A stretch of DNA of 64,000 bases from Haliclystus octoradiatus (taxonomy: Eukaryota > Cnidaria > Staurozoa > Stauromedusae > Haliclystidae). Positions 1 to 64,000 of this stretch are shown in pieces. The stretch lies in contig OU744450.1 in NCBI GenBank assembly GCA_916610825.1, forward strand, positions 17,724,814 through 17,788,813, in the 5' to 3' direction. The notes beneath the pieces are model-generated. The model had not been told where the DNA came from. It worked only from the letters and a program-made list of their open reading frames with translations, and did not search any database. A program made the translations under genes and the position numbers. The first letter of the stretch is position 1. Every line of letters begins with the position of its first letter.

Positions 1-98
1 TTTTTCTGGTTGAACCATCATGTTTATTTACTGACTGCAGTGTAGTGGTTTATGCTGCACGTGTATGCTTATTGATTTGTTATTGTTTCTCAAAACAG

Positions 99-2207
99 AA
101 AGAGAATATGGCACTGGCTGTCAGCGTGCAAGAGGAAAAAATAGAAGAAACCGATCTTATGTTACCAACTGTTGGTAGAAAGATGCGCTTACGGCATTGT
201 GGATTTTGCGATTTGATACAACCATTACGTGCAAAACATTGTGAGGATTGCAATCGATGTGTGAGAAGATATGATCACCACTGCCCATGGCTTGGTACTT
301 GTGTTGGAGAACACAATCATAAATTCTTTGTCTTATTCTTGGTTTTTCAAACATCAACAGTGCTGTGGTCAATTGACATTTCTTGGTATGTATACTATGT
401 AGACTTACAAACTTCCATATAATTTACTTTCTGAATTCTGTATATATTTAGAGATTTTATATTTCAAGAGCAATACCGACTGTCAGTAAATGACAGAGCT
501 GTAGATAAATAAATAAATAAATAGAGTCAATTACTTCACATTTTTTCTGTTACTCAGAGTTTCACGCTTTATGCGATCTTCAGACAGAGTGAAAAATATA
601 CATGGATGTTTCCTATTTGAACTTACAATGTGCAATGCATCTATTGTTTACAATGTAATAAAGTGCTAGTATTTATTGTATACAGAGTGTCATTGTTAAT
701 TGATTTCTTTTTATATGTATACCATCTTGAAAGTTGATTAATGTCATTTAATTTTAACAGAAGAATTTCAAGTGCCATTTCATCAAGAAGCTGTCAAAAA
801 ATTAAATATACGATATTGATATTTCATGCTTTGACATTTAGTGTTCTGGGTGTGCGCATTTGACTACCGGAACTTAGTTGTTCCAACCCCAAAACCCGGC
901 CACCGGGACTATATCAATTTTGTTTATTTTCATCCCCTCTCTTGCACATTACGTGGCTTAGTTGGCCAAGGATACTTTCTCCACCAACACACTACTCACA
1001 TTCTTGCTTACATGTGGGAGAAAGTAAGTAATTGGGACGTTATATCCCTACCGAAAGCACCCGCTCCATTCCTCTATTTCTAGAAGAGTGGCTCTTTTCG
1101 CTGACAGCAATGATGTCAAATGCTCCTTGTTGATCTGGGCCACAACACTGCAGATTGATTTCAACATATTTCATGGCAGATAGACCTCGATTCTGAATGC
1201 GCTACAATATGCCGCAACTGCTCACAATGCAATTCCCTCTGGGCCATTCCATCCGCCATCCTTAGATGGTACTCATTTAATATTTTTAGATAAAGTCAAT
1301 GCTGAGTTGACCTTTTGGGCATTGGGGGATCTGAACCACAGTTGATTAGATATCTTGATTGAAACGACTAAAATCCTGATAGTCAAATGCGTGTTTCCAT
1401 TTTAAGGACGCAAACAGTGATTGCGACTAGATGAAGCATGTTTGTTTGATGTGAGCAAGTTACATGAACAGTTGTTAATAAGAATATTATGCTAGAAAGG
1501 CAATAAGGCACTTGAGTCATCAACCAACAGGTTAATAAGAAAAACTTTGCATTTCTGTTGGTTGAACAGCGGGCAATTACTAATCTATATTGACCGCTTC
1601 ATTTTATTAAACCGTTATGGAAGGCTAATTCAAATGATGGTTTGTTTTCAAATTAACCTGTGAATCTTTAACTAAATCAGACACCGTTATTAACATCCAA
1701 TTTTCACCTCTTATCTGATCAATAACTGTTAACCATAATTTACTTTACCACTTTTATGATGAGCGAGGGAGTAGCATAAAAGAACATAGTAATCGAAGAA
1801 AAATATAACACGTTTAACACCAAATGTATGATTGTCTTCACGTGCATTTGTGCGTTTAATTCCTTACTTTACTGTTTATTCGTTTCATTTGTAGGTCAGC
1901 CTTTGTTAATCATATTACTTGGACTGATTGGTTTAAATCTAATTGGCTGATGTTATGTGTCATGGTGATCCTTATTATATCAGCCATTGTCATTGTGTTG
2001 TTGATGTTCTGTCATGTTTACATCATGTTTACTGCACAAACAACATGGGAATTTATGTCCAGATCAAGAATATCATATTTAAAAGTATTTGCAGAAGATG
2101 TCAATCCTTTTCATCAAGGATATGTCAAGAATGTTTATGGTTTCTTTTGTTATTGTAGGCCACAGAAGTGGGATAAACTATGGCATAAAACTGCATCTGT
2201 CACATAG
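99..2207 (+). CDS. ZDHHC12: DHHC palmitoyltransferase ZDHHC12, last two exons (5' part outside window)
   Basis: S-palmitoyltransferase of Golgi/ER membranes that transfers a fatty acyl group to protein cysteines. Exon A is 99-385 (acceptor AG at 97-98, donor GT at 386-387, phase 2) and exon B is 1895-2207, ending in TAG. Exon A carries the Cys-rich DHHC domain: paired CxxC and HC motifs, then the catalytic DHHCPW at about 271-291, then CVGEHNH and the start of transmembrane helix 3. Exon B encodes another hydrophobic membrane helix, then the TTWEF motif (TTxE of DHHC enzymes), NPFHQG, and a short C-terminal tail with CYC. Order, spacing and the TTWEF/NPF region match vertebrate ZDHHC12 best from memory of the family. 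The N-terminal helices must lie upstream of base 1. The intron (1.5 kb) carries a Penelope-like fragment. Splice junctions give an uninterrupted frame, so the gene looks functional. Confidence 0.9.
500..640 (-). mobile_element. Penelope-like element 3' terminal fragment inside ZDHHC12 intron
   Basis: On the minus strand this segment resembles the 3' terminus of the Penelope-like copies at 37864 and 43228. It shares the gagtc end followed by a short A/T repeat, the CGCATAAAGCG stem-loop and the AAAAATATA block. It is diverged, so it is an older insertion of a related element. It retains a complete hammerhead fold (next entry). It sits in the intron antisense to the host gene. Confidence 0.75.
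547..587 (-). ncRNA. Hammerhead ribozyme, diverged copy
   Basis: Read on the minus strand, 41 nt fold as a minimal type I hammerhead. Stem I is CUGU/ACAG; the core is CUGAAGA (U7 to A, a tolerated position); stem II has CGC/GCG with loop AUAAA; then GAAA. Stem III is a 3-bp ACU/AGU helix with a CUG triloop, and the cleavage site is GUA. Length and every helix match the three copies in the Penelope-like locus although loop and site bases differ. Hammerheads with very short stem III are known from Penelope-like elements. The fold is seen in the sequence; activity is inferred. Confidence 0.8.
641..1894. other. ZDHHC12 intron remainder
   Basis: No coding exon or recognisable repeat with defined ends was found. 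An open frame near 841-1083 starts with GTG and resembles nothing I know. Confidence 0.6.
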
Positions 2208-2717
2208 CTGTAACATAATTAAGCCCATTAGGTATTTCATACAATTTTACAGTTAAATATGGTTTGTAGAGAAATTGTAGTTTTGGAGGGAAATTTTGAC
2301 TTGTGAATTTTATTTCTATTGTAGCCTTGTAGATATTTTGACTGACTGCTTTTATGTCCCATAATATTTAATATGATGTCTGCCACTATGTGGCACAATA
2401 TACAACGATGACTTTAAATTTGGTATACGCCATTTACGTTTTTTTCTGTTTATACAATATTTATTAGATCAACTATAGAAGGCAAAAATCACCAGCCGCT
2501 GCAAAGCCTTTTCTTTTTTCTTCACGTGCCCCCTCGTGCACCATAAAGCTATGACTGATAGGATACTGATATGCAATCAAATCTAATATCGACCTACATC
2601 CTGGAGAACAAACGTAACCACAACAGCTGGCCACCAGGAAATCCCCCAAGAAGAGATAGCACATAGTAAATATCTTGTTAACTCTTCGTTTAGTGATTTG
2701 GCTTCATATTATATATC
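2208..2717. other. ZDHHC12 3' UTR and downstream spacer
   Basis: AT-rich sequence following the TAG stop. It should include the 3' UTR. No canonical AATAAA close to the stop was identified, and nothing else was recognised. Confidence 0.5.
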
Positions 2718-2728
2718 CTACCAACCAA

Positions 2729-3312
2729 AGCATAGTTGTCAGATCTTTTACCCCAAAAATAAAAGTTTCAACTGGTATATAACGGGACTGGAAATGATCT
2801 AAAATTTATCGGTAACAAACTTGGAGTCAATTCCAAGAAAAACATTATGTAAACATTTGTTACAACAGATTTTCAACATTCTTTTTGCATCTGGTACCCT
2901 GTTGCATTCACTATACATATCTATCGCGAGCTTTAAAAATGAAATGAAAAATAAAAAAGTTATTCAGCTTTGAAACTGCAGGTGACGGTTAACGTTTTTG
3001 TTCGACTAACATTTGTTCTAATAATTTTTTCATTTTTCATTTTATTTAAAAAGCTCGCGGTAGATTTGTATTGAATGTAACAAGGTACCAGATGCAAAAA
3101 GAATTTCGTAAATCGGTTGAAACATGTTTATTGTTCTAGATGACCTAATCAATCTTGACAAAAGGGCCTGGGACTAGTTCAGGTACGCACTTTTTCATAA
3201 TTATTTCTTGGGATTGGCACTGATTGATTCTAGATCATTATATAGATTCCAGTCCCATTATATACCAATTGAAAAAGGTTACCTTTTGGGTAAAAGATTT
3301 GACGACTATATT
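2729..3312. mobile_element. Foldback DNA transposon with long inverted repeats (584 bp)
   Basis: The two halves are inverted copies of each other. Left blocks at about 2740-2840 (a TCTTTTACCC-like block and GGTATATAACGGGACTGG) pair with 3190-3300. Inner blocks at 2879-2950 (TTTTTGCATCTGGTACC and GCGAGCTTTAAAAATG) pair with 3040-3107. Both ends are bordered by the same 11 bases, CTACCAACCAA, at 2718-2728 and 3313-3323, taken as the target duplication. There is no coding capacity. Long TIRs with a 9-11 bp duplication suggest a non-autonomous Mutator-like element, but the family is not certain. Confidence 0.7.
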
Positions 3313-3323
3313 CTACCAACCAA

Positions 3324-4890
3324 GCACCCAACCCAGGCTCATCATCGTGAATGAGTTTAGATATTGCTTTAACTAATTAACAATATCCCGGCCAAAATGA
3401 AACCAGGCTGTTACATTTTCGTTGTGTAAATGCTTGAAAAATCACCTCGATGACCTGCATGGTAGCGTTGCCTTTTTGAATACTTTGCGCTGGAAATTCC
3501 TCTTAGACCTCTATGTCCTCATGGTTCTATATACACTGTTAGAGTGCACATGTCGATTATTGGTGAGGGTGATGAAAACTAGTCCGTTGATTGTATGTGG
3601 AATAATAGATAGACATATTTTTGTTTCAAAATTGCCTGAAATTTGACTAAAAATTTTATTGGGAAGGGGGGGAGGGGTGACAACGACATTGCACAACGAA
3701 AAAAATTTGCTGCAAGGTGCCTTTTATGTAAAGTCTGCCCCTTTCATCATCGTAAGGCTCCGGTGCCCCTGCTGGCAGACGTGTATTTTACACAGGAATG
3801 CAGGTCTTCTATTGGGTTTCAGCTAAAATATGTAATTAATTAGTTAATAAACATTGATCTCATTCTCTACGAAATGTATTGACAGCATTGGGGCATTCTA
3901 ATTTCTTTATAAATGAGCAAATGGGTATAATAAAAAAACGGGTTATTAAACGGCTACATTATAAAAATATTTACCATAAAAATATACTCTTTCAATATAA
4001 TAGCGGTCATCATCGCCGCTATCATTTATTCAGTAAGGAACCTGATGGATCTTTCCATGTTTTCTCACACAAGGCTCATTACAAATATTATTATCGCACA
4101 AAAAGATTAATATATTAATTAAAGCAAAGCTAATATAATTTAGTTCAATTTGACCAAGATTAATATTTCTTTGCTCTGTAATTAATTAAATACTAGACCA
4201 CAATGCAAATGGTGTATAACGTCACGCAAAATATACAATCTGTCACGGTATTCTCGTAAATACTGATAAATCTCCTGCGTATCTCCATCACGGCTCCCCT
4301 GTGGTCATTCGAAAATGGGAACCTGTTTATCCACACAACGCAGGAATAATGTCAAACACAGTATTGTTTGCGGGATTGTATTAAGTCCAGCTGTAAATAG
4401 ATTCAAACTTTATATTAGATCAACTGCTGTATGATTTACTGGTCACTAAACAAGCATGTATTTGAAAGGGAGTATAAAAGGTTTAAATGTTAGAAATGAA
4501 AATCTTGTAAAATCACCTGTAACGTCGTCAAGAAGAGCAGGAAATAAAAACAGGAACATGCGATGTTGGCATCAACTCTATAATTTGTAGATTTTCTATC
4601 ATATAATCATACTGCTGAATATTAGGTTTAAATACTTCATGAGATCCGAAAATGAATTTGGCAAATCGTATACTTACAATTACAAAACTTGGATTGTGGA
4701 TATTTCCTGAGACGATATTTTAAATCAGATGAGGTTTAAAAATAGCGAAGCATACATTTTGAATTTGCATTTATGATTAATGTTGGAATAGAAGATTTTC
4801 TAATTTATTTTTTGGACATCAACAGAAGCTTCTATATATTACTGAATATCTCTTCATCGAGATTTCGTTCGATACATATATAGCATATAT
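3324..4890. other. Intergenic region upstream of the PAN/pentraxin-like gene copy 1
   Basis: AT-rich. Short open frames at 3422-3646, 3643-3843 and 3879-4118 have low-complexity composition and no recognisable domain. The last 60 bases before the ATG contain TATATA-rich sequence that may be the promoter of the next gene. Confidence 0.5.
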
Positions 4891-7800
4891 ATGGATCTAA
4901 TACAGCCAATTTTGGTTACTATTTTATTGTTAGCACTCTCTGTTGTTAGTAAAGACTCTGCACTATTCTATCAGCATGTCAAAATATTAAAAAGTGATCA
5001 TTTCGAAGTTCTAGTTAGAAGTGATGCTGTCAGTCATCTCCATTGCATACACAAATGTATTCGAATGGCAAAATGCACAACTGTTGATTGGGGAGAGATG
5101 AGCCGAAAATGCGTGCTGAAAAAAATGGTAGCTGTACTATTAAATGTACCAGTGAAGCATGTTATCAATGCAGCATATGCAATCGAGAAAGTAGTGTCAC
5201 CTGAATCATTGGTAAGATGCTCAGAAGGAAACATGAATTAAGGATATCACGAGTATATCTAATGCTACATCAATGTAATGCAATTTCAATCTTGACATAT
5301 AAAAGCGAGTTACCAAAATCGAATGTTCATCCATCAATTCGTCAATTTTGAACAAAAGTTTTTGCAAATAAGGCCATATTTTCAAACTTTTCCATAGCTT
5401 TCTTACCGTAAACTTTCCCTATTCGATTACTATGGCCACAGACATGAAGTATGATGCATCATTGACGCCTTGGGCATCATCTTCCAAGTCATCTCAGCGT
5501 TGTTCCTCTCCAGATCTCAGCCAATTGAAAGGCGATCACCGCACGTGTGGATAACGCTATACCGAACTCAGTATCAGAAAATGTGTTAGTTATTCTGTTA
5601 ATTTATGGATAAATGTTGAAATTTTATCCAACTTAGTAATTGGTAATTTGACAATTAGCATTGGGATTAGGCAAGTTATGGAAGCTGTAAATCCAATATT
5701 GAATATTATATTTCCTCTTAACATTTATTACGAATTAGACAGTCTCGTCATTTTGTTTATTAAAGTTACCGAAATAGTTTATTAATTAACACAGCCCCAC
5801 AATACATGTATCATTAAACAATCTCCGTACTCCGTAACGTATCTACATATTTGCGTATGTATGATTCATTGTAGAAAAGTGACATAAATATGAAATACTA
5901 TTGAATGGTTTAGGATATGGAATGGTAAATAGCTGTATAGTTGTCTATTTCCATTACAGCTAGGCAGGTTTCAAACGATGTTCAAATTATTCGTGCATAA
6001 AAGAGTTTATAACGTCAAGTAATTGGTATTGAAACTTATATATTTTGAGCAATGTTTCTCTTCAAACCCACTGGTATTTTATTCGTTGTCGCGTTTATCA
6101 TACGGAGTTTCAATTTTTTATTATTTATAGGCTTCGGTCAAACAATTTTGTACTCGTTCGCGATTGACTGCTGAAAGACAAGCTACATATTATCTTGGTT
6201 GTTCAGGGGGTGAGTCTACATTGTTGGGTTGAATATAATTTCAAGTCCCACTCTTCTCTGAGTCAAACTCAATTATATTTTGAAACATTTGTTCGTTGAT
6301 GCGAGCGTTAAGTTTAATACCGATCACCTTCAGCCAACCAACCGACCAACCAACCTTATACTACTATACTTTATAAATCATAAAATGCGAAATTGATCGC
6401 TGATTGATTGTTGTTAGTGTTTGTATCATGCTACGTATAATCAACAATTTCGGCTCGGAGCATACAAGCTCAACGAAATATCATCACAGAAACAACTTAC
6501 GAAGTAGTGTTTAACAAAAAAAGAGTTTTTCTTATGATTTTCTGTTGAAAATTTAACTCCTAATTCGAACTAGGAACAAGAATACATAATTAGAGTAAAA
6601 CTATTAATCAGAATATAAAAACCACCAGCAGTACTCCATTTTCTTTTTTAATTAACACAGACATTTATGTATGTAGATATACAAAGATGAGACACTATAA
6701 GTCAAAAATCCTTGAACTTGCTGCTTGTGGTTTTTTATTCATTTTTCTTGCCTTCCAGTTTTGGAATCGGAGTACACCGTGTTAATTTGTCAGTGATTCA
6801 TATGAATGCGGTGTATATTAATAGAAAGATATGCCGGCAGCAAGCCACTTTTGGGTCAAAAAATTTAACCTCCTTCGAATTTCAGACTTTTCAGCCACTT
6901 GTAGAGTGTAATTTGAATTTACTGAACAATCTGAATCTGAATTGAAAAATGGGATAAAAAAGAAGTGGAAGCAGTTACAAGAGAAGCTCGCTGACTATTG
7001 CGTCAGAAATACGCTCGCTGACTATTGCATTAGATGGGTCACTTAAAACCACATATTTTCACGCACAGTGAGCCTGCTGCATAGCAACGCACTTTGCTCA
7101 GCCTCCTGATTTATACGTCTCACACAGTGTGTTGTTGCATTGATGTTGAATTATAATTCCAATTTACATACGAAGGCTATAGGCTATATGGGGACGTGCC
7201 ATTTATTTCGGGATCATATTTCAGTTGCCTTTTTAGTTGCGATAATGAAGTTAGCATGAGAACTATTGTTTAGAAAAGGATTAGCTTTGCATCAATTATT
7301 TACACAGGGTAGTCTTGGACAGATCCCCTCCGAACCAAATTATATACTTGACTCAAGTTCTTTAACATTTTCTTGTTACAGTTTCTCCAACGTGGCTCAT
7401 TTACAATATATCAATATCTGACTATCCGTACACAAAGTATAAGGTTAACTTCACTTCATCTATGACTGAGATGACTGGTTGTGCCTGGTTCCAGGAAGAT
7501 GGTACAAGTAAAACTAATGCAGCAATATTCTTGTATTCAGAACCCTCTGACGATTCACTATGCAATGATTTTGGTCTGTTTATGTCGGATAATAAAATCA
7601 TTGTCAATGTTCATAATCGGGTAGATAATATCGTTGTGAACGGAATCAGAGACAATCAACCACATCATATTTGTCTTCAATGGAAAAGTGGAAGGGGGCG
7701 TTGGAGGCTATACTTGGATGGGGCATTGCATCACAAAGGTGATGGATTGTATGATAGAAGCCTGGCTGGTGGTGGGGAAGTATTTGTTGCTCGGAATGCT

Positions 7801-8022
7801 AACATAAAAGGAAAAACGTGCGATACAGCTGGTAACACAGCTTTTTATGGAAAAGTCAGTTCCGTTTTCTTATGGAATAATTACCTCTCTGAAGTTCAAA
7901 TACAAGAACAATATTTATACTGCAAAATGAATTTCTCTGGGTTGTTGTTCACTATGAAATCTCACGAAGCAACAGTCGATGGAAGCAGAAAGGAAGCAGT
8001 TTGTCAAAACAAAATTAATTGA
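4891..8022 (+). CDS. Secreted PAN/apple-like plus pentraxin/LamG-like protein, copy 1
   Basis: Three exons: 4891-5211 (phase 0), 6131-6209 (79 nt, phase 1) and 7382-8022. All have GT..AG borders, joining to 1041 nt (346 aa). Residues 1-20 form a signal peptide (MDLIQPILVTILLLALSVVS). Residues 25-107 hold four Cys in CxxxC...C...C spacing (HCIHKC, AKC, RKC), a PAN/apple-like module. Exon 2 adds a short linker with two Cys. Exon 3 encodes a pentraxin/laminin-G-like jelly roll: a strand with TGCAWFQ, then HHICLQWKS, WRLYLDGALHH, AGGGEVFVARN, and FYGKVSSVFLWNNYLS near the end. In such domains these correspond to the W-x-DG strand and the GxVxxVxxW strand. Likely an extracellular lectin-like or immune-type protein; the ligand is unknown. 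A tandem paralogue lies at 44112-48946. Confidence 0.88.
6131..6209 (+). CDS. Exon 2 (79 nt) of PAN/pentraxin-like copy 1
   Basis: Acceptor TTTATAG and donor GGTGAGT flank a 79-nt frame ending in phase 1. The peptide includes a Cys followed by TRSR, then LTAERQATYYLGCSG. It was identified because the same exon, of the same length and with the peptide LTAERQATYFLGCS, lies at 46255-46333. The surrounding introns (5212-6130 and 6210-7381) are not conserved between the copies. Confidence 0.85.
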
Positions 8023-8639
8023 ATGAATATACATTTAAAATTATATTAAAGTTAGTTTAGTTATTCTAAGTTGATATCTATATCTTTCGTATTCGTCATT
8101 ATGTGGATAAATGGCACAATATATAAATGACGATGAGAGACTTGAAATTGAGGTTTTGAATATTAGAATAATATTCTCAAATACGCAGATATGCGTTAAC
8201 TGGAGATCTTTTTTCAATATTAGAATTCAAAAAATGTCAATGAATATTATCCTTTGTTTGATAAACCTACAAATCAGGTAACTCATGTGATATAAGAGAG
8301 ATTTTAAACTTGCTTGTATAATAGAAACTGTAATGTTCCTGGTGGAATTCCGTATTTCTCTTCTTATAAATAATTGGCTATGACGGCACACATTATCCAT
8401 ATAGGGTACTTGTTGGAGGTTCCCTATAGGGCGCCCTTATAAACAACTGTTATTGTACTTAAGTATGAAAATAAGAGTGAGTTAATGCTTGATGTTTCCT
8501 ACTGTTCATATCAACAGTTTTCTTCAGCACCTGTCCTGACTCTGATCCAGTATACACTCAGTTTTTTAAAGACCACAGTACCAGTTCTCTGGTCTATTAT
8601 TCTGCGAACACCATACACGAAAATCGTGTTTAAGAAAGC
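8023..8639. other. Downstream spacer of copy 1
   Basis: 3' UTR and intergenic AT-rich sequence; nothing recognised. A small open frame at 8485-8733 may be part of the degraded LINE that follows. Confidence 0.45.
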
Positions 8640-9655
8640 ATCGTGGCTGATTGGAGCAGAAAGACATTCCACCCCTCCTCATTTTTTACGCCAACAGCCA
8701 ATCATTAAGGCCAAAACGTTAGCACTTGTTTAAACAGAAATCTTTATCTTCAAGCTGCAGCTCAACTGAAACGCGATTCAAAGCTACATTGGGCTCTGCT
8801 TTAGCTTACAAGTTTATTTATAATGTTTACGACAATTTAAAACATCAATACTCTGCAAATGCTACATATAATAACCTTCCGGGCTTCGTTGTTTTTTGCT
8901 GAAGATCTGGTTTTGCATTCGAATGACGTTTATTTAATGCAAGCTGCTTTACTAACTCTTATAGAACTGGTCAATTGTTAATAAATTGGAAGTGAATTTG
9001 GGCAAAACAGAGGCTACAAAATGTTGTAAAACTTGGATTATGTAAAAGAATTTACCTCTCCAGGAGTAACGTTACAAACAACGCTATCTTCCCACAGTCA
9101 CATATACAAACAAAACATGTCTTTCTCCATCAGTCCCTTTCAACATCTTCCCCTTGTCCTTCCAAGTCACAATGGAAATATTTGACATGGAGATAAAGCA
9201 TCAGTTGTTTGTTATGGTTTCCACGTCATTGGCTTATATTTGAAATTATCACAGATCAACACCATCAATAATATCAAAACAAAGTTCATGAAAAAGCACT
9301 TCAAACTACCATCATCGTCATCCAATTTTCTCTTCATTTTCTAATACTCAAACATCTTCTTTCGCTGACCAATTCTTGATGTCTTTCTCATTTAGTAAAC
9401 TTGAGCTGGATGAAACTGTTAAAAATCGCTCTCTCAAAATATAGAATTGGAGTGGAAAGGGTGCTCCAAATTTGCCAATGGCAAACACAACATGGTGGAA
9501 ACTTAAGTTTCAAACAAATCGTCACCTTATCATACATGTGTTACCTCATGGCGTGCACCACAGACTTTGTTTCGAATCATGATGGATATTTCGAATATGA
9601 TATCATACAAAATATTGTAACATCTGTATCAACTAAGCCATTTAGAATTTTGTAA
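8640..9655 (+). pseudogene. Decayed LINE reverse transcriptase fragment
   Basis: Conceptual translation in shifting frames gives FFAEDLVLHSND (the FADD box of a LINE RT with the first Asp changed to Glu), then a VNxGKTEATK-like motif. It continues into a KFMKKHFKLPSSSSNF segment typical of the C-terminal region after the RT. Many stops and frameshifts are present. The final open part at 9401-9655 has a Trp/Leu-rich tail. This is an old non-LTR remnant and not expressed as a protein. The 5' and 3' ends are not defined. Confidence 0.6.
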
Positions 9656-9679
9656 ACAGTAACTACGACATTAAAAACA

Positions 9680-9935
9680 CCGCTAGATTCTAGTGCTGTA
9701 AGATTGAGTTTTTGCAAACGATCTTATTAGCTGTTAACCTGTTGTAACCGATGCCAGAACGTCTACAGACGATGCGGGTAAATTTACGTTGAATGTTTTC
9801 GATAATATCTATGTCTTTCATTAGATAAAGGCTCCAAACAGGTATCAGATTCCACAATCGGACAAGCAAAAGCTTTATATGCATGAACAAGATAAGTCAA
9901 TGAAAGAACAGTCCTAGATGCTGCTAAGGTTGCAA
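9680..9935 (-). pseudogene. CR1-like LINE C-terminal fragment
   Basis: Minus-strand translation shows the motif set found after the RT in CR1/Jockey-type LINEs: an A/RPIVES-like box, a VWSPYL-like segment, then DIDIIENIQRKFTRIV (family pattern DIxxIExVQRRFT). It is short and bounded by stops. A separate insertion from the plus-strand fragment next to it. Confidence 0.6.
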
Positions 9936-10846
9936 TATTTGAACAGTGAACAGACTGTTTCCATATGAAGTAAATATAATACCCACTTCACGCATGTATT
10001 TCGTTGTAGATATAATACGTACCTGATAAATAATAATTTGCTGAGGAGAATTTTTCGGGCAATTTTCGGGCAAAATTAATTCCTCTCTGTCTTTCGGCAT
10101 AGAATTATTCGGGATTATTGGCAGGATTGTTGTCTTTTATCATCTACTTAATGCTTTGTCAGTAAAATAACTTGTGTTATGTAGATTATTCACATTTTCT
10201 CATTTAAATTGTATAATTTATTAAATATTTATTAGGCTTTATAAAATTTCGGGAATAATCGAACGAACTTCTCAATCAAGGCAAATATGATTGGTTGGTT
10301 GAGCATCGTACATTGTAAAGAAATATTTTGTTTGAAAGTAAACTATTTAAGAAGATTACTTTATAAGTCAAATATTCCATCTACAGTACTTAGTTAAAGT
10401 TAGTTAAAGTTAGTTCCCGAAAATTTATTAACAATGGTATGGTATGAAATAGTGCCAATGACGCAGTCAAATGGTATTCAAATTTCTTGGCAACAACTGC
10501 TCTACAGACCGTTTTTCAAGTAGAAATAAGGTCATAATTTTTTTTTTAATTAAAATCAAAAGGTATAGCACTTAGAGGTCTTAAAAGGTCTAATTTTCCT
10601 TGGAAATTTAATTCCATTTAAATATAATGCCTATTGAAGTTTCTGATGCTGAAATATTGTGACGTTTCCTCTCTGTTAGTAGCACATATGACATATACGA
10701 TCATTATGTTTTATAAAAAGAAATGTATTCAATCAGGATATCACAGCCTCACACCCTCACAGGAACAAAAAATTCATCATCCATTCATTTTTTCAATATT
10801 TAATTCATGAGACATTCATTCAGTTTTAATTTATGATCTTAACAAA
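9936..10846. other. Unannotated AT-rich spacer
   Basis: No coding features recognised. A short direct repeat, AGTTAGTTAA, occurs near 10395-10410. Confidence 0.4.
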
Positions 10847-12160
10847 ATGTCGACAAGACCTCGAAAAAGAGCATATCGACAACGCGTCAAATGTAATAAA
10901 TGTTCGAAGGAGATTGATTCTGACTATCAAGATAAACATGCTAAACAACATCCTGAATGCACTGTTAAGTTTACGGTTGTGGTAGAAAGTAATCAAACTT
11001 TGCTTAGCGGAATTTTTTGTAATAAAGCAACTTCTCCAGGAACAGGTAATTCAGCAACAGAAGAAATAATATCCACTGCTTGCTCAAATGATAATGAAGC
11101 ACCTGAAGAATCACATATGGAAACAGGTACGTACGTTGATTGATTGTTCAATTGGTTTACATTTAAATTAAAATACTTTGTTTAGTTTAATAGTGTTTCC
11201 AACTTTCCACTGGCAATACTATTCCCCTTAAAAAATGCTGATATGTTTTGATTTCTGGCTTTTGCTAACGAATAAGCTATTAAACGGTTTTTCAGTTTCG
11301 TTTTGCACAGTATAGGGGTAGCAAGCCAATAACTTATTATTGTGAAATACATCTTTATGCAATCATTTTTCCTATGAAATAATCTCGCTTATTAAGTGAC
11401 GGGGATAGTTATGTTCATTGAACATCTGAAGGTATTGCAATAAATAAGTTTATACATGATAGCACATTAATAGATTGCCTAATGATCTGACTATTTTCAA
11501 TACTATGGCACGCTCTGCTACATAGCATTGAGCACTATCTATTAAGCAAAGTATTACAGCACATATATATAGGGAACATTGAATATCATTATCCCAATTA
11601 AAATAGTAAGTGCTATAATATAACTGTGATATTGTTTCTAGATGTGGAAGGTTCAGTATCAAATATTTCTACCAGTGAATCAGACGACGATATGAATTGC
11701 AAAGAGGATACATCTTCCGATGTTAATCCCAGTAAAGATCGTTTTGTATCGCAAGTGAATGACAGTACTAAAACTAAAACTGTACAGTCAGATGATTGCT
11801 TTTCGTCACCGTTTCAACCATTGCAAAACCAATATAACCCAAAGATATATTCGAAAGAAACTTATACAAGAGAATTTAGAAATGAATTGTACAGATTATA
11901 TTCTTGGCTTACCTATAAGAGCGAGAACAAGAAATTTCAGTGCTTTGCATGCAAAAGTTTATGGGGGATGACTCGTTGAATATGACAACTGGAAGAAACC
12001 TGAGCGACTTAAGAAGCACGCAAAAAGCAGAAATCACCAGCTGGCAATGGCGAAATGGATGGGATATGTGTCATTGCAAAAAAATAAAACATCAATTTTG
12101 CAGAAGCTAAATGAATCACATCGTGAGAAAGTATATTACAGGAATATAGTGTATTTTACT
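10847..12160 (+). pseudogene. Broken gene with TTF-type zinc finger (hAT/ZMYM-like)
   Basis: Exon 1 is 10847-11126 (ATG, MSTRPRKRAYRQRVKCNKCS..., a possible CxxC...H zinc site, donor GTACGT). Exon 2 starts at 11642 after TTTCTAG and stays in frame. It has an acidic, Ser-rich stretch, then YxxELYRLYSWL and KKFQCFACKSL. After 11979 the frame is lost. The continuation in a shifted frame reads DNWKKPERLKKHAKSRNHQL, which completes a TTF/ZMYM-like zinc finger (C..C ... W ... H...H). At least one small deletion therefore breaks it. Such fingers are typical of the N-terminus of hAT transposases and ZMYM-type domesticated genes. No transposase core follows; sequence ends near 12160, where a LINE begins. 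Confidence 0.6.
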
Positions 12161-12184
12161 TAATTGCAATACTATTAAAAGACT

Positions 12185-15060
12185 TTCTCATAAAGAATAT
12201 ATATCAATTAAAAATAAATAAAAATGTGTGATACAATAAAACTTGTTAAAACTTAAAAGTACTTTAAGTCTTTTAAGCTTTTTTAAAAATTTCAATATTA
12301 GCAGCATCACAAACTGTTTGGGGAAGTGAGTTCCATACCACAGGACCCGCAACTGAAAATGACCCATCACCAAACGTTTTACAGCGAGATCTTGGGACTA
12401 TTAATGCAGTACTGACGTTAGAGCGTAATAAGTATGCTGATCTACGATTGTGTTTCAGCTTCAACATTTCAGAAATATATTGTGGGGCTATTCCATTAAG
12501 TGACTTGTAAACCATAACGTCAATCTTGTACATGATACGCTGCTTAATAGGTAACTAATGTAACTGTATGAGCGTTGGAGTGATGTGTGCGTATTTTGGG
12601 ATCAAACAGACAACACGTGCAGCAGCATTTAATACCTTTTGAACCCTTTGTAGCTGATTATTAGGAAGTCCGTAGAAAAGAGCATTGCAATAATCAACAT
12701 GAGAGGTCACAAACGCATGCATATAAGAATTTTGGTTGATGACTCCACCAAATATTTTCGAATTTTCTTGCTGGTATATAAACTTCTGAAGGCTTTGGCA
12801 CAAACTTTCCCAACATGGGCACTCATTCACATTTGATTGTCCATCCAGAAACCTAAGTTTCTTATCTTGTCAATTGGAGAGACATCTATACCTCCAACGT
12901 TTAAGTTTTGAATTGATATTTTCGATAACTGTTGTTTCGAACCGACTATAATAAACTCTGTTTTACTGTCGTTTTTTAGAAGTTTGTGTTGAAGCATCCA
13001 AGCTCTTACATCTTTTATGCATTCCTCCATAGCATTTACAGCTCGATCCTGAGAAGACTGTGATGATTTAAAGGAGATGTATAGCTGTATGTCATCTGCA
13101 TAGGCGTGGATAGACGGAAGATGACGTGAAACGATTTTAAAAAGACCAGAGCTGTACAGAACAAACCAGATTGGTCCAAGGCAGTTACCTTGAGGGACAC
13201 CATACTTCATATCGAATTGGTCCGACTTAATTCCATTAATTGCAACACGGTGTTTTCTTTGCGATATGAATGATGATATCCATTCATGTGTATTTTGAAT
13301 AACTCCAAAATTGTTCTTGAGTAAGTCCAATAGGATTGCATGATCAATGGTGTCAAAAGCGGCGCTGAGGTCCAAGAGCACAAGTAAAGATAGCTCTTGG
13401 TTGTCCATGCTTGAAAGGATATCATTGTTGACTTTAATCAGTGCGGTCTCAGTGGAGTGGAATTGACGATAGGATGACTGTGCAACAGGTTTGGAGAATT
13501 AGCTTTGCAGTGTGGTAGAAGTTGTAAAATCGCTGATTTTTCAGCCGATTTGGCAACAAAAGCAAGATTACAAACGGGGCGAAAACTCGATAATATCAAA
13601 TTAAGTCCAATTTTCTTTAGAAGCGGTAAGACTAAAGAAGTTTTCAATTTTCTGGAACTTGACATTGTTCAAATGACATATTTATCATTGTTGTTATGAT
13701 GGGTGCAATTTCACTACAACATACCTTTAGAAGTTTCGTAGGTAATGGATCCAATTCACAGGTAGCATTGCTAGCACAAATAATTATTGCTTCTACCTCC
13801 TTGATTGTCAATGGTGTAAAAAACGAAAGTTCATGGGCGACATCTTGATGTTCTAAAAGAAGTGGCTCACTCTCCATATGATCAATTTTATCACTGATCG
13901 TATCGATCTTCCTGCAGAAATGATCTCCAAAGTCATTTGCCAAAAGAAATGGATCTTCATGAATTGATAGATTTGTTATACCATCGGCTTTTGTAAGGCT
14001 ATTAATGACATTGAATAGCTTTTTTGAATTTCCATCGCATTGGTTAATAAGATCTGTGTAATAGTTGCGTTTAATATCATTAAGTGAGACACTATACAGA
14101 TTTATCATCACTATAAAGGCTTTCTTGTCTACTTCTAGTCCTGTTGCTATCCTTTTCTTTATAGTTTCCTACGTTTTGCCTTCATACTTTTCAGTTCATT
14201 ATTATACCAAGGCACTTTTGGTCATATTGATATTATCCTAGTTTTCAAAGGAGCATGTTTTTCAAGAATACTTGCTAGTGTATCATCATAGGCATTTGCG
14301 AGCTGGTCAATATCATTCCATGTAGTTGTGTAAAGTGTAGATGATTTAATGTCTGATTTGAATTTAGTGACGTCGATATGCTTGACGCTTCGGTATTGTA
14401 TAGTTTTGGATTCAATGTTTACAGTTGGCATGCTCAAAGCACATTCAATAAAATAGTGGTCAGATAGAAGAGTGGTGCGATGAAGGGAAGTGACTAAAGA
14501 GTCATCATTTGATCTTGTGATAATCAGGTCGAGACAATGGCCAGATGTGTGAGTGGAAAAGTTTACATGTTGAGTCAATCCAAACGTCTATAGTAATTCA
14601 TTGAACATTTTAGCATTATTATTGTTTGGACAATCCATGTGAAAATTGAAATCACCCGTGATGAGTAATAACGCAGATGACATGACCGCTGTTTCCAGAT
14701 AAGATGTAAATTGTTCAATAAAGAGGGCTGGTCAAGAAGGAAGATCAGGCGATGAAGGAGGACGATATATTGCTACAAGTTTGACACGATGCTTTAGTGT
14801 AAAGTTCCATTCCGAATATTCAAATGATGGGAAATTTTTGCTTCAATCAGGTTGATATTACGACAGCTCTTAAACATAACCCCAGTTCCCCCACCATTTC
14901 TGTTGGTTTGTCTTGAGAAATGCTGGAGCATATAGCAGGGTGGAGACAACGAAGCAATGGTGACACAATCAATTTCTTTTAACCCTGTTTCTGTGAACGT
15001 GCATAAATCGACATCTGATGAGATGATATGATATGACCATGAGTATAGGCGTGTTGTTGT
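12185..15060 (-). mobile_element. Non-LTR retrotransposon (CR1/L2-like), degenerate
   Basis: Minus-strand pieces in the expected order. AP endonuclease motifs lie at 15060-14580 (TGDFNFHMD). The EN C-terminus is at 14578-14222 (LLSDHYFIE). A linker is at 14111-13644. The RT is at 13425-12830, with AAFDTIDHAIL (motif A), GVPQGNCLGP (motif B), YADDIQLY (motif C) and NDSKTEF. The tail at 12533-12273 ends in GPVVWNSLP, seen in many marine-invertebrate CR1/L2 copies. Frameshifts and stops split the ORF, so it is not autonomous. YADD is intact. The 5' end is truncated within the endonuclease. Confidence 0.85.
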
Positions 15061-15189
15061 GTTGTTTTCTTGTCCTTGTTTTCATTAAGATGTCATCACA
15101 ATAGGGGTGTACGCCTGAGATGCCAGAAACTGTTATTTCGATATCCTGTTGAAATGCTGCTCAAGACTTATCTAGACTCAATTGGCACA

Positions 15190-15364
15190 TGCTAACTGGC
15201 CCAGTCAATTAGTTTCTGTGATGAAGGCAGTCAATGGACGTGAGGCAGGATCAAGCTCCAGCTGATAGTATGCATTTAAAATGTCTAGATTAGAGAAATA
15301 TTGGTCTTCACCCACACTATCGAATATGTCAGCAATCAGTGGGATTGAATTTGTTTGCCGGGCT
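15190..15364 (-). pseudogene. LTR-retrotransposon reverse transcriptase fragment
   Basis: Minus-strand translation gives IADIFDSVGEDQYFSNLDI, then a YYQLELDPASRPLTAF box, the core of a Ty3/gypsy RT (FSxLDxxxxYxQxxLxPxSxxxTAF). It ends in a stop near 15190. Its other end abuts the LTR element at 15365, whose target duplication GGCT starts here, so the fragment predates that insertion. Confidence 0.65.
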
Positions 15365-15672
15365 TGTAGGAACCTTCCTGAACCATCTAGAACATTCTAG
15401 AACATAGGAGAACCTACATGACTCCCCGCATGACTCACAATGACCATGCATGATCTAGCAGCTTCTAGCATTTATGAAAATAAATGGAAATATAACACTA
15501 TAAATACAGTAAATGAAAACTATGAAAACTATGAGAACTTAATGTACAGTCTACTATCAACATGTCAACTTGGAATTAATATTATTATTCATAAGAAGAA
15601 ATATATCATACAAATCAATTCAAATTACGTTGTTATTATTATTTCTTCAACATAATTCTACAGTTCTCATCA
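15365..15672. repeat. 5' LTR of the non-coding LTR element
   Basis: 308 bp, TG...CA. The last 7 bases (CTCATCA) start a 33-bp unit repeated three times across the LTR/internal boundary (15666-15764). Each unit carries CAATTG(G/C)TCCGTCGA, so the presumed primer-binding site is present in triplicate. Confidence 0.85.
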
Positions 15673-15764
15673 ATTGCTCCGTCGAATTATAAGAACAACT
15701 CATCAATTGGTCCGTCGAAATATAAGAACAACTCATCAATTGGTCCGTCGAATTACAAAAACAA
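15666..15764. repeat. Triplicated LTR-end/primer-site unit (33 bp x 3)
   Basis: Three successive copies of CTCATCAATT(G)-GTCCGTCGA-(A/T)-rich-AAGAACAA. The first begins inside the LTR. Immediately after an LTR end a tRNA-complementary primer site is expected; the TTGGTCCGTCGA core is the candidate. Confidence 0.7.
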
Positions 15765-15954
15765 CTAATTATGAATAATCTTCAAGACTTTACAACATAA
15801 TTTAAAATCTGAAAGTATTTTATTACAACATGGAATTGAACACAACATTTTATTCACTACCGCGGAATCAAAACAATATAACTAGATTGATTTTCACACT
15901 GAAGAACAATAGCATTTTACGAAACTAATCAAAACACACAGAAAACACAAGAAA

Positions 15955-16015
15955 TGGAACTAAACACAAGAAATGGAACTAAACACAAGAAATGGAACTA
16001 AACAAAAGAGTGGAA
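15955..16015. repeat. 20-bp tandem repeat (AAACACAAGAAATGGAACTA)
   Basis: About three perfect copies inside the LTR element, followed by diverged ones to about 16080. Confidence 0.7.
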
Positions 16016-16354
16016 CTATGGAATTACACACGAGAAATGGAAATAAACACAAGAAATGGAACCAACCACAAGGAATTGGATTACCCAAAACTGAAGAGAC
16101 TGAACTAAAAAAGTAAGATTTTAAAATACTGAACATAAACCATTGAACATTTCAACATTTTGGAACTTTAAAATACTGAACATAAACCATTGAACATTCC
16201 AACATTTTGGAACTTTTAAATATTGAACACTAAACATTGGACATTCCAACATCATAAAACTTTTAAATATTGTAACATTCAACATTCAACTAAGAACATT
16301 GAAACACAATGAACACACTAAGAATACTAAACGAACTAAGAAACACAGAAGAAT

Positions 16355-16580
16355 AAGCAACAACTCAAGAAAATACTGAATTAATCAAGAACACAAGAAT
16401 AAGCAACAACTCAAGAAAATACTGATCTAATCAAGCACACAAGAATAAGCAACAACTCAAGAAAATATTGAATTCATCAAACACACAAGAATAAGCAACA
16501 ACTCAAGAAAATACTGAACTAATCAAACACACAAGAATAAGCAATAAACTCAAGAAAATACTGAATTCATCAAACTCACA
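16355..16580. repeat. 46-bp tandem repeat, about five copies
   Basis: Each unit contains ACACAAGAATAAGCAACAA, then CTCAAGAAAATACTGAA. Neighbouring units differ by a few bases and there are no unique spacers, so this is a minisatellite and not a CRISPR-like array. Confidence 0.8.
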
Positions 16581-16937
16581 AGCAAAAAATATGACTATAA
16601 AAGAAACATTGAAGATTACCAAGCTCATAGAAGAAACTGAAATTAAACCAAATATAACACTTGTATGAAAATTTCTTTTTCTGAAAATCCAAAGCAATTA
16701 AACAAATTGGTATGCACCAAAATTGTAATGAATTTTCTCATTAACTGTTATGCAATTAGTCTATAAGCATATCTAAAACCTTCATTAATAGCTTCTACTA
16801 TACCGTAATTACTTACATTTATATTTACATACATTTATTACTTACAATTTAGCATATATTAAAGCATTAATCTTTATCATTTTTAGCCTATATCATGCAT
16901 TTTTATTTATGGCTCCGCCATCTGGCGGGGGGAGCTA

Positions 16938-17234
16938 TGTAGGAGCCTTCCTGAACCATCTAGAACATTCTAGAACCTACATGACTCCCCGCATGACTCA
17001 CAATGACCATGCATGATCTAGCAGCTTCTAGCATTTATGAAAATAAATGGAAATATAACACTATAAATACAGTAAATGAAAACTATGAAAACTATGAGAA
17101 CTTAATGTACAGTCTACTATCAACATGTCAACTTGGAATTAATATTATTATTCATAAGAAGAATATACCATACAAATCAATTCAACCTACGTTGTTATTA
17201 TTATTTCTTCAACATAATTCTACAGTTCTCATCA
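16938..17234. repeat. 3' LTR of the non-coding LTR element
   Basis: 297 bp, near-identical to 15365-15672 apart from a 10-bp deletion and scattered substitutions. It starts right after the purine tract at 16926-16935. Confidence 0.85.
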
Positions 17235-18755
17235 GGCTAAGTCATTGTTCAAACAACCTTTGAAATCAAAAGTTACTCTTGAATACACAAGAAATCGCAA
17301 AATTGAAATCCAGATACTCTCATTTGATGCTGTACTTGGCTATAATAAGGATGGTTTACTGATAAAGTTAGGCTGTCAGAATTTCCGGAGCTATATTAAT
17401 TTTATAAAGAGTTATGCATATACCTTTTAGATCATGGTCTGCTATACTATGGACATTTAGCTTCTAGCAAACCATTCCCAAAACATTCACATAACATCAA
17501 TGCGTCTGGGCTTGCCCCAACAAAGGCATTATCTTTAAAACCAATAATCCACATATTCTTACTTTGAAATTCTTTATGTTTGGCACTCACTACATCGTCA
17601 TACTTTTTTATGGCCCCACTTTTCATTTAATATCGTATGCTAGTGCAGGTAGCTGTAAATTAGTTGTATTGCTAGCGACAACAGATTTATTAAGGGATGC
17701 CAACAGAAGCTTTATTATGAAATTTGATCCATGTATCTATTTTTGTCATTACTCTATAAGTAGAATTGGAAGCAGTAATACGCCCAACTCTCTGATCCCT
17801 CTAATCAGAACATTCACTGTGAAGTCTTGTCGAACCACTAAATTAACTTCATCTTATGAAAACATACATGTAGTTGTATAATTATATCATTATAATTATC
17901 ATCAACAGAATGGATAACTTATAAAGTAGAAGGTGGATGACAGGGTAACGCAAATTCTTCATGATCAACACTGATGTCATGTTCATGCTGGTAATCACAG
18001 TTCACATGAAAGTTAACATAAGAGATGAAACATGCTGTCGGTGCACCTGCTGATAGTGTACACATTAAAGATGCTTTAAATAGTATGTAGGTGGTGGTAC
18101 ATTTACTTTTACAAACTCACTCTTTTGCTTTGTATTGAGAGTTGTGCTGCAGATTTCTTACTGTAATTTGGCTTTTTTATACTAACATCTTTGGATCAAC
18201 CCCTTTTTTAGTTTTACCAAAGGTATTCCAATTAAACTAAGCTGACGTAGCTGAATTTTTGAAAAATCCCTTGAATCAGAAATTTTCAACTTTGGAAAGT
18301 AACACACCAACATGATTACATGTAGATCCAAGTCTGAAATATAATAATGTAGATCGATGAATGCAATCTTAATCTGAATAGTTTATGTATGCCATGAGGA
18401 ATAACTGAGGTATTTATCACTTTAATACAAATACGAAAGAATAATTTAGCCTGGTAAAATAGTATGATTATACCATTCTATAAACATTCAGTATGATAGT
18501 TAGACTAAAAACTGAATGTATTAGAGGGTCAGAAACTGTTCAGCTTACACAGAGTGATTCCAATATTTAATTTTATTTCAAATTCAATGGCTATTTTACT
18601 TACCCAATGCAGTATATGCTGAGGCAACTGAGCCAGTCAACTTTTCAGCAGCAACCCAAACATCGTGAGGTACATTGCTTACACTTTTAGAAGGGGTACA
18701 CTTGGCTTTCAAAAAGCAATATCGATAAGATGGAGATATTTCATGGTAAAATACC
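17235..18755 (-). pseudogene. SWIM zinc finger / YqaJ-exonuclease gene, 3' part, broken
   Basis: Minus strand. Exon 18755-18604 reads FYHEISPSYRYC, then FLKAKCTPSKS, then PHDVWVAAEKLTGSV, and ends at a perfect donor (GTAAGT at 18603-18598). This is the region just before and into the SWIM finger in a widespread invertebrate family. Near 18260-18170 a frame gives NWNTFGKTKKGVDPKML, like the linker that follows SWIM. At 17640-17235 a YqaJ nuclease core appears: FVGASPDALMLCECFGNG, LLEAKCP, then after stops HPYYSQVQHQM and CDF. These are the SPDG, ExK and HPYYxQVQ boxes. Several in-frame stops mean it is dead. The left end is cut by the LTR element. The 5' part is at 32689-33255, separated by a 13.9-kb transposon. 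Confidence 0.7.
18747..18755. repeat. Left target-site duplication TAAAATACC
   Basis: Identical to 32689-32697. Lies within the coding frame of the split SWIM/YqaJ exon. Confidence 0.85.
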
Positions 18756-18826
18756 ACAAGTTGCTGCTCGCAGCACATCAACTCCGTCCCAGCCTCCTCA
18801 ATTTCACTGCGTTAGCGCGTTCTCGT

Positions 18827-19091
18827 TGTGGTAGTTTAACATAATTACTGCACCAATAGCAGTTTCAATACATATAATAATATCGATAGTAGTTCTATTT
18901 ACATTCATCTTAACCAATATAATCTACATTGTAAACAGCTAACTTACGTGATCATTCACATATAATCCTATCCGTTCTCTCTGTATAGTTTCCGATATAT
19001 ATTCATAATAAACCATTCCTTCGTTGCTTGTTACTGCAACTACACGTCTCTTCTCTGTCTGAGTATAATCCTTTATTCTCATACTATTACA
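18827..19091 (+). repeat. Gypsy 5' LTR (265 bp)
   Basis: TG...CA direct repeat, paired with 23663-23927. The untranslated leader 19092-19212 follows. Confidence 0.95.
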
Positions 19092-19212
19092 TGGCGCAGT
19101 TGATATTCAAGTTATTACAAGTTTAATAAATATTCCGTCGCGGGTCATCCATTGTTTATCGTTCATTCTTGAGATTTTCGTTTATTTACATCGTCGCTAA
19201 ATACATTTCATA

Positions 19213-22200
19213 ATGCCAAATAGTCCAAGTAAAGCAACACAAAAGTTGAAATCAAAACTCCAAGAAGAAACACGTCTTCGTGAAGCGTTAGAAACAAGAC
19301 TTCGTGCACTAGAAGAGAACAACGACCGCTCACAATCACCAACAAGCCATCACACCGAAGCCGAATCAACAACAACAATAGATAATCAAGCTGATGTGCT
19401 GTCTCTTCTAACAACTGTCTTAAAACAACAGCAAGAACAGCAAAACGCTATCCAAGAATCACAGCAACATGCATTTCAAGAAGCTCTCAATAGCCTTGTC
19501 ACAAATTTACCACAAGGTTCAACAAGACAAGATGGCGACGACCGAACTCCAAGTAGAGGCGCTGCCAAACGCATGGACGTACCGAAGCTGAAATCACCAA
19601 CATCATTAACGTTATCAGCATTTCGTGACTGGACAGAACGTTTTCTTGGATACAGTGAAGCTACAAGGATACGTCACGATTGTAATTTACTTGCTCGAAG
19701 AAGTATTCTTCGCTCCGCCATTGATGAAGATTGGTCGCAATTGTGGACTGGCAGTGTTCTAGACATAAAGGAGACCGACGACATCGATGACATCATACAA
19801 AAGATGGGAGAATACCTCAGACGTCAAAGGAATCCCCTTTTGGACAGAAAGGAATTTCACCTTCGCAGTCAACACACAGGTCAGACCGTTGATCAGTACT
19901 GTGCCGCCCTCAGATTGATCGAAGAGAGCTGTGGGTTTCCCCCTACCGAGGCATGCCCTCATTGTCAACTAGACACCGGATTTTCTCAAATCTACCGGGA
20001 TGACAGAATCAGAGACAGATTAATTTGTGGCATTCAAGATAGTGCCACACAACAAAAGGTTTTGGCAGAATCTTTTACTTCTCTCACCCTCCAGAAGACA
20101 CTAGATATTTGCACAGCTCAAGAGTCTAGCAAAAGCACCCAGAGCAAACTCTCCCAGCCCAAACCTTCCACAGTTCAAGCTGTCAGTTCTGGGAAATCCA
20201 AATCCAAACGTAAACAATCGAGTAAGACTTCACAACCACAACAACAGTCTAACTCCCAGTCTAAGCCAAGTGGGAAATGTAATTTCTGTGGGAAAAACAC
20301 CCATCCCCGCCCTGAATGTCCCGCTAAGGAAGCCCAGTGTTCCTTTTGTGGTTTAGTTGGACATTATCAAGTGGTTTGTCGCAAAAAAGCACAAGCTGCT
20401 GTGCAACAATCAAAGTCACAGAATCATATTTACCTTGGAAATATTGCAATGTCTTCTGAGACTATCTCATTACCAACCACCACTTATCGGAGTACCTCCC
20501 CATTGAATTGGTTACCCGATAGTGGTGCAGCCTGTGATGTTATCAGCCGATTCACTCTAGCCCACCTAGACCCTGATTTAGAACTGAACTTATACCCTCC
20601 TTCAGAAGAATTGTTTACGGCAGACAAGTGCAAATTGCCCGTAATCGGTACATGTCCCATGAAACTATCTCATGGGGACCATAGTTATGCCTGCAATGTC
20701 TATGTAGTCGAGGAGTTGAATGCACCACTCTTAAGTAAACATGGTTGTATAGCCCTTGGAATTCTCCCTCCCAGTTGGCCCCATCATGTCTCAGCCGTTT
20801 CTCTCAGTCCTTCCACTGCCCAGAACACTGTACCAATGGAAGGTCCTGATGTCAACCCTAACCCTTCCTCTGAGATCCCTGATCTTATCAGTGAGTTTCC
20901 TACGGTTTTTAATCTAGACGGACCCCTCTCCCCTATGTCTGGTCCTCCAATGTCTATTGAATTGGAGCCAAATGCCATCCCTGTCAAGAGGTACAAGGCC
21001 TACACCGTCCCCTTCCACTGGCAAGAGTCAGTCCAAACCCAGTTATCCTCAATGGTCAGCAAAGGTGTCATTGAGAAGGTTCCCCTCGGAGAGTCCCCTT
21101 CATGGATCCACCCCATGGTCGTCGTCCCTAAGAAGAATTCCAACGAACCTAGAATAACTGTCGATTTGACTGCCCTGAACCGTTTTGTCAAACGTCCCGG
21201 GTACCCAGCAAAGGTCCCACGAGAGGAAATTTCACAAATACCTCCTGGTATGAAATATTTCACTACCCTAGATGCCCGCCATGGGTACTGGCAAGTTGCC
21301 CTCTCCCCAGAAAGCCGGCACTTGACTACCTTTATTACTCCTTGGGGTTGTTATCGTTTTTTACGCAATGTTATGGGTTTGAGTAGTGCAGGCGATGAAC
21401 ACAACCGACGTGGTGACGAAGCTCTGGCTGGCATCACCAACCTTCGCAAAATTGTTGAAGACGTTGTCATCTACGACCGTGATCTGGCAACCCATCTGGC
21501 ACGTGTCCGTGAAGTTCTAACCCGCTGTTCAGCACATGGCATCACACTCAATCCAAAGAAGATGTTCCTGGCCCAACCTTCTGTCTCTTGGTGTGGCTAT
21601 CAACTGTCCTCATCTGGCTACACTGTCACTCCAAACCTGGTAGACGCACTTCAAAAGTTTCCTGTTCCTGGCACTCGCAGTGACTTGCGTTCGTTCTGTG
21701 GCCTGGTACAACAGTTTGAGACGTTCACTCCAGATATAGCTGAGATCTCACAACCACTAAGAGCACTCTTGAGCACAAAGCAGAATTTTGTCTGGGAAGG
21801 TGCACATCAACAAGCCTTTGAGAAACTCATCTCTGTCCTGACAAGTCCACGTATCCTGTGTGCATTTGATCATCAGGCACATCTACGCCTTGAAACAGAT
21901 GCTGCTCAGTCAAAAGGACTTGGGTATGCTCTTTGGTGTGAACAACCTAATGGCTCTTGGAAACTTCTCCAATGTGGGTCTCGATACGTCACTGACGCTG
22001 AAAGTCGTTACTCTGCGACTGAAATTGAACTTTGTGCTGTGGTCTGGGCTGTCCAAAAATGTCATCTGTTCCTCCGTGGTACAACCTTTGAATTAGTGGT
22101 CGATCACAAACCGTTAATTTCTATCATCAACGCTAAGACACTCAGTGACATCCCAAGCAATCGTCTGATTCGTCTAAAAGAAAAGTTATCAAGCTACCAA

Positions 22201-23637
22201 CTCACTGCTGTTTGGCGTGCGGGAATCAAGCACACCGTAGTCGATGTATTTTCTCGCTTTCCGGTATCACCAGCTGATCCTGAAGATGATATCAAACAAC
22301 ATCAATCATCAAATTTCTCAGCCATCGCATCCATTACCTCATCCTCTGTTGAAGATGCTCATCTGACTCGCCTCCGTACTGAAGCCAAAGTGGATCAAGT
22401 GTACCTCAAGCTTCACTCTCAATTAAGGTGTGGCTTTCCTTCGGACAAGTCCAACCTAGATGACAGCCTCCATCCATATTGATCTGTTCGACATGATCTT
22501 TCACTTCTGGATGATGACATTGTACTATTCAAAGATCGTCTGGTGATCCCAATCGCACTACGTCCTGGCATCCTTGCTGACCTTCATGCAGCTCACCTGG
22601 GGCGCGACCGCACCCTTGCTCATGCCCGTCAATGTGTTTTCTGGCCTGGCATTACCAACGATGTTGTTACTTTGGTCCGTGAATGTTCAGCTTGTGCAGA
22701 ACGGTTACCTTCATTGGGTAAAGAGCCACTACTACAAGATTTACCTCCATCACGTCCTGGTGAGTGTATTTCTGCTGACTTGTTCCAACATTCTGGTATT
22801 GACTTCCTAGTTATTACTGATAAGTATAGTGGTTGGCCAATGGTTGTGAATTGTGGTCGTGGTACCGACACAGATGACGTCATCCAAGTGTTCTTGGCCT
22901 GGCTATGCACAATGGGTGTACCTGTCCGTCTCACATCTGATGGTGGTCCTCAATTTAGCAGTCATAAATTCAAGTCATTTTGTCAAGAGTGGGGGATCCA
23001 TCACGATCCATCCTCTCCTTATCACCATATTGCCAACGGTCACGCAGAAGCCGCTGTCAAGGCAATGAAGTCTATTGTGATCAAGACGACCACCAACGGC
23101 AAGCTTCATACCTCTGAATTTTATAATGCATTACTGGAGTATCGCAACACTCCACGCAATGATGGCTTGAGCCCTGCTCAACGTTTGTTTGGTAAGCCTG
23201 TGCGCACTCGATTACCAATCAATCCAGCTAAATTCACTGTGGACATAAAAGCTCTACTTGAAGAAGCAGATAAAAAATCACTCACTTTGAAGGCAAAAGC
23301 AAAGCGTCAGTACGATCTCCACTCTCGCAACCTTTGTCCTCTGGCTCAGGGTGATGTTGTTCGGATTCAAGATCCAATCTCTCATCGTTGGGACAAAATC
23401 GCTGAAGTCATTTCAATCAATGATAGACACCGTAGCTATTGTGTTAAATCAGAAAGTGGTCGGGTGTATTGGCGAAACCGTCGTTTCCTTCGTCATTATT
23501 ATGGTCCTGCATCAACCTCATCCCCAGATGATGTCACATCTCAACCAGATCCAGATGTCGATCAATCAGATTCAGATGTAGACCAACCAAGACGCAGCAC
23601 TCGAATCACCCACCCACCTAAGCGCCTTGACTTATGA
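19213..23637 (+). CDS. Gypsy gag-pol polyprotein, one in-frame TGA
   Basis: Single frame of 1474 codons interrupted only by TGA at 22480-22482; the frame is the same before and after it. Gag has a coiled, Gln-rich N-terminus and two CCHC knuckles (CNFCGKNTHPRPEC near residue 356 and CSFCGLVGHYQVVC near 376). Protease: DSGA near residue 436. RT: LDARHGYWQVAL, RNVMGLSSAGDE, and IVEDVVIYD at 747, where the usual (V/Y)xDD reads VED. RNase H: LETDAAQ (D896), SATEIEL, VVDHKPL. Integrase after the stop: HHCC finger (HLGRDRTLAHAR, CSAC), then the DDE triad in ISADLFQ, TSDGGPQF and NGHAEAAV. The tail is acidic with PPKRLDL. The stop context (PY-stop-SVRHDL) suggests a TGG to TGA change. Confidence 0.93.
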
Positions 23638-23650
23638 ATCACAAGCGCTC

Positions 23651-23662
23651 CAAAGGGGGGCA
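23651..23662 (+). promoter_or_regulatory. Gypsy polypurine tract
   Basis: CAAAGGGGGGCA immediately before the 3' LTR; the primer for plus-strand DNA synthesis in this class. Confidence 0.8.
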
Positions 23663-23927
23663 TGTGGTAGTTTAACATAATTACTGCACCAATAGCAGTT
23701 TCAATACATATAATAATATCGATAGTAGTTCTATTTACATTCATCTTAACCAATATAATCTACATTGTAAACAGCTAACTTACGTGATCATTCACATATA
23801 ATCCTATCCGTTCTCTCTGTATAGTTTCCGATATATATTCATAATAAACCATTCCTTCGTTGCTTGTTACTGCAACTACACGTCTCTTCTCTGTCTGAGT
23901 ATAATACTTTATTCTCATACTATTACA
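23663..23927 (+). repeat. Gypsy 3' LTR (265 bp)
   Basis: Identical to the 5' LTR except for one base at 23906. Confidence 0.95.
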
Positions 23928-24005
23928 CTCGTGACTTTACGTTCTTTCTTTCTCAAACTGACAATTCACGCAACTACATCCATCACGTTCAACTACATTC
24001 GCGTT

Positions 24006-26581
24006 ATGGGTTGTAGGGAGAAGGAACCAAAGGAACGGGTTGTAAGATATGGATTGGACATTGGTAGACATGATGTTTTGGTGGTAGTTCCTGATATAAA
24101 AATGTACTTGATCCTTTTTGGTATTGGTCGTCACTTTCTAATTTAATTCAACAAAGAGTGACTAGGCCTACACATTGTTATTATTTACTTTGTTAGTTAA
24201 CGGTTATGTCTTTGAAATTGAAGTAGATTAATTAGCTATGGAAGTTGCATATTACGATAACCATCAGACCATCATAGCAAATATATTGACATGGAGGTGA
24301 GCATTAATGTTTGTAAAAGACAATGTCGTTGATAACCCTTGATAATGTATGAGTGTGTCTGTACACTTCAGTTGGGAAAAGGCAGTGTTCTTAGAACAGT
24401 AGAAATTATAATGCAAATGGACTAAATAGTATACAGTCCATGGTAATTATAAGTATATAATGGACTTTCTTGGCTAGAGCGATGGCTGAAAGTGAACATC
24501 AGTTGCTTTTTTCTTAATAGTAGCCTACTATTATTGGAATTCGTGGGGCACTAACCCTTGATGCTGCATGACAGTATGAATGTTTCTGTTATGGTTGGGT
24601 ATGACCATATAAGGCTGTACGCTTAGAATAGCGTTTCTGATAATTTAAATGTGTTTTTTCTATCCGATTGTTGTATATGAATGAGTGTACGAAGTTAATG
24701 TATAGCTGCAGCAAAACATTTATATCAAGACATTATTCCTAGATACTGGGCAAATGAACACTAGCAAGGTGGTTACTATATAGAATCTTATCATTCAGAA
24801 TTAAACCTTGATGCCGTTAGGAGGGCCTAGACCAGATGTTATGCAAGCCGAACACCAGTCTGCCTTACTCAGTATCCAATGAGAAAGTGTAAAATTGGAG
24901 GAGGGGACATAAGCTAGTGTCCTCCCTGTGATGATCACTGTGAACTACTCAACAAAGACCAAAATAACTCCTATAGCCCCAGCCATGTCATGGATAAAGC
25001 TATGTGGGAGGATATCACCGCTCACCAATATGTCATATCTGACACATAATTCTAAAGTAGCAAATTGAGCAAATGTAAAACAATTTAATCGTCCACCAAC
25101 TCAAAAGTAGGAACCTGATATTGAGTCCAGGTGATTACCAAACGTCTAGGATATGAACACCTCAAATAATGACCACCTGTCTACAGTAACCAATACTAGT
25201 ACTCCAAAGGCAATATATAATTAATTAACACATCAATACTAAATCATAAACAGAATCGAATCCTAATGTTCAGAACAGTGAATGACAACGAATGAAGCAA
25301 ACTTCGAAACAGACATTATATCAAGATAATAATTAAAAATTAATATACAAATATGATGGATTAACAATATAAATATGTAACATCACACAGAACAGTAGTG
25401 GAGTGGCACAAACAACCAATTAAATCTACACCGAAGGACGTAGCTGGAGCTAGACAAATTGAGATCATCAACTGACTTCTCTATAACCAAGTAAAGACCC
25501 TAGAACATAAATCAGAACTTAATAAATCAGCAATAATAACATCCAGAAAACAACCAGAAAATCAGTAGGCGCACTCAAGCACCAATATAAAGAACGAGAC
25601 AGGAGTAGGGGAGCGGTAATATTGTAGTGGCTGCGTAAGACGTGTTATGGTAATCATGTAAATTGTCAAATGTTTATTTCTATTATATCAGCTTGATAAC
25701 TGGCATAATATCCAAGACCTCATAACGGCATGAAGGTATAATTCTAAATAATGACATTCATTAGGTACAATCAAGCCTGGTATAAATATATATATGTATA
25801 TATATTGTTTCTACTTATTCTATTTATTCACTCTCAACATTCTATTGGGACAACATGTTGCAAATTTCAATTCAAAATTTTCAGGAGGTCAAATGTGTAT
25901 CATCCAGATGTCACTATGGTGTATTCTAGATCATTATGTGGCTATGTGTGCCATTACTTGGGTAAATTAGTTTATGATATGTAACTATTGATTATATATA
26001 AGATTATTGACTTTATAATATTTGCTGGTTGTATTTGATCATTATTAACTGGAGTGTGTCATGTTTCAAAATACATCAGTTGGTACAAACTACCAGTCAA
26101 TTAATATATTTTTTGTTCATATTTGACATAAAGATGAACATCTACATCATTTGTATTTGAATGATATTTATGTAATTTTGTAAATGAAATTCCACAGTTC
26201 TTTGTTGCCCTTCGGTAAATGCACATAATTTTAAAAAAATTGTGTTGTTGTTTTATTTCCCAATATTTTTCAGGGGCCGGCTGACTGGCCTTGAACACAG
26301 GCCGCAAGCGGAAGGCTTGTCAACTATAATCAAGCATTCACAATTTGTTATCAGAGTCAACAAGGCTACGATATAATGAAGTGAACATGGCTTTACACTG
26401 TTTACAGCCCCGATCAGTCTCAGAAATAATCATTCCTTTTCTGAAACAACCAATAGCCTACAATAACAATAGCCTACGTTCACAAAGGCCCAGTATTCTG
26501 CTACTCTACATTCTGGGCCTTGTAAAATGTTGGCGAATGAATTGATGCGCTAGCTAACGTTTTATCATCTATTTTGTAAAC
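24006..26581. other. Interior of the 13.9-kb transposon, no gene recognised
   Basis: AT-rich, without a convincing coding region. About 24516-24575 is a partial copy of the foldback MITE found at 29044 (shared TAGCCTACTATTATTGGAAT and ACCCTTGATGCTGCATGA). Around 25440-25620 a degraded frame with basic, Gln-rich character could be an old element but is not assignable. Confidence 0.45.
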
Positions 26582-26589
26582 ATAATACA

Positions 26590-27778
26590 CATAGGCGTAG
26601 GGGCACATTTCCAACCAGGGGGGGCAAAAATGGTTTTGCCCGAAAAAATTTTTCCGGGAAATGTTGTTATAAGAGGTAACTCACATGCAAAATTGCAGAA
26701 GATTTATCGCAGGATACAAACACAGACATCACAGGCCTCCTTCAGCCCCACAAATTTCTTAATACCGTCATTAAATATTGAAACATATTCATTTTACATT
26801 CATTTTAAGCAATTATATGATTATATAATTTTTTACTGAATTCAAAAAGCCGTTATCAGCTATTCCATTCCTCCTGCAACTTAGCTTTACGGTGTAAATA
26901 ATAACGTTCATTTCTCCCTGTAGTGGATCGTTATAAAGAACGTTTTAGTCACACCTGGCTCGTCATATAGGCCATCCTATTTTAGGTATTTACTTTTATT
27001 TCCTGAGAATGTTTAGCCACCTTAGAGCAGAATATTTTGCTGCATATAGCAGTGTATTTTAGGCACCGTAAAATACACTTTCATATGCAGCACTGGGTTA
27101 TGTATTTAATTTGAAAGAGCGAGACAAGCCTATTTTATGGCAAATAGTGATCTGCTTCACTAATCCCTATATGATCTGATGCGAAGAATTGTTGCGAGCA
27201 GAGCGAGCAAGAAAATTTGGATTATTGTTTACTGATATTTTTCAGGACAACGTTACGTATAACCTGCGAAATATTGAATGACTGAATAATTTCATTTGCA
27301 AAGAGATATAAGAAATAGCTTGATCTGCCCGAAAATTGACCTAAAAATTGCCACTTACACATTTGGGTCAATGTAACATTTCTCATGTCATCACGGTCTT
27401 AATCTTTTTAGACGTTAATATATAAAGCGTGTAGATAAGTTCTGGATTTTTTATATTGCAAAACGAGTGGGGGTGGAGTCTTCAAAATAATTAAGCGATA
27501 TAGCAACCATAATTATTGCATAAAATTATGAATATTAGATTGGAACATGATAAGAAGATAGCTTGCCGGTAGGCTCACAATGCATAGTATACTCCTGTTC
27601 ATAAAACTGTTTTTGTGAAGTGTTGAATTTTATTAATACACAATAAATTTCCTGAACACTTTCACTGTACCGCAAAAGACTTGTAATTTGTTGATTTGCC
27701 CAAAAAATTGCCCGAATTTTTTTCTCAAATGCGTTTGGGGGGCAAATGCCCCCCTGCCCCCCAGCTCCTACGCCTATG
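26590..27778. mobile_element. Non-autonomous hAT-type transposon (1189 bp)
   Basis: The ends are inverted: CATAGGCGTAGGGGC at 26590 and its near-perfect complement ending CTCCTACGCCTATG at 27778 (12 bp perfect). G-rich and C-rich tracts with GGGGGGCAAA lie just inside both ends. Outside both ends is the same 8 bp, ATAATACA (26582-26589 and 27779-27786). An 8-bp duplication with a CA..GGCG-type terminus is diagnostic for hAT. There is no transposase ORF. Confidence 0.88.
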
Positions 27779-28039
27779 ATAATACAATAGACCACTTGAG
27801 AAAAACAGGTGTAATCTACATGTGAAACGATGTACCCTGTATTGTGTGAATCATTTTTAACGCCTTTTCAATTCACAAAGACGTCACAAATTATTTACGA
27901 GTTAGAAAATAGACCAATCACTGCCTAAGGTTGCATATACCTTGGTCATTCTGTTTTTTTTTGTAGTGAGCGCTTCACATCATTCGCTAAAAAGTTACAT
28001 GTCAATAATAACAACAATAATGGCTACAGAACTCCATTT

Positions 28040-29043
28040 CATACAATGCAGTGACTCTCAGTATCATGGAGCGGAACACGGGATAAAGGTTCTTGTCTAA
28101 CAACAGAGGTCCAAACAACACCAACTACCATAATAATTGTCTTAATTGTCGCAGCTCCAAGTCAAACCAAGGTCGCAACAACATCAATCACCAAAGCACA
28201 ACATAAACTTATTTTCCAACCTGCCGACAAAGGGGAGCATTGGTTGTAATTACACGTGAAAAATACATAGAAAAGATCCAGGCACATCTACATCTTACCA
28301 CAGCCTATCACCATGACATCCCCTCGGCTCTACCTAGAATGAAAATACTTTACTTGTTACCAAAAATACACAAACCTGGCGCATAACGTCTTTGGTTGCA
28401 ATTCTTTAACGGACAACTTATCCTCCTTTATTGAAATGACACTACAACCACTTCGCCATCTTATCACAGGATCAAAATAATCCTGTGTAAAAATTATTTC
28501 ACTTTCAACAAACAGTACTACGTACAACAATCTGGAACTGCTATGGGGACTAAATTTGCCCCTAGTATCGCTGACATATACATGACATGGCTGAACTGGA
28601 GACAATACTCTTTCAACAATCCACATGGAAGCCTATAAAATTGCTTCTTTACCTTGGCTTGATGGTGTTTCCTTATTTGGCCAGTGGCCACCTCCGAGGT
28701 CCGTCTTAACGAATTTATTTCAAAGGCAAACTCAACACATAAACATTAAAATTCACCTCAACTGGATCTCAAACATACATATCACCTTCCTTGTTCTCAA
28801 TGTCTACAAAATCAGACCCGAAACTGATATATACATAAAACTAACAGATACTCATAATTTATTGCATTTCATTTCACATCCTATCACCCCACCAGAACGA
28901 AATGGGCAATTCTCAAGTCATGTACGATCAGGTACATCAGAAGTATCACAAATACTGATATCCTTATGTTACATATATACATCCTCTATCTGAGTATTTG
29001 CTCGAAATCTTATCCACCCAAACGGACCTTCCAGATTATCGTC
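28040..29043 (+). pseudogene. Penelope-clade retroelement RT fragment, degenerate
   Basis: Broken frames give ADKG, VVITREKYIEKIQAHL, LLPKIHKPG, GTAMGTKFAPSIADIYM and, at 28625-28993, ITFLVLNVYK...DIYIKLTDTHNLLHF. These are the hallmark RT blocks of canonical Penelope elements in the right order. The catalytic YLDD region reads as LDG/stop, so it is inactive. It belongs to a different Penelope lineage from the 38-43 kb locus, whose RT blocks are distinct. Confidence 0.75.
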
Positions 29044-29222
29044 TGTTTGTTTCCTAAATAGTAACTATTACTGGAATGTTATTCCCGCTAACAGCACTAC
29101 AGCTTTAGCTTATAACGTCCCTTGTGGGAAGGAACACTAGCCCTTGATGCTATATGAATGTGCACTGTGAGCGGAACAAACATTCCAATAATAGTTAGCC
29201 TACTATTTAGGTAACAAACAAT
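29044..29222. mobile_element. Palindromic foldback MITE (about 180 bp)
   Basis: The left arm, TTTCCTAAATAGTAACTATT then ACTGGAATGTT, is inverted at the right as AACATTCCAATAATAGTTAG then CCTACTATTTAGGTAAC. The centre has CTAGCCCTTGATGC. Related copies are at 29725-29845 and about 24516-24575. Confidence 0.65.
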
Positions 29223-29224
29223 AT

Positions 29225-29724
29225 CTACCAAAATCCCAATCCAACACCTCCAGCTACTACAAATACTATATGAACTTCAACCAGTTCAGCAAATCTATAA
29301 AATACACCGTAACTCCCACCAAAAGCTCCTATCTAACACCTCTCAAAGCAAATACTATTTGGACCATCAACTAGCAAAGAAAATTCATGAAATACAGAAG
29401 ACCACACTGACCATAATCCCGAGTATCCAGGGACTAACTACCATAGTCGTCCAATTTGGGCCGTTAAAGTTCAAGATAGTTTTTAAATAGAAAACATGAT
29501 GATATACTTATGATATATGATATATTATATGATATACTATCCCTCTACCCTAATAATCCATGCTCACCAAGGATGCCCCAGACAAAAAATTTCTATCTGA
29601 TTTCCTCCAATTATTTACACCAAGTCCATTTATATTCATAATTATTATGTATGTTATGTGTACCACTTTAATTATTGGTCAGTCATTGGTCAGCCAACAT
29701 CCGCCTTTTTCCAACACATGACAC
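29225..29724. other. Spacer between foldback MITE copies
   Basis: No coding sequence recognised. Contains a run of GATATAT-type palindromes at about 29505-29540. Confidence 0.4.
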
Positions 29725-29845
29725 ATTCATTCAGCATCAAGGACTAGTGCCCTTTCCCATGAGGGACGCTGAAAGGTGAAACTGTAGTACTGTTAGCAGT
29801 GACGAACATTCCAATAATAGTTACTATTTAGGAAACAAACAAACA
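29725..29845. mobile_element. Foldback MITE, half copy in opposite orientation
   Basis: About 115 bp inverted relative to 29046-29165 (CATCAAGGACTAGTGCC ... AACATTCCAATAATAG ... TTACTATTTAGGAAACAAA), ending in (AAAC)n. No clear target duplication. Confidence 0.6.
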
Positions 29846-30950
29846 AACAACAAAATAAGAAATAAAAACACAAACACAAACAAATATAATAATCTCAAAA
29901 TACTCTACCACAGTAATAATGGGATTGCAATATCTCTAATTAGACGTCTACTCTAATTAATGGACACTGAGCACTTACTACTAACACACTATGCCACACG
30001 GACACTATGCTTCTCCTGTTAATGAAGTGAAAGCTCCAGCTATTTTATATTTACTTTTTACTTATCTACTTATATATATAGATTAACTTAAATAAAACAT
30101 ACTCATTGCAATCTACGGCCAACACACACACACACACGCCAACTCACAAATATAATCACAGTATCACAAAAAATGTACCTCGCCTGTGGCGTTCCACAGG
30201 GATCAATCTTGGGATGATTGCTTTTCGTTATCTATATTAACAATATGCCAGATGTAATGCAAAACTCTCTGTCCTGGCAATACGCATATGACACACAACT
30301 CCTGTACAGTTACAACCCAAAACATCCTCTGCCCAGAAACAGAGCCAGCGATAAAATCAACTCTGATCTGAAAAATATAAGCGAATGGTGTAAGGATAAC
30401 TCTCTGTGCCTTAATACTAAAAAATGAAAGCATTATGTATCGGTCACAAGAGAGTTTTGGTAAAGAACAATCCTCCAGACATCGTATAGGCCTACTGAAT
30501 GACGAGCGTATATCATACGTACCAACTGCAAAATATTTAGGGGTAGCTCTCGATCAAGAACATTCTTACAAAGCACAGCACACATTATGCAAGTGATAAT
30601 AACAGCAAAATTAATTACAGTAATCGAGTCAATGATAATTCAGCTCTCTATGGGCTTCCAGTTTAGGGCTCTTCCTGTCCAACCTTGTTACAGAAATTTC
30701 AGCGGTATGTGATAAATAATGCAGGAAAAGTCATTTCGGGAAAACCAAAGTTTTCGCAAATGGGAAACAATCTTCAACAACTAGGTTGGCTCAATATTAA
30801 TCAATAACATGAGATGCAAAAACAATTTTAGCCAGAGAACCGATCCCCCAAGCTCGCCATAACTACAACACCAGACAACAAGGCCAATCTCATTTACCAG
30901 CTCCGTCCACCGATCGAAGCAAGAGACGTTTCATGTTCAGCGGTGCTAAG

Positions 30951-31403
30951 AAGTGATGTTTTATGAAAAAATATAGTGGGGGAGCGGCTCGCAATTCTCA
31001 AAGGGCCCAAAGGCCCCTTCTTGAAGAGGGTCTGGGGGCATGTCCCCGGAAATATTTTCAAAATTATAATCCTTCAAGAGCTCTGTAGTGCATTTCAAGA
31101 GCGGACTAATTCAGTATAATCTATTGGGTCATTTAATTATTTCCTTGCTAAAATATGAAGTTATCATCTTGAAAATGGGCCAAATGGCTAGAGATATTTA
31201 ATAGCCGAAACGCAGTTCAGATAAATAATAAAATCGAGAAACTGCTGCCACTGATGTTTGCTTTGAAAATAATACTTCTATTACTGATAATATTGATGGT
31301 AATATTATTCGGAACAAGAACATATAAAACTTCACTTCAAATGAAAAAAGTGAAGTAGTTGGGGGACGACGTTCCTCCGCGTTCCCCCACCAAAACATCA
31401 CTT
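30951..31403. mobile_element. 453-bp MITE with 8-bp target duplication
   Basis: Perfect 12-bp inverted ends AAGTGATGTTTT / AAAACATCACTT, with GTGGGGGA further in on both sides. GTGCTAAG flanks both ends (30943-30950 and 31404-31411). There is no ORF of its own. An 8-bp duplication points to hAT, though the ends do not start with CA. Confidence 0.8.
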
Positions 31404-31720
31404 GTGCTAAGTCGTTACAAAATATGCAGCATACACAAAATTACCAAAACATCAATTCAAGAACACGGTCATCAAACAATTATTATTGGAAGAAAACCGA
31501 TCCTAAACAGTTTTAGTAAACGCAAAAATATCGAAATTTAAAATAAATTGCAATTCTTGAAAGATAGTAAATAAAACATTCTAACAAACAATTTATTTAA
31601 CCTGTAAATATTCGATAGACATCAAGAAGTGATAGTGACAATCTCACAATGTAAAACAAGTTTTGTAATCACTAATTTCGAACCCTCATATATGTACACT
31701 TAAATGTCTTTAATAAACTG

Positions 31721-31745
31721 TATTCTATTCTATTCTATTCTATTC
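31721..31745. repeat. (TATTC)n LINE tail
   Basis: Five tandem pentamers directly after an AATAAACTG-type end. Confidence 0.8.
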
Positions 31746-32540
31746 AATTGCATTGACTGAGGCTTTCCATAGGGGTGGTACCTTACCCTTTGTCTCTTTT
31801 TAACAGGGGTTCTCCCCTGTGAGGCTAAAGGGATCTACCAATCCCTTATTGTTTGATAAATAACTAGTTACATCGACACAACAAGCATTCCAAACAGGCA
31901 GTCAAACACCATTTGCAAACTTAAATTGGTGAAATAAATATTATAACTGTAGGCCTATATTATCTGATATACCGGCATGATGGAATGACTATACAGAATT
32001 ACTGACATTTGAAAGAGAGATTATTAATGTAAATATAATAACAGGAATAAAATTCACAGTCAGATATCATTTAAACCACCTTTTAATGTCGATAGATTAG
32101 ATTGGATCTGTTCTGAATTGCAAGGTAGGCCTATGCATTAGATGAGCAGAGGTATAGTATAGCCTACTAGCCCAACCAGGAAGTGTTCGATTGAGATGAA
32201 GTTAATCTCACCAAAAAGAACAACAATCTGTAAGATGTATCGCAAAGTTTGATAATATTAACTCTTCGCTGTAATGCAATTTAAAAATTGAAATGTCAGA
32301 CTCAAGAAGGAGGGACACTTTGTAGCCTAAGTAAAGCCTACTTACCTAGATCTATATTATGCCACGTTGATAACTGGTACTGGTAGCATGCGAATGATAG
32401 AAGATAGCCAAACACATTCTTCAAGTTTAACTTAATGCGAGTTTTTGTGTTTGAGATGATTCTATGAATCCACACATGATCCACACGATGCCATAATCTT
32501 CCCAATAGAGAAATCACACACATGAACCAGCATGCTTCAC
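31746..32540. other. Interior of the 13.9-kb transposon near its right TIR
   Basis: No coding region recognised; AT-rich with TAGGCCTA-type short motifs. Confidence 0.4.
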
Positions 32541-32560
32541 ACGAATGATGGCTGTGGTTG

Positions 32561-32688
32561 ACGTGATGGATGTAGTTACGTGAATTGTCAGTTTGAGAAA
32601 GAAAAGAACGTAAAGTCACGAGAACGCGCTAACGCAGTGAAATTGAGGAGGTTGGGACGGAGTTGATGTGCTGCGAGCAGCAACTTGT
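32561..32688. repeat. Right TIR of the 13.9-kb transposon (gypsy-free)
   Basis: Reverse complement of 18756-18826 joined to 23933-23987. It contains ACGAG once where the left TIR has the gypsy element with CTCGT duplicated. Weak similarity extends to about 32541. The outside duplication is TAAAATACC at 32689-32697. Confidence 0.88.
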
Positions 32689-33255
32689 TAAAATACCTCC
32701 TTCAGCCATTTACAATCAAAGTAACTGAATACTTTATGTTTTGAACTGTACAAATTTATTACATCAAATTATTAGATTTTAACCTTAAATTAAGAACTAT
32801 ATAAAAAGACTCAGAGAATACATTACATCACAAACTAAATTTAGATAGATTTAATTCAAAATATTATAGCATACATTGAGATGACCTTAGCAATATGAAA
32901 ACAATAGCAGTTTATCGTAAAATAATTTGTAAACAAATTACTGTCATAATATCATGCAGCTTTATTAATTTCATTGTATTTGTCTTTATTTAGTGAATTA
33001 TATTAAATTAGCAATCCAGTCGACATTCAACGGCGTCTTAAGTTTATCATCTACGCATCCGCAACACTTTAAATTCCTTGTGATCTCTCAGCATTCTTTA
33101 CCAAGCATTGCAGAAGACTTCTGCTCTTCAGAAAGGAGGAACTCCTCAATATTGGCAAAAATAAATGGTGGCCAAGACTTCATTCCAGCTTCCTCAGTTA
33201 CCCAAAACTGACAATTAATGTCCACTACCTGGTCTGGGAGCTTCTTTCCATCTAC
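32689..33255 (-). pseudogene. SWIM/YqaJ gene, 5' part, separated from its 3' part
   Basis: Minus strand. The upstream exon, about 33255-33096, reads KKLPDQVVDIN, FWVTEEAGMKSWPPFIF and ANIEEFLLSEEQ, matching from memory the N-terminal region (LPDP..., WPP...I..FLL) of invertebrate SWIM/YqaJ proteins. The next exon begins after a TTTGTACAG acceptor at about 32745 and reads SKHKVFSYFDCKWLKEV. It then runs straight into FYHEIS at 18755 once the 13.9-kb transposon and one TAAAATACC are removed (family pattern KAYSYFxxGWLKEVFYHEI). The exon 1 donor and splice phase are not settled, and a TGA occurs if the frame is read on. Confidence 0.6.
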
Positions 33256-34254
33256 TAAGTAATTACTTCATATTTCTTTTTCCCCTCATTCTGTCTTTCA
33301 TTTACTTCAACAGCTAATGGAACTTGAAATTGCACTGCGATGAAAGCCAGAGCTGCCAATTCTTATTTTGCTCATGATACCCTTAATACTCTTTGGCACA
33401 AAAAATCCTGAAGTCAAGTTTGAAATCATCAAAACTAAGTTCTTCAAGGGTATTCCTTAAAAAGACAAGAACGATTAATGTTCACTACAACTGTTATTCT
33501 ACGAGGTGGACAGGAACTGAATTTTATCCCGAATCATCACCAATCTCTGCGAAATAACACATACGCAGTAACAACCGTGATTTGGAGTATTATGTAAATT
33601 AATTATTATTCCTCATCTTTCTGGTCGTCTTGCTGAATTTACTATATTAGTTTATTGAACGACAAGATGGCTATGATAGTTGAACATTTAATGATAGTGT
33701 CTTCATTTCTATGTTGAGAAATACACAATGATCAAAATTTATGTGACAAATTTGCTGCGAGTATGTTATCAATTTATGCAAACAAGTCCTCAAATCAAAC
33801 ATTTAACTGACAGAGAAAGCACTGAAAGAATCCTTCAAACACATTCGTAGCAGTAAAAAAAACTTCAATTTCAGGCTTCCAAAGATCTTAACATCCTACA
33901 CTTTCATCATTGACACCACTTTAAGAGCTCAAGTTTCATTGACTATAACATATAATTATAAACGCGTTACGTTGTATTATACAATCCTTAGGACGCGCTT
34001 CCCATGAAATAATCTCTATTTATGGACACTATCGTTCTTATAAGCTATACGATACGTGTTCATTTTGCACCGTTTGTAGAAGCGTATAGAGTGTGCTAAC
34101 TCGAAGGCAAAAGCTTGTGTTTGCTGATCAGTATGGGGCGTGGAAAGGTGTGAAAATTATTAACTTACTGCAAAAGATGGTTGTGTGAATAATATGTCTA
34201 ACTTTTCTTCATTGTTTTCTACGTAGAAGTTTTCAATGTCACAATATAGCTTTT
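33256..34254. other. Unannotated spacer
   Basis: May contain the 5' UTR or promoter of the SWIM/YqaJ gene and the 3' UTR of the LINE to the right. Nothing recognised. Confidence 0.4.
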
Positions 34255-37866
<3,612 letters not shown>

Positions 37867-37891
37867 GAGTCAAAGACTACGCATTCATTTT

Positions 37892-37932
37892 CTGTAACTT
37901 AAAGTTTCTCGCTTTATGCGATCATCAGACAG
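37892..37932 (-). ncRNA. Hammerhead ribozyme, Penelope-like copy A 3' end
   Basis: Minus strand, 41 nt. CUGU, then core CUGAUGA, stem II UCGC/GCGA with loop AUAAA, GAAA, 3-bp stem III ACU/AGU with UUA loop, cleavage GUU, and ACAG closing stem I. All core residues are canonical. Confidence 0.88.
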
Positions 37933-38105
37933 ATACTATTAATGAAAAATATATACCAGTTACTCTTATTTGACAATAGTGAGAAAAAAATTGAAAAAAG
38001 AGAAAAACTATTGTTATACTTACAATGGTTTTATCTTTACAATTACTAAGTTATATTGATATGTATTGTTATTAGTTTCCTTAATTAAATGGCGCTGTTA
38101 TAAGG

Positions 38106-40247
38106 CTACGTTTTTGTTTCTTTGAAATTAGATAAATAATATTTATTTTCATGCCTACATTTTGATATGAGTTCAGATTTTTTATTTAATATGGCTTCTT
38201 TTGAGCAGATGATGTGGAATTTTTCCACTAAACATAGGTGACACTTTTTTGACATATTATTATAGGGTCTGCCGGTTGCCAGAGATGACCATTTAATCGT
38301 GTAGTCTATGTCTTTGTTTTTGAGATCCCATATATACTTTGACAATTGCGTACTTGATGATAAGTTGCTGTGTTTGAAGGTCGATATGTGCTGCGTATAA
38401 CGTGTTTCAAATGTTCCTTCCGTGAGGCCGATGTAGTTTTTTCCTTCTGGATTGTTCGGTGTTGAGACGTTGGCGTTGTAAATTAGACTTTTTGATTGGC
38501 ATTTATTATCAAATGGGCATTTTTCTTTATTTCGACAGTTACATAAAGCGGCGTTTGTGGCATTGTTTTCATTGCTGTTAGTAATCTTTTTGTTATGGTT
38601 CTTGATTATCGTGTCCATGTTGCTAGTGCAGCTATAACTTACCTTGACGCAGTTAAAGTTGAATATTTTGTTAAATCTGTGGGATTTTGGGAAATGTTTT
38701 TTGATTAGTTTTAAAAATGTTCGCCCAACATTTGTTTTTACGCTTTTGTTGTACGGCGGGTTGAACCAAATAGTTTTCCGGCTTCTCCTTCTTTTGTTGT
38801 TGTTTGACTGTGAAGGGCGTGGCTTGAATGACAAGTTGGTCTGGTGTCCGCTTGCCTTCAAAGCGTCTTCGTAGATAACTTTAGATTTTTCGAAAATTGA
38901 ATTGTTAGTTGATAGGTCGGAGATGCGTTGGTTGATTGCGATTGGAATTTGTTTTAGTATTACAGGTGGATGATTAGATTTCGTATTAATGTAGAGAGGC
39001 TGGTCGTTCGGTTTTCTGTACGGTTGGTAAGAGTTATTAGTTAAATTGAAAGTTAGGTCCAGGTAGTCGACCGTCTTCAGATTGGTCTTTGTTGTAATTT
39101 TAAGGCCAACATCTTTGAACAATTTTGTTAACTTTTTTCGAATTTTTTCAGCCTGTGGGCCTGACTTGTTTTTGAGGACAGCTAGACCGTCATCTCGATA
39201 AAGTCCTACTTCGTTAGCGCCATATATTTCTTTTAACTTTTCTAAAATGAATAGCCCGACCAATTCACAAACCTCCGCACCGTCGTGGCTGCCCATCGTT
39301 ACGTCGAATAGATTTTCGTTGCCTCTTTTTGTCCACGCCGATCCTGAGCTGAATAGCACTGACTTCCTTGCATGCATGATTATTTTTGTGTCGCTTTCCG
39401 AGATCGATGTTAAATTTTTAGCAAAATTAATGGCTTGAGTTAGTAGATTCTTCGATATTGTTGGATAAAAGTTCTCTATGTCAAACACCATAAATGTTAA
39501 TCTGTGTTTATTTTCCAAAGATTTGAACCAATCTATGACAGATGACGTATTTCTCCATTGGTTTACTTTTGTCTTTTCTTTGACACTAAGGATAATTTTT
39601 TCTAAGATCTTTTTACTAACAATGCCCATTTCGCTCTTTGCCGGATTGATTAATCGGCATGTAGGATTCTGTCGAAAATTATCTTTGTGATCTTTTATTG
39701 TGATGAAAGCTTCTTGTTGGGCTATAATGTCGGTTCTATTTTCAATTTTTAATTCTTTTGCGATATCTCTCGCCTCTCTGTTGATCTTGTTTACTGTGTT
39801 CTTATTTGCCTTCTTGTATGTAGCAGTTACGTTGTCGTGTAGTAGCTTTTCATGTTGTTCTGTGTCGACCTCGTAGAAGTTTCTGGTTTTATCTGCCGGT
39901 ATAAATGCTTTCGATGATGTCTTGATTTTGGCGATGTCTTTCTTTAACTGGCGTTGGAAGTGGTCGTTCACGTACCTAAATTGGATATTTCGTGTCATTT
40001 TCATTAAATCAGCTTCAAAACCTTCTAGCTCCGTAATTTGTGATGGGCAATTTCTTGATTTGAAACCAAAATTTTCTTTCGCTGGGCTGTCGTCTTTTTC
40101 GTTTGTTTCATTCTCCTGGAAGAAAAATGCCTTCCATCGCATCCTTTTGATAACGCTTTCTATTTTTGCAATTAGTTGAATTAGATATGTTTTTCTGGGT
40201 GGTACTGGTATATTTTTCATTGAATAGTTGAATGTTGTTTGTTCCAT
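38106..40247 (-). CDS. Penelope-like RT plus C-terminal GIY-YIG endonuclease (713 aa), intact
   Basis: Retroelement protein that copies its RNA at nicked DNA. Full frame from ATG at 40247 without stops. Conserved blocks: AFITIKDHKDNF, then PTCRLINPAKSE near residues 185-205; VFDIENFYPT near 256 (RT motif A Asp); MGSHDGAEVCE (motif B); GLYRDDGLAV near 350 (motif C, YRDD). Then comes a basic linker (NNNKRRRSRK). A Cys-rich hinge, CNCRNKEKCPFDNKC, leads into the GIY-YIG nuclease: LIYNA, NYIGLTEG near 602, ETRYTQH with the catalytic Arg, and CLVEKFHI with the Glu. The EN is C-terminal as in canonical Penelope elements. The closely related copy B has a stop. Possibly a still-active element. Confidence 0.9.
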   Translation of the reverse strand: MEQTTFNYSMKNIPVPPRKTYLIQLIAKIESVIKRMRWKAFFFQENETNEKDDSPAKENFGFKSRNCPSQITELEGFEADLMKMTRNIQFRYVNDHFQRQLKKDIAKIKTSSKAFIPADKTRNFYEVDTEQHEKLLHDNVTATYKKANKNTVNKINREARDIAKELKIENRTDIIAQQEAFITIKDHKDNFRQNPTCRLINPAKSEMGIVSKKILEKIILSVKEKTKVNQWRNTSSVIDWFKSLENKHRLTFMVFDIENFYPTISKNLLTQAINFAKNLTSISESDTKIIMHARKSVLFSSGSAWTKRGNENLFDVTMGSHDGAEVCELVGLFILEKLKEIYGANEVGLYRDDGLAVLKNKSGPQAEKIRKKLTKLFKDVGLKITTKTNLKTVDYLDLTFNLTNNSYQPYRKPNDQPLYINTKSNHPPVILKQIPIAINQRISDLSTNNSIFEKSKVIYEDALKASGHQTNLSFKPRPSQSNNNKRRRSRKTIWFNPPYNKSVKTNVGRTFLKLIKKHFPKSHRFNKIFNFNCVKVSYSCTSNMDTIIKNHNKKITNSNENNATNAALCNCRNKEKCPFDNKCQSKSLIYNANVSTPNNPEGKNYIGLTEGTFETRYTQHISTFKHSNLSSSTQLSKYIWDLKNKDIDYTIKWSSLATGRPYNNMSKKCHLCLVEKFHIICSKEAILNKKSELISKCRHENKYYLSNFKETKT

Positions 40248-40386
40248 GGTTTTTGCAATGAGATTATAGTGCTCTACTGCAAGCAGGAGCGTTAATATAA
40301 TGTAATAATAATAATGATGATATGGTATCTAACAGCAGTTGATATAGTACTCGATGTCATTTGACAGAGCGTGAATAATAATAATA

Positions 40387-40960
40387 ATGGAGTCAAAGAC
40401 TACGCATTCATTTTCTGTAACTTAAAGTTTCTCGCTTTATGCGATCATCAGACAGATACTATTAATGAAAAATATATACCAGTTACTCTTATTTGACAAT
40501 AGTGAGAAAAAAATTGAAAAAAGAGAAAAACTATTGTTATACTTACAATGGTTTTATCTTTACAATTACTAAGTTATATTGATATGTATTGTTATTAGTT
40601 TCCTTAATTAAATGGCGCTGTTATAAGGCTACGTTTTTGTTTCTTTGAAATTAGATAAATAATATTTATTTTCATGCCTACATTTTGATATGAGTTCAGA
40701 TTTTTTATTTAATATGGCTTCTTTTGAGCAGATGATGTGGAATTTTTCCACTAAACATAGGTGACACTTTTTTGACATATTATTATAGGGTCTGCCGGTT
40801 GCCAGAGATGACCATTTAATCGTGTAGTCTATGTCTTTGTTTTTGAGATCCCATATATACTTTGACAATTGCGTACTTGATGATAAGTTGCTGTGTTTGA
40901 AGGTCGATATGTGCTGCGTATAACGTGTTTTAAATGTTCCTTCCGTGAGGCCGATGTAGT
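40387..40960 (-). mobile_element. Penelope-like 3' segment (pseudo-LTR) inverted relative to copy B
   Basis: 574 bp nearly identical to 37864-38438. It covers the end of the GIY-YIG coding part and the 3' untranslated part with a hammerhead. The switch to plus-strand element sequence is at 40960 with about 1 bp overlap. It shares with copy B, and not with copy A, an AAA (Lys) in place of GAA (Glu) in the ETRYTQH region. Confidence 0.88.
40415..40455 (-). ncRNA. Hammerhead ribozyme, inverted 3' segment
   Basis: Identical in sequence to the one at 37892-37932. It lies upstream of the copy A leader, so transcripts of copy A started further upstream could be cut on both sides of the ORF. Confidence 0.88.
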
Positions 40961-40961
40961 C

Positions 40962-42974
40962 CAGGAGAATGAAACAAACGAAAAAGACGACAGCCCAGCG
41001 AAAGAAAATTTTGGTTTCAAATCAAGAAATTGTCCATCACAAATTACGGAGCTAGAAGGTTTTGAAGCTGATTTAATGAAAATGACACGAAATATCCAAT
41101 TTAGGTACGTGAACGACCACTTCCAACGCCAGTTAAAGAAAGACATCGCCAAAATCAAGACATCATCGAAAGCATTTATACCGGCAGATAAAACCAGAAA
41201 CTTCTACGAGGTCGACACAGAACAACATGAAAAGCTACTACACGACAACGTAACTGCTACATACAAGAAGGCAAATAAGAACACAGTAAACAAGATCAAC
41301 AGAGAGGCGAGAGATATCGCAAAAGAATTAAAAATTGAAAATAGAACCGACATTATAGCCCAACAAGAAGCTTTCATCACAATAAAAGATCACAAAGATA
41401 ATTTTCGACAGAATCCTACATGCCGATTAATCAATCCGGCAAAGAGCGAAATGGGCATTGTTAGTAAAAAGATCTTAGAAAAAATTATCCTTAGTGTCAA
41501 AGAAAAGACAAAAGTAAACCAATGGAGAAATACGTCATCTGTCATAGATTGGTTCAAATCTTTGGAAAATAAACACAGATTAACATTTATGGTGTTTGAC
41601 ATAGAGAACTTTTATCCAACAATATCGAAGAATCTACTAACTCAAGCCATTAATTTTGCTAAAAATTTAACATCGATCTCGGAAAGCGACACAAAAATAA
41701 TCATGCATGCAAGGAAGTCAGTGCTATTCAGCTCAGGATCGGCGTGGACAAAAAGAGGCAACGAAAATCTATTCGACGTAACGATGGGCAGCCACGACGG
41801 TGCGGAGGTTTGTGAATTGGTCGGGCTATTCATTTTAGAAAAGTTAAAAGAAATATATGGCGCTAACGAAGTAGGACTTTATCGAGATGACGGTCTAGCT
41901 GTCCTCAAAAACAAGTCAGGCCCACAGGCTGAAAAAATTCGAAAAAAGTTAACAAAATTGTTCAAAGATGTTGGCCTTAAAATTACAACAAAGACCAATC
42001 TGAAGACGGTCGACTACCTGGACCTAACTTTCAATTTAACTAATAACTCTTACCAACCGTACAGAAAACCGAACGACCAGCCTCTCTACATTAATACGAA
42101 ATCTAATCATCCACCTGTAATACTAAAACAAATTCCAATCGCAATCAACCAACGCATCTCCGACCTATCAACTAACAATTCAATTTTCGAAAAATCTAAA
42201 GTTATCTACGAAGACGCTTTGAAGGCAAGCGGACACCAGACCAACTTGTCATTCAAGCCACGCCCTTCACAGTCAAACAACAACAAAAGAAGGAGAAGCC
42301 GGGAAACTATTTGATTCAACCCGCCGTACAACAAAAGCGTAAAAACAAATGTTGGGCGAACATTTTTAAAACTAATCAAAAAACATTTCCCAAAATCCCA
42401 CAGATTTAACAAAATATTCAACTTTAACTGCGTCAAGGTAAGTTATAGCTGCACTAGCAACATGGACACGATAATCAAGAACCATAACAAAAAGATTACT
42501 AACAGCAATGAAAACAATGCCACAAACGCCGCTTTATGTAACTGTCGAAATAAAGAAAAATGCCCATTTGATAATAAATGCCAATCAAAAAGTCTAATTT
42601 ACAATGCCAACGTCTCAACACCGAACAATCCAGAAGGAAAAAACTACATCGGCCTCACGGAAGGAACATTTAAAACACGTTATACGCAGCACATATCGAC
42701 CTTCAAACACAGCAACTTATCATCAAGTACGCAATTGTCAAAGTATATATGGGATCTCAAAAACAAAGACATAGACTACACGATTAAATGGTCATCTCTG
42801 GCAACCGGCAGACCCTATAATAATATGTCAAAAAAGTGTCACCTATGTTTAGTGGAAAAATTCCACATCATCTGCTCAAAAGAAGCCATATTAAATAAAA
42901 AATCTGAACTCATATCAAAATGTAGGCATGAAAACAAATATTATTTATCTAATTTCAAAGAAACAAAAACGTAG
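40962..42974 (+). pseudogene. Penelope-like RT/GIY-YIG ORF, copy B, one nonsense codon
   Basis: Same protein as 38106-40247 but lacking about 43 N-terminal residues and the start codon. At 42312-42314 a TGA replaces the TGG (Trp) of copy A, right after the basic linker. The frame then continues without further change through the Cys hinge and the GIY-YIG domain to TAG at 42974. Other differences from copy A are few (Lys to Glu beside the stop, Glu to Lys in the GIY-YIG domain). The RT and EN halves would thus be separate if translated. Confidence 0.88.
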
Positions 42975-43147
42975 CCTTATAACAGCGCCATTTAATTAAG
43001 GAAACTAATAACAATACATATCAATATAACTTAGTAATTGTAAAGATAAAACCATTGTAAGTATAACAATAGTTTTTCTCTTTTTTCAATTTTTTTCTCA
43101 CTATTGTCAAATAAGAGTAACTGGTATATATTTTTCATTAATAGTAT

Positions 43148-43188
43148 CTGTCTGATGATCGCATAAAGCGAGAAACTTTAAGTTACAG
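43148..43188 (+). ncRNA. Hammerhead ribozyme, Penelope-like copy B 3' end
   Basis: Plus strand, same 41-nt fold and sequence as in copy A. Predicted cleavage after position 43184 (GUU | ACAG). Confidence 0.88.
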
Positions 43189-43228
43189 AAAATGAATGCG
43201 TAGTCTTTGACTCCATTATTATTATTAT

Positions 43229-43302
43229 TCACGCTCTGTCAAATGACATCGAGCACTATATCAACTGCTGTTAGATACCATATCATCATTATTATTATTA
43301 CA
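43229..43302 (+). mobile_element. Start of a further Penelope-like leader, truncated
   Basis: About 75 bp matching the copy A leader (40380-40300, minus) including CAAATGACATCGAG and CTGCTGTTAGATACC. It ends in the (TAA)n tract. Evidence for a tandem head-to-tail junction. Confidence 0.75.
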
Positions 43303-43419
<117 letters not shown>

Positions 43420-44111
43420 GTAAAATTAGAAATCTGCTTCAATGAATACGTATTTTCAATTAAAATAGAGAATTAATCTGCCATAATGCACTTTAAAGAA
43501 TAATATATTTGATTCAACAGGGTGATCAAACTTGCGATAGTCGAAATTTTTTTATAAACTAAAAGACCGCTCAAAAATGCACGCTCTTTCGCAACCGGCA
43601 GTCAACGTTTTCGACTTAGATTTTTGACTATAGGCCATATGGTTGGTAATCGTGATGCCACCATTGGCAATCTATGTAAATCTACGGATAGGATGAATAT
43701 GATGCTACTGAACCATGAATGGTTAATCGCTCATATATTCACAAGACCTGCTGTACGAAAATATTTGTTTGCATGAGAATCAAAAGGCTTGAATGATCGA
43801 TATTAGGTCAATGCAGTTACTTCATGGTATACACGCATCTTAATGATAATAATTGATTGTACTTATTAGATCTAAGCCTCTATAACTAGGAACAGATTCG
43901 CACTGTTTAATAAGGGGATGTTAGAACTATCAAAACAATTGACGTCATGACATGTTGATCTTTTCAATCACTTTTATTCATGCTATTGAGTTGAGTACGA
44001 GTAAACATGAACTAATCGGATCTTCAGTTAACCCTAAGAGAAAAGAGTAAATAGCTACCATTTACATGGATCTCGATTTTATTCAGGACATATTACAGCA
44101 TGTATATTAAC
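43420..44111. other. Upstream region of PAN/pentraxin-like copy 2
   Basis: No coding region recognised. Should contain the promoter and 5' UTR of the next gene. Confidence 0.5.
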
Positions 44112-47100
44112 ATGGATCTTATACACCCAATACAAATACTGGTTACTATTTTACTGATTGTACTCTCTGCTTCAACTGGCTCTCTAGCACTTTACCAACA
44201 TGTAGCAATACTTGAAAACTCCCATTTCGAAGAACTAAAAGCAATCTATGCTGCTAGTCATCAACATTGCATACACAAATGCATTCAAATGGCATCCTGT
44301 GCAACAGCTGATTGGCAAGAGACGAGTCATCAGTGTATGCTGAAACAGATTATAAGACTTACAAATGCCCCAGCAGATCATGGACGTAATGCATATGCTA
44401 TCATGAAGATGTCATCACCTGAAAAGTTGGTACGTTGATATGCTATTAGGAAAAACAAGTAGAAAGCTGGATAGGGACATTAGATTTATCCATTACTAAC
44501 GATTCGTGTCTGCTCTTTAGCTGAAAAAGAAAATAAGAAAATCCTCTCTATTTTCATTATATATCCGTTACAGTACTATTAAGATTATAGTCTAATTTCT
44601 CATTTCATTACTTTCTTTGTTATCGTTTAATCAAGGAAGAATTTCGCCAAGTAAGTTCTCAACTAGATAAATGAAATGCACATTGAACACAAACACAAAC
44701 ATTGAACCTCTGCCTGCTTATTGAACTTTAATTCGATAAGTCGAGTCCTATTCTTATTGACACGCCAAAGTTAATCACGAACTAAAAACGGAGCGCAGAA
44801 CATCCCTGTTTATACAGAACGATAATGATGTTGTGCATCAATCGAAAAGCATTGTTTTTTTTGCTCAGTTAGTAAAAGCTCTTTGAAAAGTATGACTTCA
44901 GGATGATCGTACTATACTGTATATAGAAACTTTAATATAATAGTAATGCTTTGAAGCTCATCGAAAGAATGTCTCAAAGGGTATTACAGTGAAATAGATG
45001 AAATAGTATTTTGGACCTACAATATCAATTTTCCAATTCTGTACCAGAATTATACATTGAGGTATGTTTGTGTTAAATATTGAGGCTCATTCATCCCACA
45101 TTGCTTGTCAGGCGCTGATAGAGTGGGATCTTTTCCTCTTGATATCACTTTACAATGATGTAGTCCGTCTGAATTCATTGACGTGGTGAAAGATAATTGA
45201 CATAATATTGCAGACAATTATAGGGTCGACTCATAAAAAATTCAAGCCCGAAATTTTTACATTAACATATTGTGCTAAGTGTCTTGGTTACTTTACCAAG
45301 TGTTTCCGATAAGAGGAAAAATATTTTTGAGAAATAAGCATCTGGAAAATTGACAATTTGAAATCTTGAAAAACGGAGATTCAAATGGAGCGACGTCATA
45401 ATGTATAATGCCTTACCATGAAGAATTATCTCGAAATAACCACGACAGCTAGCAATTATTCCTTCATAACAACAACAATTTAAAAACTCGATCCTTCTTC
45501 TCAACAATTCGCCGGTCTAAAGTAACCCTTTGATTGGGGTTTACACTAATATTACAATTCTAGCTCGAAATAAAAATTACGCCATTGTGATTTTCAGATT
45601 CGGATAAATCATATTTCATATTATGTTTCCAAAGGTTTTCCCGCTTTAAAGAAACTATGCAGTTATCCGGAATACATTAGCAAAATTTGTATTGGAAAAA
45701 TTCATATTCAAGAGATCGATTGCACATGACTATGGGATTTGTGTATAGTCGAATTGCATTTAGGAAATTAACAATGCATGGCACGTATACGAGTTCATTC
45801 ATGCTTGTGCTATTTCTGTCTTAAATATTGATCTAAATTGCTAGAGATGCTGTACGTAAGTTTTAAATTAGTTTTGTCAAAGTCTGTGAAGTTAGAGCTA
45901 GGTAATCATATGCAAGAAACACTAGTGGATATCATCATTTAATTACCAGTTTCGGAATACAGATTTTCATTGCGTCAATATAAAAGTAGATGACGAACAA
46001 GATCGAATATTAAAAATATAAATCTTTAAAAGATACTTATATTCTACATTTGAGTTAAAAAGTAGGCTTGATTGAATCAAATTGCAGTATTGAGTATCAG
46101 TCTGATCAGCCTGATTCGATAATTTCATGATTAAGCAATCACATTTATTTCTGTATTGCCGTAAAATATTGAAGATAATAATATCACTTTAACTGTTTAT
46201 CAGAATTATTATTATTATATTGCGTATATTGATTGCATGTGTATGCTATTTTAGGCACTTTCAAAACAATACTGTACTCGATCGTTCTTAACTGCTGAAA
46301 GACAAGCCACATATTTTCTTGGTTGTTCGAAGTGTAAGTCTTACTTGTAGAGGGTAAAATTAAAGTTCCGTCTCTTACCCAGAATTTAATCAAGTATTAA
46401 TTTTCATTTGATTCGTGTTGTTAAGCTGCTATTCTTACTTTCTGTGTGATTGTAGAGGAGCTCATCTGATGGCATCTGATATCAAAATCAAGATTGCAAT
46501 GAACTATGTAGTTTTAGGATAATACTGTAGTGGATCCCCTGATGCAATAGTTCACTATACAAACTTAACATAGAAAAGAGAGTCGCTTCAAACGTATGTA
46601 TCCTAATAACTCTCCCAATTCTTCTTCAAATCTCAGTGAAATCGCACGTGCTATTTCCAAGCACACGGTCTTTTATTTAAAGCTGCAAGTTCGCGGATTT
46701 TTGTATTTTGTATGCGCGAACGTGGAGAAGCTATTTAATGATTCAAATGCATGATTTATTTGACCACTTCACTTCGTCGAATGTTTTTATGGGGTTTTAT
46801 TTCATTGGTTTCATTGTGATAGGGTTTTATTTACCAACCTGAATGGAACATGAAAAGTTGAAACGAAGATTGATTAAATTCATAATTTCAAACTGCAAAA
46901 TGGAGATATCATTTGAAAGTTTATCAAGAAATTAAATGTTTGAAACCAAAAAAATTAATTACAAATATTTTCAAAGCATGATGTGTTTCTTATTAAAACA
47001 ATGTCTTGTATTTTATCAGCAATCCTTTTTCAGCTGCATTTCACAATGTTTTATATTTGAATAAAGACGCTTAATAGTAAATCAACGCTGTTTGCTAAAC

Positions 47101-48183
47101 CTCATTGTCATAACTGGGTTTCAGGAATTGTAGATAAGTTGCAAAAGTAATAGTCTGGAATTACACAAATAGTATTGTAGCTATCAATAAAGTGTATTTT
47201 TAAACGATGATTGGAGTTTGTAGAGGAACCATAAATGTCTGAAAACTTTTTATTTCTATTCCAAAGAGATGGCTTTCTTTAAGTAGGCAAGTTTTGAGTA
47301 AAGCTGGTCGTGACAAAAGAAATGGGGAAACGATATGCTTTCTTTCTTTTAACACTTTTGATAAATGTATAATTATTTCATTTTTTTTTTAATTATTTTG
47401 TGTAATAAAGTAAACGTTTTCAGTAAAAAGAGGTCTTCTATCTTTGAAATATTGGTGGATTTTAGGACTGGAGATGTGGGAGTTATTGGCTTAGTATATT
47501 GGCATAATATATTATTAAATCAAGCAACGTGGGTAACTCATTGCTAGTTGTCTATAGGACGAAAATTAAGTTGATTCCAGATGGATGCATTATAATGGCA
47601 TGCCCCATCCACAATACGCTGTCGAATTGTCTCAGCCAGCAAAATATCATTTTGGAATCATACGGCGTCCTACTGTGAAAAATACGGCTACTTGTTATGT
47701 TTCTGTTCTATTTATTACCCTGCCAGAAGAGTGAGAACTGAGAGGAGTAGGTAGTGTATTAGTGTATCCTCTTTATAAAATATATAGTACTAGCAATGGG
47801 TGACCCGCGCTGCTGGGTTGATCCATTCATTTTCAAGACTGCACGTCTCCGTTACTTAGATTTAGAATTTGATTAACAGATTTCATCAATAGAACAATAG
47901 AATAATCGCGTGAACAATAGAGAATGGTCAATAATCGCGTGAACAATAGAGAATGGTCAATGATGCGTGTGAAATTGAGAAGGACAAATTGCTTTGTTGT
48001 TGTCACCCAAAGTTGGATTACAAATTAAAGATATGTTTTCTTTCGATGCAGGAAATAGGGAATAGAATATAAAAAACTAAAAGCGTCATTAAACTCGCGG
48101 GATAACATTGATTCTAACAAAATTTTTAGGTAACAACTGACAGAGAAAAATGAAAAACAAATCCATGATCGCGACAGCACGCG

Positions 48184-48218
<35 letters not shown>

Positions 48219-48946
48219 TTTGGAATTTATAGATATAGGTTATCACTTTTAAAAAGCAATCGAAAAAGTTGATTTTAAAAATTGTAACGTTTCTTATTAC
48301 AGTTTCTCCAACGTGGTTCGTCTATGCTGATACAGTATCAGATGGATATCCTTTTACTTCGTATAAAGTGAACTTTCCTTTATCTATAACTGAATTGACT
48401 GGTTGTGCTTGGTTCCAGGAAGGTGGTACAAGTGAAACTCATGCATCAATATTCTTGTATTCGGAACAAATTGACACTGCAGCATGTAATGATTTTGGTA
48501 TTCATATAGTTAGAGATAAAATCGGTATTTACATTCATAGCAAGGCACGTAGTATCCATGTGGACGGAATTCGAGACAATAAACCTCATCATATCTGTCT
48601 TCAATGGAAAAGTGAAGGAGGAAGTTGGAAGATATACTTGGACGGGGCATTTCACCATGGAGATGTAGGACTGTATGAAAAAGACCTGGCTGGTGGAGGG
48701 GAACTATTCGTTGCTCGAAATTCTAATGTAAAAGGCAGTACCTGTGATGCAGCTGGTAACACAGCTTATTATGGAAAAGTCAGTTCTGTTTTTTTCTGGA
48801 ATAGCTATCTCTCTGAAGTGCAAATACGAGAACAGTATCTATATTGCAAAATGGATTTTCCTGGGTTGTTGTTCACAATGAATTCTCATAAAGCTAATTA
48901 TGATCGAAGCAGAAAAGAAGCCATTTGTCAAAGTAACAATCATTGA
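44112..48946 (+). CDS. Secreted PAN/apple-like plus pentraxin/LamG-like protein, copy 2
   Basis: Exons 44112-44429 (phase 0), 46255-46333 (phase 1) and 48303-48946; joined 1041 nt (346 aa), exactly as in copy 1. The ATG at 44112 is chosen over 44100 because it aligns with copy 1 (MDLIxP). A signal peptide is followed by a four-Cys PAN/apple-like module (HCIHKC, SCA, HQC). The pentraxin/LamG-like domain in exon 3 has TGCAWFQEGG, HHICLQWKS, WKIYLDGAFHH, AGGGELFVARN and YYGKVSSVFFW. Introns are 1.8 and 2.0 kb, longer than in copy 1. No stops or frame breaks, so both copies look functional. Same strand as copy 1. Confidence 0.88.
46255..46333 (+). CDS. Exon 2 (79 nt) of PAN/pentraxin-like copy 2
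   Basis: Acceptor CTATTTTAG and donor GTAAGT. The peptide has KQYCTRSFLTAERQATYFL then GCSK. Same length and phase as 6131-6209. Confidence 0.85.
47780..48245. repeat. Candidate dispersed repeat in intron 2, with (CA)n tract
   Basis: It starts TACTAGCAATGGGTGACCCG and ends ACTTTGGAATTTATAGATAT after a (CA)14 run at 48186-48214. It also holds a 31-bp tandem duplication (AATCGCGTGAACAATAGAGAA near 47904-47960). Ends of this style occur in interspersed repeats of other invertebrates, but the family is not identified. Confidence 0.4.
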
Positions 48947-51900
48947 ATGGATACAAGCCGATTAAACGCTTACAGTGTTGATATTAAATCCCTTATATGT
49001 TTATTCTCTGTATTTTGTACGTAGATGCCACACAATTATAGATAACATAAAAAATATATAAAAACACGACGGAGGAGGGAAGTTGTGAAATTAAGGCTTT
49101 TATGTGAAATTTACATATTTCAGCTAGACTGGTTTGTATTACAGGGAAATCGCTTGAGTAATATATTATGTTATACATATGGAATGTATTACAAAGGTCT
49201 GGAAATTTAAAATTTGCTTTGTAAATATTCTCTATATTAATATAATAATGTCTGTTTGTTTTAAAACATTTATTTTGGTCTGTCCGCAACTTATGTACAT
49301 TTCTTACGCAAAATGATACATATGATCTCTTGTCAGGAGATTATGCAAAAATTTCTGCCAAGATTGCCTTCTACGGTAAGGATTTGTAGCATAAAACTCA
49401 TGAATTTTTCCAGCGAAATTAAAAAATTTAACTTGCAGGCGTTTAAATATTATTTGATACCACTATATTAACATGTAGAGGCTTTTCACGTGTGATCACT
49501 ACTATCGAATGTCACGTTCGATGTTCCTGCCATGCCTTATTTCCCCTGGAGACACTCATTTTTTTCTACAAATATTGAAAATATAACACCTATAGATTTC
49601 TATCTCGAGGTTTTTTTAAATTTTATCTGATACTGTAGTTACAAACGAGCTAGCTCTATGGATCTCCCTTGCGAGATTTAATCTCAAGTTGGGTTGAATA
49701 TTAATTAGCTACCTAGTATAGTGACGACATTCGTGAGAACCCGATTGAATAGGATTTTTAATATCCGATCAATAATTTCTCTTTTCATTTTATTAACGTC
49801 ATTGGTGACGGACAGGTATTTTTATATGCATCCTTTTTGAGCTGATGGACATACTCAGTAGGCACATTTGCGGCTTGACTAAATTGTATTTTAGCTGATG
49901 GCTACTGCGAGCCCTCCTAACTGCTAAAATCATTGCAAGCAATCTATACAGGTGATGTTATACATAATGTAGCCTGCGTGCAGACTAAAAACTATCTTGG
50001 CGAAAGTGTAAAGTCTGCGCACTACTCAGAAAAAGCCATTTTGCTGACACAGCACCAGCCTTTAGAAAACGTTGACACAATCAAAATGAGTCTATCTTAC
50101 CCGCTAATTTATCACGTAGTAAAGGATAGTAACCCTGCATTAGCCAAATAGATGACTCAAGCTAACTTGCATTGTATGTTCACGTGATTTGAATCGATTG
50201 TTTTGTCATGGTTTTGGCGATAAATGAACTGGAAATCAAAACGTGAAGGCATGAGCTACGAAATGTTGCTGCCATACTTGTTAGTTTTCAATCGATTTAA
50301 TATTTCAAAGATAAATGTTTAAATATTAGTTCAAGTATTGCTCCTACTACTTGGACAGCATGGTTGATATCAACAGTAAAAAGCAAACTAGATTTATGGT
50401 TTTTGTAAGGCAAGTGTTGGGATCTGGAAGCTAGTTCCTAATTCTCTATGATATAGTTATATATAACCAATCACACGTAGTAACTCATTCTTATTCTTAT
50501 TCTGGCGCTGTCAGATCTCAATTTACCTAATATACCGAGCGACACATATCAAAACGGCAGGTTTCTCCGGGAAACTTGAAATTCACATATAATGTTCTTA
50601 AAAACCATAAACACCTTCCCGTTTCTTGTTTTAGTCAATTTTATTGAGTTGCTCAATAACCGGCGATGAATTTATAAATCATTTCACGGTTAGAGCCCTC
50701 TTATTTCATACATTTCGTGTTTTTTTCATGCATCTATGGATTGCCAAAAACATGAGGAGAACAAAAGAATCAAAGGCCATGAAGCTCACATGCAGCATTT
50801 TCACAAAAAGATAAGAAGGCTTTGACGCTGTATCATGAAATACAACTATTGGATTTTTGAAGTGTTTAAAAAATAATTTAATTGAAACAAGAAATAAGGA
50901 ACTGTTTAACATATTTTTATGAACACTTTTGTGTGATTTTCAAGTTGCCCGGAGAATCCTGCCGTTAGTTCTGTGGCGCTCGGTCTGTAATCTGGAACAA
51001 CCGTCACCATATAATAGCAATAGTGCCAGTACGTGGAATGCTCCAAATCCATTACCGGGCGTCGAAGCTAAGCTTCTTCGGCGTAAACTTGACTTGAAAA
51101 ATTATAAATATGATCAATTCAAAGTTTCTAATTGACCGGCAGTCGCAGTCATTATGGATTCCACTGCGCGTGCGCAAACATTAATTTACGTCATTTACTC
51201 GATCACGTGATAACCACCCTGTCGAGTTTAAATACCTTTACTTTTAAAATAATTGAGATTGGAAATATTTACATCGATAGCTAATTACATCGGTAGCATG
51301 TGGATTTCAAAACCAATTGTTTTTATAAATTGGCCGAGTTTCAGAGAATTACGACTAGTGGGTCTTTATTGCTGGATATGTTTGAATAATTCCAGCTATG
51401 AATAATTGATATGCTGGTCACTTCTTCATATTCAATTATTATTCAAACATACATCACGATTACCTCAAAGAGATGGGTTATATGTCAATATTTATAATTT
51501 TTATCTTCGTTGCAATTGGAATTAGTCACCGGGATTATCGTTTGTAATTTAAGTTTCATAATTTCGAATTAAAAAATTTTCGAGTGAACTTGAATCATGT
51601 TTAAGTTGTTTCTGTAAACCTTGAAAATGTAAATTGAATCGCAGCGCTATACATTCTTTCACATAGCTGTTAATGGATTTTGATTTTAAACAGCAGAACT
51701 AAAACAGATATTTAATGATTGTTGATTGTTAAAATTATCTACAGGAACTATATTCAAATGCTACGAGAAATTTTATTAACTGACAGGATGACATCATTGA
51801 ATGAAGTTTAAAATACGCCATATTTTCAATTCAATTTAAAATTTGTTGAATTATATATCTTTTAATTAAACTTCATTAATTTTGAATTAATAAATGTTGA

Positions 51901-53396
51901 TGAGGAATAAGAACAAAATACACTATTTTATATTCCTAAACTATAGCAAAATATTGTGTCTTGTTCTTACTTCTGAACGACGTAATGAGATCTGTATTAT
52001 AATAACGTTCAAAACTCTTTCGTTAATTATGGAAATAAAATCTGAAAATCAAAACCTGTCCTATCGTAAACCAAATTGTTCACATATTTACATGCAATTA
52101 TGAATCATATAAACACTCTTGTACAATGTTTTGATTAACTCAGAATTAATAACTTTAAATTCTTCGTATACTCTTCGATAGTCTCATCAAACTTTGAAAT
52201 ATTTTCAAATTTTTGAACGCCGACATCATTTTAAAATTTTCTTAAAAGTTCTTACATTTTTGTGCCTCGCGCTATATAGACTGTTTTCATCAACACACAC
52301 CAACGTAGCTTTGATTTCAGAACAGATTGCTTTATCAATGTTCCCAAAATTATGCATTAATGCCATTATTTGAAAGGAATTGAAATGTTTGTTTGTAAAT
52401 ATGAAAACAAAATATGAACTGCATTTTGTTTCATTAATAAAGTAAGGATATAAAATCTGTCTGATTTTCAAAGCGTTTTTGCCCCGCTCTATATTGTTTA
52501 TTTCACATACGCTTCTTTGATTCTTCAAGACATCTTTTGCTGGCATTAGTTATTCAATTTAGTATTTTGCATTATTTTCATTATCATAAAGCTGATGAAC
52601 TTGTTTTGATGACTTGTTCAAACTTTTTCTCACAGCTTAAATTGTAAACGAAATATTTTTGTTCTGGAGATTTCGATTTGAATTCGATTTGGCTGCCCAC
52701 TAAATTATGTACGATATATTAAATAAATTATTAACTGAAGCTTATTATTTTAAAAATACTTCAGAAAGTCGTAATTTTCATGTAGAAATACTAACCATTA
52801 CTGTATGTCCAGTACTGGACATTTTGTGATCAAACTATCAGATCACTAACAATTAAGCAATTTGACTAAGTTGATTATCACTGTATAATACAGAGAGTGA
52901 ACTTTGGAGGAGAACATGAGACACAATACGCATTGAAACGATCGATGTACAATTAATCAAGACATCTTAATCATTTCCTTTATAAAAATTCAATTCATAT
53001 TACATCAATATAGCGATTGAACTGTATAGAGAACGGCATATTAAAGGCATAAAATAGACCAAAGCGCCTTGCAGGCTCAAACTTGAAAAGTGAAAACAAT
53101 TTTTCAAGCTACTGTTATGACAATATTAGCTATCCTTCAATGATTGGTTTAGAAGATTAGTACCCAATCCTTTATGATTTGATATAGAGAATGTTAATCG
53201 GAAATAACAAGAGATATAAATTATATGTTTAAAGGAGTTGATCTCGCTCTTATATTTTATTATCACAATATATATTAATACTGATTGTTATACAATTGCT
53301 ATCGTCATTTGGTTTATCTCAACTTATTACTGGTATTTAATAGTCATCAAGCCTGGTTCGGATTATTTACGTATAGACTAGTTTTGTCTTAACAAT
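48947..53396. other. Gene-poor AT-rich region
   Basis: No convincing genes. One exon-like stretch at about 50943-51135 (+) follows a GTGTGATTTTCAAG acceptor-like site and has higher GC. Its frame contains WNAPNPLPGVEAKLLRRKLD and stops at 51135; the product is not recognised. The 3' end of this region (before 53394) may be the LTR of the gag remnant, but its start was not located. Confidence 0.4.
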
Positions 53397-53414
53397 TGGG
53401 GGCTTAGCCGGAAA
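53397..53414 (+). promoter_or_regulatory. Primer-binding site resembling tRNA-Pro type
   Basis: TGGGGGCTTAGCCGGAAA agrees at 13 of 18 positions with the tRNA-Pro primer site of gammaretroviruses (TGGGGGCTCGTCCGGGAT). It comes two bases after a CTTAACA end that could close an LTR. Confidence 0.55.
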
Positions 53415-53490
53415 CCAGCGTTGATTATAATTCAAATGTCTTTATTATGCCGGATATTAGACAGAAAACCGAACAGCTACAATAGGTTCT

Positions 53491-54962
53491 ATGGATAAAA
53501 TTAGTGTGGATAAGTGCATTCATGTTAATTCACCTTGTGATCATGGATTTAATATGGATATTATTGAAATTATTAAAGAAAATGCACAGAATTGTTTACA
53601 GTCATCGATTGATAGAATGGCTGGACAGTTGATTGAAATATTTGATGCCAATATATCTCAGCAGGTAAACAATGTGTTGTCAAGGAGCAACATCCTTGAG
53701 ATGAATTTATTGGAAAAAATCAAAAGGAACACTGACAGCATAAATAAGCGCTTTTTAATTTTACAGAATAAACAGGAAAATGGACGTAGTGAGATTGTCG
53801 ATGAAGTAAGAGTTCAAACGGAGTCGGCGGAAGCGTCCTTAAGCGAACTTATATTGACGGGTGTGCCTAATAAAAAGGCATTTAATTCAACAAAAAATAT
53901 CAAACATGAAGACAATTGCCATGGCAACGTTGATAATTTAAATTTATTGGATAAAGCATCGACAACTAAGAGATGTGATTCATTTGCAAATATAGGCAAT
54001 ATAAATAACATTTCGAACGGTTCGTCATCATCGCATGCAAATGACTGTGATTGTATAAGATGCGTAAAAGATAGAGCGAAAGCAATTAACTATTCTACCA
54101 AAACTGAATGTAAAAAACAATCGATTAGTGGCAAAGTTGTTTCCAGAGTGAAGCATGCTCGTTGACGGTTCCTATACGAATATGCCTAGGAAGGCGGTGC
54201 AGCTTGGCTGCGTAAGTTTAATTCATATTGTAGGGATATGGGTGTATCAGTCAATGAAAAACCCATGGTATTTTATAACCTATTGACTGGCTTAGCACAG
54301 TCTTGGTTTGAAGGCCTGCAAGACCAGGGAAATTGGGACTCTATAGAATTTCAATATCAAAAAACATTTATTCCCAAAGCGTTAGGGCGTCACGCTGAAT
54401 TAATACTTTTACGCGCCAAACTGCAAAATAACGAAACATTGGGAGAACTCAAGTTGAGAGTGGAAAAGCATTGTAGACTAGCAGACGCAAAAATATCTGA
54501 AAAATAATTGTCTAAATCTTATTTTCAATCCCTCCCTGATGCTATTCAAACTGGTGTCTTGACTCGTTCCGATGATGTAATTCCTGATGAAATAAACATT
54601 TTACTTAATTATGCAAGAGCAGCTGAAAAAAACAAATTAGATTTCGCAACAAAATTCCAGCGAAGCCAGTAAGAGTGATTTATACCCAGAATAATCATTA
54701 CGATGAAAATATTGACAATGATGATTGTTTTAGTACTATTAGTAAAACAAAGATTGAAAAATCACCAACTATTCTATCCAGACTTACCGTAAATGTACGC
54801 AATATCGAGAAAAGCACTGAATATCATGCTAGAAAAGGTGGTAATACCTTTAAAAATGGCCAAATATTCAAAGTTCTCTCTAGCATGTCTCACACTAAAG
54901 GTCCGATATTAGACTTAAAGTGTAAGGAACAAACATTTTATCGAAATCAGACAGGGATGTAA
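53491..54962 (+). pseudogene. Gag remnant of a retrovirus-like LTR retrotransposon
   Basis: The first frame, 53491-54165, starts with ATG: helical, with Asn/Ser-rich and CDCIRC segments, no clear fold. The second frame, 54238-54507, is a recognisable capsid-type segment: PMVFYNLLTGLAQSWFEG, then WDSIEFQYQKTF, then LILLRAKLQNNETLGELK (W...F...F...LL...Q...E pattern of gypsy/retroviral-like gag). A third frame, 54675-54962, is low complexity. Stops and frameshifts separate the three. No protease, RT or integrase follows before the LINE at 55.3 kb, so the copy is truncated. Confidence 0.6.
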
Positions 54963-55309
54963 ATTCTACGCAAATAGTGTATGGCGTAAGCCATATTGTT
55001 CCACATGGACACTTCACTCCTATATCGCTCTAATTGAGTTCCTCTTGCGGTCCTCTGACCCGATTAACCATTCACGTCCTTAGCGTGGGATCCTTCCAGG
55101 ACAGAATTAGTAACAACTACATCAAATAGTATGTTCTATAAACATGACACATGACATGATCCCCCAAAGTGAATCTTCTCTGCATCCTCTTTTCAACACA
55201 TATCTTCCAGTTCTCAAAGTATTCCTTCGATAAATTAGGTCGGCGTAATTAGTTATCATAATTAATAATAAATTGTTCATTTCAGGAGCCAATATGTAAA
55301 ACAGAACAT

Positions 55310-56860
55310 TTACCTGCAGCTAATTTGAATTGCCATCGTTCAGCCCATTGTTCAAATGCTGTGATAGATTCATAAAAGATGGATATCTTATCAGGTAGAG
55401 TTGATCGAATTTGTAAGCAGTGTAAAGTTTCATGTCATCAGCGAAAAGTTTGCAGGAAGTTCTTTTAAAAAGATCAGGTAAGTCATTGATGTACATTAAA
55501 AATAAGAGTGGTCCAAGGACGGATCCTCGAGGCACACCACTGACACATCTTTTTCTTCAGTAGATAAACTTTCACCAACACGTACGCAATGTGTGCTTAA
55601 TGACAGGTATTGCTCAATCCATCATAGTGATGGCCCAGATATTCCATAAGATTTAATTTTCAAAAGTAGCATTGGATGGGATACAGAGTCAAATGCTTTC
55701 GCTAGATCTATATACACAACATCAACACAGTTTTTACTTTCAAGAGCAATTGTCCAGTCATTTATTGTTTCTAAAAGTTGCTTTGCTGTTGATTTATATT
55801 TTAAAATTCCATGATGTTCTTTAGAATTAAGACCACGGTACAATAAAAAATCGAGCATAGCATCTTTTATAACTGACTCCATAAGGCGACAGAAAACGGA
55901 AGTCAATATCCACCTAGTAAATGACGATTACGCCACAATCGATGCTTCTCTTTTATTAGACATAGAATATAAAGTGGAAATTTGTAAAAACCGGATCGCT
56001 TGGTCTTCAAAGGAACAAATGTATCAATAAGTTCCAGCAACAATGCTAAAAAATTATCATAAAAAGCCTGAACAGAAGAACAAATAGAAAAGAACATAAT
56101 CCAGTCGATTGCTGACAAAGCTGGATGGATTTCTTCAAAATCTGCTTTTGGGAAATCATATTCAGGTAATGTTGACTTATGAACCATAGATGCTAGGTGA
56201 TAGTTGAGTTGAAAATTTAACAGAGGCGTGGTCGCTTGTTGAAAATGGTTCTGCTACCGATAAATCAAACACAGTTAATTCATCATCGGATAGAACGACA
56301 TCAAGAATAACGTTACGGCGTGTAAGTTCTTCTAAAAATTGAGACAAACCATTTTCACTGTAAAAGTGCAAGAAACAATTATCAATGTAAGGATAAGTTG
56401 ATAATGTACACTCAGTCTAATCAATAGTAGGTAAATTGATATCACCATATATCACAACAGGGTAAGAAATATCGCAACAACTTGATAAATGATTGAATAA
56501 TCCTTCTGATTCCTCAGTATCGTAATTAGGAGGTCGATAAAAGCAAATACATCTAGTTTTAGAACTGTTAGTATCAATGAGGTCAATTATGAGTGTTTCT
56601 ATGTCAGAATCTGAGTGATTTAGTTTAAATTCTAATGATTGCAATGATGAACACACAAGAATTAAGACACCACCACTACGTGATTTTCGGTCACAGCGGT
56701 AAATAATGTAATTTTCAAAGGGGAATATCATAGCATCAGTAAAACATGAACAGTCCAGCCAGGTTTCAGTAATAGCAATTATATCATATGTAATATCATG
56801 TGATATCATGTGTGTGAAATTCAAACTCACTTTATGAGATATCATTGTGTTGCCTATATT
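55310..56860 (-). mobile_element. CR1-like LINE fragment (endonuclease plus RT)
   Basis: Minus strand. AP endonuclease at 56845-56400 (ITETWLD, SGGVLILV, FYRPPN, VVIYGDINLP) and 56371-56177 (LDVVLSDDE, SDHASVKF). Linker at 56187-55903. RT at 55906-55320 with FCRLMESVIKD, HHGILKYKST, YIDLAKAFDSVSH (motif A), PRGSVLGPLLFLMYINDLP (motif B) and LFADDMKLY (motif C). Frames are shifted between blocks and the 3' end is cut near 55310. FADD is intact. Confidence 0.85.
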
Positions 56861-57140
56861 GCAGCAGATTTGTCTGATTAGTTATAGTTCATGTTTCATT
56901 TACACCTGGTTTCAATCTATATTGATTCGGGAAAGATTGTGTGATGAAAACGAAAGATTGTACGTTGCTGACATTTACTGTGGATTACTAGCACGACACA
57001 TCGAGAATACAGAGTTCAAATGAATTTATGTGATATTCCTTTGTTGCCTATATTGCAGCAGATTTGTCTGATTAGTTCTAGTTCATTTTTCATTTACACC
57101 CGGTTTCAATCTATATGGATTCGTGAAAGATCTTGTATTA
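56842..57140. repeat. Direct repeat of about 100 bp, spacing 194 bp
   Basis: TTGCCTATATTGCAGCAGAT, then TTGTCTGATTAGTT, and GGTTTCAATCTATATGGATT-like sequence occur at 56846-56945 and again at 57040-57140 with about ten differences. Confidence 0.75.
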
Positions 57141-57655
57141 TAAATCTTCGAATGTTGTTCTAGCAATCTGATTGGCTAATGGTCATGTTTGGAACTCACA
57201 GTGCAGATAATGCTAACAATGGCGGGATATTTGGACCAGGTTTAAAACATAAACGCAATAAAATCAAAACAAACTAACACTTTTTCTTGTTAACTAAAGT
57301 TTCAAAATAGCTCAAAACAAAGAAAATTGTTCCTTTGTTTTAGAATTAAATTCAGATAGTAATAATAATAATAGTAATGATAACAACAGAACACGAAGGT
57401 TACCTACTTGTACAATTAATGACTTGTATGTCCTTCTGAATGAAACACGTCAGGCGAAAATCACGAAGTAAAAAACAAAATATGCAGTAAATATTTTCAA
57501 CAGTATGTTATTGTGTCATTGAGATACTATTTATGTGAGGAAATTAATTCCAGAATGCTCGGCCTAGTTTCAGTATGCAAAACAAAACTGGAAACCTTCA
57601 GACCGATATTTTTACCGAAATCGTCCACTCGGTGTAAATACTCTGAACATTGCAG
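57141..57655. other. Spacer
   Basis: AT-rich with a short AATAATAATAATAGTAATGATAA run near 57358; a splice acceptor candidate ATTGCAG is at its right end. Confidence 0.4.
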
Positions 57656-57919
57656 CATCACAACAACAGACCGACTACCACACAATTAATTGTTACAGTT
57701 CTCTCTGGTTCACTTGTTGGACGTACAGAAAGCAATCCATTTCGTAGCAGAAGTGATGAAGAGCAAGGAAACACGAATTCGGTTACCATAAACACGACGA
57801 GCGAAAATGGATCAGTTGCAGCAGGAGAAATGAATTTTAATTATGCTTCAGGCTTCGGTTCCATCTTCAACAATTGTACAATATCAAACGTAAATATAAA
57901 TATACAATCTTCAAAATAA
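57656..57919 (+). CDS. Exon-like frame, unknown, Asn/Thr/Ser-rich C-terminus
   Basis: Open from an AACATTGCAG acceptor-like site to TAA at 57919; it has no ATG upstream in frame, so it would be a last exon. The tail reads NTNSVTINTTSENGSVAA, then SIFNNCTISNVNINI, alternating polar and hydrophobic residues as in a beta-strand repeat. I do not recognise the family. Could be part of a mobile element. Confidence 0.3.
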   Translation, partial: HHNNRPTTTQLIVTVLSGSLVGRTESNPFRSRSDEEQGNTNSVTINTTSENGSVAAGEMNFNYASGFGSIFNNCTISNVNINIQSSK

Positions 57920-58102
57920 GATCATTTGTAAATATAAACGGTTTTAGAAAGATTTGATGTTGGTTGATAAAATTATTTATTTATTAATTGATAACTCTGA
58001 AATCTGATCTGATCATCTGCATTTCCGTTTTTGCAAAAAAATAGACAAGCGGTTGTCACAGGAAAAACGGTGATTCCTATTGGCTCATTGCCGACTCATT
58101 AC

Positions 58103-58357
58103 CATTCTTTTAAATTTTCCTATAGCGTTCGGAAAAAGGGCCATTGGAATTCTAGCTTTATTCCATATTTCAAAAATTTGATGTACAACTGCATTCCTTG
58201 CCTCTGCTGCGTTAAATTTTTCAACACGGATGAAGTTGTAGTATAGCTGTAATACAATTCGTTTAGTAGGACGCTTTCTGGGATTCTCAATGTCACATAT
58301 GCATTTTTCAATCAGCCATATATCGAGGTCTGCTCTAATAATCAAAGGCGTTGCCAT
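58103..58357 (-). CDS. N-terminal exon of an uncharacterised invertebrate family (ARIP motif)
   Basis: Minus strand ATG at 58357; the frame leads to a perfect-looking donor (AATG then GTAATG at 58102). The peptide has IVLQLYYNFIRVEKF, then AVVHQIFEIWNKARIPM, then IGKFKRM. The pattern (basic hinge, helix, W-x-KARIP, then basic residues) is one I recall at the N-terminus of multi-copy uncharacterised proteins in cnidarians and insects, probably encoded by a mobile element. No continuation exon was found downstream, so it may be a fragment. Confidence 0.4.
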
Positions 58358-58379
58358 AATACTGATTTAAAATAACCGT

Positions 58380-59304
58380 AAAAGTTGAAAAACTACTTGT
58401 AACCAACAAATTTGGCGATCAAAATTAAAGACAACTGTTCATTTACTCAACTGTGGCTGTGATACAGTATTAGCAATATTTAACTGTAAATCGGAATTAT
58501 GACCTTTGCTACAAATATTGAGAAATCTATAAGCTTTTGGTTCTGTCACCAGAGTAGTACACATCAATTTATCGATTTTTTATAATGGTTGATTTACTAT
58601 CACTCTTACTTTTACAGGTTGTAAATTGTAGCGAATATTTATGCATCTATTACATAGATTGAATATAGTTATATCTTATAGTCGGGCTACCAAGGTATGG
58701 TAATGAAAGATAATCAACAACTGCTATAATCTTACAAACATATTATGGAAGGAATCGTGACACGATCTTTATCCATAAATGTAGAACATGATTTAAACAG
58801 GATCTGGATATTGTTGAATCATAAGCAATCAACAAATTAAATTAAATTTTTGGGATAAAAGGAGGTTGTAGCATGATAAAAGTGGTTATAATAAAATGTG
58901 TGTCATAATTCAGAGTTACATAGAATATGTCTAAATTCTCTACAGCCAATTTTGATTTGTATTATACAGAATTGGATTTCCTACTTAGAGACCGGATTAG
59001 AATATTTTAACGCATATTATAGACTTCGTCGGTCGCGTGACTGGCCAATGCGGCCAGTCACCCTTTATAATTCATTGCTTCATTTAAAATTAAATAAGTA
59101 AGACACTGGCATACATTGAGCAATCTCGCAACAGGGAATTTCATCTGGTTAAAGTCAAATGTATCCACTTCTACAGATCTATATGAGATCGCAATTTGTA
59201 CATTACACTTTCCTTTGCAGTATATATTAAATCGTAAATATTCGCATACATTTAATATATATATATATATCGATCTAAGAACAATCAGTAACAGAGATAT
59301 AATT
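58380..59304. other. Spacer with short perfect hairpin
   Basis: No gene recognised. 59037-59061 is a 10-bp perfect inverted repeat with a 5-nt loop (GTGACTGGCC / GGCCAGTCAC). Confidence 0.45.
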
Positions 59305-59811
59305 ATGGATATTCACCCAAATAAAGATGTTGCTGATGTCAGGAGGGAGATAGAAAAAGAAATCATCAAAGGCATGGTTATGTTCAAAAAAACATTGTCG
59401 TTTAGGGGTGATATTATGAAACCCTCCGATATTGCTTGCGTGTCTGCTCGTAGACATTTGGCCAATGTTTACCCAGCGTCCCATTTCCCAATCAGACCAT
59501 GAATCATTGGGCCAGAAAAATTACTAAACGAAGAGGAAGAGGATGATTGACTGGCTACTGTAAAGGCTGATAGGAGAGCCATGGTTGCAGGCTACGATAG
59601 GGTAAAATTATTATTTGGAGGATTGAAACATCGCTACCATTTTCTTACGAGACTACGTGATGTAATATTCTTTCCCAAAATGGAACCTTTCCCGGGTTTA
59701 AAAGTTTGAAATTGGCCGCTTACGACTCTCAATATTCTTTTTAAAGTTGAAGTAGCAGATTGTGAATCTTCATCTGATGATGAATTGAATGCCATTTACT
59801 TAAATGAATCT
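59305..59811 (+). pseudogene. Uncharacterised frame with three TGA codons, then a splice donor
   Basis: From ATG 59305 a single frame runs to a GTAAGTAAG donor at 59812, interrupted only by TGA at 59500, near 59546 and near 59707. Peptides include MDIHPNKDVADVRREIEKE, RAMVAGYDRVKLLFGGLKH, RYHFLTRLRDVIFFPK, and an acidic ESSSDDELN end. Composition (charged helices, acidic Ser run) looks protein-coding. Domain unknown. The three TGAs are most simply nonsense decay. Confidence 0.4.
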
Positions 59812-60555
59812 GGTAAGTAAGATATGTCCAGATACCTTAATTAATTTGACATGATTCTTTTCATTATGCATGTAGCTTCCTACGTTACAGTAGTTTGGCT
59901 ATTAATGAACTCTGTCTTAAATACCCTACGTAGCTCCTCCTTTCTACATTTGGAAATTGATAATAAGTGAAGTATTCTTCAATTAAAATACAGTGATTCA
60001 ATACGCGGATTTGTGGACCTAAGAAAGTCAATTATTTGCGATTGCCAACCTTTATCAGTGTTTGCTTGTTTTTTGTTTCTATTTTCTTAACTGCCAAGAT
60101 CATGTACTCCTTGAATTTACTTTGGAAATTTTTCAGAGGTGTCATTTTGATAAAATTTTAATAGCTCCTATAGTTGGTTAAATTGCATTAAACCATGTAA
60201 AAATATTAACTTTCAATTTATATGCCTATTTGATATTCGATTAGTAAAAAATTAGGTTTAAGAAAGTTTGGATATTGAAATTATCAATTTCTTAAGAAAA
60301 TGTCAATACTGGCGGATTCTAAACTTTCTTATAAAAAGAGACGTTTATATCTAATTGCACGTCATATCACTGTAACGAGATTAATTTCTGAGGTTGGAAA
60401 CAGTGTGAAATTTAATTTCACCTATGATTTCTCGCAAACACAATCAAATTTTGGGATCCCTAGAAATTCAAACATCATCAAATTATGATTAATTTTGCAT
60501 TCACAATATTCAAAATCGCTGCTATGTTTTGCACTTCGTTTTTTACATTTCTAGA

Positions 60556-60763
60556 GGGAGATCAGGTATCAATTATCAAGGATAGCGGAAAAGATAGAAA
60601 GCGATCCAGAAATGACTTATTCTCGGATTCACCAACTATATTTTCGAGCGTCTCTAATTTATCTGGGAAAAAAGCAGCCGAACATCACACAATCCCATGC
60701 TTACCTGATCCAAAAACATTCAGAACAGGGATAGAGGCTATCAACCACCTGCCGTCAAAATAA
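60556..60763 (+). pseudogene. Possible second exon of the 59.3-kb frame
   Basis: Starts after a TTTACATTTCTAG acceptor and ends in TAA. The peptide has KDSGKDRKRSRNDLFSDSP and a KTFRTGIEAINHLPSK end. Basic and Ser-rich, with no recognised domain. A frame in the next 200 bases (RLARAKALNDNLVITAH) may continue it after a frameshift. Confidence 0.3.
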
Positions 60764-60959
60764 TAAAAAGACTGGCCCGCGCAAAGGCTCTCAACGACAA
60801 TTTGGTGATTACTGCCCATGCCAAACAGTATCCTAAGTCGGAGCAAGTACCCAAAGTGGAAGAAAAAAAAATATCATGTCAGCCGCTTTGTTACTTGCAG
60901 TCGAAAAATGCAACGAGAATATCAAGGAGATATTAGAAATATAGAAAAAAAACTATAAA

Positions 60960-63095
60960 CGAGCGATAAACTGATAAACAGTAAACAAATAAACAATTGT
61001 GAAAACGTAATATTTCTTTATACCACATCAATCCCCATCCAGATGCTGATTTCCATTGCATTGATATACTTGATTCATTACACATTAATGGGCTCGATAA
61101 GCTTCCCACTATATATTATATTGTTTATCTTGACTGTTCTAATCATAATTACGATTCTATACAGTGACATATTAATTTTATTATATTTCCAAAATTGATC
61201 AAGTCTTTGCTTTTTTGATCGTTTTCATATTTGATTTGGAAAGGAATTTAGATATATTATTGACATTATTAAATAAAGTCTGTTTCAATAAATTGTTTTG
61301 AATTTATCCAGCTCTCGTCAGGTTCTACAGTCTTTGTATATAGCGAGTCCAATGCATTATTCACCTGCAAATATCATCATTCCATTTCTTTCTAACTTAA
61401 AAATGCTGTATCATTAAAATGTACATAAATCTACACGATATTCAATACATACAGTTGATGATTATGGAAATTCATAGGCTCGTGAAAACTTATCAAATAT
61501 ATTTTAGTGTATAGGCAGCCATTATTGTTTCTTATAGAAGTCAAATGGAATTCATTTGCAGCATTGAACTTCAAAGGTAGAAACCTCGACATCTTCTGAA
61601 AATTGATTAAAGTCAATCATCTGATGTTGTAGTTATTATAAAAAATGTCTCAGCCATTGCGAACTTTCGCGATGATTTTATATATTAGCAATATACAATA
61701 AACACCAATGCTCAGTTTCTGATGACATGAGACCTTAATGTGTCCAATTAACTTTCTTTGCAGCAAAGTATATTCTAAATGTACTGTTCAACAGTTTCTT
61801 TTGAATATCAGACACACAATGCACGTCCCCATATACTCTCCTAACGTATAGCACATCAGAGCGAGAAAAGCGAGGTCCATTCTCAAACATATGTTCTCGC
61901 TTTACTCGTCGCTTTCAATTTATCCTCGTAATATAAAACATCAATATTTCAAACTAATAGGGCATTTTAATGTCGATTTCTTGTTTTCAATTTGTCTTTA
62001 GAACATATCAAGGATCTGCTACGATTTATTCTTGCAATTTGATTGGTTAACGCCAATAACGCCATTTCACCATAGCCGAGCTTGACCCCGTCGATTGCAA
62101 GAAATTTATGAAAATACCAAACAACCGATAATTATTTAAATATGACATTATAAACTAGCAAGTAATAAAGAGTAAAAGAAAATACAGTGAATATTTGTAG
62201 AGTCATATACAATTTCATTGAGTGACTAGCTGTTTCATGCAGTTTCTCAGTTGTTCAAAATAAATCAAATGGCTTGCAGGAGAAATATCTGAGCCAGTAA
62301 ACAAACATGTTTAAAGTGTATAGAAATATTTTGCAAAAAATTAACAATTCAAAAACAATTAGCCCAAATTTTACAGTATTGATGATTGTGAAAACATAAC
62401 ATAACATAACTTCATTTCATTAATACATCCCCTCATTCTTTTATGGCCACTTTTTGGAAGTTCCTAGATATGAGTATAAAAACTAAATTCCTGGCGTAGA
62501 AAGATAAGCTTTTCGTAAACTACCAAAACCACAACATAGGCTACACAAAATCAACCGCTAAAATTTCAAATAATTAAACCATTTCTCCAAATGAAAGTTA
62601 GCAACATTCTAAAAAGTTATCATGAATTCCATAATCTGCTCTTTTAAATAGGTAATTAGCAAACATTTAGTCAATAAATCTATCATTGTTTCATTTCATT
62701 CTTCACGTTCACGGCTTTTTACGAAATTCTTCAAATTATAGGAAAGAAATATTTTCTTTCCATTTCAAGTTTTCCCATTCAGTTTTCCATAATGAATAAC
62801 ACACGAAAAAAAATAGAAAATATTGTTTAAAGATAAGAATCCATGACTATGTAAGAAAACGATGTTAAGCATCCATTCTTTTACTATCAAGAAGACAAAT
62901 ATAAATTTCTCGATATCAATTTTTCCTCGTAGCTTTTAGTTGAATTAAAAAAAGGCAAATGTACAGCTCTCGACTCAGCTTTCTTCCTGTGACGTCACGA
63001 AAATAGGAGAATTACATACTTGATCATGGATTGAAAGATCAGAAAATGCTCTGAAAAAACGTCCCCGACAGTCACAACTCGGGGCTGGCTATGTT
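60960..63095. other. Intergenic region
   Basis: No gene recognised. A weak inverted repeat of GCGAGAAAAGCGA / CTCGCTTTACTCG lies at 61860-61908. AT-rich throughout. Confidence 0.45.
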
Positions 63096-63101
63096 CTAAA
63101 C

Positions 63102-63288
63102 CAAATAATTCATACTTTCCGTGAACTATGCTCTGATAGCACCACGAGAGGCACGTAAGGAGAAAACTCGAAGGCGAAATTTACTCGCCGAGGCGGCTCG
63201 TAATTTTCTGATGCCTTCTCGTTTTCTCCATACGTGCCTCTCGTGGTGCTATCAGAGCATATAGTTCACGGAAAGTATGAACTATTTG
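63102..63288. mobile_element. Palindromic MITE (187 bp)
   Basis: Arms 63102-63174 and 63213-63288 are inverted copies over about 73-76 bp (e.g. CTCTGATAGCACCACGAGAG / CTCTCGTGGTGCTATCAGAG), with few mismatches and a 38-bp spacer containing CTCGCCGAGGCGG. No coding capacity. Weak similarity of the flanks just outside prevents a safe call of the target duplication. Confidence 0.8.
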
Positions 63289-64000
63289 TTTAATAGTAAA
63301 CCGCTATTATATTGAAAGTGAAGCGAGAAGTGAAATCCAGATTGTTTGCTACTCAATGCTATCGACAGCATGCTGTGCCTACTTTTGTAAAGTTTTACCG
63401 TCACGAATGACAAAGGCACGAGACAAGAATGATTCTATATCTACTTCTAAATGCCCACAGAGTAAGTTTCATCGCTCCAAGTCGATTTTTAAACATCTCT
63501 ATCAGAAGTGACCGCAGAAGCAGTTCGCACCTACGCTACAATTTTCTCGGCGATGACAGATTTAAGCCTCGCACTTGTCTAAATAAGCGATTATCTCAGC
63601 GGAAGCCACGCTTTTTTATGCATCATATAGAAACAGTAATTTGCATGGGATTTGTTGGATTTTGAATATTTTAATTATCCAAACAGAATTATTGAGAATG
63701 TCACCTTTATAACCATCAAAAAATACCCGTGAAATGTCTACTGTAAAGATGAAATAGGGCCATTCCAAAATTATTAGTGTTTTACCCATTCACTTTACCT
63801 ATTAATCTACAGGGGCCTTAGTACCCCACTTCCCGATGGAATTTGAAAATAAATTTTGGCAATCTTATTTTTAAACTCCTCTGACAAATAAATTGGATTG
63901 TGCATTTCACATTTCAATTTTTCTTTTTGGACCAAGCTATAATTCAGGCTATGGAAACACTATTGAAATTATCATTATCTTGTGCGTCGGACATATCTGG
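63289..64000. other. Right edge of the window
   Basis: A candidate small first exon, 63408-63462 (ATG, MTKARDKNDSISTSKCPQ, then AGTAAGT donor), is possible but unsupported by any homology. Otherwise nothing recognised. Confidence 0.3.

Follow-up and report, generated by a model that had tools for sequence, protein, structure and literature searches.

A probable Mutator-like DNA transposon, itself invaded by a Gypsy-type retrotransposon, splits an exon of a YqaJ-domain gene in Haliclystus octoradiatus

Transposons of the Mutator-like (MULE) superfamily are described as generating target-site duplications of 8-11 bp and as commonly having long terminal inverted repeats (TIRs), in PMC6446971. 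Two described groups come closest to the element reported here. Tm1, a Mutator/Foldback (Phantom-type) transposon of root-knot nematodes, makes mostly 9-bp duplications and has MITE-like relatives, according to PMC3169594. Rehavkus, a Repbase group from arthropods and annelids, has a 9-bp duplication and TIRs of 26-400 bp, according to a table in PMC6446971.

We analyzed a 64,000-nucleotide stretch of the H. octoradiatus genome (C6:17724814-17788813; hereafter the window) and searched 262 Mb of this genome in 33 contigs. The element found in the window resembles MULEs generally, as those sources present them, in its long TIRs (136 bp) and 9-bp duplications, but differs in that the defining transposase is linked to no copy found. 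Like Tm1, the family has 9-bp duplications and carries similar ends on both MITE-like and longer noncoding members. However, Tm1 as described there includes a member coding for a MULE transposase, and its TIRs consist of ~14-bp tandem repeats; we see neither in the family studied here. The likeness to Rehavkus lies in the 9-bp duplication and in TIR length (136 bp versus 26-400 bp), whereas the description gives Rehavkus a PHD-finger transposase, a domain not detected in six-frame Pfam scans of the window copy, and a minisatellite before its 3' TIR, compared with only a 2.2-copy, 18-nt repeat near the right TIR here.

A perfect 9-bp duplication, TAAAATACC, flanks the element on the left (18747-18755) and on the right (32689-32697), and the element with its duplications occupies window positions 18747-32697. 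The TIRs are 136 bp long and 96.4% identical once a retrotransposon nested in the left one is set aside. The right TIR lies at 32553-32688 (minus strand), and the left TIR (plus strand) comprises an outer 71 nt (18756-18826), the final 5 nt of which are the left CTCGT of the nested retrotransposon, and an inner part that resumes beyond it (23933-23997). The outer 71 nt match 32618-32688 at 70 of 71 positions, compared with a best ungapped match of 36/71 among 2000 random pairs from the window. Random 9-mer pairs from the window agreed at 9/9 in 11 of 200,000 draws and at 8/9 or better in 55 of 200,000. An earlier note on this DNA had proposed a TIR transposon with a perfect 9-bp duplication, which these data bear out. 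Its TIR length of about 127 bp was close to the 136 bp found, but an insertion after 71 nt divides the left TIR into two pieces. Its single 13.9-kb element does not hold up: about 5.1 kb is the nested Gypsy-type retrotransposon, net of which the DNA transposon measures ~8.8 kb, and the rest has internal repeats of its own, among them a reverse-transcriptase relic.

The nested element is a 5.1-kb Gypsy-type LTR retrotransposon on the plus strand (18827-23927), inserted inside the left TIR. Its LTRs (18827-19091 and 23663-23927) are identical at 264 of 265 positions, and its 5-bp duplication, CTCGT, lies at 18822-18826 and 23928-23932. One plus-strand open frame (19213-22482) carries RVT_1 and RT_RNaseH domains and another (22543-23637) carries integrase domains. 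With TG...CA ends on its LTRs, a 5-bp duplication, and reverse transcriptase, RNase H, and integrase in that order, it is an ordinary Ty3/Gypsy-like element and not a component of the DNA transposon. It is young and was inserted later than the DNA transposon. Among named proteins, those most similar to it are two fragments from Caligus rogercresseyi, with 40-42% identity; higher-scoring matches are unnamed. The left TIR of another copy (C7:20656014-20659685) is also interrupted, in this case by a fragment of 669 nt, LINE-like on visual inspection (L022:3583-4251; C7:20656082-20656750), that is associated with an 11-nt duplication, TAGCGCGTTCT. The fragment lies within ~10 nt of the position of the window retrotransposon in the TIR, and these two independent insertions at one spot may be a coincidence.

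The DNA transposon interrupts an exon of 179 nt in a minus-strand gene with a YqaJ domain. The 5' part of the exon, which includes one copy of the duplication, begins at an AG acceptor (32689-32724), and the 3' part runs up to a GTAAGT donor (18604-18746); both splice signals were read by eye. On the same strand, the YqaJ domain (PF09588, E = 2e-07; 17303-17536) follows ~1.1 kb downstream. When the flanks are joined with a single duplication copy, the minus-strand frame is continuous. A 60-residue query from the exon matched the genome 15 times, at this locus and at 14 others, indicating that the interrupted gene is one of a repeated family. Ten of the 14 homologues span at least residues 1-56 of the 60 unbroken, with 48-72% identity, and the insertion point, at residues 10-12, lies inside their aligned span; the remaining 4 are shorter. 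Stops are present in 7 of the 14, and in-frame stops in 4 of the 10 long ones. Judged from sequence, these paralogues display the insertion-free form of the exon. The split exon and restored frame previously claimed for this locus are supported both by the join and by the 10 homologues unbroken at this point. The gene had also been called SWIM/YqaJ-like; the YqaJ assignment stands, but Pfam gave no SWIM match in the frames that were scanned. Because YqaJ exonucleases are also present in ISL2EU transposons, as stated in PMC9179366, the interrupted "gene" may have originated from a mobile element.

Between its TIRs, the DNA transposon (23998-32552) contains stretches common to the copies at C10:6464777, C8:5749323, and C7:20656014, mostly with 84-98% identity, indicating that much of the interior is older than the spread of these copies. 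Pfam found no transposase in the six stop-masked frames of 23930-32553. The only result there was a weak reverse-transcriptase relic on the plus strand (RVT_1, 30164-30439; E = 1.6e-06), which at 28.4 bits falls slightly under the curated cutoff of 29.6. One internal segment (24783-25759) lies between 42-nt inverted repeats with 83% identity, and a foldback (29041-29844) has 123-nt inverted repeats at 29041-29162 and 29722-29844, also with 83% identity. Positions 24832-25600 show ~74% identity to an abundant dispersed repeat, many copies of which score equally. In four pairs of copies of this dispersed repeat, both members have the same orientation and the spacing is 8390-8392 nt, a pattern compatible with the LTRs of a large element. 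A Penelope-like origin for the 28.2- to 29.0-kb region, suspected by eye, was dropped when the best tblastn match reached only E = 0.093.

We next turn to copies elsewhere in the genome. Searching with the 129-nt right end listed 16 matches at 10 places, the window copy among them. Five copies have two complete ends, and in all five the 9-bp duplication is either perfect (9/9) or differs at a single position (8/9). Besides the window copy, these are C7:20656014-20659685 (duplication CCTGGGGAA, 9/9), C4:32168754-32169986 (8/9), C8:16136586-16137002 (8/9), and C8:12513762-12514212 (8/9 given one extra base at the left end, a one-base shift); the right ends of both C8 copies were extrapolated 2 nt past the BLAST match. 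In the three short copies (C4:32168754, C8:16136586, and C8:12513762) the TIRs are ~61-79 bp long. Four other copies (C10:6464777, C8:5749323, C1:15716581, and C10:12678841) show just one end, with 18-19 kb inward of it examined; of these, C8:5749323 retains inner parts of the other end without its terminus. The copy at C7:4743389-4744834 has the inner TIR on both sides and is missing the outer 22-24 nt. Across 16 aligned ends, two of them from a related set, the terminal bases are conserved. Viral contigs contained no match to the exact 19-nt end.

A pattern search for the TIR with mismatches listed a related end, ACAAGTTGCTAATCACAGC, at 7 places; its similarity to the family is confined to roughly the outer 25-30 nt. 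With 3 mismatches allowed, the pattern gave 27 matches versus 7 for a reversed control, so some of these matches are due to chance. One place, L055 (C2:5728435), is a 101-bp hairpin relative that has a partner end and a duplication (AGAATAAGT/AGAATAAGC, 8/9). Six of the 7 places were examined. At L054, L056, L057, and L058, no partner end with a duplication was found within ~300 bp; an 8/9 duplication match at L056 was dropped as it came without a TIR end. A DNA search with the 868 nt of L053 revealed no inverted counterpart elsewhere on its contig. The tRNA-like look of some short relatives was not borne out, as L032, L033, L054, and the window gave no Rfam match that attained the gathering score of its family. 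The earlier note had held that TIR copies occurring singly, or without 9-bp duplications, would count against a transposon; four copies are indeed one-ended and another lacks both outer ends, but the duplications in all five two-ended copies and in the 101-bp relative make the outcome mainly favorable to the claim.

Given this anatomy, the window element is probably a non-autonomous cut-and-paste DNA transposon of MULE type. The MULE type is favored because 9-bp duplications, seen in 5/5 two-ended copies and the 101-bp relative, and long TIRs, which are typical of the superfamily but not obligatory, fit it. No PF10551 transposase was found in the copies scanned or linked to these TIRs, so the assignment draws on the lengths of the duplication and the TIRs. 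The genome does contain MULE transposases, in line with this reading: there are at least 85 matches to PF10551. All those listed are, however, more than 16 kb from each of the 34 TIR-like ends that we compared by script; the nearest listed is 16.6 kb away, from the related end at C4:30703363 to 30719945. TIR DNA searches, TIR patterns with mismatches, and searches for the MULE and P-type families linked no autonomous partner to the family, and the transposase-bearing member that the earlier note advised looking for was not encountered among the matches listed.

The lack of a linked MULE enzyme leaves some room for another superfamily with duplications of ~9 bp, such as Merlin or an aberrant P-type, which we consider unlikely. 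Merlin duplications are 8-9 bp and those of the P element are 8 bp. The genome is rich in P-type RNase H domains (at least 135 matches), but no listed match is within 76 kb of any of the 34 ends, the nearest being ~76 kb away, and the two-ended copies (5/5) and the 101-bp relative give 9 bp rather than 8. The Merlin-type domain (PF12762, which we take to be the IS1595-type DDE transposase of Merlin) is absent from six-frame Pfam scans of the window copy. These scans revealed no transposase of any recognizable kind in that copy, as the earlier note had said.

We also scanned parts of the six copies other than the window copy and the three short ones, with C1 covered on the minus strand and C7:4743389 on the plus strand. 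The only transposase domains were on C1, where DDE_1, HTH_Tnp_Tc5, and BrkDBD form a set that is presumably Tigger/pogo-like and that we read as a putative nested element. Other matches in these copies are not transposases: ABC_trans_N (E = 0.17) and DUF4516 (E = 0.77) are weak, and HEPN_DZIP3 (E = 5.5e-07) and SBSPON_C (E = 0.00058) on C1 are located in repeat arrays. Apart from the putatively nested set, then, the scanned copies offer no candidate enzyme, and for this reason one could picture an orphan family whose TIRs, ending in ACAAGTTGCT..CAGCAC and generating 9-bp duplications, are mobilized by an enzyme belonging to none of the known superfamilies. We find this improbable, as the anatomy is not unusual and non-autonomous families with a decayed or lost partner are common. 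An origin of the inverted repeats in local inverted duplication or chance, with no transposition, would accommodate the four one-ended copies but is scarcely credible given the perfect 9-bp duplication, the restored exon frame, the insertion-free paralogues, and the presence on a different contig of another two-ended copy with a perfect duplication.

If the element is of MULE type, as we favor, a DDE transposase encoded elsewhere would bind the conserved end, ACAAGTTGCTNNTCNCAGCAC, excise the element, and join it to a staggered 9-bp cut in the target, and gap filling after joining would produce the 9-bp duplication. The enzyme would be supplied in trans, with the ends alone required in cis; this would account for sizes from 101 bp (the relative with the related end) to ~8.8 kb and for interiors that gather other repeats. 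In this locus, the element landed in the exon of the YqaJ gene, and the Gypsy-type retrotransposon entered the left TIR afterwards. The window DNA transposon is apparently unable to move by itself, and the ends common to elements from 101 bp to ~8.8 kb define a small non-autonomous family.

This small family, apparently new, is of a known kind of element, and it leaves general knowledge of transposition unaltered. No account of it was met in passages of PMC6446971 and PMC3169594, which is not proof that none exists; the suggestion that the family is undescribed is plausible. The locus provides a clear case of nested transposition, in which a young LTR retrotransposon lies within a DNA transposon that in turn lies within an exon, with insertion-free exon paralogues as references.

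Several further observations concern neighboring or related DNA. Two 868-nt stretches with the related end, at C4:30686563 and C4:30703363, are 100% identical, 16.8 kb apart, and in the same orientation; from their sequence, they would represent a recent duplication or recent copies. Outside the transposon, window positions 38109-40328 hold a 740-amino-acid open frame in which Pfam found no domain, and a near-identical inverted second copy is present at 40887-42971; by eye, both frames appear Penelope-like. A long trinucleotide array occupies window positions 37284-37899, reading as poly-Leu, poly-Asn, or poly-Ile, and similar arrays are found at the C1 locus.
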